From: Patescibacteria group bacterium
GTDB lineage: Bacteria; Patescibacteriota; Patescibacteriia; Patescibacteriales; WJLG01
Length of the DNA stretch: 48,271 nt
Direction: 5' to 3'
Assembly: GCA_028707065.1 (NCBI GenBank)
Contig: JAQTUZ010000010.1
Span: 1 to 48,271, forward strand
Part shown: one piece after another, positions 1 through 48,271 of the stretch
Numbering within the stretch: the first letter of the stretch is position 1
Layout: every line of letters begins with the position of its first letter
Notes under the pieces: generated by a model
The model's database searches: none
What the model was told of the DNA's origin: nothing
Seen by the model: the letters and a program-made list of their open reading frames with translations, nothing else
Program-made: the position numbers and the translations under genes

Positions 1-1
1 C

Positions 2-139
2 CAGCCGATAACAGCTTATCAAAATATTATCGATATTATCGCCCGGAACGCCATTGTTTTAATAATGCTGATTGTCGCGTTGGTCTTAATTATTGCCGGC
101 TATTTTACTAGAAATTTATGGAGAAGAAACACGAAATAA
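2..139 (+). CDS. C-terminal tail of a membrane protein (partial)
   Basis: This is the 3' end of a gene that starts before the window. The last 45 codons are open and end at TAA (137-139). The tail holds one strongly hydrophobic segment (residues about 17-35 of the visible part) followed by a basic end (RNLWRRNTK), the pattern of a C-terminal membrane anchor with a positive cytoplasmic tail. The stop overlaps the start of the next gene (ATG at 118) by about 20 bases in another frame, so the two are probably one transcription unit with coupled translation. The protein family cannot be told from this fragment; an anchored surface protein fits the downstream cohesin-type protein. Confidence 0.6.
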   Translation, partial: QPITAYQNIIDIIARNAIVLIMLIVALVLIIAGYFTRNLWRRNTK

Positions 140-1692
140 CAAGAATACCTGCGCGAAAACTCATGAAAATTTTAGTGTTTTTTAGTTTTATATTCGTGAT
201 TTTTAGCGTCTCAAGCGCGGCGGCAGAAGCCGCCAGCTTGTATTTTTCTCCGGCTTCGGGCTCTTATGCCGCGGGCAAAAATTTTTCCGTCAGCGTCTAC
301 GTCTCCAGCCAGGATCAGGCGATGAACGCGGCCTCTGGCGTGATCTCCTTTCCCGCGGATAAATTGGAAATTGTTTCTCTCTCCAAAAGCGGATCAATTT
401 TTAGTTTATGGATCAAGGAGCCGGCTTACGCTAACGCTCAAGGAACAATAAATTTTGAAGGTATAGTGCTGAACCCGGGATTTAGCGGCAAGAGCGGAAA
501 AATACTTACCATCACCTTCAAAGCCAAGACTATCGGAACCGCCTCGCTATCTTTTTCAGCGAGCCAGGTCTTAGCCAACGACGGCAATGGCACCAGCATC
601 CTTTCCGGCGCCGGGCGGGCAAATTATTCCATCAGCGCCGCCGTCCCGCAGCCGCCGGTGATCACGCCTGCTCCAGCCGCCGGCATTCCTCCTTCTCCCA
701 TAATCACCTCTCTCACTCATCCCGCCCCTCTTCCCTGGTATAGCGACAACAATCCCCGATTCACCTGGCTGATCACTCCGGACATTACGGCAGACAGGAT
801 ATCTAATGATAAATCCCCTGATTCGCGCCCCAAAACCATTTATAGCCCGCCTCTTGCCGAAATTAAATTCAGCGATTTGGAAGACGGCGTTTGGTATTTG
901 CATGTGCAATTGCGCAACGAGGCCGGCTGGGGTGATATCGCCCATTTCCCCTTCCAAATTGACACCAAGCCGCCGGAACAATTCAGCCTTAGCTTTATTG
1001 ACGGCAAGGAGACCGGCGACCCGCAACCCAAAATACTCCTGACGGCGACCGATACTTTGTCCGGGGTGGAATTTTATCAAATAAAAATTGATGGCGGTAA
1101 TACTATCGCTATTCCTGCCGAGGCGGCTGGAACCGCCTCCTATGTTTTACCGTTGCAAAATCCGGGCGAACACTATCTCTTCGCCCAGGTCTTTGACCGA
1201 GCCGGAAATTATAATTCCCTCACCGATAAATTCATTATCACTTCCGTCCAGCCGCCAGTTTTCACTAAATATCCTTTTGTCATGTCAACTGAAGGTATTC
1301 TCGCGGCCGAGGGACGGACTTATCGCAATGGCAATTTGATCATCTGGCTCCAAAAAGGAAATAACAGCCCGCAAAGTTTCGCGGTAAAGGGCGATCAGGA
1401 TGGCAATTTCGCTTTTAGCTATGATAAAAAATTAGCCAGCGGAATTTATCAGCTTTGGGCGGAAGCGGTTAATGAACGAGGCGCCAAAAGCAATCCTTCG
1501 GAAAGAATAACCATCCTTGTCGAACAGCCGCTAATTTCGAAAATTATCTCTCTGGCCATGAGCACGCTTGGCGCAGTGATTCTTTTCTTGGTGCTGATTA
1601 TTTTATTAGTTATCCAATTCTGGTATTTGTTCCGCGGCCGTAGACGCCCGGCAACAGCTAAAGATCAAGAAAAATATCGGGATAAAAAATAG
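118..1692 (+). CDS. Membrane-anchored surface protein with N-terminal cohesin-like domain
   Basis: The protein has 524 residues. A signal sequence lies at about residues 16-38 (MKILVFFSFIFVIF, then SSAAAEAAS), so an internal Met at residue 16 is an alternative start. Residues about 40-170 look like a cohesin/carbohydrate-binding fold: LYFSPASGSY opening, GVISFPADKLEI, and a closing LTITFKAKTIGTASLSF with an asparagine/glycine loop. A Pro-rich linker follows (about 177-200), then Ig/fibronectin-like beta repeats carrying DTKPPEQFSLSF and DRAGNYNS motifs. One transmembrane helix near residues 477-505 is followed by a basic tail (FRGRRRP). It is probably an extracellular adhesin or scaffold anchored at the C terminus. 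The fold call is from pattern; the ligand is unknown. Confidence 0.75.
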   Translation: MEKKHEITRIPARKLMKILVFFSFIFVIFSVSSAAAEAASLYFSPASGSYAAGKNFSVSVYVSSQDQAMNAASGVISFPADKLEIVSLSKSGSIFSLWIKEPAYANAQGTINFEGIVLNPGFSGKSGKILTITFKAKTIGTASLSFSASQVLANDGNGTSILSGAGRANYSISAAVPQPPVITPAPAAGIPPSPIITSLTHPAPLPWYSDNNPRFTWLITPDITADRISNDKSPDSRPKTIYSPPLAEIKFSDLEDGVWYLHVQLRNEAGWGDIAHFPFQIDTKPPEQFSLSFIDGKETGDPQPKILLTATDTLSGVEFYQIKIDGGNTIAIPAEAAGTASYVLPLQNPGEHYLFAQVFDRAGNYNSLTDKFIITSVQPPVFTKYPFVMSTEGILAAEGRTYRNGNLIIWLQKGNNSPQSFAVKGDQDGNFAFSYDKKLASGIYQLWAEAVNERGAKSNPSERITILVEQPLISKIISLAMSTLGAVILFLVLIILLVIQFWYLFRGRRRPATAKDQEKYRDKK

Positions 1693-1746
1693 TCTTTACG
1701 CCAATAAAACTACTTAATTAAAAAATCTCGGTCGCTTGGCGGCGGA

Positions 1747-1954
1747 TCCGCCCGGGGCGGACGGACACTCGCTTATTCGCTTCGGCTTCCGCCTCAGCTC
1801 ATAGCTCGCTCCTGACCAGCGCACCCTCGGTCGCTCGCCGCCGGAAAGCGGCTCACTCCCTCGTCCAGGGTCAGCGTCCGCCCGGGGCGGACGGACACTC
1901 GCTTATTCGCGCCTCCTTCCGTCGGCGCTCATAGCTCGTTCCTGACCAGCGCAC
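1747..1954. repeat. Two imperfect direct repeats, 130 bp apart
   Basis: Two blocks, 1747-1824 and 1877-1954, line up at an exact 130-bp offset. They share a 34-bp left part, tccgcccggggcgg onward (1747-1780 and 1877-1910), and a nearly identical right part ending in ctgaccagcgcac (1797-1824 and 1927-1954). The sequence is GC-rich and contains short palindromes such as tccgcccggggcgga. It is non-coding and lies between the surface protein gene and the tRNA-Lys terminator. It resembles the intergenic palindromic clutter scattered elsewhere in this window, not a gene. Confidence 0.7.
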
Positions 1955-1992
1955 AAAAAAAACAAGCCACCCGGCTTGTTTTTTTTGTGCGC
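1949..1992 (-). terminator. Terminator of tRNA-Lys, overlapping the tRNA 3' end
   Basis: A perfect 20-bp inverted repeat (1949-1968 with 1973-1992) encloses a 4-base ACCC loop. The core CAAGCC/GGCTTG is bordered by eight A and eight T, so it could work on both strands; on the minus strand it follows the tRNA directly. Unusually, the outer four bases of one arm (1989-1992, GCGC) belong to the tRNA acceptor stem. Confidence 0.75.
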
Positions 1993-2060
1993 CCAACAAG
2001 ATTTGAACTTGTGACCTTCTCCTTAAAAGGGAGCTGCTCTACCAGCTGAGCTATGGGCGC
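1988..2060 (-). tRNA. tRNA-Lys (anticodon UUU)
   Basis: The minus strand folds into a full cloverleaf. The acceptor stem GCGCCCA pairs with TGGGCGC (72 bases, plus discriminator A at 1988). The D arm is GCTC...GAGC, the anticodon stem CTCC/GGAG carries loop CTTTTAA with anticodon TTT, and the T arm is ACAAG-TTCAAAT-CTTGT. The 3' CCA is not encoded and must be added after processing. The variable loop is five bases (AGGTC). The transcript ends in the hairpin immediately downstream. Confidence 0.95.
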
Positions 2061-2775
2061 AGAATATTTATATTTAAATAAAGTTTTACTTATTGAACTC
2101 GCTGTTCACCGCTACATCGGCCGAAGGCCGTGAGCTCACTCCGCGCAGCCGCACAGCGGCATGTCGCGGATACCGGCTGCTTGCCCCGTCTTCATGGCGG
2201 GGAGCTATGGGCGCCTCATCCAATTATGAATTAAAAATTATAAATTAAGAATTATCTTAATTATACCCTAAAATAAAATAAAAAACACCCACTGGTGATT
2301 TATTTCTATTTTAGAATAACAAATAAATGAAAATTTGGCAAGAGGAAATCAAGTTCATCTAAGCATAGTTCCGCCAAAGAAAAAAGCCCCGCGAGATGCA
2401 GAGGCTTTTCGGAGGTATGGCAGACAGAAGATTTAGCGAAAGGACAACTTTTTAATGAAGGTGCGAATTTTAAAAAACGAGCGAGGAGAAAGCGGTCCCA
2501 TCATCACCCTTAACAGAAAGGAGGACTCGATTACTACGAACAGAAAAAAACACACTGACAGAACCGAACAGTACTGGATACAGAACCGAAAAGCCTTAAC
2601 GTTCCGAACTACCGCTCGACTCCCCGCTCGCTCTAACGGAAGAATTAATTATATAATAACCTCCTGGACAAATATGGTCAAGTGGATAAAAAACGGCTCG
2701 TTAGTTTTACTAAAAAATGTTTTAAAAAAACAGTCAGGCGACGTTTTGGTTCAGGCCAAATCCCCTGCCAAGGGC
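2061..2775. other. Gene-free region with a 13-bp tRNA fragment duplication
   Basis: I see no convincing gene here. Bases 2202-2214 repeat exactly the 13 bases gagctatgggcgc at the tRNA-Lys 5' end (2048-2060). Between the two copies lies a palindromic GC-rich stretch (for example cggccgaaggccg). A 12-codon reading frame with a close GGAGG (ATG at about 2416) and a longer open frame from 2455 have no recognisable protein features; the longer one runs through the terminator and into the gene on the other strand. The stretch around 2645-2660 contains TATAAT-like sequence on both strands. Confidence 0.5.
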
Positions 2776-2808
2776 AAAAAAAAGAACCGCTCTTTCCCAG
2801 AACGGTTC
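2776..2808 (-). terminator. Rho-independent terminator of the 2829-3440 operon
   Basis: On the minus strand, stem GAACCG/CGGTTC (2784-2808) is followed by an eight-T run (2783-2776). It sits 20 bases after the last stop codon of the orphan operon. Confidence 0.8.
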
Positions 2809-2828
2809 GACCCAGCATTGCTATTCTT

Positions 2829-3107
2829 TTATACCTTCTCGGGCGCCAGAGCGGCGATACCATGCGCGCCAAGCCCGCTGATCATACCGCGGAGCTGTTT
2901 TTCTGTTCCCTGGAGATTGATCCCCTCCGGTTTAATGTCAGCCGTGACAAAATCGACGCCCGACAATACCATCAGAGTGACCATGCCATCCCATGTCAGG
3001 TAATCACCTTTGCCTTCCAACTTCATCCGCAGACCATAGTTAGTGCGCGGAATTCGTTCTAGTCCCAAGACTTTTACTCGGTTCAAATCGACCCTATTTT
3101 TTTCCAC
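2829..3107 (-). CDS. Orphan small protein, family member C (92 aa)
   Basis: A GTG start at 3107 is chosen because AAGGAG lies seven bases upstream; a longer in-frame extension would begin inside the spacer without a ribosome site. The product is 92 residues, soluble, with no signal or membrane segment. The second half (VTLMVLSGVDFVTADIKPEG, INLQGTEKQLRGMISGL) repeats the beta-beta-helix pattern seen in the genes at 3147 and 3617: a hydrophobic strand, V-x3-I, G, then a helix with L and I. I do not recognise the family. It is the second gene of a two-gene operon, 39 bases after the 3147 gene, and is followed by a strong terminator. Confidence 0.75.
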   Translation of the reverse strand: MEKNRVDLNRVKVLGLERIPRTNYGLRMKLEGKGDYLTWDGMVTLMVLSGVDFVTADIKPEGINLQGTEKQLRGMISGLGAHGIAALAPEKV

Positions 3108-3146
3108 GATCGTTCTCCTTTTAAAAAAGATCAAGCTCCGCGTCCG

Positions 3147-3440
3147 CTAAAATTGCGTCTGCGTCCGCCGCTCCAGCCGACGCAAAATGTGGACATGGCT
3201 CAACTTCAACGGTACGATTAAATCGAATAGCTCATTCCGCGTCCCGCATAAGTTGGTTTCAACGATCTGGCTCCCCTGCTTTTTGATGATCACTGTTATT
3301 CCTTCGGCATCGTCTTTGATCGTACACTTGATCGATTTGTCGGGGATCACCATTGTATCGCTTTTAATCACCAAAAAGATTAGTCCGGGAGCGGCTCTTT
3401 CCAATGCTTTTACCGTGTGGATAATTCCATTGTCCGCCAT
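3147..3440 (-). CDS. Orphan small protein, family member B (97 aa)
   Basis: Start ATG at 3440 is set by AAGGAG about ten bases upstream (MADNG...); the apparent N-terminal extension lacks a ribosome site. The 97-residue product is soluble. Its core GITVIIKKQGSQIVETNL, then GTRNELFDLIVPL, lines up with GLTAVVKKSGNEVDSVEI, then GQGQELTQFFKSI in the protein encoded at 3617-3928, suggesting paralogy. No catalytic motif is visible. A TTGACA-17-TATAAG promoter lies upstream and the next gene (3107) is co-transcribed. Confidence 0.78.
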   Translation of the reverse strand: MADNGIIHTVKALERAAPGLIFLVIKSDTMVIPDKSIKCTIKDDAEGITVIIKKQGSQIVETNLCGTRNELFDLIVPLKLSHVHILRRLERRTQTQF

Positions 3441-3500
3441 AATTATTTTTCTCCTTTTTAGCAAAGAACATCCTCAAGGCCCATCTAAACAGATAATTGT

Positions 3501-3529
3501 CTTATAGCATCGGCTAATAATTTTGTCAA
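3501..3529 (-). promoter_or_regulatory. Sigma70-type promoter of the 3147/2829 operon
   Basis: TTGACA (3524-3529) and TATAAG (3501-3506) are separated by exactly 17 bases on the minus strand, about 60 bases before the start codon at 3440. Confidence 0.8.
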
Positions 3530-3562
3530 TCCTTTAATCTTGATCATTGACTATCGCTCACG

Positions 3563-3589
3563 AAAAAGAGCCATTCTCGCGGAATGGCC
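3563..3589 (-). terminator. Terminator of the 3617 gene
   Basis: Minus-strand stem GCCATTC/GAATGGC (3570-3588) with loop CGCGA is followed by five T (3567-3563). Confidence 0.78.
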
Positions 3590-3616
3590 CTTAGCTCATG
3601 ATTAGAGGAAGCAAAC

Positions 3617-3928
3617 TCAGCTGCAGACTATGTCAGCCCTGGTCGGAATTGTTTCCGCCAGCCATAGCCTGCTAATCCTCTCTTCTTCGATCGATTTGAA
3701 AAACTGCGTCAGCTCCTGTCCTTGCCCCTTAATTTCGACCGAATCCACCTCGTTACCGCTTTTTTTCACTACGGCCGTTAACCCCCTGGAATTCGCGTAG
3801 ATTCTGAGAGAGGTTTCCCCGGCACGGGGGCTTGCCGCATCGCCGGTCACGACCAAGGTATAATGATCAGCCGGGCGATCCGAATCGATCAGGCTGGCTA
3901 TGCTTTTAAACGAAACTCCCATACTCAT
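3617..3928 (-). CDS. Orphan small protein, family member A (103 aa)
   Basis: The ATG at 3928 has a strong AGGAGG four bases upstream. The 103-residue product has no signal or membrane helix. Its middle (SLRIYANSRG, LTAVVKKSGNEVDSVEI) and following helix (GQELTQFFKSIEE) match the protein encoded at 3147-3440, and more weakly that at 2829-3107. The three probably descend from duplications. The gene has its own TTGACA promoter and its own terminator, so it is a separate transcript from its two relatives. Function is unknown. Confidence 0.78.
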   Translation of the reverse strand: MSMGVSFKSIASLIDSDRPADHYTLVVTGDAASPRAGETSLRIYANSRGLTAVVKKSGNEVDSVEIKGQGQELTQFFKSIEEERISRLWLAETIPTRADIVCS

Positions 3929-3973
3929 AAATCCTCCTGGAAAAAATGAACATTGACCTTTATTACTACTTTC

Positions 3974-4002
3974 AGTAAAGCATAATAATTACGCCTTGTC
4001 AA
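3974..4002 (-). promoter_or_regulatory. Promoter of the 3617 gene
   Basis: TTGACA (3997-4002) is followed after 17 bases by TTTACT (3974-3979) on the minus strand. The -10 is weak; the -35 is perfect. Confidence 0.6.
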
Positions 4003-4179
4003 TAGTAGAAACTTTTTCAGACCCCGCGACTTCCTAAAAATTCTCTTTTAGCTTGGCTATTTCAAGTTCAATAATAGCCAAGATCATAATCTTCCCGGAT
4101 AAAAAATAAATTTTTAAATTGACTAAAATACGGCGTAAACTTATAATAAAATTAATTTAATTACCAATCAAATAAATTT

Positions 4180-4890
4180 ATGAAATTTTCCGTGGTTATT
4201 CCGGCTTATAATGAAGCCGAAAGCATTGCCGCGGCGGTCAAGGCGCTATTGGCCCAGACTGTCGCGAAGAACGATTTTGAAATTATTGTCGTTGACAATA
4301 ATTCCAAGGATGATACAGCCAAGATCGCGGCGATTGCCGGCGCTGATTTGGTGATCGGAGAAAAAAAACAAGGATCGAACCTGGCCCGCCAGGCAGGATT
4401 GGACAAAGCCCGAGGCGAGATAATCGCCTTCCTCGATGCCGATTCGATTCCTCCGCCAAATTGGCTGGAAATGATCGGCCAGGATCTGGCAACTCCTGAT
4501 TTCGTGGCGGTTTCCGGACCGTATGATTATGGCTTTACCGGCTTAAAAAAATTTTTGGACTCAATTTACACCAGGCGCCTGATGCCTAAAGCTCCGGCTC
4601 TTTTGGAAATGATATTCAGAAAAAAATGCGGAGTGATCATCGGCGGCAATTTCGCCGCCCGCCGCGCCGCCTTGGATGCCATCGGCGGCCTTCCCGCTCT
4701 TGATTATTGGCAAGGAGATGACGCCGCCATCGCCATTATGGTTTCCCGAAGAGCCGGACCAATCCTGTTTGATACGAAATTGATCATAAAAAGCTCTCCG
4801 CGCCGATTTGCCAAAGTTGGATTCTTGCGGCTGGCAGCGAGATATATGGTGACTTATTTGAAAATATTCTTCGACAAAAAATACTCTTGA
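4180..4890 (+). CDS. Family 2 glycosyltransferase
   Basis: The 236-residue protein has the GT-A nucleotide-sugar fold. It opens MKFSVVIPAYNEAESI, continues with FEIIVVDNNSKDDT (about 34-46), and has the metal-binding DxD as D86-A-D88 in AFLDADS. An acidic acceptor/base motif (QGDD, about 178-181) replaces the usual G-E-D. There is a hydrophobic, basic C-terminal segment but no clear membrane helix bundle, so it is probably a peripheral enzyme of cell-surface glycan or glycolipid synthesis. The sugar donor and acceptor cannot be told. It stands alone: the following gene converges on it with a four-base gap. Confidence 0.88.
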   Translation: MKFSVVIPAYNEAESIAAAVKALLAQTVAKNDFEIIVVDNNSKDDTAKIAAIAGADLVIGEKKQGSNLARQAGLDKARGEIIAFLDADSIPPPNWLEMIGQDLATPDFVAVSGPYDYGFTGLKKFLDSIYTRRLMPKAPALLEMIFRKKCGVIIGGNFAARRAALDAIGGLPALDYWQGDDAAIAIMVSRRAGPILFDTKLIIKSSPRRFAKVGFLRLAARYMVTYLKIFFDKKYS

Positions 4891-4894
4891 ACCG

Positions 4895-5716
4895 TCAGAT
4901 CAAAGCATCGTCTTCTTTGGTTAATATCAGTTCGACCGGATCATGGTCGGATAACGGCGGCTCGAGGACGATCGGGCGATGGTCTTTGACGGCAAAGCCC
5001 CACTGCTCCAAGCCTCTGGTAAAAATATAATCAAGCCGATGGGAAAACGGCACGCGGTTCGGCCACCTATCGACCAAGGGGTTTTCCTTGCGATAAGTCG
5101 GTAGGCTGAATAATAATCCTTCACTGGCAGGGATGGAGAAATTATTGGTCGCCAGCATCGCCGCAAAAGATTCATGGCTCAAAATATCGTGTTGATTAAA
5201 ATCACCGCCCATCACCACCGGGGTCCTATCCGGCCCCAAGCGGTCCATTATTCTTCTTAACTGCTGGAGGCGGAATTTTTTTCCCCAGAAGATCCAAGAA
5301 TGCAGATGAGTATTGATCACCCGTAATTTTCCCCGGGGAGTTTCCACCACCGCTTCCAGGAATCCCTTGTGTCCGAACATTTCGCAGACAGAATAATAAC
5401 GAAAAAAAGGAAAAAAACTTTCCTTGCTCACTGGAAATTTGGAAAAGATCATCAGCCCGCCGCAAAAATTGGAAAAATCCTTCAGCCAATATTTTTTCGA
5501 TCTATCTTCGCCGAACGCGCAAAAATATTCCGGTCCCATCCGTTCTCTTAACAGGCGCTGGTTATCCTTATCCCAAGTTTCCTGCAAACAGATGATATCG
5601 GCATTTTTTCCTTTTAAATATTCGGCGACCTTGGCAATCCTTGCTCGGCGCTCCTTGTTGAACCAAAGCGGCAAATCCCAAATATTGAAAGTGATGATTT
5701 TTAATTGTTGTTCCAT
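4895..5716 (-). CDS. Endonuclease/exonuclease/phosphatase (EEP) family hydrolase
   Basis: Counting from the ATG at 5716 (an in-frame ATG three codons earlier is possible), the 273-residue protein carries the complete EEP metal site: N11 (TFNIWD), E46 (LQETWD), H137 (NTHLH), D172 and N174 (GGDFNQHD), and D257-H258 (LSDHDPV). The LDYIF motif before the last strand is also present. The family hydrolyses phosphodiester bonds in DNA, RNA, sphingomyelin or inositol phosphates. The small size and lack of extra domains do not single out a substrate. No signal peptide is evident, so it is probably cytoplasmic. It has no obvious Shine-Dalgarno. Confidence 0.85.
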   Translation of the reverse strand: MEQQLKIITFNIWDLPLWFNKERRARIAKVAEYLKGKNADIICLQETWDKDNQRLLRERMGPEYFCAFGEDRSKKYWLKDFSNFCGGLMIFSKFPVSKESFFPFFRYYSVCEMFGHKGFLEAVVETPRGKLRVINTHLHSWIFWGKKFRLQQLRRIMDRLGPDRTPVVMGGDFNQHDILSHESFAAMLATNNFSIPASEGLLFSLPTYRKENPLVDRWPNRVPFSHRLDYIFTRGLEQWGFAVKDHRPIVLEPPLSDHDPVELILTKEDDALI

Positions 5717-5762
5717 AAATATCATTTTATAACTTTAAGCGGAAAAAAGCCAATCGCGCTTC

Positions 5763-5883
5763 TCTACGAATTACGAATTTATACGAATATACGAAAAAGC
5801 AATTTAGTCCGTTTAAACATAAAATTTAATGATGATGGGTTAATTTATAATTCGTATATTCGTAAATATTCGTAGTTCGTAGA
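5763..5883. repeat. Long inverted repeat with 55-bp loop
   Basis: The arms 5763-5795 and 5851-5883 are 33 bases each and complementary apart from about three positions. Each arm is itself built from the short word tacgaa/ttcgta repeated. The 55-bp centre has no reading frame. It lies between the divergently transcribed EEP gene and ABC operon. It could form a cruciform or a long RNA hairpin. It is not a normal terminator because no T run follows. Confidence 0.8.
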
Positions 5884-5947
5884 AATCAAAAAAAACAAAA
5901 AAAATACGTCTAAATGATTATTTCATACCCTGTCTCGTGAATTATGC

Positions 5948-5953
5948 TATAAT
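5948..5953 (+). promoter_or_regulatory. Extended -10 element, leaderless start
   Basis: TGCTATAAT ends at 5953, six bases before the ATG at 5960. Transcription would begin at or next to the A of the ATG, giving a leaderless mRNA. No Shine-Dalgarno is present. Confidence 0.7.
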
Positions 5954-5959
5954 ATTCCC

Positions 5960-6931
5960 ATGCCGATTATTATTGAGACAAAGGATCTGACCAAAAAATA
6001 CAAGGGGCTGACCGCGGTCAATAGCCTTGATTTGGCAATCGCCGAAGGGGAAATTTTCGGTTTGCTCGGGCCCAATGGCGCGGGCAAGACCACGACGCTG
6101 ATGATGCTGACGACCTTGGTCAAACCGAGTTCGGGAACGGCAACGGTCAACGGTTTTGATATTGTCAAAGAACCGGGCAAGGTCCGCAAGTCGATCGGCA
6201 TGGTCTTCCAGGATCCTTCGAGCGACGATACCTTGACCGGCTATGAAAACCTGAAATTGCACGGCATGCTTTACAATATTCCGCCGGTGGAACGGGAAAA
6301 AAGGATCAAGGAAGTTTTGCAGTTGGTGGAATTGACCGAACGCAAAGATGAACTGGTTAAAAATTATTCCGGCGGCATGCGCCGGCGCCTGGAATTAGGC
6401 CGCGGCCTGATGCATTACCCGAAAATTTTATTTCTGGACGAGCCGACGCTCGGACTGGACCCGCAGACCCGCGACCATCTTTGGCGCTATATCAAAGATC
6501 TGGCCGGCAAAATGAATATTACCGTCATCATCACCACTCATTATATGGAAGAAGCTGATCTGCTTTGCGACCGGGTGGCGATCATCGACGCGGGAAAAAT
6601 TGTCGCGCTTGATGCGCCGTCAAAGCTTAAAGAAGTGATCGGCGGCGATGTGGTCAAGATAAAAATAAGCGAGCCGCGCCTGGAAGAAATAAAAAAATTG
6701 TCCTATGTCTCCAAGACTGATTTTAAGGACGGCGTGGTTTCATTGACAGTGCTTAATGCCAGCGAACACTTGGCGGAAATTTTGCAGACCATCGGCAAAG
6801 TCGATTCGGTGGAAGTTCATACTCCGACCTTGAGTGATGTCTTCCTGCATTATACCGGCCGGGAGATCCGCGAAGATTCTCCCGAAGGCGGCTGGGGCGC
6901 GCGGATGATAAATTATCGGACGAAAAAATAG
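5960..6931 (+). CDS. ABC transporter ATP-binding protein (ABC-2/DrrA type)
   Basis: This 323-residue ATPase has every ABC motif: Walker A GPNGAGKTT (37-45), Q-loop Q84, signature YSGGM (136-140), Walker B ILFLDEP (156-162, catalytic E161) and H-loop H194 in ITTHYMEEAD. The C-terminal ~100 residues match the accessory domain of drug/polysaccharide exporter ATPases of the DrrA/CcmA group. It pairs with the ABC-2 permease 76 bases downstream, so the complex probably exports a lipid, polysaccharide or drug; the substrate is not determinable. The start is fixed by a -10 box six bases upstream (leaderless). Confidence 0.93.
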   Translation: MPIIIETKDLTKKYKGLTAVNSLDLAIAEGEIFGLLGPNGAGKTTTLMMLTTLVKPSSGTATVNGFDIVKEPGKVRKSIGMVFQDPSSDDTLTGYENLKLHGMLYNIPPVEREKRIKEVLQLVELTERKDELVKNYSGGMRRRLELGRGLMHYPKILFLDEPTLGLDPQTRDHLWRYIKDLAGKMNITVIITTHYMEEADLLCDRVAIIDAGKIVALDAPSKLKEVIGGDVVKIKISEPRLEEIKKLSYVSKTDFKDGVVSLTVLNASEHLAEILQTIGKVDSVEVHTPTLSDVFLHYTGREIREDSPEGGWGARMINYRTKK

Positions 6932-6996
6932 AGCAAAGAACAAAAGAACAAAGAGCATTTTTAAAATGTGTTCTTTGCTCTTTGATCTTTGTTCTT
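6930..6996 (+). other. Interleaved inverted repeats between ABC genes
   Basis: Two perfect inverted repeats interlock: 6930-6941 with 6970-6981 (12 bp, AGAGCAAAGAAC) and 6944-6953 with 6987-6996 (10 bp, AAGAACAAAG). Only one stem can form fully unless they make a pseudoknot. They fill the gap between ATPase and permease genes and could set their expression ratio. There is no T-rich terminator tail. Confidence 0.6.
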
Positions 6997-7007
6997 AAAT
7001 TCATCTA

Positions 7008-7781
7008 ATGAACAGCGAACTTCGAGGCATTCTGGCCATTTGGTACCGGGAGCTGAAAGTTTTTCAGCGGGAAAAATCCCGGTTGGTCGGCGCGATCGTC
7101 ACGCCGGTTCTTTGGCTTTTGCTTTTTGGCGGCGGCCTGGGTTCGGCTATCTCCATCACCGGCGTCAATTACCAGGCTTTCATTTTCCCCGGAATACTCG
7201 CCCAATCGGTTTTATTTTCCTCGATCTTTTTCGGCATTTATATCGTTTGGGATCGCAAAATCGATTTTCTTAAAGAAGTCTTAATCTCTCCGGTTTCGCG
7301 CTTTTCAATTTTTGCCGGCAAAGTCGTCGGCGGGGCCACTGATTCGCTCATCCAATCGATGATCCTTCTGACTATCGGCTGGATCTTCGGCGCCACCGGA
7401 GTAATCGCCGGATTACAGATCGACATTGTTAAGTTCGTCCTGTGCCTTATTATTATCGCTTTTACCACCACCGCCTTGGTCAGCATCGGTTTGGCGATCG
7501 GCTCAATGATGGACAGTTTCGAAGGCTTTCAATTGATCTCCAGCTTTTTGCTTTTTCCGCTTTTCTTTCTTTCCGGCGCGCTTTTCCCTATCGATAAATT
7601 GCCGGTCTGGATCGCGCCTTTCACTTTCATCAATCCCCTCACCTATTCGGTCGACGGCATGAGGAGCATTATTCTCGGCGCTTCGCAATTTTCCGTCTGG
7701 ATGGATTTCGGCGTCATGGCCGGCTTTGCCGCCCTCACTCTCGTCGTCGGCGCTTTCGCCTTCGAAAGGATGAAATTGTAA
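7008..7781 (+). CDS. ABC-2 type permease
   Basis: The 257-residue protein has about six membrane helices. An N-terminal cytoplasmic stretch (YRELKVFQREKSRLVGAIVTPVLWLLLFGGG) leads into the first helix, as is usual for ABC-2 permeases. The conserved ABC-2 region near residues 180-205 reads LFPLFFLSGALFPIDKLPVWI, typical of DrrB-like exporters. It is the membrane partner of the ATPase just upstream; both end at one terminator. It forms a dimer with two ATPases in this family. The interleaved hairpins before its start may modulate translation. Confidence 0.92.
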   Translation: MNSELRGILAIWYRELKVFQREKSRLVGAIVTPVLWLLLFGGGLGSAISITGVNYQAFIFPGILAQSVLFSSIFFGIYIVWDRKIDFLKEVLISPVSRFSIFAGKVVGGATDSLIQSMILLTIGWIFGATGVIAGLQIDIVKFVLCLIIIAFTTTALVSIGLAIGSMMDSFEGFQLISSFLLFPLFFLSGALFPIDKLPVWIAPFTFINPLTYSVDGMRSIILGASQFSVWMDFGVMAGFAALTLVVGAFAFERMKL

Positions 7782-7804
7782 AAAAACATATTTTTAATAT
7801 CAAA

Positions 7805-7838
7805 TAAAAAAACCTCGGAGTTTGTCCGGGGTTTTTTG
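7805..7838 (+). terminator. Terminator of the ABC operon
   Basis: Stem AAAAAACCTCGG/CCGGGGTTTTTT with a seven-base loop ends in a T6 run. A second hairpin, TTGCGCAAG/CTTGCGCAA, follows at once (7837-7858) and faces the end of the convergent gene at 7860. Confidence 0.85.
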
Positions 7839-7859
7839 CGCAAGAAAACTTGCGCAAAA

Positions 7860-8291
7860 TCAATCTGTTTCGGGAGCCATAGCCTGCCTCGCTTCTGCCT
7901 GAGATCTTTTAAATTTCTTTTCAAATTCCGCGAATCTATAACCGACAGCAACCTCTATGTCTTGGCGAAAAGCGGTATCAGCGATCGTTTCTCTAATCTT
8001 AATTCCTGTTCGGCCTTTGATTCGCGAAGGCAAATTTTTGATCACCGCGGCAATCTTTTCCTTAACCTCAATCTCCGGCACCCCATGTGTCAGGCAGCTG
8101 CACTTGAAACTTAATTCGAATTCAATGATCAATCTCTCGATGCTGAATTTGCCCGGTTCGACAATCGCTTTTTTAAAATAACCGGGGAAAGGCACGCTTG
8201 CCCCGCTGCCTTCCAATACGCCGCCCGGGCCGCTGACGATTGCCAATATTTCGGCTACTAATTGCTCCCAAAGGCGTTTTTTAACAATCAT
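7860..8291 (-). CDS. Hypothetical soluble protein (143 aa)
   Basis: I do not recognise this family. The product is 143 residues without signal or membrane segments, rich in charged residues. The central part (ERLIIEFELSFKCSCL) looks like a beta strand carrying a Cys-x-Cys; the C-terminal third (FRQDIEVAVGYRFAEFEKKFKR) is helical and charged. The start at 8291 has AAGGAG eight bases upstream. It is monocistronic, with a TTGACT-17-TAATAA promoter and a converging hairpin downstream, the same cassette layout as the other orphan genes at 3147, 3617, 9074 and 14522. Confidence 0.7.
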   Translation of the reverse strand: MIVKKRLWEQLVAEILAIVSGPGGVLEGSGASVPFPGYFKKAIVEPGKFSIERLIIEFELSFKCSCLTHGVPEIEVKEKIAAVIKNLPSRIKGRTGIKIRETIADTAFRQDIEVAVGYRFAEFEKKFKRSQAEARQAMAPETD

Positions 8292-8356
8292 CTTCGGCTC
8301 CTTTCTAAAGAACAGGTAAGATCAACTTTATTTAACCGACTTTATGATATCCCATT

Positions 8357-8385
8357 TTATTACCATAATTTTATTTTTAAGTCAA
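8357..8385 (-). promoter_or_regulatory. Promoter of the 7860 gene
   Basis: TTGACT (8380-8385) and TAATAA (8357-8362) with a 17-base spacer on the minus strand, about 65 bases from the start codon. Confidence 0.65.
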
Positions 8386-8447
8386 GAGACTTGAATTGAT
8401 AAAAAAATCTAATTGGCCTATTATGATTATATACTAATAAAAATTTT

Positions 8448-8945
8448 ATGCGCCAACCGATAAGAAAAGCCGATAAATATTTACGGGGCAAGCCGGATCC
8501 AAAAATGACCCAGGCTAAATTCGCTGAATTGACTGCTGATCTGGCGCGGATGAAAAAAATCCGCCCGCCGCTGGCTGCCGAAGTAAAACGCTTGGCGGCC
8601 ATGGGCGATTTTTCCGAAAACGCCGCTTACCAGATCGCCAAGGGCCGGCTCCGCGGGCTGAATCAGGCGATGTTAGATACCGAGGATCAGCTAGCCCGCG
8701 CTGAAATAATCGAACCGAACAAAAACAAGACCGTGGTCGGCCTTGGCAGTTTAGTGACGGTAGAGAGCTCTAAAAAGAAAAAAACTTTCCAAATTCTCGG
8801 CTCAACCGAAACCGATCCGGCAGCCGGAATAATTTCCGCCTCTTCCCCGCTCGGCTCGGCCTTGCTCGGAAAAAGAATCGGCGAAACAATAAGCGTTAAA
8901 CTTGCCAATAAAACTGTTGAATATAAAATAGTAAAAATCGAATAA
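8448..8945 (+). CDS. greA: GreA/GreB-type transcript cleavage factor
   Basis: The 165-residue protein matches the Gre family, which enters the RNA polymerase secondary channel and stimulates cleavage of backtracked RNA. The N-terminal coiled-coil hairpin has its catalytic tip as MGDFSENAAY (52-61), keeping the acidic D54 and E57. The C-terminal FKBP-like domain ends with SPLGSALLGKRIGETI (about 133-148), the family hallmark. The first ~20 residues (RQPIRKADKYLRGKPD) are a basic extension beyond the usual start. A TATACT box lies about 14 bases before the ATG. It is followed by its own terminator. Confidence 0.88.
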   Translation: MRQPIRKADKYLRGKPDPKMTQAKFAELTADLARMKKIRPPLAAEVKRLAAMGDFSENAAYQIAKGRLRGLNQAMLDTEDQLARAEIIEPNKNKTVVGLGSLVTVESSKKKKTFQILGSTETDPAAGIISASSPLGSALLGKRIGETISVKLANKTVEYKIVKIE

Positions 8946-9003
8946 ACAATTTTTTGCTATACCCCGTTATAACACACCCCGTCCCGCCGAGGCGGCGGAA
9001 CCA

Positions 9004-9030
9004 CCCCTCTTAACAGAGGGGATTTTTTTA
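9004..9030 (+). terminator. Terminator of greA
   Basis: Stem CCCCTCT/AGAGGGG (9004-9021) with loop TAAC is followed by a T7 run. Confidence 0.85.
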
Positions 9031-9033
9031 TTT

Positions 9034-9065
9034 AAAAACCCCGTTCGCCAATCATGGGAACGGGG
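9034..9065 (-). terminator. Terminator of the 9074 gene
   Basis: Stem CCCCGTTC/GAACGGGG (9039-9065); on the minus strand it is followed by five T. A T run also borders it on the plus strand, so it can stop transcription from both sides. Confidence 0.8.
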
Positions 9066-9073
9066 GTATTTTT

Positions 9074-10072
9074 TCAAGCGGCCTGGGACAGAGTTTCGCA
9101 AGATCGGCTCGGAAAACGATGAACATTGTTATAATCGGCGGAACTCGGATACATCTTCCGGATATCCACGTTCTTTATCCGGGAAAGCAGTTCATCGTAT
9201 TGCTTATTGCTCTTTACCGGGTTGCATGTTACCAGGCGAAGATAGATCGCGTGAGAATAAAACCATCTATCCCCCACTTTCACATAGATCTCCCGCCTTT
9301 CTTCCATCATTTTTTCTCGGAGTGCCGGGGAATCGACATCTTTGGTGTCCAGAATATCCGAACAAACGCCTTTGACCTTTCCGCCGAAATAAGCTTCGTC
9401 GGCTTCCCAGATCGAACCCCGCGAATAGCTTCTTTTTTTTCTGGCGGCTTCGGCAGGCGGTTCGGCCGGCTGAACTTTGCCGTAAGCCTTCCTGAAGGTT
9501 ATGAGCTCCAACTCTTGCTCCGCCACTTTCTCCCGCAACGACTCGATCTCGTTTTGGAAATTAGCGGCGGCTTCTCTGGTCACGGCCAATTCCGCATCCC
9601 GGGCGGCCAATTTCTCCCGCAGCATCCCCGACTCTTTTCCGGATTCGACGGGATTGCTTTCCTTATTTCTCGCCGGGGAACTTTTCGTTAAAGCGGCGAC
9701 CCGTTCCTTGAGAAAATCAATCAGCTTAGCCTGCTTTTCATTTTGGTCCTGGCGTTCACGTTCGCTTTTAGCCAAGGCGTGCCGCATCTTAATCAGCTCA
9801 TTGCGCAGCGGAGCGCCTTCCAGACGCCGGTACTTGTTGAAATGTTGTACCGGCGCAATGAAAAAGGAAGAATTGTATCTTTCTCTATTCGCGTTATACA
9901 CTCTCAGATCCCGGGGCCAAAGATGAAGATCTTCCGGCGGCACAAATTTGAGCAGACTCAAATAAGCCGGTTCGCCTCGGGAAAGATCAATGTTGTTTTT
10001 GACTGCCAAAGCATGCGCCAGGCGCCAAAGTTTCCGGATGGGAAGCTTCTTATAAACATGGGGTTTCTGCAT
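9074..10072 (-). CDS. Orphan coiled-coil protein (332 aa)
   Basis: The ATG at 10072 is chosen because AAGGAGG lies seven bases upstream; an upstream in-frame extension would cross the promoter. The N-terminal ~100 residues are globular and basic (LWRLAHALAVKNNIDLSR, LWPRDLRVYNANRERYN). Residues about 105-210 form long helices rich in E, K, A and R, almost certainly a coiled coil (LREKLAARDAELAVTREA). The C-terminal ~100 residues are globular again with many aromatic residues (IWEADEAYFGGKVKGV, VKVGDRWFYSHAIYLRL). No signal peptide. I do not recognise a family; a cytoplasmic structural or nucleic-acid-binding role is possible but not shown. Confidence 0.72.
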   Translation of the reverse strand: MQKPHVYKKLPIRKLWRLAHALAVKNNIDLSRGEPAYLSLLKFVPPEDLHLWPRDLRVYNANRERYNSSFFIAPVQHFNKYRRLEGAPLRNELIKMRHALAKSERERQDQNEKQAKLIDFLKERVAALTKSSPARNKESNPVESGKESGMLREKLAARDAELAVTREAAANFQNEIESLREKVAEQELELITFRKAYGKVQPAEPPAEAARKKRSYSRGSIWEADEAYFGGKVKGVCSDILDTKDVDSPALREKMMEERREIYVKVGDRWFYSHAIYLRLVTCNPVKSNKQYDELLSRIKNVDIRKMYPSSADYNNVHRFPSRSCETLSQAA

Positions 10073-10121
10073 GGTTATCCTCCTTGTGATTAGTCGATGA
10101 AAAGAACCGATGTAACCGATT

Positions 10122-10150
10122 ATCTTAATGGCTAAAGGAATAATTGTCAA
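10122..10150 (-). promoter_or_regulatory. Promoter of the 9074 gene
   Basis: TTGACA (10145-10150), 17 bases, TAAGAT (10122-10127) on the minus strand. Confidence 0.75.
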
Positions 10151-10162
10151 TCGGCCAATATT

Positions 10163-10188
10163 AAAATCGGGCCGATAAGCCCGATTTT
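10163..10188 (-). terminator. Terminator of the P-type ATPase gene
   Basis: Stem AAAATCGG/CCGATTTT (10163-10188) extended by GC/GC, with T residues on both sides, 18 bases after the stop codon. Confidence 0.75.
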
Positions 10189-10205
10189 GCGCAGGAATAA
10201 TAAAA

Positions 10206-12107
10206 TTAATTTTCCAAGGCAACTCCTGATTTCTTAATGGTGAACGATGGCTTGCTCAGCTTAAGATGCAGAGTAAAGAGACGCATGGAGTTAAGCAGCG
10301 GGAAAAAATCAGTGGCAAAATTATAAGCTGAAGCGCCGACCGGATTAAGCATGCCTGAAAAAACCAGGCAAAAACCGACCACGTTCACCACGCCCCAGAT
10401 CCAAAAATTTTGCCCGGATATCTGGGTAGTATATTTTCCCAGTTCGATCATTTCCGGCAATTCCGATAAGTCGTCTTTCATTAAGGCGATGTCCGCCGCT
10501 TCGATCGCCGAATCTGAACCGATCGCGCCCATGGCCACGCCGATATCAGCCAAAGAGATCGCCGCCGCGTCATTGACGCCATCGCCGACCATGATGGTTT
10601 TGTATTTCCGGCTCAAAGATTTTTTAATGAAGTCCAATTTATCCTGCGGCAAAAGATTGGCATGATACTCCTTGATCCCCAATTGCTTGGCGATCCTGGC
10701 CGCGACTTTATCATTGTCGCCGGTCAGCATAACGATCTTCTTAATACCCAGCTCATTGAGCTCGCTGATGACTTTTTCCGTACCCGGACGGATCACGTCG
10801 GAGAGCGCCAAAAATCCCGCCGGCCGGCCGTTATAGCCCACCGCCACCAGCGTATAACCGTTGGCTTCCTCTTGGGCGATGATCTTTTTTTGTTCCTCGT
10901 CAAAGCGCACATTCTCCTTTTCTAAAAAGGAAATTTTGCCGCAGACGATCTTTTCATCCTTGCCGCCGACCTCGATCCCCTGGCTGGTCGATTCCTTGAA
11001 AATATCAGGCTCCTCGATCTTGACGCCGCGAGATCTGACGTATTCCAAGATCGATTGGGCGATCGGGTGGGTAGAAACGCTTTCGGCCTTGCCGGCGTAA
11101 GATAATAATTGCTGCTCGGTAAAACCGGAAAAAACCGTAAGATCATGGGCTTTCATCCGGCCGGCGGTGATCGTGCCGGTTTTATCCAAGAGAACTTGTT
11201 TGACTCCCGTCAAGCCTTCCAAGAATTCTCCGCCCTTAATGATCACTCCCCGGCGAGCGGCATAACCGACCGAGGCCAAAAAAGCCATGGGCACGGCCAC
11301 GGCAATATCATCGGCGCAAGCGACTAATAATAATGACAGAACCAAATCAATGTTTCGCGTGAGAAAAAAAACAATGAACGCGCCGCCAACCGTCAAAATA
11401 ATATACCAGGTGGCGAAAACTTCCGCCGTCGTGCGGATCTTCGATTTATTTTTTTGCGATTCTTCCACCAGCTTGACGATTTTTTCCAGAGTCGTGTCGC
11501 GGCCGACCTTGTCCGCCCGCACCGTCAGCGAACCGGCAAGATTAAGCGTCGAACTATAAACCGGGTCATTGATCTTTTTCGCCACCGGCGCTGATTCGCC
11601 GGTCAAAGAAGATTGATCAATCTCTGCCTCACCCTGGATTACGGTGCCATCGACGGAAATTCTTTCGCCGGCGGCAATGATCACCAGATCGCCGACTCTG
11701 ATCTTTTCCGTGGCAATTTTAATGATCTTGCCGTTGCGCTTAACGCGGGCTTTTTCCGGACGCAGTTTCAGCAAGCTCCGCAAGGCCGAATGCGCTTTAT
11801 TTTCCGTGTAAGCGCCGAAGATCCTGGCGGAAGTCAGCATCAAATTGATAAAAACCACCGAAGTCCATTCTCGGGCCAGCATGGCCGCGATCAAGGCGAT
11901 GCTCGCCAGCAGATCCACGGAAATCTGGCGCTTATTGATCGAGCGGATGGCGCTTGTTAAAACAGGCAGGAGGCCGACCAAGGAAGCGACGATAAAAATG
12001 ATCAGCAGATCGGCCCTGGGCGCGAAACGAAAATAATAAATCAGCAACAGGCAAATCAAAACGGCCGCGTAAATTTTATCAAAATAAACTTCGAATTTTT
12101 TTAACAT
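10206..12107 (-). CDS. P1B-like cation-transporting P-type ATPase with atypical CADD motif
   Basis: Counting from the ATG at 12107 (a TTG six codons upstream is less likely), the 633-residue pump has TGES (about 169-172), the phosphorylation site DKTGT (D298), an HP motif (STHPIA, about 335), TGDN and GDGVNDAAA (about 498-506). Size and domain order fit heavy-metal P1B pumps. Two features differ: there is no N-terminal metal-binding domain, and the membrane metal motif that is usually CPC reads ACADDIAVAVP (C254-A-D256-D257, with the Pro later). That places Asp residues in the transport site, so the ion may not be copper or zinc. The C-terminal helices are NFWIWGVVNVVGFCL and NFATDFFPLLNSMRL. 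It is alone in its transcript and is followed by a terminator. Confidence 0.88.
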   Translation of the reverse strand: MLKKFEVYFDKIYAAVLICLLLIYYFRFAPRADLLIIFIVASLVGLLPVLTSAIRSINKRQISVDLLASIALIAAMLAREWTSVVFINLMLTSARIFGAYTENKAHSALRSLLKLRPEKARVKRNGKIIKIATEKIRVGDLVIIAAGERISVDGTVIQGEAEIDQSSLTGESAPVAKKINDPVYSSTLNLAGSLTVRADKVGRDTTLEKIVKLVEESQKNKSKIRTTAEVFATWYIILTVGGAFIVFFLTRNIDLVLSLLLVACADDIAVAVPMAFLASVGYAARRGVIIKGGEFLEGLTGVKQVLLDKTGTITAGRMKAHDLTVFSGFTEQQLLSYAGKAESVSTHPIAQSILEYVRSRGVKIEEPDIFKESTSQGIEVGGKDEKIVCGKISFLEKENVRFDEEQKKIIAQEEANGYTLVAVGYNGRPAGFLALSDVIRPGTEKVISELNELGIKKIVMLTGDNDKVAARIAKQLGIKEYHANLLPQDKLDFIKKSLSRKYKTIMVGDGVNDAAAISLADIGVAMGAIGSDSAIEAADIALMKDDLSELPEMIELGKYTTQISGQNFWIWGVVNVVGFCLVFSGMLNPVGASAYNFATDFFPLLNSMRLFTLHLKLSKPSFTIKKSGVALEN

Positions 12108-12111
12108 AAAA

Positions 12112-12251
12112 ATTTTTATTATCAAGCGAAGCGAGTGAAATAATCCCGCGCCGCGCGGATATTATTTCCGAGCGAGCGATGATAAAGACTTCGTCCGGCG
12201 GCAAGCGGAGTTACCTATTAGAAAAGATGGGGAGAGTGCCTGCCCTGCGAT
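12112..12251 (-). repeat. Dispersed ~140-bp repeat, inverted copy
   Basis: Read on the minus strand, this segment matches 29823-29952 on the plus strand for about 140 bases: cgcaggg..., catcttttcta, gccgccggacga, then tcatcgctcgctcgg and cgcttcgcttgataa. The second half contains the palindromic aaataat...attattt core that is tandemly amplified at 29895-30098. The copy abuts the start of the P-type ATPase gene and lies directly downstream of the PEBP gene's position. It is non-coding. Confidence 0.8.
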
Positions 12252-12261
12252 TTAATGCCTT

Positions 12262-12834
12262 TTATTTTTTCTGATATTTTCCCATTAATACCGCTTCGTC
12301 AAGAATATGGCCGGTCATGGCTTTAAGCAAATTTTTCATATTGGTCTTGGCCGGTAACTTTAATTTTTCGTCCAAAGCGTAAAGGCGATAATAATAATGA
12401 TGAACGCCGGAAGGCGGACAAGGAGGGAAATATTTGTTCGTCCCGCCCGAATTAGCGCCGACCACCGCGCCAGAAGGCAGATTTTTAGCATCGATCGTTT
12501 TGGCCGCGGCGCTGATATTCCAAACCAGCCAATGGGTAAAAACTCCGGCCGGGGCGTCGGGATCGTCGACGACCAAAGCGAGCGATGCGGTGCTGGTCGG
12601 CACATTGGCTATTTGCAAAAGCGGCGCTCTCCCCTCTCCCTGGCAGGATAGATCGGCAGGTAAAAAATCGCCATTAATAAAATCCGGACTGATAATATTC
12701 ATATAAATTTTGTTGGCAATCATCGGCGGCGTGCCCGTGGCTTCATAGCTTTGATAAAAAGTCTTTGCTTTCGGCGCGCTTGTCGCGCAGCCGGCTAACG
12801 CCAAAATCGCCAAAATAAGTAAGATCTTTTTCAT
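12262..12834 (-). CDS. PEBP-family (YbhB/YbcL) lipoprotein
   Basis: The start at 12834 (MKKILLILAILALAGC) is supported by a TATAAT box ending six bases upstream. The 190-residue product has a lipobox LAGC with lipidated Cys near residue 15, so it is an exported lipoprotein. The mature part is a phosphatidylethanolamine-binding/Raf-kinase-inhibitor-like domain with the hallmark LALVVDDPDAPAGVFTHWLVWNI (D-P-D-A-P and H-W ligand pocket) and GVHHYYYRLYALD. Bacterial members bind phosphate- or acyl-containing small ligands; the physiological role is unclear. It is monocistronic. Confidence 0.9.
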   Translation of the reverse strand: MKKILLILAILALAGCATSAPKAKTFYQSYEATGTPPMIANKIYMNIISPDFINGDFLPADLSCQGEGRAPLLQIANVPTSTASLALVVDDPDAPAGVFTHWLVWNISAAAKTIDAKNLPSGAVVGANSGGTNKYFPPCPPSGVHHYYYRLYALDEKLKLPAKTNMKNLLKAMTGHILDEAVLMGKYQKK

Positions 12835-12840
12835 TCTATT

Positions 12841-12846
12841 ATTATA
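12841..12846 (-). promoter_or_regulatory. -10 box for a leaderless PEBP mRNA
   Basis: TATAAT on the minus strand ends six bases before the ATG at 12834, the same spacing as at 5948 and 41201. Confidence 0.65.
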
Positions 12847-12865
12847 CAGCAAAACCGGCTAAACC

Positions 12866-12895
12866 AAAAAATGCAGGCCAAACACCTGTATTTTT
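12866..12895 (-). terminator. Terminator of the hemerythrin gene
   Basis: Stem ATACAGG/CCTGCAT (one mismatch) followed on the minus strand by six T. Confidence 0.7.
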
Positions 12896-12918
12896 AGAAA
12901 ATACTTTGCTCTGATCCG

Positions 12919-13332
12919 TTAACGCAAGCCGTGCTGGTGAAAACACTCGGTATATTCTTTATCGGTATTATTGATGTGCCAAGTCCACCAGCCATTGAGA
13001 AAATTGCCCAAGTCGAGCAAAACTTCATTCTTTTTCCCGGCCTCGTAATCCTCTTTCATCTCTCCGGCTCTGGCGCGATAGTCGTTATGCATTTCGACGT
13101 GGCTCTCGGTCTTCGGATAATCAAACTCGCGAAAATATTTTTCTTCGGTGGAAAAATGATAATCGGCGTATTCGACGAGCTCCGTTAAAATATCACTAAC
13201 GACCGCATCGTTGAAATTTTTATTTTCCACCATCTCATACAGCCGGTTGATGATGCCGATCATCTGTTGGTGCTGTTGGTCGATCTCTTTGACACCGACC
13301 GAATAATTTTCATTCCACATTATCAAAGGCAT
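12919..13332 (-). CDS. Bacteriohemerythrin
   Basis: The 137-residue single-domain protein has the full set of di-iron ligands expected for hemerythrin: H21 (DQQHQQ), H59 and E63 (YADYHFSTEE), H78 and H82 (ESHVEMHNDY), H119 (WTWHINN) and D124 (NTDKEY). It should bind O2 reversibly at a non-heme di-iron centre and act as a cytoplasmic oxygen store, shuttle or sensor. No other domain is fused. The gene is monocistronic. A 9-bp perfect inverted repeat just downstream of its -10 box suggests repressor or RNA-hairpin control. Confidence 0.95.
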   Translation of the reverse strand: MPLIMWNENYSVGVKEIDQQHQQMIGIINRLYEMVENKNFNDAVVSDILTELVEYADYHFSTEEKYFREFDYPKTESHVEMHNDYRARAGEMKEDYEAGKKNEVLLDLGNFLNGWWTWHINNTDKEYTECFHQHGLR

Positions 13333-13343
13333 AGATTTATGAA

Positions 13344-13374
13344 TAATTAAGGATTATTTCCTTAATTAATTATA
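13344..13374 (-). promoter_or_regulatory. Promoter -10 and adjacent palindrome of the hemerythrin gene
   Basis: On the minus strand TATAAT (13369-13374) is followed immediately by the inverted repeat TAATTAAGG-7-CCTTAATTA (13344-13368), which covers the expected transcription start. It could be an operator or a 5' hairpin. No good -35 is visible. Confidence 0.55.
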
Positions 13375-13400
13375 CTCTATTTTTTATCATTTTTATACCA

Positions 13401-13432
13401 AAAAATAATGGCTTATTTCCGCCATTATTTAT
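13401..13432 (-). terminator. Terminator of the 13450-14387 operon
   Basis: Stem AATAATGGC/GCCATTATT (13404-13429) followed on the minus strand by a T run. Confidence 0.75.
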
Positions 13433-13449
13433 AATATTTTACTTTAAGA

Positions 13450-14085
13450 TCAGGTGCGCGGATCGCTCTTTTGCCATTCCTTGAGCCGGTTGCCTTTCCG
13501 TTCCATCTTGTCGGCCGGCCGGAGCAGGCGAAGATTTTTTCGGGGCGCCACCGGAAAATGGCGGGCATTGTCGATCGCGCCGGCGATCGCAAATAAATTT
13601 TTTTCCGCCGTAATCCATTGCCAACCAAATCTTTTTAAGTTAATTGGCCCGGAAAAGCTGCGCAAAGTCTTTTGGTGCGTCAGATCGTGAAGATATTCGT
13701 TAAAATAGGACATAGCCAGCTCGCGCGTCGTCCGATAAACCGGATCGCGGAAACGCAAACCCAAACTGTTGGTCTTGCTGATTGCTCCCCAATAACCGTT
13801 AATTTTATATAAAGCGATAACGTGATCGGTGTCGCCGCCCGTCGCTTTAAAGTCCATCACCAGCGGCTTTTTCCCGGCTAACCAAAGCGCCGTGGCCGCC
13901 AAAAACGCGCTCTCGATGCAATGCGCTTTCCTTTCCCGCAAGACTCGCCGCGGCGACCAGCAAGTGTCGCCGTTCTTCTCGTGATTGCGCGGCAGCGTAT
14001 CCAAAAAATCCTGAATTTTGACCGGAGTATTCAGTTTTTTCAAAATACTCGCCTCCCCTTCAGTTAATCCCAAGGAATTTTTCAT
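13450..14085 (-). CDS. Transglutaminase-like (papain-fold) protein
   Basis: This 211-residue soluble protein has the arrangement of transglutaminase-like cysteine enzymes: a nucleophile candidate C56 in KAHCIESAFLAATALWLAGKKP at a helix start, then H88 in GGDTDHVIALYKINGYWGAISKTN on a strand, with N106 or a nearby polar residue as third member. The C-terminal ~50 residues are basic and probably unstructured. No signal peptide is present. Its start codon overlaps the stop of the upstream DUF1294 gene (ATGA), so translation is coupled. The substrate is unknown; protease or amidase activity is inference. Confidence 0.7.
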   Translation of the reverse strand: MKNSLGLTEGEASILKKLNTPVKIQDFLDTLPRNHEKNGDTCWSPRRVLRERKAHCIESAFLAATALWLAGKKPLVMDFKATGGDTDHVIALYKINGYWGAISKTNSLGLRFRDPVYRTTRELAMSYFNEYLHDLTHQKTLRSFSGPINLKRFGWQWITAEKNLFAIAGAIDNARHFPVAPRKNLRLLRPADKMERKGNRLKEWQKSDPRT

Positions 14086-14387
14086 GGCCGGATGAATAAG
14101 CAGGTTCCTTTAATGATCTGATAAAGCAAAACCAAGCTGCAAAAATTCTGAAGCAAGATCAAAGGAATGCCGAAATAAAAATACCACTTTCTGGTTTTGT
14201 GATGGAAAGTTACCATGCCTAAATAAATCCCCAGCCCGCCGAAAAAAATGGCCAGGAAAAACAGCAGGCCCTCGCTCACCCGCCATTGCCCGGCAACGGC
14301 AAAATTCTTATCCAAAACCATCACGGCAAAGGAAACAAGGTTGATGAAGACCAGAAAAATTAGAAAATAGAAGATTGTTATATCCAT
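14082..14387 (-). CDS. DUF1294 family small membrane protein
   Basis: The 101-residue protein has three to four membrane helices and the DUF1294 signature: MVLDKNFAVAGQWRVSEGLLFFLAIFFGGLGIYLGM followed by FHHKTRKWYFYFGIPL. The conserved D-K, W-R-x-x-E, G-G-x-G and H-K-T are all present. The family's function is not known. It is the first gene of a two-gene unit with the transglutaminase-like gene. A TAAAAT box ends five bases before the start, so the mRNA may be leaderless. Confidence 0.88.
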   Translation of the reverse strand: MDITIFYFLIFLVFINLVSFAVMVLDKNFAVAGQWRVSEGLLFFLAIFFGGLGIYLGMVTFHHKTRKWYFYFGIPLILLQNFCSLVLLYQIIKGTCLFIRP

Positions 14388-14457
14388 GATTTAATTTTAC
14401 CATAAGATCGAACTGTTGTCCGCCGCCTTGCAGAATTCTGCCTGAGCAAAAAATATC

Positions 14458-14492
14458 AAAAAAAGCGGTGAATTTCCATGGGAAATTCACCG
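14458..14492 (-). terminator. Terminator of the 14522 gene
   Basis: Perfect stem GCGGTGAATTTCC/GGAAATTCACCGC (14465-14492) with a two-base centre, followed on the minus strand by seven T. Confidence 0.88.
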
Positions 14493-14521
14493 CTGTTCAA
14501 ATGTTGTCGCTGGTCGTCCTG

Positions 14522-15121
14522 CTATCTGGGCTTTTTGAACGGCAGAGTGCAATCATCGTAGGCAGAGCATTTAGCGCAATTGTGGGAGTAACTCGACGGC
14601 GGATTATGCATCTCGAGCGGGCCCGATAGTGCTTCCAGCAAACCGAGTAAATTGGACAGGCCTTCCAGCGGATTGAAGCTCACGACTTCATATCCGCTGC
14701 GGATGCCGATGATCAGCCCTTCCTTTTGTGCCGCTTCACCGATCCGAACCTCGACACTGTCCCAGAAAAGTTTATCAAGTATTTTATGCTCCTGTCTGTT
14801 TCGGCTTAATATTTTTTTGGCGGCCGGCAAATCAATGATGTCGGCTTTTTCCGCCAAGGCGTTGTTTTCCTTGGCAATAGCGTTTCTTACCGTATAGAGA
14901 GCTTTTTCATAGCTCGTAAGCTTGCCGATTGTGGTTTCATTTTCCGCGACAGATTCAGTCGGTGCCTCCGCGAAAACTCCTTTTTCCATAGTTTCCAGCA
15001 CCCGCGCCATTATCGTCCCTTGCATTTCCCCGACATAATCCATGCGCCGTTCACGCCGTGCTCCTTTGATAGCTTCCAGCATCCGCGCCGCTTTCCCCAG
15101 AATTGCTTTGAAAAAATCCAT
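14522..15121 (-). CDS. Orphan protein with C-terminal Cys motif (199 aa)
   Basis: The ATG at 15121 is chosen for the GAAGGAG six bases upstream; the longer open frame has no ribosome site. The product (MDFFKAILGKAARML...) is soluble and mostly helical. The C-terminal tail, NCAKCSAYDDCTLPF, holds three Cys in a C-x2-C-x5-C pattern that could bind zinc or an Fe-S cluster. The remainder (VRIGEAAQKEGLIIGIRSGY) is not a family I know. It is monocistronic with a TTGACA promoter and a long terminator. Confidence 0.72.
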   Translation of the reverse strand: MDFFKAILGKAARMLEAIKGARRERRMDYVGEMQGTIMARVLETMEKGVFAEAPTESVAENETTIGKLTSYEKALYTVRNAIAKENNALAEKADIIDLPAAKKILSRNRQEHKILDKLFWDSVEVRIGEAAQKEGLIIGIRSGYEVVSFNPLEGLSNLLGLLEALSGPLEMHNPPSSYSHNCAKCSAYDDCTLPFKKPR

Positions 15122-15198
15122 ACCCGCTCCTTCGCTTAAAGGTGGTTGAATGCGCCAAAAAACATTTAATAAAAATTCAAAAAGATCAACGAAAAAAT

Positions 15199-15227
15199 AA
15201 CTTATCACAAATTAAATTTTTTGTCAA
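15199..15227 (-). promoter_or_regulatory. Promoter of the 14522 gene
   Basis: TTGACA (15222-15227), 17 bases, TAAGTT (15199-15204) on the minus strand. Confidence 0.7.
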
Positions 15228-15271
15228 CACCTCCCAAAGTATTTTCAACCTAAATACCAATAATTTTACAA

Positions 15272-15320
15272 AATAAAGCCGCAGTCCCCTTCCGCCGGCT
15301 GGCGGATTAGAAAACTGCGG
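15272..15320 (-). terminator. Terminator of hisG
   Basis: Outer stem CCGCAGT/ACTGCGG (15279-15320) with an inner TCCGCC/GGCGGA-type palindrome, then a T-rich tail on the minus strand. Confidence 0.7.
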
Positions 15321-15333
15321 ATTAAAGAACTAA

Positions 15334-16212
15334 TCAAGGAACGGATGGAAGAAAGAAATCAACGGCTTGAACGATGATGCCGGATGCGCCGATGCCGCTT
15401 AAGCGAGCGATGATTTTTACCACCTCGCTTTTTCTGATCAGCGCTTCGGCCGCCAACCCTCCGCCGTCAAGCTGGCTCAAAGTCAGGCGCTCGAGCCAGA
15501 ATTTTTCAGCTTCGATTCGGGGGAGATCGGCCGGGTTGAGAATATTGAACTTGAGTAATTTCTTCTCTTCCGCCAAAAAAGCGCCCTGAAGCATTTTCCC
15601 CAACAACCCGACTTGTCTGGTTTTCTCCGGCGACAAATCGGCTTTGGCAATCAAGACTACCGGCGACACGAACAATTCCCTGACAATAACTAAATTATTA
15701 TCCTTAATGCTCTGGCCGCTTTCCACGACGCCGATCCCGTAATCATAGCCGCAGTAAGCAACCAGGGCTTCGGTGCCGCCATAAGAAAATTCCTTTTGCG
15801 CTTTGGTGAAAATCAAATCGGCCGCGTACCGATATTCGGTTTTCACCTTGATCCGTTTTTCATCGATGAATTTTTTCTGTTTGCCGAATAGCGCCACTCT
15901 GGCCGGTGATTTGGACTTGCGCGCAAAAGGCAATTCAACCACGACGCGCAATTCTTTTTCCAAACCCGCCTCCACTACGCAATCCCAGCCGCAGATACCG
16001 ATATCGAGCTCTCCGCTCTTAACTTGTCCCGGTATCTCCTGCGGCCGGAGAAAAATCAATTGGCGCAGAAACGGATTGGACTTTAATCTTACCTTAAACT
16101 TGCGGCCGAAAATTTTCCATAGAAATCCGACTTTCCCGAGCAGCTCCGCCGTTTTAACTTCCAAACTGCCGGTCGGCGCGCCCAGACTGCCCAGCTGGCT
16201 GGTCCTCTTCAT
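15334..16212 (-). CDS. hisG: ATP phosphoribosyltransferase (HisG), long form
   Basis: HisG condenses ATP with PRPP, the first and feedback-inhibited step of histidine synthesis. The 292-residue length fits the long form. The periplasmic-binding-like core shows LRPQEIP (55-61), a GELDIGICGWDCVVE segment (67-81) equivalent to the family's D-x-G-I-x-G-x-D, a GGTEAL phosphate-binding region (145-150) and VVESGQSIKDNNL (163-175), equivalent to the VxTGxTLxxNxL signature. The last ~60 residues (GLAAEALIRKSEVVKIIARLSGIGASGIIV) match the regulatory C-terminal domain. GGGAGG precedes the start by five bases. A histidine-codon leader and terminator lie upstream, which independently supports the assignment. 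No other his gene is nearby. Confidence 0.88.
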   Translation of the reverse strand: MKRTSQLGSLGAPTGSLEVKTAELLGKVGFLWKIFGRKFKVRLKSNPFLRQLIFLRPQEIPGQVKSGELDIGICGWDCVVEAGLEKELRVVVELPFARKSKSPARVALFGKQKKFIDEKRIKVKTEYRYAADLIFTKAQKEFSYGGTEALVAYCGYDYGIGVVESGQSIKDNNLVIVRELFVSPVVLIAKADLSPEKTRQVGLLGKMLQGAFLAEEKKLLKFNILNPADLPRIEAEKFWLERLTLSQLDGGGLAAEALIRKSEVVKIIARLSGIGASGIIVQAVDFFLPSVP

Positions 16213-16241
16213 CCGAACCTCCCTTGTTAATGTTAAAGAAC

Positions 16242-16329
16242 AAAAAACTCCTTCCCGATTGGGAAGGAGTTATATTGAAGGAGGTAAAAAAATATTTTTA
16301 CGCGCTTAAACACAGCTCTTTCCCAATCG
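16242..16329 (-). promoter_or_regulatory. Histidine attenuator: mutually exclusive RNA hairpins
   Basis: On the minus strand region 2 (16316-16329, CGATTGGGAAAGAG) can pair at 13 of 14 positions with region 3 (16256-16269, CTCCTTCCCAATCG) to form an antiterminator. Region 3 can instead pair with region 4 (16248-16256) to make the terminator CTCCTTCCC-AATC-GGGAAGGAG followed by six T (16247-16242). Region 1 (CTCTTT just after the His codons) can pair with the AAAGAG of region 2. This is the classic 1:2, 2:3, 3:4 design. A ribosome stalled at the His codons frees region 2 and favours readthrough into hisG. Confidence 0.85.
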
Positions 16330-16381
16330 AAAAAGAGTGGCCATGATGCATTGAATTGATTGTCAGTATTTCGCTTTTCAT
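16298..16381 (-). CDS. hisL: Histidine leader peptide (27 aa)
   Basis: This short frame runs from ATG (16381) to TAA (16298). The peptide contains M-H-H-G-H-S at positions 11-16: three His codons (CAT CAT GGC CAC) within four, directly before the first arm of the hairpin system. It lies about 12 bases after the -10 box of a strong promoter and upstream of the terminator that precedes hisG. The stop codon falls just after region 2, as required for a completing ribosome to disrupt the antiterminator. The role is transcription control by translation; the peptide itself is probably not functional. Confidence 0.85.
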   Translation of the reverse strand: MKSEILTINSMHHGHSFSIGKELCLSA

Positions 16382-16393
16382 ATTGTTAACACC

Positions 16394-16422
16394 ATAATAG
16401 CACATTTGGAATGGGCTGTCAA
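16394..16422 (-). promoter_or_regulatory. Promoter of the hisL-hisG transcript
   Basis: Perfect TTGACA (16417-16422) and TATTAT (16394-16399) with a 17-base spacer on the minus strand. Confidence 0.88.
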
Positions 16423-16452
16423 ACAAAAAATTTTAACCGATAAATCCAGCAA

Positions 16453-16635
16453 CTAACTTCGACGATAGATCAGGATGATATTGAGTCCGAGGAGAATGAT
16501 CAGCCCGAGCAAAACCACGGCCTGCACGGAAGCGATATCGCGCCATCCTTCGTTCAGGCCATTATACAAGATCCAAAGAATATAAATCATATCTCCGCCG
16601 ATCACTAAATAGCGGACGGCTTTTAACGCAGTCAT
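16453..16635 (-). CDS. Small two-helix membrane protein (60 aa)
   Basis: The 60-residue product has two hydrophobic helices (about 7-25 and 37-57) separated by a short polar loop (NEGWRDIAS) and ends in RRS. There is no recognisable family. It begins 42 bases after the MscL stop codon on the same strand and is probably co-transcribed with it, which suggests an envelope role. Codon use and hydrophobic pattern support a real gene, but there is no direct functional clue. Confidence 0.6.
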   Translation of the reverse strand: MTALKAVRYLVIGGDMIYILWILYNGLNEGWRDIASVQAVVLLGLIILLGLNIILIYRRS

Positions 16636-16677
16636 ACTAGATCATCAAAAATTTATAACCAAGCCCGCCCGGCAGAT

Positions 16678-16998
16678 CTACTGTTGCGGCGCGGGCGGTT
16701 CTTTCTTCTTGTCCAGCTTGTCCAAGCCGATCAATTTCACGCCGAAATAAACCACCAGGGCGATGACGATGAAATCGATGCAGACGCCGATCAGATCCCC
16801 GTAAAGGATCTTGGCCGAACCAAGATTGATCGCCGCCGCGTCCAGCCCCTTGGCCGAACCCAAGGCCAGGCCGATCAGCGGGTTAATGATATCACTGACC
16901 AGCGCCGTCACCACTTTGGAGATCGCGCCACCCAGGATGAAGCCGACCGCCAGGCCGACGACGCCTTGTTCGCGGATGAAATTTAAAAATCCTTTCAT
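16678..16998 (-). CDS. mscL: Large-conductance mechanosensitive channel
   Basis: The 106-residue protein is a compact MscL. It starts MKGFLNFIREQGVVGLAVGFILGGAISKVV, with the conserved N-terminal amphipathic helix and the glycine/alanine-rich pore helix TM1, followed by LVSDIINPLIG. TM2 (about 69-91, DLIGVCIDFIVIALVVYFGVKLI) and a charged cytoplasmic tail rich in K, P and Q follow. It forms a homopentameric pore that releases solutes during hypo-osmotic shock. The periplasmic loop is short. It shares a transcript with the two-helix protein downstream. Confidence 0.95.
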   Translation of the reverse strand: MKGFLNFIREQGVVGLAVGFILGGAISKVVTALVSDIINPLIGLALGSAKGLDAAAINLGSAKILYGDLIGVCIDFIVIALVVYFGVKLIGLDKLDKKKEPPAPQQ

Positions 16999-17043
16999 AT
17001 ATTTTTTACCTTAAATTAATGATCAGAAAAATCAGACCGCCCT

Positions 17044-18078
17044 TCAAAACGGCAGCCAGCCCTCGATCAATTTATCAATTTTGTCGAATTCGTCCTTACA
17101 CTCCGAAGGCGGATTGCGAAATATTTTCGTGACGCCGTTAAGATTTATCTCGTAATCCCAGCCAGCGTCCATAATCAACCCCAGCGGGCAATCCTTTTCC
17201 ATCAAACCGGCATCTTTAATCTTTTGCGCGACCAGATTGGCAAAATTTTCACCCAATTGCCTGTCGATTATCGGTTCTTCAGATCTTATACCGCGGGAAC
17301 TGGTGCTGCTATAGATCAAAAACCCGGATTTCTCGATGAATTCTCCGCCGCGATATAAATACAATTCCGTATAACATCCGCCATCAGCGCCGTCGGGACG
17401 GCTGCAGAGCCCGTAACTTGATTTGGATGAGTATAGTAACTCATCGGCTGCCGTCACTGCCAATCTCCGGCCGGTTATCTTTTCGATCCATTTCCAAAAA
17501 TCCGGGTTGAGCTGATGATAAAAGGGCTTGAACCCCGGCTCGGTAAGGTATAAAAATTGGTCAAAAAAATCATTGGCATTATTCTTTGCCGCATAAGTTT
17601 GATCGTTCGTCCAATAACTATTAGCCACCCGGCTCAACGATAGGTAGTAGTCGTCGATTTTGCTATCGATATCTGAAAGCGGAAGTTTCCCCGCTTCCGG
17701 CGCATAGCGATCGCTATACGAAATTGTCGTCGTGCCAGGCTTAAAGATTTGGCACGAACCGATTCCTTTCAGATCGAATTCGCCGGCAATGCCCGGCACT
17801 TGAACTTTCGGCTTGGCTACCGGAACTTGGTCGCCAAACGAAAGGCGATAAAAAAACATTTCATATTTTTGCGGGGTGGTAGTTGCCGCCGGAATGGCAA
17901 AGCCGGGAATTTCCCCGGTAGCGGCCATCCCGCAATTCGCCATCCTGAAATCATGCTGAGCGGTTTTAATTTCTCCTCCCTCCTTGGGCCAGACTGATAC
18001 CGCGATCATCAAGCCGATGAACAAGATTACCACGATACCGACGATCCAAAGAATGATTTTTAATATTTTCTTGATCAT
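17044..18078 (-). CDS. Membrane-anchored extracytoplasmic protein (344 aa)
   Basis: One N-terminal membrane helix (IKKILKIILWIVGIVVILFIGLMIAVSV, about 2-29) anchors a ~310-residue outer domain. That domain has several Cys (C49, the C108 region and a CSRPDGADGGC pair), consistent with disulfides, and many aromatic residues. I do not recognise a family. The gene follows 18 bases after the 18097 gene, which has the same topology, so the two probably form one operon and may act together at the cell surface. Confidence 0.7.
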   Translation of the reverse strand: MIKKILKIILWIVGIVVILFIGLMIAVSVWPKEGGEIKTAQHDFRMANCGMAATGEIPGFAIPAATTTPQKYEMFFYRLSFGDQVPVAKPKVQVPGIAGEFDLKGIGSCQIFKPGTTTISYSDRYAPEAGKLPLSDIDSKIDDYYLSLSRVANSYWTNDQTYAAKNNANDFFDQFLYLTEPGFKPFYHQLNPDFWKWIEKITGRRLAVTAADELLYSSKSSYGLCSRPDGADGGCYTELYLYRGGEFIEKSGFLIYSSTSSRGIRSEEPIIDRQLGENFANLVAQKIKDAGLMEKDCPLGLIMDAGWDYEINLNGVTKIFRNPPSECKDEFDKIDKLIEGWLPF

Positions 18079-18096
18079 AAAATTATCACTTATTAA

Positions 18097-19113
18097 TTAA
18101 GGATAAGTAATGCTAAAATTTGATTCAATGGTGGTACCGACGCCGTCCGCGATCTGGCCGCTCTTATCGGCCGTAATCGTGTATCTTACTTTATTGTCAT
18201 CGGCGGCAATGTCAAAAGGCTGATCAGACTGCAAAACTACCGCTCCGTCAGCGGTGGAAATTTTAAGACCATTGACGTCCCGGTCAGTTCTGTCCAGAAC
18301 TATTTTTCCTTTTTCTTTATTCAAATAAATCACCCAGCCTTTAAGACAGGGATTAATGCCATTGTTTTCATAAGGATGGCAAACCTCGACCCTGATCTGA
18401 TAAATATCCGCGCCCACGTCTTTAAAGCGCAAGGCGAATTTATCGCCGTTCTTAGGCATCGCCTTGGGTTCGAAGATCGACGGATCAGCCAGCTTGCCCG
18501 CAAAGGGAATGGCGATCATTTGCTCGGCAAAAGTTCCATCCTGAAATGCCACTTTCATCAAAACCTGGATCGGCGCCGAAGTGGCAGTAAGATTCATTAC
18601 GCAACTATGCGGAAAGTAAAGATAGTCGCAGCCATTGCCGGCGTCGCGGGCGCTGCTGATCGGCGAGTCAGGAGAATCATAATCAAAGACCATTCTTTTT
18701 GGTTGCAAGCCGGCAATAAGATCCGAGGTGTAAATAGTTCCGGCCGGGTTAAGACAATTTTCTTGTTTTAATCCCAGATCCGGCCGTTCCAAATAGACGG
18801 AAAAATTCCGTTGCTCGGTCAAACCAAGATCGGGCCGCACCCCCGGCTTTTCTCCGACGGAGGCGAGTTTAACGACCATTTTGCTCGCGGGCAATTTATT
18901 AACATCATATTTCGGATCGCGGCCCCAGGGATCGACCAGCGCCGGTTCGGCATAGCAATAACTTGGCAGCGCGGGATTTTTAACAATCAAGGACGAAGAC
19001 GGAGATGGGGTTGGTAAAATTATCGGCTTGGGAATCAGCCAGATCGCCGCCGCGATAATTGCGATTGCGATTACCAGGACAACAATTAAAACTATTTTAG
19101 ATTTGTGGGCCAT
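18097..19113 (-). CDS. Membrane-anchored extracytoplasmic protein (338 aa)
   Basis: An N-terminal helix (about 6-27, IVLIVVLVIAIAIIAAAIWLI) is followed by a Pro/Ser linker and a ~290-residue outer domain of mostly beta character with Cys pairs (CYAEPAL, CDYLYFPHSC, CHPYENNGINPC). Family unknown. An extended -10 (TGGTATAAT) lies upstream, divergent from the promoter of the lipoprotein gene at 19204. It probably shares a transcript with the 17044 gene. Confidence 0.7.
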   Translation of the reverse strand: MAHKSKIVLIVVLVIAIAIIAAAIWLIPKPIILPTPSPSSSLIVKNPALPSYCYAEPALVDPWGRDPKYDVNKLPASKMVVKLASVGEKPGVRPDLGLTEQRNFSVYLERPDLGLKQENCLNPAGTIYTSDLIAGLQPKRMVFDYDSPDSPISSARDAGNGCDYLYFPHSCVMNLTATSAPIQVLMKVAFQDGTFAEQMIAIPFAGKLADPSIFEPKAMPKNGDKFALRFKDVGADIYQIRVEVCHPYENNGINPCLKGWVIYLNKEKGKIVLDRTDRDVNGLKISTADGAVVLQSDQPFDIAADDNKVRYTITADKSGQIADGVGTTIESNFSITYP

Positions 19114-19141
19114 AAATTTTTTAAAATAATTATTTGCTTAT

Positions 19142-19174
19142 ATTATACCATATTTTTTTCATTTGTGCTATAAT
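19142..19174. promoter_or_regulatory. Divergent extended -10 promoters
   Basis: TGGTATAAT on the minus strand (hexamer 19142-19147) serves the 18097 gene. TGCTATAAT on the plus strand (hexamer 19169-19174) serves the 19204 gene. Both have the TGn extension and no clear -35. Confidence 0.65.
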
Positions 19175-19203
19175 TTTGTCATATAAATTAACCTCCAAAT
19201 TTT

Positions 19204-20292
19204 ATGAAGAGTAAAATTTTAATGATTTTTGGCGCATTTTTAATCGCTGCCGCGATGATCATGAGCGGCTGTGCGGACAATGTCAGCGAACAAGCCGCAA
19301 CCAGTACTCCCGCAGCTGCTTCAGTTCAAAAAACCCAGGCCCCAGCCAAAACTCCGGCGAAAACTACCGCTAAAACGGCAACTACTCCTGTTAAAACACC
19401 TACGACCCCGGTCACGACTCCCGCGACTCCGGCCGCGACTCCGGCCGGTGGCGCGCAAATAGTCTCGATTGCCAGCGCCGCCTTGATCCAAGGGGAAAAA
19501 AATTTGGAACAAACCCTTTGCGGTACTTTTCCCACTCAAGCCAGCCGCCTGCCGACCGATATGCTGACGCTGGGCGTCCTATCTCCGGGTAATCTTAACT
19601 CTAAAATCAGCGCTTTGGGCGATAAAATAACTTTTGACAGTACGGCCACGCAGCTGCTTACCGCCTACAAAAACGAAAATTATTTCCAATGTTTTTCCGG
19701 AACGATTTATAACGCCAGCAAAGAATGCTTATTGCCCTTTACCGCGAATTTTGCCGATGGAACGACCGAAAAAGGTCTTCTGAAAATGATCTTTACCGGA
19801 GCGATCGGCGCCTATGTGCCGCAAAATCCCGTACCGGTTAATACCGGCGGCGACTACGGCGTGCCGAAAAATCAATACAATGGCATGGACGTAATGCCGA
19901 TGCTGACTCGCGCCAGCTGTGTTGTCACTTTCCAAAAATCTTGCCCGGCCAAGACCGGATCAGTTCTGTGCGGGCAATGCGATTACAGTTCAGCCGGCAG
20001 CGACGCGGCGCGCACTGCCAATCTGGGGCAATGCTTCTATTGCGCCAGCACACAAAAATGCACCTGGGGCGCGGGCGGACTCTGCTCAAGTTACAGCTGT
20101 GTCAATAAAACCACCGGCGGCACAACCGGTACGACTAAACAAACTGTTTATTTTACCAGCTGCTCCGGCTGCCAGAATTCCGGCTATCAAAAAACTTATA
20201 ACTATAACGGCACTGATCGAAATCAATGCCGGACTACTTACCAAACTTGCCAGAAATGCGGCCCCACGGATACGAGAACGAACTGCCAATAG
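19204..20292 (+). CDS. Cysteine-rich surface lipoprotein with Thr/Pro linker
   Basis: The 362-residue product has a lipoprotein signal (LIAAAMIMSGC, Cys about 23). Residues about 40-82 are a low-complexity stalk of T, P, A and K (PVKTPTTPVTTPATPAATP). A ~150-residue domain with a few Cys follows, and the last ~110 residues are very Cys-rich (CPAKTGSVLCGQC, CFYCASTQKC, CSGCQ, CQKCGP), suggesting a disulfide- or metal-stabilised module. A lipid-anchored, stalked adhesin or receptor is plausible; the family is not known to me. A terminator follows. Confidence 0.75.
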   Translation: MKSKILMIFGAFLIAAAMIMSGCADNVSEQAATSTPAAASVQKTQAPAKTPAKTTAKTATTPVKTPTTPVTTPATPAATPAGGAQIVSIASAALIQGEKNLEQTLCGTFPTQASRLPTDMLTLGVLSPGNLNSKISALGDKITFDSTATQLLTAYKNENYFQCFSGTIYNASKECLLPFTANFADGTTEKGLLKMIFTGAIGAYVPQNPVPVNTGGDYGVPKNQYNGMDVMPMLTRASCVVTFQKSCPAKTGSVLCGQCDYSSAGSDAARTANLGQCFYCASTQKCTWGAGGLCSSYSCVNKTTGGTTGTTKQTVYFTSCSGCQNSGYQKTYNYNGTDRNQCRTTYQTCQKCGPTDTRTNCQ

Positions 20293-20358
20293 AACTATTT
20301 GCTAAACTTATAGCCTGAGCGATTTAACCATAGTCAATTATCCGCCAGTAAACAAAAA

Positions 20359-20387
20359 ATACAGGCATCGGCCTGTATTTTAATTTT
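20359..20387 (+). terminator. Terminator of the 19204 gene
   Basis: Stem ATACAGGC/GCCTGTAT around ATCG, with T-rich flank on the plus strand and A-rich flank upstream, so it may also stop the convergent 20465 transcript. Confidence 0.8.
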
Positions 20388-20464
20388 GATACTTCCCAAT
20401 TAAGAATGCGCCTAGAACTCCGGATCGGAAAAATATAAAAATTGAGTAAAAAAAGTTGGAGTTT

Positions 20465-21430
20465 TTATAAGTCGGCGCCGGATCTTTCGATCTGCCGGGC
20501 AACCGGCAAAAAATTTTTAACCAAAAATAAAGCGTAACTTTCCGGAACATATTTTATGGGCACATGATACAGATCAACCCAGATATGGCTATAGATCGCG
20601 TAAAGGATCGCTTTTTTCAGGTAGGCGCTCTCTCTTCCGCTGAATTTTCTTTTGCGCTTATAGCCGCCGATGAATTTTTTCAAAAGACGCTTGTCCAATT
20701 TTTTCCCAGGGCAGCAATTCCACATGATGATCTTGCCCACATCGATCATCAGCGGCCCGAGATAAAAATTACCAAAATCGATTATGCCCGACAATTTATT
20801 CCCTTGAAAAAGTTCATTGCGGGAATACGGATCAACGTGGATCGGCCCCGCGGGTATTTCTGCCGGGGGATAATTATCTTTTACGCCCTGCTCGACGATC
20901 TCGACGGCTTTCTTTAAAATAGCATTTTTTTGTCTATGGGCGCCGGGGCGCATTTTCTCCATCACCGCCGGATTTAGATCGTAATATTTTCTCCTGGCTG
21001 CCAAATCTTTCTTGAATTTATGGCTTCGTTTATGGAACTCCCCGAAAAATTCGCCGAGTTGGTAAGCCATGGCCGGAGTGATTTTCCGGGGCGGCTTGCC
21101 GGGGAGAAAACGATAGACGGTTACCAGCCCGCCGCGGAATTTTTCAATGAATGTTTTTCGCTTTGATCGCAAAAATGATGGCACGGGCATTCCCTCCACG
21201 GTTTTGAGCATATCGATCTCGTATTGCAGCCCTTCTTTTGATTTCCCCACGATCCCCTTTCCGCTTGCTATTATATTTTTGGAAATGACAAATTTTCCCA
21301 AAGGAGTGACGACGGCAACTTTTGCCGATCCGCCATAGCCCAGATAAAGGTAAGAAATTCGATTTATTTTTCCCAAGCCATACCTGTCCGCAATCATCTG
21401 ATATTCTCTCGGGGTATAGTATTTTATCAT
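20465..21430 (-). CDS. APH-fold phosphotransferase (homoserine kinase/aminoglycoside kinase-like)
   Basis: The 321-residue protein has the aminoglycoside-phosphotransferase kinase fold. The catalytic loop reads GPIHVDPYSRNELF, with D200 as catalytic base and N205 for metal; the metal-binding aspartate is D218 in GIIDFGNF. The lysine-bearing N-lobe (LGKFVISKNI) is present but the glycine-rich loop is weak. Members phosphorylate small alcohols such as homoserine, choline, methylthioribose or antibiotics; the substrate cannot be chosen here. The C-terminal region is basic. No amino-acid operon context supports a homoserine kinase role. Confidence 0.8.
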   Translation of the reverse strand: MIKYYTPREYQMIADRYGLGKINRISYLYLGYGGSAKVAVVTPLGKFVISKNIIASGKGIVGKSKEGLQYEIDMLKTVEGMPVPSFLRSKRKTFIEKFRGGLVTVYRFLPGKPPRKITPAMAYQLGEFFGEFHKRSHKFKKDLAARRKYYDLNPAVMEKMRPGAHRQKNAILKKAVEIVEQGVKDNYPPAEIPAGPIHVDPYSRNELFQGNKLSGIIDFGNFYLGPLMIDVGKIIMWNCCPGKKLDKRLLKKFIGGYKRKRKFSGRESAYLKKAILYAIYSHIWVDLYHVPIKYVPESYALFLVKNFLPVARQIERSGADL

Positions 21431-21506
21431 AAATATTAAATTCGATTGTTCAGGATTAAAAATATCGGCTTGCTATGCTGAAATTATAACACAAACCGAA
21501 GGATCC

Positions 21507-22907
21507 TTATCTGGTTGCGCCGCTGTAAGCGATCGCTCTTACCGCGTCCCAATCCCGCGCCAGGGCGGGATTATAGCCGTAAATATTTTTAAATATCCTG
21601 ATCGCTTGCTGCTCCGAAGCCATATTCCGCTGAGCCGGCCTTAAGCCGTAAGTCATAATGGTGACAGCGGCATTATCCTTAACGCTGGCCATATTCGGCT
21701 CGCGGAGATAGACTTTTTTGAATTTAATCTTGGCTTGCGCTTCGGCGGCCGCGCTGCGCTGGGTCGGCCAGCGCCCATTGCCGATTTTTATCACGTCCTG
21801 CCAGTCAGCCGCTGTTTGCGGCAGGCGGGAAAAGGCCGAAGCGAACGAACTAACCGCTCCTCCCCTTTCACCGGCGCCAAGGAATTGAGTGGTTTTAGTG
21901 CCGCTTTGGATAAAATAACTTATCCTCGCCCGATCAGCATCGCTAACCGCGCTTTTTATCGCGCCGATAACTTTGTCGAAAATATTTTTGGCCACCGGCG
22001 GCAATGAGATGGCCGTGGTTCGGGAAAACACTTCGCCGGCTTCCGCCAGGGAAATATTTTCCACGGTAGTCTTATCAGCGCCAAAAAGATTTTCATTTTC
22101 CTTCGGAGCAGAAACCGCGCCAGACGATCCAACGCGTTCGGTTGAAATTATAAAGTCATCATAATATCGGCTCTGCACTTTGGGCGAACCGCCGTTCCAA
22201 TAAGTATCCAGCATCGCCTCGTTCCATTTATAATTAGTGCTGCCGCGCAGATCAACTCCGGTTCTTTCCACTACCAATTTGCCATCAATCCAAAGGCGAT
22301 ATAAGCCATCTTTCGCGCCGGGAGTATTTAATTTAACTTCCATTTCAAAATTCACCCAGCGGCCGATATTGGCCGGATCAGCGAAAGTAAAGCCAGAAAA
22401 AGCGATTGGCAGCCAGCCCACATCATTGGCCTGCGTGCTATCAGGCGCCACCACATCAAGCACAACCTCGCCGTCAGTTTCGATCCAGGTATGGACAGCG
22501 AATCTGGTCTGCCAGGCATTTGATCCGCTGCGGGGACGATAGCGGATGCGCGCCATCTTAGGCGGAAAGCCCTGGAAACCTTGTTCGAATTTATGCGACC
22601 AGCTCATGAAGACGTGATCGGGAAAGCCATCATTATTGACGCGAGCCGCCCAGCCGGCATCGACCTGCTTTACGCTATAAATCTGCTTGAGCGAATATTG
22701 GCCGCTCAAAGCATCGTCGGAAGAAACCGAAAAGCCGTTCGTGCTCACGTCCTGATATTTTTCAGCCAAAGTTTTACCATCATCAAAGTTATCACTCCAA
22801 ATATAGCTGGCCGCGGCGCAAACCGGCCGGCCAAAAATGACCGCACTCGACATTAAAAGGGCTAAAAACAGGACAAATACCGCTTTTTTCATTTTTGATA
22901 AAAACAT
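21507..22907 (-). CDS. Secreted lectin/lyase-fold protein with C-terminal CPR-type repeats
   Basis: The 466-residue protein has a signal peptide (MKKAVFVLFLALLMSSAVIFGRPVCAAAS; the Met at residue 6, base 22892, is an alternative start). Residues about 33-255 resemble a concanavalin-like jelly roll as in polysaccharide-binding or lyase proteins (SDNFDDG opening, GRWVNFEMEVKLNTPGAKDG, YRLWIDGKLVVE, YYDDFIIS). After a ~100-residue linker, the last ~100 residues carry tandem helical modules with W or K, I-x-x-G/YG, P-x-Q-R and E-x-x-A-x3-F-K-x-x-Y (for example DWDAVRAIAYSGATR). I associate these modules with Patescibacteria surface proteins. It is probably glycan-binding. Confidence 0.75.
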   Translation of the reverse strand: MFLSKMKKAVFVLFLALLMSSAVIFGRPVCAAASYIWSDNFDDGKTLAEKYQDVSTNGFSVSSDDALSGQYSLKQIYSVKQVDAGWAARVNNDGFPDHVFMSWSHKFEQGFQGFPPKMARIRYRPRSGSNAWQTRFAVHTWIETDGEVVLDVVAPDSTQANDVGWLPIAFSGFTFADPANIGRWVNFEMEVKLNTPGAKDGLYRLWIDGKLVVERTGVDLRGSTNYKWNEAMLDTYWNGGSPKVQSRYYDDFIISTERVGSSGAVSAPKENENLFGADKTTVENISLAEAGEVFSRTTAISLPPVAKNIFDKVIGAIKSAVSDADRARISYFIQSGTKTTQFLGAGERGGAVSSFASAFSRLPQTAADWQDVIKIGNGRWPTQRSAAAEAQAKIKFKKVYLREPNMASVKDNAAVTIMTYGLRPAQRNMASEQQAIRIFKNIYGYNPALARDWDAVRAIAYSGATR

Positions 22908-23000
22908 AATGGTTAAATCGTTAATTTTAACTTTTTTCCGCTTTCATTGATTATCTTACTAATCGGCCAATAATGCAACTCCCCTGAAATTATAAAAATA

Positions 23001-23027
23001 AGGCGCTATCCCGAAGGGTAGCGCCTC
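23001..23027 (-). terminator. Terminator of the leu genes
   Basis: Stem AGGCGCTACCC/GGATAGCGCCT with a TTCG tetraloop, followed by a T-rich tail on the minus strand. Confidence 0.85.
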
Positions 23028-23051
23028 TGACTTTCTATTTGATGTTGTGGT

Positions 23052-24209
23052 TTACAGATACGACAGGATCAACTCCCCCATCGCTTTGGTGCCGAGAAGT
23101 ATATCCCCGGTGATATTGGACGTGTAAAGATCAGGTGTTCTGAATCCATCCCTGAGCGAGCAAGTCACTGATGACTCGATCGCCACCGCGCCCTGTTTGG
23201 CGCCGATGTGCCGAAGCATCATTGCTCCGGCCAGGATCCGTCCGAGCGGATTGGCCTCGTCCCTTCCTTTAAGCGTCGGCGCTGTTCCGGCGCCGCTTTC
23301 GAACATTGCCGCGCCGGTATCAGGGTTAATGGCTGACGAACACATCATGCCCATACTCCCGAGAGCGGCCGCCGCGCCGTCCGAGAGGATGTCGCCGTGT
23401 TCATTGCCGCAAGCGATCACCCCGTGCAGTTTGGCCGGCGTGAACAGCAAAGCGTTGGCCGAATCCACATACTGATGGGAAAGCTGTACTTCGGGAAAAT
23501 CCTTTTTCCCGACGGCGGTGACGATCTTGCGCCAGAAATCATAGCGCGCCATCACGTTAGCTTTGTCCACGGAAATCAGCGGCAGATTCTTATCCCGGGC
23601 ATACTTGAACGCCGCCGAGATATACTTATGAATCGACTGCCAGCGATAATAGGAAATGTCAGTGACCATTTCTTCCGTACCCGTAACATCCTTTTTCGCT
23701 TTGATGCCGAGCATGCCGCGCGTTTTCTCGTCGATTTTTTCCGCCAGATCGGCCGTGCCGAAATAGCTGTCCTCGAGCAGAAAACGAATGAAGACCTGTT
23801 CTACTCCCTGTTCCGGAATGGTCTCCGCTTTCACGTTGGCCAGGTGGGCCAAGGCTTTGACGTAGATCATCGGCCGAAAATTGAGGAGCAGCCCCATCTT
23901 TTGCCGCAGAGCCAGCAGGCATCTGGCCTCCGGTTTCATCTCCGGTTTTTCCACGCCGATCGTGCTGTCGAATTTCGGATCACCCACGCCACCGAAAAAG
24001 ATCGTTCCGATCTCGACCGCCCGGTTGAAAGATTCTTGCGGCAGGGTGTCGCCGAATTTTTCGTAGGCATTCCAGCCCATCGGCGTTTCTTCGAAAATAA
24101 TCTCGACGCCGTCTAATCTGGCGGCTTTGATGACGATCGCGCAAGCGGCCGCCATCATTTCCGGACCCGATCCATCGCCGGTTACCAGGGCGATTCTTTT
24201 TTCCCTCAT
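23052..24209 (-). CDS. leuB: 3-isopropylmalate dehydrogenase family (LeuB-like)
   Basis: The family oxidatively decarboxylates 3-isopropylmalate with NAD+. The 385-residue protein shows ALVTGDGSGPE at the start, PEARCLLALRQKMGLLLNFRP (about 93-113, with substrate-binding arginines), a Y149-F in DSYFG, K216 in SVDKANVMARYDFWR, and the metal aspartates in SHQYVDSAN (D239) and GNEHGDILSDGAAA (D263, D267). AGGGAG precedes the start. It follows the leuCD fusion after a 56-base gap containing a GC hairpin without T tail. Related enzymes act on homoisocitrate or methylmalate; with leuCD as partner, leucine synthesis is the simplest reading. leuA is not in the window. Confidence 0.88.
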   Translation of the reverse strand: MREKRIALVTGDGSGPEMMAAACAIVIKAARLDGVEIIFEETPMGWNAYEKFGDTLPQESFNRAVEIGTIFFGGVGDPKFDSTIGVEKPEMKPEARCLLALRQKMGLLLNFRPMIYVKALAHLANVKAETIPEQGVEQVFIRFLLEDSYFGTADLAEKIDEKTRGMLGIKAKKDVTGTEEMVTDISYYRWQSIHKYISAAFKYARDKNLPLISVDKANVMARYDFWRKIVTAVGKKDFPEVQLSHQYVDSANALLFTPAKLHGVIACGNEHGDILSDGAAAALGSMGMMCSSAINPDTGAAMFESGAGTAPTLKGRDEANPLGRILAGAMMLRHIGAKQGAVAIESSVTCSLRDGFRTPDLYTSNITGDILLGTKAMGELILSYL

Positions 24210-24265
24210 GAATTTCTCCCTTAAGTTGAGGCGGCACCCGAAACAGATCCGGGCGCCGCTTGATT

Positions 24266-26221
24266 TTAGAGTTTTCCTTCCCCCACGAGTTCGCTGGCAA
24301 GATTGATCATATAACCGACGCTGCCGCCGTTTCTGATCAGCTCTTTCTGGTAGTCGGAAACGGGAAATTTTGCCCTTGCTTTTGAACCCGACATCGTTAT
24401 ATCCCAGCTTATTTCTCCTTCTTCGAGACAGACCGCGATCTTCGGGGGCCTTTTCTTAAAAAGCTCATCGACCTTTTCTTTCGGCAGAACAACACAAAGA
24501 AGCCCGTTGGCAATCATGTTATTCTCGAAAATGCGGGCAAAACTCGGCGCGATCACGCACCTGATCCCGGCCGCTTCCAAAGCCCATGGCGCGTGCTCTC
24601 TTGATGAGCCGCAGCCGAAATTTTCACCAGCCACCAAAATCCGCGACTGGTAAAGTTTGGGCCGGTCTTTGACCGGAATCACCGCGTCTTCCAGACAATG
24701 CTCGCCGAATTTCGCCTTGTCGGTTTGATTCAAGTATTTGGCCGGAATGATCTGATCAGTATCGACATTATTCTTGGGAAGGTAAAACGCTGTTCCGGAA
24801 AAATCCCCGGCTTTGCCGCTGACAATGCGCGCGCGCAGCTTGGCATAGTCCGGTTTTTCAACCTTTGTTCCGTTCTTCCAACTAGTGGGATGGGCAACGC
24901 CATCGTCCGCCAAAATGCTGTTGGCGACCCTTCCGCAGAAATCATGGTCAGGCTCAGTGATCACTCCCTTGACGGCGGTGATAGCCGCCGTAGCCGGAGA
25001 GGCCAGATGAACCATTCCGTCCCTGCCCATGCGGCCGGGAAAATTGCGATTGGTCGTGGAAACGCACACTTCGCCCGGAGCGATTACTCCGCAGCTCATC
25101 CCGAGACAAGCGCCGCAAGTCGGTCCGGAGACATAACATCCGGCTTTCGCGAATATCTCGATCAAACCCTCTTTGAGCGCCTGTTCATAAATATGCTGGG
25201 TTGCCGGAACCACCACGCAGCGAACTTTGTCAGAAATCATGCCGCCGGACATTTTTATGATGCCGGCCGCCATCCGCAAATCCGAGATTCGCCCGTTGGT
25301 GCAGGAACCGATATAAACCTGATCGACTTTCTTACCCGAGAACCTCGAGACCGCATCCACTTCGCCGGGTGAATACCCGTAGGTAATCGCCGGAAGCAGA
25401 TCGGAGACATCGATATCAATAACACGATAATATTCTGCATCGCTATCGCTATTCAGTTCGAGCATCTCATCGATCGCCTTCCGGGGTGAATTAATTTTTC
25501 TGCTCAAGGCGGGCCAGAGATAATTGATCGTCTTATCATCAACCATCATCATTCCCGAAGTCGCTCCGGCTTCCACGGCCATATTGGCAATGGTCATCCT
25601 CCCGTCCATGCTCATCTCGCTGATGACAATGCCGCCGAATTCCAGCACCGCGTTGGTCGCGCCCTTGACGCCGATCTTGTTGATGAGCGTCAGAATGAGA
25701 TCTTTGGCAAACACGTTCTCCGGCAAGACGCCATTGAAGTTGACGCGAATGACCTTTTGCGGCGGACATATCCAAAGTCCGGTGATAAGCCCGTTCTCCA
25801 CTTCGGTCGTGCCCACACCGGCCGTGAAAGCGCCGAAAGCGCCGTGCGTGCAGGTATGGCTGTCGCCCATGATCCCGATATCGCCCGGGCTGATCCAGCC
25901 TTTTTCCGGAATAACCGCGTGACAGACGCCGTTGCGCCCGACATCAAGAAATTCGATGCCGTGCTCACGACTCCAGTCGCGGGTAATCTTTCCCTGGATG
26001 GCCGAGGCCGTGTCTTTGGCCGGATTGACATGATCGATCATGGCCTTAATCTTGTTCGGATTAAAAACCACGTCAATGCCGCGCTCCCTCATATCAAGAA
26101 TTGCGTTGGGCGTGGTGATTTCATGGCACCAGACCCAGTCCAGCTTAAGCGCCATTCCGCCGTCGGCAAATTTCCTGACCAAATGACGCGCGATAATCTT
26201 GGCAAACATTGTCTTGCCCAT
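24266..26221 (-). CDS. leuCD: Fused 3-isopropylmalate dehydratase, LeuC-LeuD in one chain
   Basis: Isopropylmalate isomerase is normally two bacterial proteins; here a single 651-residue chain carries both. Residues about 8-425 are the aconitase-type large subunit with MGDSHTCTHGAFGAF (118-132) and the 4Fe-4S cysteines C307 (GSCTNGR), C369 and C372 (GPTCGACLG). Residues about 470-645 are the swivel domain with NVDTDQIIPAKYL (485-497) and GCGSSREHAPWAL (536-548). The join near 440-465 is a short linker and the frame is intact, so it is not an assembly break. GGAGGAG precedes the ATG. A TTGACA promoter lies about 100 bases upstream, and leuB is the next gene. Confidence 0.92.
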   Translation of the reverse strand: MGKTMFAKIIARHLVRKFADGGMALKLDWVWCHEITTPNAILDMRERGIDVVFNPNKIKAMIDHVNPAKDTASAIQGKITRDWSREHGIEFLDVGRNGVCHAVIPEKGWISPGDIGIMGDSHTCTHGAFGAFTAGVGTTEVENGLITGLWICPPQKVIRVNFNGVLPENVFAKDLILTLINKIGVKGATNAVLEFGGIVISEMSMDGRMTIANMAVEAGATSGMMMVDDKTINYLWPALSRKINSPRKAIDEMLELNSDSDAEYYRVIDIDVSDLLPAITYGYSPGEVDAVSRFSGKKVDQVYIGSCTNGRISDLRMAAGIIKMSGGMISDKVRCVVVPATQHIYEQALKEGLIEIFAKAGCYVSGPTCGACLGMSCGVIAPGEVCVSTTNRNFPGRMGRDGMVHLASPATAAITAVKGVITEPDHDFCGRVANSILADDGVAHPTSWKNGTKVEKPDYAKLRARIVSGKAGDFSGTAFYLPKNNVDTDQIIPAKYLNQTDKAKFGEHCLEDAVIPVKDRPKLYQSRILVAGENFGCGSSREHAPWALEAAGIRCVIAPSFARIFENNMIANGLLCVVLPKEKVDELFKKRPPKIAVCLEEGEISWDITMSGSKARAKFPVSDYQKELIRNGGSVGYMINLASELVGEGKL

Positions 26222-26316
26222 CTTGCTCCTCCTCTTTGGTTTTGGCTTTTTAAAGCCTGTTTAGTTTTCAAAAAACAATAAAATATTCACCGGTTCAGTG
26301 TCAATTTTATCGTTAA

Positions 26317-26345
26317 ATCTTAAGAGAAAAGACAAAAAATGTCAA
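26317..26345 (-). promoter_or_regulatory. Promoter of leuCD-leuB
   Basis: TTGACA (26340-26345), 17 bases, TAAGAT (26317-26322) on the minus strand, giving a leader of roughly 90 bases. Confidence 0.75.
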
Positions 26346-26463
26346 GGTCGATTATACCGGCTTCCGAGGCCGTCTGTCTGCGCCACCAGCGGCCTTTAGG
26401 GTCAGGCAGACAAGTCTCATCCTCCAGCCCTCGGCATATCGATTGCCTGATCCAAGCGCAAAC

Positions 26464-26488
26464 CAAAAACACCGCGCGAGGCGGTGTT
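26464..26488 (-). terminator. Terminator of the small basic protein gene, copy 1
   Basis: Stem AACACCGC/GCGGTGTT (26468-26488) with T-rich tail on the minus strand. It is part of the ~180-bp block duplicated at 37904-38078. Confidence 0.75.
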
Positions 26489-26504
26489 CTTAATCGATAA
26501 AATT

Positions 26505-26624
26505 TTATTTCTTTTTCCTAGCCGCTTTTTTCTCCAGCATCAAGCGTTTGATTTCCAGACGCTTCTTGGTTTTATGAGAGTGCGATTTTTTCCTGGTGCC
26601 GATCGCGTTTAATCTTGTCGCCAT
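26505..26624 (-). CDS. Small highly basic protein, copy 1 (39 aa)
   Basis: The frame runs from ATG (26624) to TAA (26505). The product begins MATRLNAIGTRKKSHSHKTKK and ends EKKAARKKK, with close to half its residues Lys, Arg or His. It has no hydrophobic core and probably binds RNA or DNA. The R-K-K-x-x-x-H-K-x-K-K pattern faintly recalls small ribosomal proteins of the bS22/mS38 (COX24-like) kind, but I cannot confirm that. A near-identical gene lies at 37941-38060 (38 of 39 residues equal), including terminator and upstream sequence, which strongly supports a real gene. It has no clear Shine-Dalgarno. Confidence 0.8.
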   Translation of the reverse strand: MATRLNAIGTRKKSHSHKTKKRLEIKRLMLEKKAARKKK

Positions 26625-26742
26625 ATAAAAAATTTAGTGAATAATCCTCATCTTAACATGTTGCCGGAATATTATCAAATAATACCTTGAAGTAGCAGGA
26701 ACTTTTCGGTTCCATGTCCGAACCGCTGAAACTAACAGCGGA

Positions 26743-28920
26743 TTATTTCATGAAGTAGAGGAAAATTATTACGATGATGATTATTAAAAATAGCACTCCG
26801 ACAACGTTGCCCCGGGCAATTTTCCGCAGCGGGTTGATATTGACATGCAGATAGCCACTCTCGCTGCGAGGTCTTATTTTATAAGTAAGCTTTTTTCCCG
26901 TTTCCGCCGAGCGGATCACCAATTCCACCTCCGAGTCGCCGCGGTTAGCCAGGACATGCTGGAAATAAGGATCCCGGGGACGATAGAGTTTCGGGTTTTT
27001 TAAGTACCGATGACCGAGGGCGGGCAAATTGATAACACGCTCGCCATTGATTTTTTTCAAAACATCCCCGGCTTTTATGCCCTCTTCCGCCGCTACCGAA
27101 TATGGTTCGACATAATTGATGACACTCCAGTCTGTCGGATCAAACCCAAGTCCCAGCCCCCCGTAGCGAACACGGCAGATATGCCGTTTCGCGGCGTTGG
27201 CTGATGGGGCGGAAAACTCTCTCGCCAGCTCGCCGAATATCACCGGCGCAATCCCGCGGATATCCGAATCAGGCCCTTCGCTATCCGCTTCGCCGATCCA
27301 GATCAAGGGCGGGGTTTTCAATTTCACGCCCTTCATCAGCTCGGCGTGGTTTAAAAAGTTGAGCCGGATATTGCTGTAATAGCTGACGGTGGTGTAGCCG
27401 GGCGTAGTGCTGGAGCTGGTGATCGGCACTGCCGAAGAGAATCCGCCGAAGTTCCAGCCGATCATGCCGGCGTTCCAAACATAATCCACTTTCGTGCTGG
27501 TAACCGTGGTCGGCGGCGTGTATTGTTCCTTCTTGCCGATAAAGAAATCCATACTAATGAGGATTTGCGGATCATTTTTGACGCGGATCAACCCCTGTCT
27601 CTGCAACACTTTTTCCAATTGCCCGAAGAGTTCTTTTTCTAAGAGCGGATTCGTCTTATTAGTGTAGTCAAAGTCAAAAGTCTTGAAGCCGGCAAGGTAT
27701 TCTTCGGCGTCCTTATAGGCCCGGATATTGATCGCTTCGACAGGGAAGACAACGGGAAAAATATCCTGAGCATCGAAACTTGCGGCGTGATCCCCTATCA
27801 TGCTTGCCATGCCAGACTCGGAGGTAAAGGAAAGATTTCCGCCAACTGCTTTTTTTTGTTTTCTTTTTCTCGTGATCAAAGACAGGATAATGATAAAAGC
27901 GATGAAGCCGCCGATTATTTCCAGCCAAATTACCGCCGTTTGCTCGGGAGTTTTCTTCTCCCACCAGCGGTCAAGTTTAGACGGATCAAATGACGTGGGA
28001 TCAGTCGGCAGGCCGCCATGTTTGATATAAGTGAACTGGCCCTTGGCAACTTGAACTATATTTTTGCCTTTCAAGTCAGCGACAGCCAATAATCCTTCCA
28101 GAACCCTGACGGTAGTTCCTAATTTATCCGTGTCCACTAAAAATTCCGTGCCCGTGACTCCTAAAATCGCGTCGCGAGTCGTGACTGTGCGGCAATTTTT
28201 TCTAACCAAGTTTTGCCCGACAATGCATTTCCCATCATGAAATGGCTGCCACATATATCTATACCGGCCAAAAACGCTCTGCACTTCATCATCGGAAACC
28301 GGAGTAAAGGTAGAATTGGCATCAAGCTGAATCACCGAACCGTCAGGCATGGTAATTTCAATCCGCTCGTTATCGCCGGATTGGATCTGCTTGCCATGGG
28401 GCAAAGTGTCATACTGAAGCTCTTTAAGCTGAAAAGAAGGGGGCGTAACAAGTTTGGGGGCAGTATCTTGTGTTTGCTTTGTCTGCTGCGTTTGCTTTGT
28501 CTGTTGTGTTTGTTGTGTTTGCTTTGTTTGTTGCGTTTGTTGTGTTTGCTGCGCTGCGCCTGCTTGCGTGATCGGCGCGCATTGCCGGGTAATAAGTCCT
28601 TGGGGGCCGGTAACTTCCAAACAAAAATTACCGCTCGAATTAAAAAGATGAGTGTAAAGGATCGCCGGAGCAGTGCCATTGCTCACCAGGCAATCGTTGT
28701 CTAAATCCCTGATAATAGTAAAGCCTCCCTGACCGCGAAAGACCTGGCAGGCTATCCGGGGCGAAGCATACTGATTGAGGGTTTGCGCGCTGGCGCGGCC
28801 GGTGAACAAAAAACTTGTCAGCGACGCTACCACCGCGAAAACTATCAGCGTGGCGGCCAGACCGGCAGTCTTGCCGATCATTGCTCTTGGCGAAAAAAAA
28901 TCTTGCTTGTTTGTTGGCAT
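26743..28920 (-). CDS. Multi-domain membrane protein: FecR, DUF4136-like and PDZ domains
   Basis: This 725-residue protein has an N-terminal helix (about 18-38), a small Cys-containing domain, a Gln/Thr repeat (124-151), and a FecR-type domain (about 175-300: IEITMPDGSVIQLDANS, AILGVTGTEFLVDTD, VRVLEGLLAVAD). A second helix lies at about 328-349. Next is a DUF4136-like domain (about 405-575: FKTFDFDYTNKTNP, FGQLEKVLQRQGL, DPQILISMDFF), a PDZ domain (about 580-690: GLGLGFDPTDWSVINYV, AAEEGIKAGDVLKKINGERV) and a C-terminal helix (705-723). FecR domains sense or transmit outside signals; PDZ binds peptides. I infer a signalling or envelope-assembly scaffold. It appears monocistronic. Confidence 0.8.
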   Translation of the reverse strand: MPTNKQDFFSPRAMIGKTAGLAATLIVFAVVASLTSFLFTGRASAQTLNQYASPRIACQVFRGQGGFTIIRDLDNDCLVSNGTAPAILYTHLFNSSGNFCLEVTGPQGLITRQCAPITQAGAAQQTQQTQQTKQTQQTQQTKQTQQTKQTQDTAPKLVTPPSFQLKELQYDTLPHGKQIQSGDNERIEITMPDGSVIQLDANSTFTPVSDDEVQSVFGRYRYMWQPFHDGKCIVGQNLVRKNCRTVTTRDAILGVTGTEFLVDTDKLGTTVRVLEGLLAVADLKGKNIVQVAKGQFTYIKHGGLPTDPTSFDPSKLDRWWEKKTPEQTAVIWLEIIGGFIAFIIILSLITRKRKQKKAVGGNLSFTSESGMASMIGDHAASFDAQDIFPVVFPVEAINIRAYKDAEEYLAGFKTFDFDYTNKTNPLLEKELFGQLEKVLQRQGLIRVKNDPQILISMDFFIGKKEQYTPPTTVTSTKVDYVWNAGMIGWNFGGFSSAVPITSSSTTPGYTTVSYYSNIRLNFLNHAELMKGVKLKTPPLIWIGEADSEGPDSDIRGIAPVIFGELAREFSAPSANAAKRHICRVRYGGLGLGFDPTDWSVINYVEPYSVAAEEGIKAGDVLKKINGERVINLPALGHRYLKNPKLYRPRDPYFQHVLANRGDSEVELVIRSAETGKKLTYKIRPRSESGYLHVNINPLRKIARGNVVGVLFLIIIIVIIFLYFMK
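28468..28551 (-). repeat. Gln/Thr-coding minisatellite
   Basis: About 84 bases encode repeated QQT and KQT units (residues 124-151 of the FecR/PDZ protein). The DNA is made of short words such as TTTGTTGTG and could expand or contract in steps of three codons or multiples without breaking the frame. Confidence 0.8.
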
Positions 28921-28984
28921 ATTTTTATATTTAAATTGCTTATCGATTTACTTTATAAAAATCCTCAAATAAACATTGAAGTTT

Positions 28985-29641
28985 TTATTGACTTAAGCTG
29001 TTCGCTACGGAAATCAATCGGACATTATCGCAAGCTTCGATCGGCCGCGCTTCCTGTTCTGAAAATTTCGTTGACCAGGCGAAATAATCGCCGTCAGTCG
29101 ATTGATCGCTGAAGCTGGAACCAAAATAATAACAGCCGGCCAATTGCCAATCATTTGCCGCTGACCAGGCAAAAACTTTCATCATCCCCTCTCCCGATCC
29201 CGCGCCATTTTGGTCAACCACGGTCAGCAGTAATTTTTTATTATCAACCAGGAGATAATAAGGATTATTTTTGTCCGTAACTTTCGAATCTTTAATCTCG
29301 GTTAATTTGATCCATTGCTTATCTCCCTGTTTGGCGATCAGAATGCCCGCGAACGACGGGGTAAAGCCGGAAGGCGTTGATAAAACAACGTTCATCGAAT
29401 TGCGCAGAACCAGAGCGAACAGAACATTGCCGATTTGAAAATACTTGGCAATTTGACCGGCATTGATATCGGCCGGAATTTTCAGATTGGGATTAGCAAT
29501 TTCTTTGATCGCGGCGCCAGCATTAAGCGCCTGATTTATTTGGGCGGAAATTGAAGATTTTTGCTCGTTGGGCGGAAACAAAGAACAACCGGAGAGAGCC
29601 AGGCTGAATAGCGCCAAAATAATTAATATCTTGCTTTTCAT
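28985..29641 (-). CDS. Lipoprotein of unknown function (218 aa)
   Basis: MKSKILIILALFSLALSGC is a clear lipoprotein signal with Cys19. The ~200-residue mature part is predicted mostly beta (VLFALVLRNSMNVVLSTPSG, PYYLLVDNKKLLLTVVDQNG). Two further Cys occur near the end (GCYYFG, EACDNV). I do not recognise a family. A TATAAT box ends eight bases before the ATG and no Shine-Dalgarno exists, so the mRNA is close to leaderless. Confidence 0.72.
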   Translation of the reverse strand: MKSKILIILALFSLALSGCSLFPPNEQKSSISAQINQALNAGAAIKEIANPNLKIPADINAGQIAKYFQIGNVLFALVLRNSMNVVLSTPSGFTPSFAGILIAKQGDKQWIKLTEIKDSKVTDKNNPYYLLVDNKKLLLTVVDQNGAGSGEGMMKVFAWSAANDWQLAGCYYFGSSFSDQSTDGDYFAWSTKFSEQEARPIEACDNVRLISVANSLSQ

Positions 29642-29649
29642 ATGCTTTT

Positions 29650-29655
29650 ATTATA
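29650..29655 (-). promoter_or_regulatory. -10 box of the 28985 lipoprotein
   Basis: TGCTATAAT on the minus strand, eight bases before the start codon (extended -10). Confidence 0.6.
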
Positions 29656-29822
29656 GCAAAAAATCGCCGGCTTGAAAAAGCGAGCGGCAAGCCGCAGCTC
29701 CGCATTACGAATGACATTAAAACCAAGATTATAAAAGCTGGAAAAAATTTGCGCCTATCAAATAGATTCGGCTCACAGTGGCGATAATCTTTTTAAAAAA
29801 TATCAAAATGAATGGTATCAAC

Positions 29823-30098
29823 CGCAGGGCAAGTCCTGCACCCATCTTTTCTAAAAGGTATCCTCGCGTGCCGCCGGACGAGGTATTTATCATCGCTCGC
29901 TCGGAAATAATCCCTGCGAGGCGCGGGATTATTTCGCTCGCTTCGCTTGATAACCAATCTTATCTGCGCTCGCTCGGAAATAATCGCCGCGAGGCGCGGG
30001 ATTATTTCGCTCGCTTCGCTTGATAACCAATCTTATCTGCGCTCGCTCGGAAATAATCGCCGCGAGGCGCGGGATTATTTCGCTCGCTTCGCTTGATA
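29823..30098 (+). repeat. Dispersed repeat with 73-bp tandem amplification
   Basis: 29823-29952 matches the inverted copy at 12112-12251. From 29895 a 73-bp unit is repeated: units start at 29895, 29968 and 30041, the last one truncated. Each unit contains cgctcgctcgg, aaataat, a GC-rich centre (cgccgcgaggcgcgg), attattt and cgctcgcttcgcttgataa, which can fold into a hairpin like bacterial REP elements. The last two units are nearly identical, suggesting recent amplification. No gene lies between 29642 and 30180. Confidence 0.88.
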
Positions 30099-30100
30099 AT

Positions 30101-30129
30101 AAAAATACCGGCTGATGCCGATATTTTTA
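30101..30129 (-). terminator. Terminator of the 30180 gene
   Basis: Stem CGGC/GCCG inside a longer AAAAATA...TATTTTT pairing, T-rich on the minus strand. Confidence 0.6.
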
Positions 30130-30179
30130 TTTATCGCTGTCCGGGAAATATTATAATCTGTTTAAGGAAAGATTAGAAT

Positions 30180-33100
30180 TTAGAGTTGATACCCCAACAC
30201 GCCCTTATTCGTCAAAATTTGAATTATTTCCAATCCCGGAAACTTTTTAATGCTCATGGCCGAACCTTTCTGTTTAAGATAGGTAGTAGTCTGGTTAGCT
30301 TGGCTATCATAAAAAGCTTGGACGAAAAAGCTTTTGTTCACATAGACTGTCTGACTCGAGAGGACCTCGCTTTGCTTGTTCCAGACATAAAAGAAATGAG
30401 CTATGGGCAGCTTGATAACCGGACCGCCGTCGTATTGAATGCTGATCAGTTGGGCATAGGTCGTTTGATCCGATTTGGATTTCTTTTCGTAAATAAATCT
30501 TGAGCTATGACCGTCTTCATCGTTAAATTTACAATTACCTTGCGCGTCCCATGATATTACCGGCGAGGCAAGCGGATTGATTTCCTGAAAAAACAAATTC
30601 TTGTTGTCAGAGCCAAATGCCTTTCGGAAGCCAAGCTTAGTCATGTGGCCGGCTTCATCGGTAATTACATAGTTTCCCTGGCTATCCTTCGTTACCGTGG
30701 TTTTGGCGATTTGATCGACGCCCTCGACCGCGATGGCCCTGGTAATTAAGTCAACTGCTATTTTAGCTTCAGGAGCGGTCTTGTCTATATTGATGAGCAA
30801 AGTGGCGATTGCTTCCTCGTTACCAAAATAATCAGTGGAAAAATATTGGAGACTGTGCGTTCCTTCGGCGCTAATATTAATTGGTGATTGCGCATCGTAA
30901 GTTTGCCAAGAGCCATTATCAATTGAGTATTTCGTCGCTTCCACGCCAACGCCGCCTAGGTTATCAATGGCGCTTAAAGAAACCTGGGCATCTGAAATAT
31001 ACCAAGAGTTTTGGCCAAGCGTGCCGGTTACAGCCGGCGTGGTCACGGGCGCGGTATCATCGGCAAAACTGGCGCCTACCTCGACAGTATGCGAGGGCGT
31101 GCCATCGTCAAAATCAATTTTTAAGGTAACACCATTCTGGCCCTGGTCAAGAGCATTCCAATCAACCGAGTAGGTGTAGGTCGCATTAGCTTCCGGCGTG
31201 GTCGTGGCCGTAAAGACATGATCTTGGCCGTCGCCGATATTGTCCAAAAATACACTGAAAGGCCGGCCGGCGTCAACGGCGGAAATAACGGCTTGGACGG
31301 AACTGGAAGTGAAATTAAAAGTATCGGTACTACCCGGCCCGGAAGTGATTCCCGAAACATTGACAAGATAGTTTTCTCTTACCGAGGTAAGGTTAAAAAG
31401 CCCGCTGCCGTCACCCTGCACGATCATTTCTAACGGAACATCGGTATCGATCATGTACCCTGTTGGTATAAATTGACCGGCTCCACTATCATCTTTAGCC
31501 GGTAAAATCGGTAGCAACCCAAAAATTTGATCATAAACCTGGCCGTTGAAAAAACCCGACATATTATCCCAAGTATCTTTAAGGAGAAGTTTGCCCCCTA
31601 CCACGAAAACTTTAGATAAATTTAAACCAGGAAGCTTCCCTCCGTTATAAAGATCTTTTACCGATTCAATTCGCAGGGAACTGATGATCATCTCTGTCCC
31701 AGAACTGTGCAAGGTGGCCGATTTGTCAGAATCAATACTGACATAGGCATTAAAAGCAGATCCTTCTCTGCCTGAACTTGCGGCCGGATCATTTGGATCG
31801 TAAATATAAATTTTATTACCTTCAACGCGATAGGGCAAAACCGTATGTGCCCTTGACTCAGCCTTAGAAATAATATTCAGAAGATACAGTTGAGTCCCCG
31901 GCGTATTAGGCGTCTTGGCCGAAAGATTGGTGTTCAATTCACTGAGGATATCCTGATATTTTTTCGGGGAATTTTTTATTGCTTTTTGCGACGCATCGCC
32001 GAACTGTTGCAGCTGAATACTCATAATTGCCGCCAGCACCGGCCTGGATTCAATGGCTCCAGCATAATAATAACCAGCCGACGTCAATGTTGGGGCAGCC
32101 AAGTTCCACGGCAATCCATTGACCTCAGAAAGTTCAGCCGCAAAAGGAGAAAAATTATTTTCAAAGTAATCCGGGGATTGATAAGCATAGGCAGAGATTA
32201 AAGAAAAACCATAGCAGTCGCCTCCCCCTAAATCATCAGTATAATATCTGTAGGCCGTGTTATACAAAAACTGGTGGTATTTATTAGGCAAGGAGGAAAA
32301 ATCAAACGCTCTATCGAAGACGTAATGTCTATCAACCAGATCGCTCACGGGAATAGTACTCGTGTCAATGCCATAATTTGCAAACTGAAAACCATAAGGA
32401 TATGGCGCCAGAGGATAAGGGATGATCGCAAAATCAATATTAGCCGCCGGGCTGCTCATGGTTTGCCAGACGGAAGCATTACCCTGCGAATCCACCGCTC
32501 TTGCCTGCCAGTGATATTGGCCGATTGCCAAATCTGATTTAATGATCGAAATAAGCCGGCCGGAAGGGACAAAACTGCTGGTCGCATTAGGAACGTCGGT
32601 AAACGCGGCAGAAGAGAGTTGCAATTCAATTTGCAATTGGACCTGATTGCCTACGGGGCTATTAGGCGTTCCTTGAAACATGATGGTATTTTCCGTGGTG
32701 CTCGCGGCACTAGCGATCGGCGTCCCGTAAAATTCAAACTGACCAAAATCGGAAAGAGTCGGATTGATATCCGCCAGTTGAACATTGAAGCTCCAATGAT
32801 AAAGATAATTTTCAAAATCCCAGTTCATCGTGACACCGACCAGATTTGGCACGGTGAAATTTTGCACACTGTCCTGATCGGCATAAAAAGATCTTTGCCA
32901 AGAAACGTTTCGTCCATCATAGTTGAGCAAGGCTTCGGTTCCCTGGCCGATCGGCAAAGCGTTATCATTGACCAATGAAGTTGGTTCGATTCCGTTCTTG
33001 TTAAAAACGTCCCAGAAATAAAAATTATTAACACTGCCGGAAGGATTCTCGGTAATAACCGGATTTTGATAAGCCGTCTGGCTGGAGGTCGCTATCAAGT

Positions 33101-33521
33101 CCAGCTGACCGGCGGGAGAAGATAGGCCAAAAACTTGCACGGCCCAGGCACAAACATTTCCTTCTTTATAAAGAAAATCTATCGTAATATCTTCACCTGC
33201 GCCGGAAGACACATTCACCGGGAAATAAAAGTACCAGGCTCTGCCATTGATCAATTCGGTGTGAATCGGTTCTCCGTTCGACAAAGTCGGCTGATACAAA
33301 CCGAATCCCTGAACTTGCAGATGTCCGATCACAAAAGTCGTTCCCGGATCAACATGGATTGGAAACGATAAACTCGCTCGGCCCAGGCATGAAGAATTTG
33401 TTAAAGTTTCCTCTAAGAGCGTCGCACTGTTGACGTCGGCGGCTTGAGCATTGGCCACACCGCCAAAACACAAAAAAGCTGTTGCCAGAACAGCTGTGAG
33501 TAAGAGTGATTTCATTCTCAT
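30180..33521 (-). CDS. Large secreted protein with papain-like domain and Ig-type repeats
   Basis: The 1113-residue protein has a signal peptide (about 1-27, ending GVANAQA; the Met at residue 3 is an alternative start). Residues about 28-370 are beta-rich with fibronectin-like stretches (YHWQARAVDSQGNASVW). Around residues 435-580 lies a papain-like arrangement: candidate nucleophile Cys in GGGDCYGFSLISAYAY, then His in SRAHTVLPYRVEGNKIYIYDPNDP, where the Asn or Asp of YDPN would complete the site. Further Ig-like domains follow, including a segment like OmpL47-type repeats (SIDNGSWQTYDAQSPI, GTHSLQYFSTDYFGNEE). There is no C-terminal anchor. It may be a secreted peptidase or adhesin; activity is inference. 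Confidence 0.75.
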   Translation of the reverse strand: MRMKSLLLTAVLATAFLCFGGVANAQAADVNSATLLEETLTNSSCLGRASLSFPIHVDPGTTFVIGHLQVQGFGLYQPTLSNGEPIHTELINGRAWYFYFPVNVSSGAGEDITIDFLYKEGNVCAWAVQVFGLSSPAGQLDLIATSSQTAYQNPVITENPSGSVNNFYFWDVFNKNGIEPTSLVNDNALPIGQGTEALLNYDGRNVSWQRSFYADQDSVQNFTVPNLVGVTMNWDFENYLYHWSFNVQLADINPTLSDFGQFEFYGTPIASAASTTENTIMFQGTPNSPVGNQVQLQIELQLSSAAFTDVPNATSSFVPSGRLISIIKSDLAIGQYHWQARAVDSQGNASVWQTMSSPAANIDFAIIPYPLAPYPYGFQFANYGIDTSTIPVSDLVDRHYVFDRAFDFSSLPNKYHQFLYNTAYRYYTDDLGGGDCYGFSLISAYAYQSPDYFENNFSPFAAELSEVNGLPWNLAAPTLTSAGYYYAGAIESRPVLAAIMSIQLQQFGDASQKAIKNSPKKYQDILSELNTNLSAKTPNTPGTQLYLLNIISKAESRAHTVLPYRVEGNKIYIYDPNDPAASSGREGSAFNAYVSIDSDKSATLHSSGTEMIISSLRIESVKDLYNGGKLPGLNLSKVFVVGGKLLLKDTWDNMSGFFNGQVYDQIFGLLPILPAKDDSGAGQFIPTGYMIDTDVPLEMIVQGDGSGLFNLTSVRENYLVNVSGITSGPGSTDTFNFTSSSVQAVISAVDAGRPFSVFLDNIGDGQDHVFTATTTPEANATYTYSVDWNALDQGQNGVTLKIDFDDGTPSHTVEVGASFADDTAPVTTPAVTGTLGQNSWYISDAQVSLSAIDNLGGVGVEATKYSIDNGSWQTYDAQSPINISAEGTHSLQYFSTDYFGNEEAIATLLINIDKTAPEAKIAVDLITRAIAVEGVDQIAKTTVTKDSQGNYVITDEAGHMTKLGFRKAFGSDNKNLFFQEINPLASPVISWDAQGNCKFNDEDGHSSRFIYEKKSKSDQTTYAQLISIQYDGGPVIKLPIAHFFYVWNKQSEVLSSQTVYVNKSFFVQAFYDSQANQTTTYLKQKGSAMSIKKFPGLEIIQILTNKGVLGYQL

Positions 33522-33775
33522 ATTTATTAACTTAGTAAATAAATATATTATTTGTTGAAAACACCGGGGAAGGCTTGAATAGTTTGATATTCGACCTTAG
33601 CAAAAATTTAAATATTTGTAAAGACTGGTTAAGAAATCATTTTAAAAGCGTTTTTTCATCTAAAACACCCGTTGAAATCTTCCGGGTCGGCGATTTGAAT
33701 AGCGAAGCGCCATGCCCCCGGGCAGCCAGAAACGCGGTATTGATAATCGAGACGCCCCTGTATCCGCGCCTGCGC
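33522..33775. other. Gene-free stretch
   Basis: No supportable gene, RNA or repeat is seen here. It separates the secreted protein's start from the terminator of the response regulator gene; both neighbours read on the minus strand. Confidence 0.5.
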
Positions 33776-33821
33776 AAAAAAAATTACCCCGCAACTCCGC
33801 CAGAGGCGGATAGTGCCGGGG
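33776..33821 (-). terminator. Terminator of the signalling operon
   Basis: Long stem CCCCGCAACTCCGCC/GGCGGATAGTGCCGGGG with minor mismatches, followed on the minus strand by eight T. Confidence 0.8.
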
Positions 33822-33848
33822 CAACTCTTTATTTTGATTTAATTTTTT

Positions 33849-34271
33849 CTACTTTGATTTATTTCCGGCTTCCGGCTGCTTCTGCTCCAGACAACCCTCT
33901 TTCGCGAAAAAATTTTTAATTTTATCCACAATCTCCGCTACGGTGTGCTGCGATTTGACAATATATTCCCTTGCTCCGAGCTTCATCGCTTTTTCATAGT
34001 CGGCTTTCTGCCCCAAATTAGTCAAAACAATGACGGGAATTTTTTTAAATTCTTCTTTTTCCGCCATTTCTTCCAGAACCCAAAACCCGTCTTTCCCCGG
34101 CAACATCAAATCAAGCAAGACGAGAGCGGGCATTTCTTTCCTCACGACAGCCAAGCCCAGCTCGCCGTTTTCCTCCTGCGCCACCCCGAACCCCGCCTTT
34201 GAAAATACGGCGCGTAAAATTTTGGCGAGGATTTTATCATCTTCAATCAAGACAATTTTTGTTTTATTCAT
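33849..34271 (-). CDS. Single-domain response regulator
   Basis: The 140-residue receiver domain has the acidic pair D11-D12, phospho-acceptor D54 (LLDLMLPGKDG), switch T84 (IVLTN) and K106 (YIVKS). The tail is short and charged, with no DNA-binding or enzymatic output, so it acts by protein contact. It follows the histidine kinase after 29 bases and is the last gene of a four-gene unit; the kinase is its likely phosphodonor. In CPR and cyanobacteria such stand-alone receivers often control surface structures, but no target is visible here. Confidence 0.92.
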   Translation of the reverse strand: MNKTKIVLIEDDKILAKILRAVFSKAGFGVAQEENGELGLAVVRKEMPALVLLDLMLPGKDGFWVLEEMAEKEEFKKIPVIVLTNLGQKADYEKAMKLGAREYIVKSQHTVAEIVDKIKNFFAKEGCLEQKQPEAGNKSK

Positions 34272-34300
34272 ACTGCGATAAATTAATAATAAATAATATG

Positions 34301-36382
34301 TCAGGTGAATTGTTTCGCTCCTTTAACGGGCTTTGATTCCAGGGGAAGCTCGATGAAAAAGGTGGTTCCTTTGTTTTCTTCGGATTTAAACCAGATTTTT
34401 CCGCCGAGAAGTTCGGTCGCTTGCTTGGCGATCCAAAGCCCCAATCCCATTCCCACGGCTTTAAGGCGCCCCGCGTTGCTCGCTCGCGCAAACTCCTGAA
34501 ACATGCGCCCCTGATCTTTTTGGGGAATCCCGATACCGTTATCGCTGATAGTCAATAAAAACGTCTCGCTCTGTTTTTCTATCTTTACCCCTACTTTACC
34601 GCCCTGAGGAGTGTACTCAATGGCATTGGAAAAAATAGCTTGCGCGATGTTCTGAAACGCGCCAACATCGGTCATGGCTATTATTTCTTTCTCATCAGAA
34701 GCAAAACCAAAAGACAATCTTTTTTTTCTACAGAGAGGGGCTAAACCATCAATTAATTTCTTGGTAAAATCCACCACATCGACAAATTGCGGAGAGATGC
34801 TGACTTTCCCGGCTTGAATGCGCGAAGTATTCAACAGAAGTTCAACCAGCTTATTAAGGCGCTGACCGCTTGTTTCAATATCATTTAGATATTCCTGCCC
34901 CTTATCGGTCAGCTTTTCTTTTTGCAGCAATTCCGTCAGCCATTGGATGCCGGTCAGGGGCGTGCGCAATTGATGCGAAGCGATCGAAACAAATTCGCTT
35001 TTTATTTTGTCAATTTCTTTTTCACGAGTTATATCCCGGAAAACATTTACTGCCCCGATTACTTTCCCTTGAGAAGTTACGGGGGATACTGTCCTTGATA
35101 CGGGAAACCTTGTTCCGTCTTTTCTTAAATAATAATAAGAGGTGATGGTGGCGGTAGTTGTTGTCGTTGCAAGTGCCGCGCGGATAGCTCCTTTCTCCGG
35201 CAAGATCGGATTTCCGCCTTCGTCTTGGCGGTGTAAAATTTCATGCCACTGCCTGCCGATCGATTCTTTGCTCGTGTAGCCAAGCATTTTTTGGGCCATC
35301 CGGTTGATCAAAACAATTTCACCCTTCTGGTTGACGACAATGCATCCATCAGCGATGCTGGCCAAAATTGCCTCGTCTTTAGCGGTGATTTCAGCGAGTT
35401 TTTCCTTCTCAGCTTGCAAATCCTCAAGGACGTTTTGAGCGGCTTTATTCGCGTTTTCCAAATCCTGCTTTTGCTTTTCCGCGTCAGCGCTCAATTCTTT
35501 CAAATCATCAAACATCAGGTTCAGCGCCACAAAAAGCTCGGTAAATTCATCTTCTTTTTCGGGAATTGCTATGTTTTCTGAAAAATCGCCCATTGATATT
35601 TTCTGCAAAACCGGAATTAAACTGCTAAGATTCTTTTTGGTGATATCGGCAAATGCGCTTACCCTTGCCTGGGATTTTTTAATGCTTTCTGCCATTTTGT
35701 CAAAGGATCTTGCTAACTGGCCTATTTCGTCTTTGGATTTTATCCCCACTTTAAAATCTAAATCTCCTTGTTCGATTTTTTCCGTGCCGCGATGCAAGTT
35801 AGCAAGCGGTTTCAAAACTGAGTTGAAGATACTATAAATCATTGATAAAGTCGCCGCCAGAAGCAGGGTTAGAAAAAAAATTCTTAGATAGTCGGCTGTT
35901 TTTTGGGTATCAACAATACGTTTGTTGGCAAATTTGAACAATTGAGATGTTAAAAGCATCACTTTGCTGCTTTTAGTTATTATTCGAGAAGATATTTGCG
36001 TTTCCAATTCTTGGGAAATCCCTTTTTGAGTTAATTGAGAAAACAAATCGCCCAGATCCGAAGCATCTAACCACATCTGGTCTAATAAGGCGTGCTCCGT
36101 TTCGCTATGTTTATGCTTAAGATGCTCTTCGGGGGATAATAATTTTATCAAAAGTTCTTCCGCGGCTAGCCATTGCTGTTTTGAGTTTTCGGAACGATAC
36201 AAAACATAATTGAATGTCTGCATTCTTAATTCGGCTATCGCGTCCCCGATATTAACAACATCGTTATTGCTTTCGACAACTTTAGCGATTTGCCGCGAAT
36301 TAAAATAAAAAACGCAGAACAGCGCGATAACAGCTGTTATAAAAATCACAAATAAAATATAAGCTTTTGTTCTGATTTTCAT
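34301..36382 (-). CDS. Membrane sensor histidine kinase (HAMP-PAS-HisKA-HATPase)
   Basis: The 693-residue kinase has a first helix (about 8-28), an extracytoplasmic four-helix-type sensor (30-160) and a second helix (about 166-188). HAMP domain(s) follow at about 190-245 and possibly 255-300 (NLHRGTEKIEQGDLDF, ISMGDFSENI). Next come a coiled coil and a PAS domain (335-452, IADGCIVVNQKGEIVLIN). The HisKA box is IASHQLRTPLTG with phospho-acceptor H470. The ATPase domain has N586 (IFSNAIEYTPQGG), DNGIGIP (614-620) and GMGLGLWIA (644-652). It probably phosphorylates the adjacent receiver protein. The signal is unknown. Confidence 0.95.
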   Translation of the reverse strand: MKIRTKAYILFVIFITAVIALFCVFYFNSRQIAKVVESNNDVVNIGDAIAELRMQTFNYVLYRSENSKQQWLAAEELLIKLLSPEEHLKHKHSETEHALLDQMWLDASDLGDLFSQLTQKGISQELETQISSRIITKSSKVMLLTSQLFKFANKRIVDTQKTADYLRIFFLTLLLAATLSMIYSIFNSVLKPLANLHRGTEKIEQGDLDFKVGIKSKDEIGQLARSFDKMAESIKKSQARVSAFADITKKNLSSLIPVLQKISMGDFSENIAIPEKEDEFTELFVALNLMFDDLKELSADAEKQKQDLENANKAAQNVLEDLQAEKEKLAEITAKDEAILASIADGCIVVNQKGEIVLINRMAQKMLGYTSKESIGRQWHEILHRQDEGGNPILPEKGAIRAALATTTTTATITSYYYLRKDGTRFPVSRTVSPVTSQGKVIGAVNVFRDITREKEIDKIKSEFVSIASHQLRTPLTGIQWLTELLQKEKLTDKGQEYLNDIETSGQRLNKLVELLLNTSRIQAGKVSISPQFVDVVDFTKKLIDGLAPLCRKKRLSFGFASDEKEIIAMTDVGAFQNIAQAIFSNAIEYTPQGGKVGVKIEKQSETFLLTISDNGIGIPQKDQGRMFQEFARASNAGRLKAVGMGLGLWIAKQATELLGGKIWFKSEENKGTTFFIELPLESKPVKGAKQFT

Positions 36383-36442
36383 CTTTTTCTGCTTAAGGTG
36401 CTTATAACTTCCAGCAATTAGCGCGCGATGAACTAAAAAATT

Positions 36443-36820
36443 CTAAGAAGCTGATTTCAGCCACTTGAGAGCTTCTCTTTCGGTGGCAAAATAACCGACA
36501 TTTTTTACGCCCGCCGAACGCGCGATAAAGGATACGAGAACTTTAGTGAATATGGTAAAGCCGAAGAACGCGTGCTTGGCGTATTTTTCGTTTTTCAGCT
36601 CTTTGGCAAAGATCTTTCTGGCCCGGGACGAAGCCGAACCTCCTTCGGACATATCAGTCAGCACCAAAATCTTGCCCGGCCTGGCATTGGCTGCCCTTAA
36701 CAGCTCTTCCACCATGCTTTTCGCGCACGCCTCATCGATTTCGCCGCTCGGTTTCTCCCGCAAAATTCCCTCTTTCTCATCCCACCAGATCTTAAATGCG
36801 TATTTTTGATTATTTTCCAT
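36443..36820 (-). CDS. STAS-like (SpoIIAA-type) protein
   Basis: The 125-residue soluble protein matches the fold of SpoIIAA/STAS-like proteins: FKIWWDEKEGILREKPSGEIDEACAKSMVEELL (strands then helix), GKILVLTDMSEG, a helix with SSRARKIFAKEL, HAFFGFTIFTKVLVSFIARSAG and VGYFATEREALKWL. The fold is often used in phosphorylation-dependent partner switching or as a small sensor. It sits between the PAS protein and the histidine kinase in one operon, so it is likely part of the same pathway. Confidence 0.75.
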   Translation of the reverse strand: MENNQKYAFKIWWDEKEGILREKPSGEIDEACAKSMVEELLRAANARPGKILVLTDMSEGGSASSRARKIFAKELKNEKYAKHAFFGFTIFTKVLVSFIARSAGVKNVGYFATEREALKWLKSAS

Positions 36821-36880
36821 ATTTTAGATGGTAGATTTAAAATTTATTAGACAAAAAGCCGTTAATCTTGAATTTTTATC

Positions 36881-37543
36881 TTACTTGCCGTTATGATTTT
36901 TCCCGTTTCCATTGTTGTGGTTGCCGTTTCCGTTCTTACCGTTTCCGTTCTTGCCGTTTCCGTTCTTAATCCTTTTTTTCAAGTCAGCAATTTCTTTTTT
37001 GAGCTCCATCATTTTCAATTCCCTCCCCACCATGCTTTTATTCACCGATTCCAATTCTTTAACCCGGGCGGCGAGCTCGGCTGTCCGTTCGGCTATTTTG
37101 ATCTCGAGCCCCCTGGTATATTCAGCCAATTTTTTTTCAAGCTCCTTGCTGGCAGTAGCATCTTCAATGGCTAAAATGATCAATTGCACCGAGTCTATCT
37201 GCCTGGCATTGAGTACCATTGTTTTTTCCCCGATTGTCTCAAAAAAATGGCTAACTTCATAATTTTTTACGACTTTTTGTTTTGGCAAAATTTCTTCCAT
37301 CAGCTTCTTCAGTTCGGGGATATTCCACTGGCCATTGCCTAATTCATAAATCAATTTATTCTCCGTTTCTTCTGGCGTGACCTGAAAAGTTTCGTAAAAA
37401 ATCGGGTTTGCCAAAACTACCCGCTGATCGGAATCAAGGATCAGAAATGACTCTCTGGCCACCTCGACTAGCGCCGCCATATGATGCAGGGCAAGCTCCC
37501 TGGATTCTCCCAACTTAATTTTTTTGACATTGTCATTATTCAT
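36881..37543 (-). CDS. PAS-domain coiled-coil protein with Asn/Gly tail
   Basis: Of 220 residues, about 20-135 form a PAS domain (ESFLILDSDQRVVLANPIFYETF, FFETIGEKTMVLNARQI, IILAIEDATASKELE). A coiled coil follows (about 130-193: EKKLAEYTRGLEIKIAERTAEL, ELKKEIADLKKRIK). The tail is a simple repeat of N, G, K and H (NGNGKNGNGKNGNG and so on). There is no kinase domain, so it is a sensor or adaptor, probably an input to the histidine kinase two genes downstream. The tail could be flexible or metal-binding; the DNA repeat may vary in length. Confidence 0.85.
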   Translation of the reverse strand: MNNDNVKKIKLGESRELALHHMAALVEVARESFLILDSDQRVVLANPIFYETFQVTPEETENKLIYELGNGQWNIPELKKLMEEILPKQKVVKNYEVSHFFETIGEKTMVLNARQIDSVQLIILAIEDATASKELEKKLAEYTRGLEIKIAERTAELAARVKELESVNKSMVGRELKMMELKKEIADLKKRIKNGNGKNGNGKNGNGNHNNGNGKNHNGK

Positions 37544-37686
37544 ATTTTTTAATTTTTACCGCCCGAAGCGGATCCGCCTTTGGCGGAAATTTTATTCAGG
37601 CCTGTCTCGGCCCTCGCCCTGATAGAGATCCTCTCCTCGCAGGAGCGGCATCTTGCCCTGGCGGGATTATTCCTATCGGGGTTAAC

Positions 37687-37716
37687 AAAAAAGCACTATT
37701 AAAAATAGCGCTTTCG
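37687..37716 (-). terminator. Terminator directly after the 25-codon ORF
   Basis: Stem AAAGCGCTATT/AATAGTGCTTT around a short T/A loop, then six T on the minus strand. It begins at the stop codon of the small ORF and lies ~150 bases before the PAS gene. Confidence 0.8.
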
Positions 37717-37794
37717 TTAAAGTTTTAGAAAATTAGAAAATCCGCGAGCGATTGCTTTTTCTTGCGCCTCCAGCTTTACTATAGCCAAGAACAT
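37717..37794 (-). CDS. Candidate 25-aa ORF or leader/sRNA unit
   Basis: ATG at 37794 to TAA at 37717 encodes a 25-residue peptide (MFLAIVKLEAQEKAIARGFS...). It lies ~27 bases after a TTGGAA-18-TATACT promoter and is followed at once by a strong terminator, so a ~135-base transcript is expected. There is no Shine-Dalgarno. It may be a translated small peptide, a leader that attenuates the signalling operon downstream, or an untranslated small RNA. No run of a single amino acid stands out. Confidence 0.45.
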   Translation of the reverse strand: MFLAIVKLEAQEKAIARGFSNFLKL

Positions 37795-37820
37795 ATGAAT
37801 TGGACTATCAATACGGATAC

Positions 37821-37850
37821 AGTATAGCACACTTTCAAGAAATGTTCCAA
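37821..37850 (-). promoter_or_regulatory. Promoter of the 25-codon cassette
   Basis: TTGGAA (37845-37850), 18 bases, TGCTATACT with hexamer 37821-37826 on the minus strand (extended -10). Confidence 0.7.
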
Positions 37851-37903
37851 ACGGAGGCAAAAAAACACCTCCCGGGGTTGACTTTTGCCAAGGCAAAAAC
37901 CAA

Positions 37904-37925
37904 AAACACCGCGCAAGGCGGTGTT
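37904..37925 (-). terminator. Terminator of the small basic protein gene, copy 2
   Basis: Stem AACACCGC/GCGGTGTT (37905-37925), T-rich on the minus strand; same hairpin as copy 1 at 26464. Confidence 0.75.
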
Positions 37926-37940
37926 CTTAATCGATAAATT

Positions 37941-38060
37941 CTATTTCTTTTTCTTGGCCGCTTTTTTCTCCAGCATCAAGCGCTTGATTTCCAGCCGCTT
38001 CTTGGTTTTGTGAGAGTGGGATTTCTTCCTGGTGCCGATCGCGTTTAATCTTGTCGCCAT
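37941..38060 (-). CDS. Small highly basic protein, copy 2 (39 aa)
   Basis: ATG at 38060 to TAG at 37941. The product differs from copy 1 (26505-26624) at one residue (Lys for Arg at position 36), while the DNA differs at several silent positions. The same terminator follows and the same ~18 bases (ataaaaaatttagtgaat) precede the start. The synonymous changes with protein conservation suggest purifying selection on both copies. A nucleic-acid-binding or ribosomal role is likely from composition. No Shine-Dalgarno is visible. Confidence 0.82.
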   Translation of the reverse strand: MATRLNAIGTRKKSHSHKTKKRLEIKRLMLEKKAAKKKK

Positions 38061-38100
38061 ATAAAAAATTTAGTGAATAAACATTATCTTGAATTATCTA

Positions 38101-38466
38101 TTAAAAACCCATCCAAAAAAACCAAGCGCCGATAAGGAATATAACGCCGCCCCAGAGCACCTGCCCGCCCTTGAACATCTGGGCTTTTTTGTTGACGCGG
38201 TCAGGAAACCCGATTTTTTCAATCCCCTTGAATAAGGTAACCCAGCCCAAAATCGTGATCGCGACTCGCCAATCGGCCACCCAGACATTATGAGCAACGA
38301 CAGTAGCCAAGCCCAATAAAAAGGTAATATAACCCGTTGAAATAGTAATGGTCTTGTCTTCAGTATACTCGATGATTCTGCCCAACAGCTTCGCGCCAAC
38401 AGACATTGCGCCAAGGATCATGAAAAGGCTTCCCCAAAATCTCGCCAAAAATAAGGTAATTTCCAT
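38101..38466 (-). CDS. Four-helix membrane protein (121 aa)
   Basis: Counting from ATG 38466 (a GTG at 38508 would add 14 residues), the product has about four membrane helices: ITLFLARFWGSLFMILGAMSVG, TGYITFLLGLATVVAHNVWV, WRVAITILGWVTLFKGI and VLWGGVIFLIGAWFFWMGF. No catalytic or transport motif is seen and the family is not known to me. It is probably an integral inner-membrane protein. Confidence 0.7.
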   Translation of the reverse strand: MEITLFLARFWGSLFMILGAMSVGAKLLGRIIEYTEDKTITISTGYITFLLGLATVVAHNVWVADWRVAITILGWVTLFKGIEKIGFPDRVNKKAQMFKGGQVLWGGVIFLIGAWFFWMGF

Positions 38467-38555
38467 AAACTTTAAATTACTTGATAATTCTTGATCAAAT
38501 TTTATCACATTTCAGGATGTCTAGCCACTTGCCGCCGTTGCAGTTCCGTTTTATT

Positions 38556-38756
38556 TTAAAAAATGAACAATTGATCGATCGTGGTTCCCAAAACTTTTGC
38601 CACATCATGAGCCAATTTTAAAGACGGGTTATATTTTCCGGCTTCCAAAAAAACTATGGTTTCTCTTCTGACCCCGGCTTTTTTAGCCAAGCTCTCTTGA
38701 GTCAAGTTATGTTTGGCCCTTAATTCTTTAATTCTATTTTCCATATTTTTTAACAT
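38556..38756 (-). CDS. XRE-family HTH regulator
   Basis: The small regulator is essentially one helix-turn-helix domain: [60 protein letters not shown]. The recognition helix is around [12 protein letters not shown]. The ATG at 38756 overlaps the stop of the DUF2178 gene (TAATG) and is chosen for coupling; ATG 38744, four codons later, matches the usual family start. With the upstream membrane protein it forms a regulator-membrane pair common in bacteria and archaea. It probably binds the palindromes at 39195-39237 and represses its own operon. Confidence 0.9.
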
Positions 38757-39175
38757 TACTCCCCTTTCCTGTTTAAATGCCAATACGCCAACCCGAAAAT
38801 TATAGCCATGCCGGCGATGCCGATGCTCGGTACTGAATCAGCCGGAATGCTTAAATGGAAAAAGTCGATCGCCAGGCTTAAGCCGAGCAGCCAGTAAATG
38901 CCGATGTAAAAAGCGTAAGCTCCGGCTTTAGTTTCAAGTTTTCTCGATCTTTCATCTTTTAACGGCTCTCCTTGCTTAAGGCTGTTATATTTAATTTTAA
39001 TAAATCTGAAACCGAATGCCGCTACGATCAAAGCGATAACCAAGACGCCAAGCCCCGATTTCTGGCCATTGTTCAAATAATCAAACATCCCCCAGGCCGC
39101 AATGATAACGATTAAACAAGCAAGGAGAATAACCATCGCTAAAAATCTTTTTTTGTCATTTTTTTGATTTTCCAT
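38756..39175 (-). CDS. DUF2178-like membrane protein
   Basis: The 139-residue protein has four membrane helices (about 10-31, 41-60, 84-105 and 112-132) and the cytoplasmic motif [21 protein letters not shown] between the second and third, which is characteristic of DUF2178 and related families (D-E-R followed by K-A-G). These proteins are typically encoded with a small XRE regulator, as here with a one-base overlap. The function is unknown; a role as membrane-bound antagonist of the regulator is a plausible inference. Confidence 0.82.
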
Positions 39176-39194
39176 AAAATTTTTATTTATTTTA

Positions 39195-39246
39195 TTAGGT
39201 TAAACATATCTAACCTAATGTTAGATTATTCTAACATAACTGTCAA
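39195..39246 (-). promoter_or_regulatory. Promoter with two palindromic operators for the XRE operon
   Basis: On the minus strand TTGACA (39241-39246), 17 bases, TAACAT (39218-39223). A perfect palindrome ATGTTAGA-4-TCTAACAT (39218-39237) fills the spacer and -10. A second, TTAGGTTA-8-TAACCTAA (39195-39218), covers the start region. The arms share TTAG-type sequence. Binding of the XRE protein would block transcription directly. Confidence 0.8.
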
Positions 39247-39350
39247 GGGCATAGTTTTCCACAATAAAAATAATATAAAAAATCCAACTAAAAAAATTGG
39301 ATTTTATGCAAAAATTAAAGCAAAAGAAAGCGTTTATTCGCGCGCCAAAG

Positions 39351-39797
39351 TTAATTCTTTCGTGATGCGGGGGAATGCGTGCGTATATTCACTATTATTT
39401 GAATAATAAAAAGCCCAAGCATGATAACTCCTCCTGTTTGGGAATAGTTTTTCCAGACCATCACCACAAATCCATAATTCATCGCGTAATAAAGGGCTAA
39501 GTAAGGTATCGCCGACTTCCAGTGCTTTTTCAAATTTTCACGGAAAGGAATCTTCAAAATATAATCGTATAAAAGCTCCAAAGCCAAGAATGCTAAAAAA
39601 ATCCCCAGAAAGATGCTGTATCGCACCGTTTTATGTTCTTGTTGAACCAAAAGAATCCCATAGACAGCCGGAATCGCCAAAATAAAATAAAATTTCCCGA
39701 CTTTTTTCAAAGTGGTCATTTTTTCCCGGATCCAAAAGATGTAAATCAAAAATAGATTATTTACAATCCCAAGGATAAAAAATAATTCTTCTGACAT
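39351..39797 (-). CDS. Multi-spanning membrane protein (148 aa)
   Basis: The product has about five hydrophobic helices (for example FFILGIVNNLFLIYIFWI, FYFILAIPAVYGILLV, IFLGIFLAFLALELLYDYIL, VIMLGLFIIQIIVNI) with basic loops. It is not a family I recognise. It stands alone, with no Shine-Dalgarno and an AT-rich upstream region. It is probably a small inner-membrane protein. Confidence 0.68.
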   Translation of the reverse strand: MSEELFFILGIVNNLFLIYIFWIREKMTTLKKVGKFYFILAIPAVYGILLVQQEHKTVRYSIFLGIFLAFLALELLYDYILKIPFRENLKKHWKSAIPYLALYYAMNYGFVVMVWKNYSQTGGVIMLGLFIIQIIVNIRTHSPASRKN

Positions 39798-39915
39798 AAA
39801 TCGTATTTTAATCTTTATATTATTCTACCAAAAAACGGCCCCCTTAGCGATAATTCGAATCCTGCCTGGAGTAAACCAAAATCTAGTAAAAATACTTGAC
39901 CCCGAAACTTCTTTG

Positions 39916-40671
39916 TTATTGCAAAAAAGAAAACAATCTCCTTCCGTCTATCATGTCGAGCAGTTCCAGAAAAAAATTCTTATACTTTTTATCATAACCC
40001 TCGTAGAACGCGAAATTTTCCGGCCAGCCATTTGCTATTTTTATTTCCGCGTCCTTTTCCGAGGTGTGCATATTAAAACCCAAAGGCGCGGCCTTAATGT
40101 AATAGACGTCATTATTTTTTGTGATTATTCCAATAGAGATTTCTGCGGACAGCGTGCCGTTCTGAAGAGAATCTTCCAGTGGAACGTCCCGCAGATCGCC
40201 GAAAGGAGCTGGATATAATTTATCGCCTCGCAGATAGGCTGTTTTCACAAAATTTGAATCAATCTCTTTGATGAATGTTTTGATCTCTGCCGCTTCGAAT
40301 CTTTCCTGGTATTTTTCCAGGAAAGGCTTGGTATAAAGCCAATAGCTATAACCCTCGAGCCAAACATGGTCCGAGCCTATTTTGTCCGCCAAACTCATTA
40401 TCTTTTTTTCGTTCTTCGGATTATTGGTAATTAAATCAATTAAGCAGTATTGTCTGACGACCATATTGTTCGGAGCCAAAAAGTAGGCCAAACTAATCCA
40501 TCTGTTTGATTCCAGCCGATGAATGTCTGCCGGCGTTATTGCTGCGCCAGAATTATATTTCGCGAATAGCTCGTCCTGAAAATCCGCCAAAGAACTGCCA
40601 TGTTCAAAATTCACGCCAAGAATAAAAATAAGGGCTATTACGAGCGCCAACAATGCGATTATTTTTTTCAT
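39916..40671 (-). CDS. Membrane-anchored protein of unknown function (251 aa)
   Basis: Starting at ATG 40671 (MKKIIALLALVIALIFILGV; an earlier in-frame start is possible), one signal-anchor helix precedes a ~230-residue outer domain. This domain is helical at first (DFQDELFAKYNSGAAITPADIHRL, VRQYCLIDLITNNPKNEKKI), then mixed (HVWLEGYSYWLYTKPFLEKY, LYPAPFGDLRDVPL). No family recognised; possibly a secreted hydrolase-like protein, without visible catalytic motif. Confidence 0.68.
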   Translation of the reverse strand: MKKIIALLALVIALIFILGVNFEHGSSLADFQDELFAKYNSGAAITPADIHRLESNRWISLAYFLAPNNMVVRQYCLIDLITNNPKNEKKIMSLADKIGSDHVWLEGYSYWLYTKPFLEKYQERFEAAEIKTFIKEIDSNFVKTAYLRGDKLYPAPFGDLRDVPLEDSLQNGTLSAEISIGIITKNNDVYYIKAAPLGFNMHTSEKDAEIKIANGWPENFAFYEGYDKKYKNFFLELLDMIDGRRLFSFLQ

Positions 40672-40744
40672 ATGCTTGATTATGATTACAGCAATTAAAT
40701 CCCTTATGGCCTGCAACATTTTTGACTGAACGACGCTCAGGATT

Positions 40745-41194
40745 TTATCTCTCGAGTCTTTTTTTTAGTTCATCTATGACAGCTTTCTGCCAGTATTTCA
40801 TGGAAAACCAGCCGATCAATGGCCGTGCAACTATACGGAGCCAGCGTTTATGGATGGTAACTTGATAGGTGTAATCGATTACGGTTCCTTCTGGACGTAG
40901 AGAGAGCAACAATTCTTCGTGGCCGGAAGTTCCAAATTTAGGGCTTTCATTATCCGAAATAAACCCCTTTCCAGGGAGGATCTGGGTTTTCATTTTTACC
41001 GGAAACTTTTGGCCGAACGATTTGACGGTCGCGTCTATCTCCAAATTATTTCCTCCCTGCCTTATGACTCGGATAGATTCCGCGACGCGCGGAAAATACT
41101 CAGGCCATTTTTCAAAGTCAGTCATCATGTTAAACACCTCCGTTAGAGGAGCCTTGATAAGCCACTTGGCATGGAGAGTGATTTTTTCTTTCAT
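40745..41194 (-). CDS. SRPBCC-fold (polyketide cyclase-like) protein
   Basis: The 149-residue product (MKEKITLHAKWLIKAPLTEVFNMMTDFEKWPEYFPRVAE...) has the helix-grip pattern of START/SRPBCC proteins: N-terminal strand, the A-P-x-x-E-V-F-N-x-M-x-D-x-x-x-W-P-x-x-F-P signature, a series of strands and a long C-terminal helix (KYWQKAVIDELKKRLE). Such proteins bind hydrophobic ligands. The start at 41194 is supported by a TATAAT box ending six bases upstream; the extended frame upstream lacks support. Confidence 0.85.
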   Translation of the reverse strand: MKEKITLHAKWLIKAPLTEVFNMMTDFEKWPEYFPRVAESIRVIRQGGNNLEIDATVKSFGQKFPVKMKTQILPGKGFISDNESPKFGTSGHEELLLSLRPEGTVIDYTYQVTIHKRWLRIVARPLIGWFSMKYWQKAVIDELKKRLER

Positions 41195-41200
41195 ATAAAA

Positions 41201-41206
41201 ATTATA
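41201..41206 (-). promoter_or_regulatory. -10 box for a leaderless SRPBCC mRNA
   Basis: TATAAT on the minus strand ends six bases before the ATG at 41194. Confidence 0.6.
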
Positions 41207-41227
41207 CCTAAAATTTCGGGCATCCAC

Positions 41228-41391
41228 AACTCGGGCCAGAAAAAAGGCACCGATAAAATCTAGCTAAAATCGGTTAGCTCCCGGGGTCGCCTGCCTGCCG
41301 GTAGGCAGGGATTTACCCCTGCGCCTGATACCGTTTGCAAGCAAGCGGGGCTCCGGGGCACAAGCTTCTCATCCGATTCCGGCAGTATGGT
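41228..41391. other. Gene-free palindromic stretch
   Basis: No gene is seen. The stretch contains the palindrome cctgcctgccggtaggcagg (about 41291-41310) and several GC-rich stems. It lies at the edge of the AT-rich defense island. Confidence 0.5.
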
Positions 41392-41431
41392 AAAAATAAT
41401 CCCGCCCCTTGAGAGGGGCGGGATTATTTTT
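41392..41431. terminator. Bidirectional terminator at the island edge
   Basis: A perfect 17-bp stem (AAAAATAATCCCGCCCC with its complement) with loop TTGAGA and A/T tracts on both sides. It separates the island from the chromosome core to its left. Confidence 0.85.
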
Positions 41432-41434
41432 ACA

Positions 41435-41657
41435 AGCTCTCATTGTTGAACTACATCCGAACTTTTTTCAAAGAAAACCCCGACGCTGAATTTTAAAAAG
41501 GAAAAGAAAAAAAGTATCCCGCCAGGGGCGGGATGAGCAAAAAAGCATCCGGCCGAAGGCCGGATGAAAGCCCCCCAAAAAAAAAGATTTCGCCGCGAAG
41601 CGGCGAAGAAAGCCCCCGATCGCCCCAGCCCCTGCGGGGCGGGGCGTAAAATTTGAA
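41435..41657. repeat. Hairpin-rich repeat, left copy flanking the methyltransferase-Z1 module
   Basis: The segment starts agctctcattgttgaactac and contains four GC-rich hairpins in series: cccgcc/ggcggg (about 41518-41533), catccggcc/ggccggatg (about 41546-41565), ttcgccgc/gcggcgaa (about 41589-41607) and cgcccc/ggggcg (about 41621-41646). A diverged copy in the same orientation lies at 45809-46004. Open frames across it are side effects of the hairpins, not genes. Confidence 0.85.
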
Positions 41658-41694
41658 AATAAAAACTTCTAAACAATATCCGATTAAGCACCGC

Positions 41695-41967
41695 CTAAAA
41701 ACTTGGTCCGCCAACTATCGAGAAATCTTCAAGTATCCACCAAAAAAAACAACCAGTTGCCACCAAAAAAACAAACAAGGGAATAATTACCGAAAAGAGA
41801 ATAGTAAATAACTTATTCTTTAAGAAATTTAACACTAACAATTTATAAATTAAAAATGAAAAAATAATTTCCAAAACAGACAAAGAAATCCATATCGCAA
41901 ATAGATCCTCGCCAAAAATAGCGTTAACTAAATTAAATTTCCATAGCCACACTACCAATAAAATCAA
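41695..41967 (-). CDS. Possible small membrane protein (about 80-90 aa)
   Basis: A mostly hydrophobic frame of up to 90 residues ends at 41695, with about three helices (AIWISLSVLEIIFSFLIYKLLVL, LFTILFSVIIPLFVFLVATGCFFWWI). The farthest start is TTG at 41967; a GTG five codons later is also possible. No Shine-Dalgarno is visible. It sits just inside the left repeat, on the same strand as the methyltransferase operon, and could be a small membrane component of that module or an independent gene. Confidence 0.4.
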   Translation of the reverse strand: MILLVVWLWKFNLVNAIFGEDLFAIWISLSVLEIIFSFLIYKLLVLNFLKNKLFTILFSVIIPLFVFLVATGCFFWWILEDFSIVGGPSF

Positions 41968-42021
41968 AATTCATATTATTTTATATTATTTATTAAATAC
42001 ATGATATCCTGTTTTATTATA

Positions 42022-42504
42022 TCACCCCCTGCTTTCGACCACAGAATTCTCAATATTTGTATTTCTTTCAAATAGCTTTCCTGGAAATTCTTTCTTACTA
42101 ATTTTATAACCAAGAAAACCATCAGAGCCCTCCACTGCATATTCTGCATTTTTGTTTCTAACGACGCTCACCCATTCAACGAGACCATTTGTTTCATTAA
42201 CAATTTTTTTAAACTCATCGAAGCTTAGAGACACAATTCCATCTTCCCCGCAGACTAACAATAAAAAAACCTTGTCTAACATTTTTTTCATTTTTAAAAT
42301 CTCATCCCTATGTTCTTGCGAGAAACTAAACCTCCAAGGAGACATCCTCTTTGCAGAATGTTTAATATAGAGGCCTATATTTTTATTTATAATATAAGAA
42401 GCATTACTTTCGCTCGGGAATGATTCAATAACTACTTCCTGATCAGCTCCATAAAGCAACCTTACCAAGGCTGCTCCATGATAAAACTCAAATTCTTTAA
42501 TCAT
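42022..42504 (-). CDS. Defense-module protein of unknown function (160 aa)
   Basis: The start codon overlaps the stop of the Z1 gene by eight bases (ATGATTAA), so it is translationally coupled. The 160-residue soluble protein has a compact core: ALVRLLYGADQEVVIESF, ASYIINKNIGLYIKHS, KRMSPWRFSFSQEHRDEIL, VFLLLVCGEDGIVSLSF. Charged residues (D, E and K on consecutive strands) would suit a nuclease-like site, but I cannot assign a fold. It probably works with the methyltransferase and Z1 ATPase as effector or specificity subunit. Confidence 0.75.
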   Translation of the reverse strand: MIKEFEFYHGAALVRLLYGADQEVVIESFPSESNASYIINKNIGLYIKHSAKRMSPWRFSFSQEHRDEILKMKKMLDKVFLLLVCGEDGIVSLSFDEFKKIVNETNGLVEWVSVVRNKNAEYAVEGSDGFLGYKISKKEFPGKLFERNTNIENSVVESRG

Positions 42505-44359
42505 TTTTTTTTGATGTCTTTAAAAAACGAATACTACCCCTGTACCTATAAAAAATACGGGCTTTGCCAACCTCGTTATAAAGAATATTGATATGATGAA
42601 TTGCGTTAGAATATTTTGTTAATTCCATTTCCCTGTCACCGATAAACCCCTTAGAACGGGTAATTGTATTCTTATCCATTTCCCCTTCTTTTTCGGTATA
42701 TCCCGCTATACTCTTTGGTGCATGAACCACCAAAGAGTCATCACCAAGCGGACAGAAACTTTCAATATAACTGATTAAATAATTGGGTAAACAATTTTTA
42801 CCAACCAACTCTGACAATGCCTTAACCTTTTGAATTGGTTGACTGCTTTGTTCAACAATTTCTTTGATGCTTTCGCCATCAAAATTAAAAAGTTCAAAAC
42901 TCATTTCCCCTTTATCCACGACAACATTTGTCTTGTCTATGCTGGCTGCCGAAACAGCAGTGATTCTTTCACCATCAAGCCAAACAGGAGATCGCTTGTC
43001 TTGTTTTCGAGACTCAAGAGATAATCTGTGAAAAATAAAACATTTTTGCCAATTCAGATAAAGAGTTTTTGGAATTATTAACTCGAAATACTTCAAGTAA
43101 TCATTTCTTGAACCAAACATTCTGGCTCGCTGTATATAAGTATCTTGCTGTAATTTATGTTTAACGTCTCGCGTAAAAAACATGGACAAAAGATTATTAA
43201 ATGTCACGCCTCGAGAAATAATATTTCCCCCAATTACTACGGTATAGGGGGCAGTTGGATCAGTGGCCGTCCTATTATCAGCAACATTAACTTCTTTATC
43301 GCTATTCATCACTACAATATTGTTTCTGTCTATATTCCCTATCGCGTACTTAGTTATTTCATTCTCATATCCAGAATATCTCTCATTAGCAATTTCCCAT
43401 ATTTTTTTAAAGTATGGTTCATGATTTTGGTCATCCTTATCCTTTAACGCTTCAAAGGTTTTGACAATTTGTTTATAGTCAACCGTGTGGTCCGCCTTTT
43501 TGCTGCTTGTATGAACAAGCATTGAGTAATTTTTTTCTGGATCATTAACTAAAGTGTTTAAATACCCAACGTCTACAATAAAGCTAAATAAAGCATCTCG
43601 CAAATATTTTGGGTCATCACCTGCATCTGGTAAAAAAGTCAACCGGTACGGAAGATTTTCTGTGGAAACTGGGAAAAAAATATCTTGACCAGTGTAATTA
43701 GAGTGCGGCTGAAAATCAATCCAATATTCATTCTGATTTTGATGAGTTTTATTAAGATCTAAGCGAGCCGGTGTTGCCGTAACGCCGATATAAATTCCCT
43801 CAGAGCCGATCAAGTTTTCCGTTAACTCATTTATCTTACTTTTTTCTTTTTTGTTAATCTTGGAGTTTGGTGTTGCATAGTCAGCCTCATCATCAATAAT
43901 TACCCGATTAAAATGCCCATCCAGCTTTTGAATAATCTTTTGCAAATCTTTCGAGTTCTTTTTACAAAAAATAACCCATTGATGATCTCCAATCTTAACT
44001 TCTGGTGGCAAGACCTCGCTAAATTTTTTAGGGGACGGAGAAAGACCTGATCTTTGAAAACGCTCAAGATTTTGCCCTAGCAATTGAACACTATCATTAA
44101 GTAAAATAATGATAATTTTGTAACCAACATCCAAAAGTTTTGCTGTTAGTGCAATCATCATTTCCGTTTTTCCACTTTGAGGTTCACCATATATAACAAA
44201 CGACCTTTGTCCATTTTTGGTATTGGATACAGAACTCTCAACAACATCTTTAATTTTATCAACTTCCTGGCCCTTTAAAACAAGTTTGGCCAAACGCCTT
44301 TCATAACGATTATTATTTACAGCGTCTTGTCGTAATTCGTTTAAATTAAAATCTGACAT
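42497..44359 (-). CDS. Z1-domain superfamily 2-type ATPase
   Basis: The ATG at 44359 (MSDFNLNELRQ...) lies five bases after the methyltransferase stop and gives 620 residues. Motor motifs: Walker A YGEPQSGKTEM (about 57-67), DEAD-like RVIIDDEADYATPN (about 153-166) and GVTATPARLD (about 192-201). The Z1 hallmark is GGNIISRGVTFNNLLSMFFTR followed by QQDTYIQRARMFGSR (about 377-415). Z1 proteins are known from methyltransferase-linked restriction loci and from the Mza defense system. It probably translocates on or remodels DNA. It is the middle gene of a methyltransferase-Z1-160 aa operon. Confidence 0.9.
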   Translation of the reverse strand: MSDFNLNELRQDAVNNNRYERRLAKLVLKGQEVDKIKDVVESSVSNTKNGQRSFVIYGEPQSGKTEMMIALTAKLLDVGYKIIIILLNDSVQLLGQNLERFQRSGLSPSPKKFSEVLPPEVKIGDHQWVIFCKKNSKDLQKIIQKLDGHFNRVIIDDEADYATPNSKINKKEKSKINELTENLIGSEGIYIGVTATPARLDLNKTHQNQNEYWIDFQPHSNYTGQDIFFPVSTENLPYRLTFLPDAGDDPKYLRDALFSFIVDVGYLNTLVNDPEKNYSMLVHTSSKKADHTVDYKQIVKTFEALKDKDDQNHEPYFKKIWEIANERYSGYENEITKYAIGNIDRNNIVVMNSDKEVNVADNRTATDPTAPYTVVIGGNIISRGVTFNNLLSMFFTRDVKHKLQQDTYIQRARMFGSRNDYLKYFELIIPKTLYLNWQKCFIFHRLSLESRKQDKRSPVWLDGERITAVSAASIDKTNVVVDKGEMSFELFNFDGESIKEIVEQSSQPIQKVKALSELVGKNCLPNYLISYIESFCPLGDDSLVVHAPKSIAGYTEKEGEMDKNTITRSKGFIGDREMELTKYSNAIHHINILYNEVGKARIFYRYRGSIRFLKTSKKND

Positions 44360-44364
44360 ATAAA

Positions 44365-45684
44365 TTATTTTTCCATTATTAAAACATACTCGTACTCGTA
44401 AGCACATTTTTTATTTGGATTCTTTATATTAGTAAATTTTCCAGTATTTGTATCCCTCCATGGGGTAATCATTTTGTTTTGTACCTCTCTCTTAATTATG
44501 TTGGGGTTTTTGAAACCAATTTTAAGCATTTGCTCTGTTGCCACTTCCGCATTTAATATAGCAACCCCCCTAAGCTCAGTATTTCCAATCACGATGCATG
44601 CATGTTTACCGATTTTTAAAACACGGTACATCTCTTTGAAGGCTAAATTCATATCAATAAAATAATTTGACACGTCTTTCGCAAGAGCTTTATCTTTTTC
44701 ACCAAGCCTCTTGGTAATCGTTAAACCAATTTGACTTCCAATCTCCCCTTCCTGCTCAGTCTTGTAGCTAGTCCCGATGAATTTTTTTCTGAAATCTTTA
44801 AGGTTGCTAGAAAAATTATACCAACCACTAAAATTATTTCTATCACTTCCAAACCAGAGTAAAGAAAGCTGATGTAAATCTGCGTATTCATAAGACGTTA
44901 CATACGGAGGAGAAGTAATTATTAAATCAACCACTTCATCATTAAGCGAAAATCTCTTCGTCGAATCTTTAAGCAAAACTTTTGCGGAAGTCTTTAGACT
45001 GTTATTCTTTTGAAGTAATGAGTAAAACTGACCGTTCTTTTTAATCATCGACCTGGAATGTTTAAGAAAATTGATTGAAACAGGTGGTATTTTTTTATCT
45101 TTATCAATTGTTGGTTTAATGCTTTTCATTAACCATTTTGAACTATTCTTTAAATTATGAGAAAAAGCGCATAAAAAGAATTTCCTTATTTTTGCATTTT
45201 TAATACTCTTTATCTTGGAATAAAGAAAATCTAATTCTGTGATTATTTTTTTATCAAACCAGTAAAGTATCCTCTCGTTTTTAAGATGATAATTATAAAA
45301 AATCTTTTTATTTTTTAAAAGTTTATTTTGAAGTTTCTCAAATTCTTCATCTAATTTTATGGGATTAATCGGGGTCACCTTCACTTCTGTTATAAATTTA
45401 GCTACGGGATTTATATCAAAACAAAGACTTCTCCGCCCTAATCTTTTCGACTCAACAAGCGTTGTCCCGCACCCCCCAAAAGGATCGAGCACAAAATCAT
45501 CTTCTTTTGTAAAATCATTTATTAGTTTTTCAACTATATTTGGAATAAATTTTGCTGGATACCTATGATAACTATGTGTCAGAGCGGTAGTTTCCGCGCG
45601 AGTAACGTCCTTAAAAGACCAAACAATTACTGGTTTAGCAGCCTCAAACGTCTTAATTATATCTTTTGTACCTAAAATTAGCAT
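44365..45684 (-). CDS. DNA methyltransferase (N4-cytosine/N6-adenine type)
   Basis: The 439-residue enzyme has the AdoMet motif VLDPFGGCGTTLVESKRLGR (about 65-84) with FDINPVA after it, and the catalytic motif IV as ITSPPYVTSYEYADLHQLSLLWFG (about 269-292); SPPY is typical of amino-methyltransferases. Motif I comes before IV, separated by ~190 residues that probably include target recognition. The C-terminal part (HACIVIGNTELRG, then WRDTNTGKF) completes the fold. It is the first gene of the module and should mark self DNA. The start at 45684 has a weak AAAGAAG upstream. Confidence 0.92.
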   Translation of the reverse strand: MLILGTKDIIKTFEAAKPVIVWSFKDVTRAETTALTHSYHRYPAKFIPNIVEKLINDFTKEDDFVLDPFGGCGTTLVESKRLGRRSLCFDINPVAKFITEVKVTPINPIKLDEEFEKLQNKLLKNKKIFYNYHLKNERILYWFDKKIITELDFLYSKIKSIKNAKIRKFFLCAFSHNLKNSSKWLMKSIKPTIDKDKKIPPVSINFLKHSRSMIKKNGQFYSLLQKNNSLKTSAKVLLKDSTKRFSLNDEVVDLIITSPPYVTSYEYADLHQLSLLWFGSDRNNFSGWYNFSSNLKDFRKKFIGTSYKTEQEGEIGSQIGLTITKRLGEKDKALAKDVSNYFIDMNLAFKEMYRVLKIGKHACIVIGNTELRGVAILNAEVATEQMLKIGFKNPNIIKREVQNKMITPWRDTNTGKFTNIKNPNKKCAYEYEYVLIMEK

Positions 45685-45748
45685 AATCTTCTTTAATTAC
45701 CAAAAATTATAACTATATTGATTATACCACTAGCAATAAAAATAATGC

Positions 45749-45774
45749 AAAATCACCCCAATTGAGTGATTTTT
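45749..45774 (-). terminator. Terminator of the Vsr-DUF262-HEPN operon
   Basis: Stem AAAATCAC/GTGATTTT around a nine-base loop. On the minus strand it lies after the HEPN gene and the repeat, before the methyltransferase gene. Confidence 0.65.
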
Positions 45775-45808
45775 AAGGGGGCTCGGTCATAAACACTGCG
45801 CCCTAGAG

Positions 45809-46004
45809 AGCTCTCATTATTGAACTACATACGAACTTTTTTTAAAGAAAGTCAAAAAGCCTAATTTCAAGCAAAGTGAGAGAAAAAAATGTATCCAGCC
45901 AGAGGTGAAATGAGCAAAAAAGCATTAGGCCGAAGACAGGATAAAAGCCCCCCGAAAAAAGGCCCCCAATCGCCTCAGCTTCTGCGGGCCGGGCGGAAAA
46001 TTTA
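45809..46004. repeat. Hairpin-rich repeat, right copy (decayed)
   Basis: It matches 41435-41657 in the same orientation, starting agctctcattattgaactac. Shared blocks are ctacat.cgaactttttt, tgagcaaaaaagcat, ggccgaag, aaagcccccc and gcgggccgggcg. The GC stems have lost much of their complementarity, so this copy looks older or no longer selected. The two copies bracket the methyltransferase-Z1 module. Confidence 0.8.
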
Positions 46005-46010
46005 AAAAAA

Positions 46011-46523
46011 CTACAAACTTTTATTATGCACAAAGGCCTTAATTATTTTAAAAACACTATTAATTTCATCTAACTTGCTAATTATTTGAGAAAAACCAAA
46101 CCTAATAACACTTCTTCCGCTCCGAATATAAGAATGTTGGCAATTATTCCTCTCATTAGACAGCTCTCCTAGAAGTTGTTTAAAATGATTTAACCCTGGA
46201 GGAAATTTTATGTTAATTTTTGTTTCCAGCGCCATTATCTCCGCCTCACTCAATATCATACCTATTTTTTTTCTAAAATCATCATAAAAAAAACCAAAGC
46301 TCCTATGGCGAACTCTTTCTTTAACCTCTTTGGCTAAAGTGACTTTATTTATAGTTTTATCAATATAACAAAAAACTATGCAATGAATTTTTTCCTCAAC
46401 CCATCCGCCCGCTTCAGATATTGACAGTTTTAAAGCCAGCTCTAAATCAAGATAATTGCCGTCAGACAATTTTTCCAATTTTTTTATGCTAGACCTAACA
46501 GTTTGTATGTTGATAACAGTCAT
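46011..46523 (-). CDS. HEPN-type putative RNase
   Basis: The 170-residue helical protein carries R125-N-N-C-Q-H130 (ELSNERNNCQHSY), the R-x4-H signature of HEPN ribonucleases. Other helices (EAGGWVEEKIHCIVFCYID, FYDDFRKKIGMILSE, HFKQLLGELSNE) fit HEPN proteins of the MAE_28990/MAE_18760-like kind. HEPN RNases act as toxins or effectors that cut RNA. It follows the DUF262 gene with a five-base gap, suggesting that DUF262 controls or cooperates with it. It is the last gene of the operon. Confidence 0.78.
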   Translation of the reverse strand: MTVINIQTVRSSIKKLEKLSDGNYLDLELALKLSISEAGGWVEEKIHCIVFCYIDKTINKVTLAKEVKERVRHRSFGFFYDDFRKKIGMILSEAEIMALETKINIKFPPGLNHFKQLLGELSNERNNCQHSYIRSGRSVIRFGFSQIISKLDEINSVFKIIKAFVHNKSL

Positions 46524-46528
46524 AAAAT

Positions 46529-47608
46529 CTATTTACTAGAAAAAACCGACAATACTGCGTTTAACCGCTCTTCTACTTTCATTTTTTTCATCACACCTTC
46601 CCGTAAATTATCCTCTCTAAACACCGTTAATTTGCTCATTTTTTGAAAAAGTTCCTTTAACGTTTTATCGTCTAATTTTTTTAAATATGCTAAATTTTTG
46701 GAAATACCGAAAAACAACCCTTCAACAAATGCATTGCTCGTTTTAGATAAAGTTTTTTTGTCAGTAATTTTATTGAATACTAAAGACAAAACATCTTCAA
46801 ACAACTGCTTTCTATCTTTTAAACCGTTATCTTTATCAGACCTGTGTCTTCCCATATATTCATTAAGGAATCGATTTAAAACTCCGTCATAATTTTTATA
46901 ATCATCGTGGAAAGCAAAAAATCTCAAAATTAACTCAACCTTTGAAAATCTGATATCATTTTTTATACTTAACAATTTTTTCCATTCCTTGTTTTCATTA
47001 AGATCTTTTAAAAGAGAATTAAATGGGCCACTGTATATGCAATTCCTTATTTCCTGATTGTTTAATTTTTGACCGTACGAATTTAATCTGTGAAAAATAA
47101 CATAAAGATATTCATTGTGATCGCGCTTATCATAATCCACTCTTAAAAATGTTACAGGCAATGACAAGTTTTTAATTCCATCATAAATTTTGGGACTTTC
47201 TTTCCTAATCTGATGATTAGTTTTGCCACATATTCTAGGATCAGTGTCGCTAAGATCAGACATTTTCCATTCTTTTTCTTCATCTAAAAATTTTATGATT
47301 GAGGTCATCCTTTGCAAGCCATCAATTACTTTCATTTTATTTTTATTCTTATCATATCCAAAACACATACTAGGTATTGGTAGCTCTTTAGAAAGAGAAT
47401 CTATAAAACGCGTCTGAAAAGCAGAAGACCAAACCTCGTTTCGCTGAAATTCAGGCTGAATTTCCAAAATTTCATCTTTATACATTCGAAATAAATCAGA
47501 GCAAGAACGAAGCTCGTTGTAAGCAAAAATGTCTTTCGGCGGAGCTTGATTAAACTCAAGCTCCTGATTTAAAGAATTCTCTTCCTTTCTTTCTTTTGTT
47601 TTTGGCAT
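46529..47608 (-). CDS. DUF262 (GmrSD/ParB-like) protein
   Basis: The 359-residue protein has the DUF262 N-terminal ParB/Srx-like fold: EIQPEFQRNEVWSSAFQTRFIDSLSKELPIPSMCF (about 49-83), the catalytic-type motif VIDGLQRMTSI (94-104, the family's D-G-x-Q-R) and FHRLNSYGQKLNNQEIRN (about 172-189). The C-terminal part is helical. DUF262 domains hydrolyse nucleotides or act as nucleases in GmrSD-type restriction and many defense loci. The gene starts one base after the Vsr stop codon and precedes the HEPN gene. Confidence 0.92.
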   Translation of the reverse strand: MPKTKERKEENSLNQELEFNQAPPKDIFAYNELRSCSDLFRMYKDEILEIQPEFQRNEVWSSAFQTRFIDSLSKELPIPSMCFGYDKNKNKMKVIDGLQRMTSIIKFLDEEKEWKMSDLSDTDPRICGKTNHQIRKESPKIYDGIKNLSLPVTFLRVDYDKRDHNEYLYVIFHRLNSYGQKLNNQEIRNCIYSGPFNSLLKDLNENKEWKKLLSIKNDIRFSKVELILRFFAFHDDYKNYDGVLNRFLNEYMGRHRSDKDNGLKDRKQLFEDVLSLVFNKITDKKTLSKTSNAFVEGLFFGISKNLAYLKKLDDKTLKELFQKMSKLTVFREDNLREGVMKKMKVEERLNAVLSVFSSK

Positions 47609-47609
47609 A

Positions 47610-48020
47610 TTATTTCGTATTTAAAAAATTAATTAATTTTAATAGTGTTTCTTCGAAATCTTTTTCTATTTTATGCTCCCAAATTCTTGCAACTCTCCAT
47701 CCGGCTTTTTGCAATAATAAGCGATTTTTTCTATCCCTTTTTATGTTTCCCTCTATTTTAGCGCGCCAATACTTTTTAGGCAACCGGCTATTTTCCTTAT
47801 TAAAACGATAGCCGTGCCAAAAATCGCCGTCTATGAAAATTGCTACTTTCTTTCTCGGTAAAGCAATATCCGGCGAACCGGGCGCTCTTTTATAATGCTT
47901 CTGAAAATATATTCCGCGCCTTCTCAATTCTCTAAATACCAAAACTTCCGCCTTTGTATTTTTAGAGCGTATCTTTGACATTATTTCGCTTCTTTTTTCC
48001 TTAGAAAACACATCGGCCAT
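47610..48020 (-). CDS. vsr: Vsr-like endonuclease lacking the usual zinc ligands
   Basis: From ATG 48020 the 136-residue protein (MADVFSKEKRSEIMSKIRSKNTKAE...) is a clear very-short-patch-repair fold nuclease. It keeps E25, D51 (PGSPDIAL), FWHG (67-70), N92 and R95-D96, and GWRVARIWE. The zinc-binding residues of E. coli Vsr are changed: Cys before FWHG is D66, the following H and C positions are Y71 and F73, and the late Cys is His (WEHKI). No cytosine-C5 methyltransferase is nearby, so T:G mismatch repair is unlikely; it is probably a nuclease of the defense locus. It heads the Vsr-DUF262-HEPN operon. Confidence 0.9.
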   Translation of the reverse strand: MADVFSKEKRSEIMSKIRSKNTKAEVLVFRELRRRGIYFQKHYKRAPGSPDIALPRKKVAIFIDGDFWHGYRFNKENSRLPKKYWRAKIEGNIKRDRKNRLLLQKAGWRVARIWEHKIEKDFEETLLKLINFLNTK

Positions 48021-48035
48021 AAAAAACAAATTAAA

Positions 48036-48121
48036 AATATTTTCTAATTATTTTCTATTATGGTATAATATTGTTAGGTTGTGGAAAACTAATATAAAGT
48101 AGAAAATAATTAGAAAATATT
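48036..48121. promoter_or_regulatory. Divergent promoter framed by a 21-bp perfect inverted repeat
   Basis: The arms 48036-48056 and 48101-48121 are exactly complementary. Each arm is itself a direct repeat of TAGAAAAT with an 11-bp period, so there are four half-sites on two helical faces. Between them lie TGGTATAAT (plus -10 at 48064-48069) and CATAAT (minus, 48057-48062). One repressor, possibly the LexA-like protein encoded at 48124, could control both directions. Confidence 0.75.
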
Positions 48122-48123
48122 AT

Positions 48124-48271
48124 ATGATGACAAAAAAACAAAAGCAAGTTTTAACCTTCATTGAATCCTACAAAAATCGGAAAGGCTACTCCCCTACTCT
48201 GGAGGATATAAAAAAGAACTTCAAGCTGTCATCCGTTTCCACCGCCCACCACTACATAAAAAAATTAATGG
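48124..48271 (+). CDS. lexA: LexA-like repressor, N-terminal part (runs off the window)
   Basis: The visible 49 residues (starting MMTKKQKQVLTFIESYKNRK; the second Met is equally possible) match the winged-helix DNA-binding domain of LexA: K-Q-x-x-V-L-x-F-I, then GYSPTLEDIKKNFKLSS (the P-T-x-x-x-I signature), then a recognition helix VSTAHHYIKKLM. The C-terminal protease domain is beyond the window, so autocleavage cannot be checked. The start codon lies two bases after the inverted-repeat operator, which suggests autoregulation. It diverges from the Vsr-like gene. Confidence 0.8.
   Translation, partial: MMTKKQKQVLTFIESYKNRKGYSPTLEDIKKNFKLSSVSTAHHYIKKLM

Follow-up and report, generated by a model that had tools for sequence, protein, structure and literature searches.

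The window, a stretch of 48,271 nucleotides, is one contig of a Patescibacteria genome of 1.5 Mb that is 95% complete. It carries hisG and a predicted attenuator in front of it, all on the minus strand (to which the coordinates of the leader and of hisG refer throughout), and every element named in an earlier sequence-only reading of this DNA can be located there. A sigma-70-type promoter (16394-16422) is formed by TTGACA at 16422-16417, a 17-nt spacer and TATTAT at 16399-16394, with TG ahead of the -10 box. It matches the consensus at 11 of 12 positions, although the match taken alone is moderate evidence, because the 2.2 kb scanned would be expected to contain 3.1 weaker sites (at least 9/12). 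Judged from the position of the -10 box, transcription would start near 16387. The leader open reading frame, MKSEILTINSMHHGHSFSIGKELCLSA, has 27 codons and a stop (16298-16381, from the ATG at 16381 to the TAA at 16298), and its ATG lies about 6 nt past the predicted start site without a Shine-Dalgarno sequence, an almost leaderless arrangement that is also seen at one relative's locus, L003.

The leader contains the codons CAT CAT GGC CAC (16337-16348), which specify His12, His13, Gly14 and His15 and agree with the leader peptide proposed from the sequence. A GGGAGG Shine-Dalgarno sequence (16218-16223) stands 5 nt ahead of the ATG of hisG (15334-16212; PF01634, 1.1e-17), so that the ribosome site at 16223-16218 and the gene at 16212-15334 follow the leader in the order first described. 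Upstream of the attenuator, on the same strand, lie mscL and a 60-aa open reading frame.

Alternative folds of the leader RNA

Three hairpins can be drawn in the leader. The protector hairpin 1:2, CTCTTTTTC-GATT-GGGAAAGAG (16316-16337, 9 bp including two G-U pairs, -8.7 kcal/mol), pairs 16337-16329 with 16324-16316 directly after the His codons; it was absent from the sequence-only reading and corresponds to the usual protector of three-hairpin attenuators. Strand 2 of the antiterminator (16316-16329) pairs with 16256-16269 at 13 of 14 positions, with one A-C mismatch, just as had been read; the 2:3 duplex has an energy of -17.0 kcal/mol, which is equalled in none of 300 shuffles. The intrinsic terminator, AACTCCTTCCC-AATC-GGGAAGGAGTT followed by TTTT (16242-16271, stem -18.3 kcal/mol), has a stem of 11 bp (16271-16246, loop AATC) if two basal A-U pairs are counted, slightly longer than the 9 bp plus six T reported before and equivalent to it. 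The whole leader folds 6.5 sd below dinucleotide shuffles. Searches of the window leader against Rfam give no match to the His_leader family RF00514, even at E <= 10, and no T-box covariance match.

From these parts, the following course of events would be expected. The RNA would begin at about 16387, and a ribosome would start translating the 27 leader codons very close to the 5' end. If His-tRNA is ample, it would pass His12 and His13 and cover strand 2 while strand 3 is being synthesised, leaving strands 3 and 4 to form the terminator, and transcription would end ahead of hisG. With scarce His-tRNA it would stall at the two adjacent CAT codons and mask strand 1 but not strand 2; the exposed strand 2 would capture strand 3 as the antiterminator, the terminator would not form and hisG would be transcribed.

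Folding the leader, which the sequence-only reading had suggested as a check, predicts both alternative structures, and in a footprint (masking) model, with the ribosome footprint extending to +13 nt, the position of the ribosome sets which of them forms. With the ribosome on His12 or His13, the model gives 0.97-0.98 for 2:3 pairing and 0.01-0.02 for the terminator, and with the ribosome at codon 14 up to about codon 25 the terminator stands at about 0.95. This switch at codon 14 makes the tandem His12 and His13 the decision point and His15 at most auxiliary; in the model, the antiterminator would give way to a completed terminator if the ribosome stalled at His15 only. When the ribosome waits at the stop codon, part of strand 2 becomes available again (2:3 pairing 0.87). 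Actual behaviour depends on kinetics outside the calculation. Ribosome-free RNA at equilibrium favours the long, antiterminated 2:3 fold; unless hairpin 1:2 is the first to form, RNA without a ribosome may therefore be read through by default, and in this the window would differ from the textbook attenuator of E. coli.

Recurrence upstream of hisG in other Patescibacteria

The hisG loci compared here, all oriented, come from class and phylum searches of about 380 genomes, together with STF1_148, a Patescibacteria group bacterium from a scan of named genomes whose HisG is 41% identical to that of the window. The genomes searched measure about 0.5-2 Mb, a size in keeping with CPR bacteria. No hisG was found in the sampled genomes of the same genus, family or order, which makes a comparison among close relatives impossible. 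An intrinsic terminator lies within 1 kb upstream at 26 of the 46 hisG loci with enough upstream sequence, and at 21 of these 26 (18 of them clear-cut) a His-His doublet is found 50-100 nt ahead of the terminator, in a frame that ends soon after [expected number of loci: mean 1.0, maximum 5 in 200 shuffles; z 19]. The doublets next in rank, those of Ile, Val and Ser (z 3.5-4.7), are weakly raised, mostly because CATCAT is read in other frames. The finding named beforehand as fatal to the attenuator, namely related upstream regions that keep neither the His codons nor the alternative stems, is not what we observe, since these distant Patescibacteria keep both.

We could assign the hairpin 1:2, the antiterminator 2:3 and the terminator 3:4 in each relative's locus. 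Two loci with HH in the repressor core (L032, L035) and one with the doublet far upstream (L010) count among the 21 and are excluded from the set of 19 loci on which spacing and co-variation were measured. The first His codon precedes strand 2 by a median of 20 nt, and by 15-29 nt in 18 of the 19 loci, the spacing required for a ribosome stalled there to cover strand 1 and spare strand 2. Strands 2 and 3 co-vary between loci [sum of matched energies -266 kcal/mol, permuted mean -168, sd 12], and none of 100,000 permuted pairings reaches the observed value. We used a permutation test in place of column-wise covariation on an alignment because the spacers do not align. One further locus, L050, was rejected as an attenuator and should be dropped, since the HRHH there is part of a motif conserved at the protein level and the spacing at this locus is atypical; it is still among the 19 loci, and the co-variation total does not depend on it. 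Taken singly, L015, L023, L027, L033 and L044 are weak attenuator loci. The same stretch, GAAAGAGCTGTGTT, is present in strand 2 of both the window and L003, yet in different leader frames, an indication of homology and of selection at the RNA level.

Homology with the others in the phylum is the best explanation of the window attenuator. The sequence-only reading had left open whether the mechanism arose or was kept in this genome; the many homologous attenuators across the phylum favour its having been kept, and an origin in this genome is disfavoured. The sequence parts, the geometry, the phylum-wide conservation and the co-variation support control of hisG by ribosome-mediated transcription attenuation in response to charged tRNA-His, and we make this assignment with high confidence. 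Transcription and translation would proceed as drawn above, and readthrough would be expected to respond to histidine.

TrpR-family genes with histidine codons and their neighbours

At ten hisG loci the His codons lie at the 3' end of the upstream gene. Nine of the ten upstream proteins were scanned and all nine match PF01371, with the His codons just past the domain; the tenth, at L027, is closely similar to that at L023. L050, which counts among the ten loci, probably does not act as a leader. A TrpR-family (HisR-like) repressor gene ends in the sensing His codons at L021, L004, L006, L023, L027, L033, L046, L047 and L025, and tailed repressors with sensing His codons occur at at least 15 loci outside the hisG set. 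A stall in such a tail would also delay synthesis of the repressor. Where no repressor adjoins hisG, as in the window and at L003, the leader has its own promoter.

His-rich tails could instead be metal- or histidine-binding features of the proteins, in which case the repressor-fused loci would not be attenuators; this explanation, which concerns the relatives and not the window, we regard as unlikely. It draws on one TrpR group with a protein-conserved HRHH, mostly without a terminator, which we excluded. However, at L008, L009, L015 and L018 the repressor has no tail and the HH codons are found in a separate small open reading frame between repressor and terminator. An independent sample that started from PF01371, and that overlaps in part with the hisG locus set, points in the same direction: the family is carried by 143 of 380 genomes, and among about 130 genes read, a terminator lies 15-110 nt past the stop in 26 of 34 HH-tailed genes compared with 26 of 102 other TrpR genes (Fisher p 3e-7). 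In addition, strands 2 and 3 co-vary over 33 tailed loci, at a level reached by 0 of 100,000 permutations.

For the window itself, two other explanations have to be weighed against the attenuator, and both appear very improbable. The hairpin might merely terminate transcription of mscL and the 60-aa open reading frame, the His codons and the antiterminator being coincidental. Those genes do lie on the same strand, and terminator-like sites are frequent in the region (9 found, 3.1 expected), but a near-consensus promoter stands between them and the hairpin, and the arrangement recurs at hisG in more than 10 families, with His specificity and co-variation; we consider coincidence the least probable of all. 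Control of the leader by a HisR/TrpR-type protein or a T-box in place of a translating ribosome is hardly more credible. In its favour, relatives often carry a TrpR-family gene ahead of hisG, and the his genes of Firmicutes are under the control of HisR proteins (PMC9413887), but no PF01371 gene is found in this genome (G000) at E <= 1e-6, a T-box is as absent from the Rfam results for the window leader as His_leader is, and neither device accounts for tandem His codons that are in frame and keep a constant spacing to strand 2. Relatives may use both kinds of control, with a repressor working at the promoter alongside the attenuator.

The TrpR group with a protein-conserved HRHHR motif (L050, L121, L142, L144, L161, L167, L171) is probably not a leader, and several of its members precede a ribD-like deaminase gene. 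At L125, 72 nt past the first His codon, a hairpin without a U-tract ends at a likely Shine-Dalgarno sequence (GGGAAGAGAAAGGGGTG) and is possibly a translational, not a transcriptional, version of the device.

Genes other than hisG follow the tailed repressors as well. ARAGORN places tRNA-His right after an HHH-tailed TrpR-family gene and a terminator-like hairpin at three loci (L111:522-598, L115:542-618 and L165:503-578). HisRS follows a tailed repressor at L132 (by Pfam) and at L187 (by sequence), in both cases without a clear terminator, and is probably among the targets of attenuator loci. Tailed repressors are also followed by SLOG-family proteins (L141, L185) and a GNAT acetyltransferase (L139). 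In genome G684 (L067:2606-5817) a TrpR-family repressor, a His leader open reading frame, hisG, hisI and, by eye, an apparent hisS succeed one another in what appears to be an operon. Pfam returns no family for several genes downstream of tailed repressors. Among the proteins of this kind (L098, L100, L125, L149, L152, L177), a stretch resembling LxLFTCSTINS or ITFSCPKA recurs in several, which may form one histidine-regulated family.

The divergent HisG and known histidine attenuators

The description of hisG as a lone, single-gene unit holds in part: the gene is single-copy and outside any his operon, but hisI is present on another contig. We did not detect hisD or hisA/hisF in this genome, which at 95% completeness makes their absence likely, not certain. 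Against the attenuator assignment stands that no pathway can be recognised here for a shortage of histidine to turn on. The genome's match to PF00977 falls short of the cut-off and, by eye, resembles part of another flavoenzyme, e.g. dihydroorotate dehydrogenase. A second attenuator at hisI was considered and rejected; there, CATCAT falls within the terminator loop of the gene before it, and an antiterminator is absent. In a genome of the same genus, hisG, hisD and hisI are all undetected. It is unlikely that the window is a foreign contig in the bin, because the neighbouring aconitase gene has 70% matches in genomes of the same order.

The HisG of the window belongs to the ATP phosphoribosyltransferase family, in its long form with a HisG_C-like end. 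It scores 66.2 bits against TIGR00070, under the curated cut-off of 75.75, and its PRPP motif reads IGVVESGQSI, with Gly in place of Asp (compare DLVSTGATL of E. coli); on these features it does not appear to be the canonical HisG of a complete histidine pathway. In the tree, canonical HisG, including the E. coli protein and nearly all hisD-positive loci, stands apart from a divergent clade (n = 18, support 0.94) that includes the window. The E. coli sequence serves as an outside reference only. Within the window's own subclade (n = 8, support 0.87) the attenuator is found in 8 of 8, and none of the genomes has a detectable hisD. Divergent HisG proteins that have lost the PRPP-motif Asp, encoded in genomes where hisD is not detected, are found at L002, L003, L004, L005, L006, L021, L044 and L046. 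Some, not all, divergent-HisG genomes carry hisI, and G476 and G726 carry both the canonical and the divergent type.

Taking all loci into account, we lean towards a wider interpretation, in which Patescibacteria share an old histidine regulon of cis attenuators. In many lineages the sensing codons would be the C-terminal tail of a HisR-like repressor gene, so that one stall would both open the downstream terminator and delay the repressor. The regulon would include tRNA-His, HisRS and a divergent HisG(-HisI) module that belongs to no complete histidine pathway and may make something other than histidine.

Ribosome-mediated His-codon attenuators are classical in enterobacteria. The enterobacterial his leader (RF00514) has the same tandem-His leader peptide, alternative antiterminator and U-tract terminator ahead of hisG; the window differs from it in giving no Rfam match, in its two plus one His codons in place of a long run, in its near-leaderless start and in its divergent hisG outside a his operon. 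Attenuators with a His-codon leader, terminator and antiterminator have also been predicted through comparative genomics in Firmicutes, namely in the B. cereus group, Peptostreptococcaceae and Erysipelotrichales (PMC9413887), and His-codon leaders of hisS/hisZ have been predicted in bacilli (PMC2965389). The claim of novelty is therefore narrowed: the extension to Patescibacteria stands, but the window is not the first case beyond proteobacteria (PMC9413887, PMC2965389). The Firmicutes attenuators were searched for and reported where HisR regulation is absent (PMC9413887), whereas in Patescibacteria attenuator and HisR-like repressor occur together and are often fused.

In Gram-positive bacteria, his genes are regulated by HisR/YerC, a member of the TrpR family (PMC9413887). 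The patescibacterial repressors share its Pfam family, PF01371, and adjoin his genes in relatives of the window; the window's own genome has none, and in the relatives the end codons of the repressor double as sensing codons, a double use of which we found no description in the literature searched. The WWW motif of Chlamydia YtgCR likewise places amino-acid-sensing codons inside a functional repressor gene, where stalling lowers synthesis of the repressor, which acts in trans (PMC7755916); in Patescibacteria, by contrast, the codons close the repressor gene at its 3' end and would work in cis, on a terminator ahead of the next gene. The leaderless trpL of Sinorhizobium meliloti (PMC7298713) also has its leader open reading frame at or near the RNA 5' end, but it senses Trp, not His, and belongs to an alphaproteobacterium. 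In the open-licence literature searched we found no report of amino-acid attenuators in Patescibacteria/CPR, which is not proof of absence. What we describe is a classical mechanism in a new phylum, with a new repressor-fused form.

Little work has addressed regulation in CPR bacteria, most of which are not cultivable. A phylum-wide His attenuator would show that transcription-translation coupling serves amino-acid sensing in very reduced genomes, and the repressor-fused form would represent a compact design in which a functional gene serves as its own leader peptide. A histidine-starvation switch kept on a divergent hisG without hisD makes the role of partial his pathways in CPR testable.

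Elsewhere in the window, isocitrate/isopropylmalate dehydrogenase-like and aconitase-like genes, identified by eye, adjoin each other at 23052-26221, which is unusual for so small a genome. At the end of the contig (44365-48029), DNA methyltransferase-like, DUF262-like and Vsr-like genes, likewise recognised by eye, perhaps form a restriction-modification or defence island.
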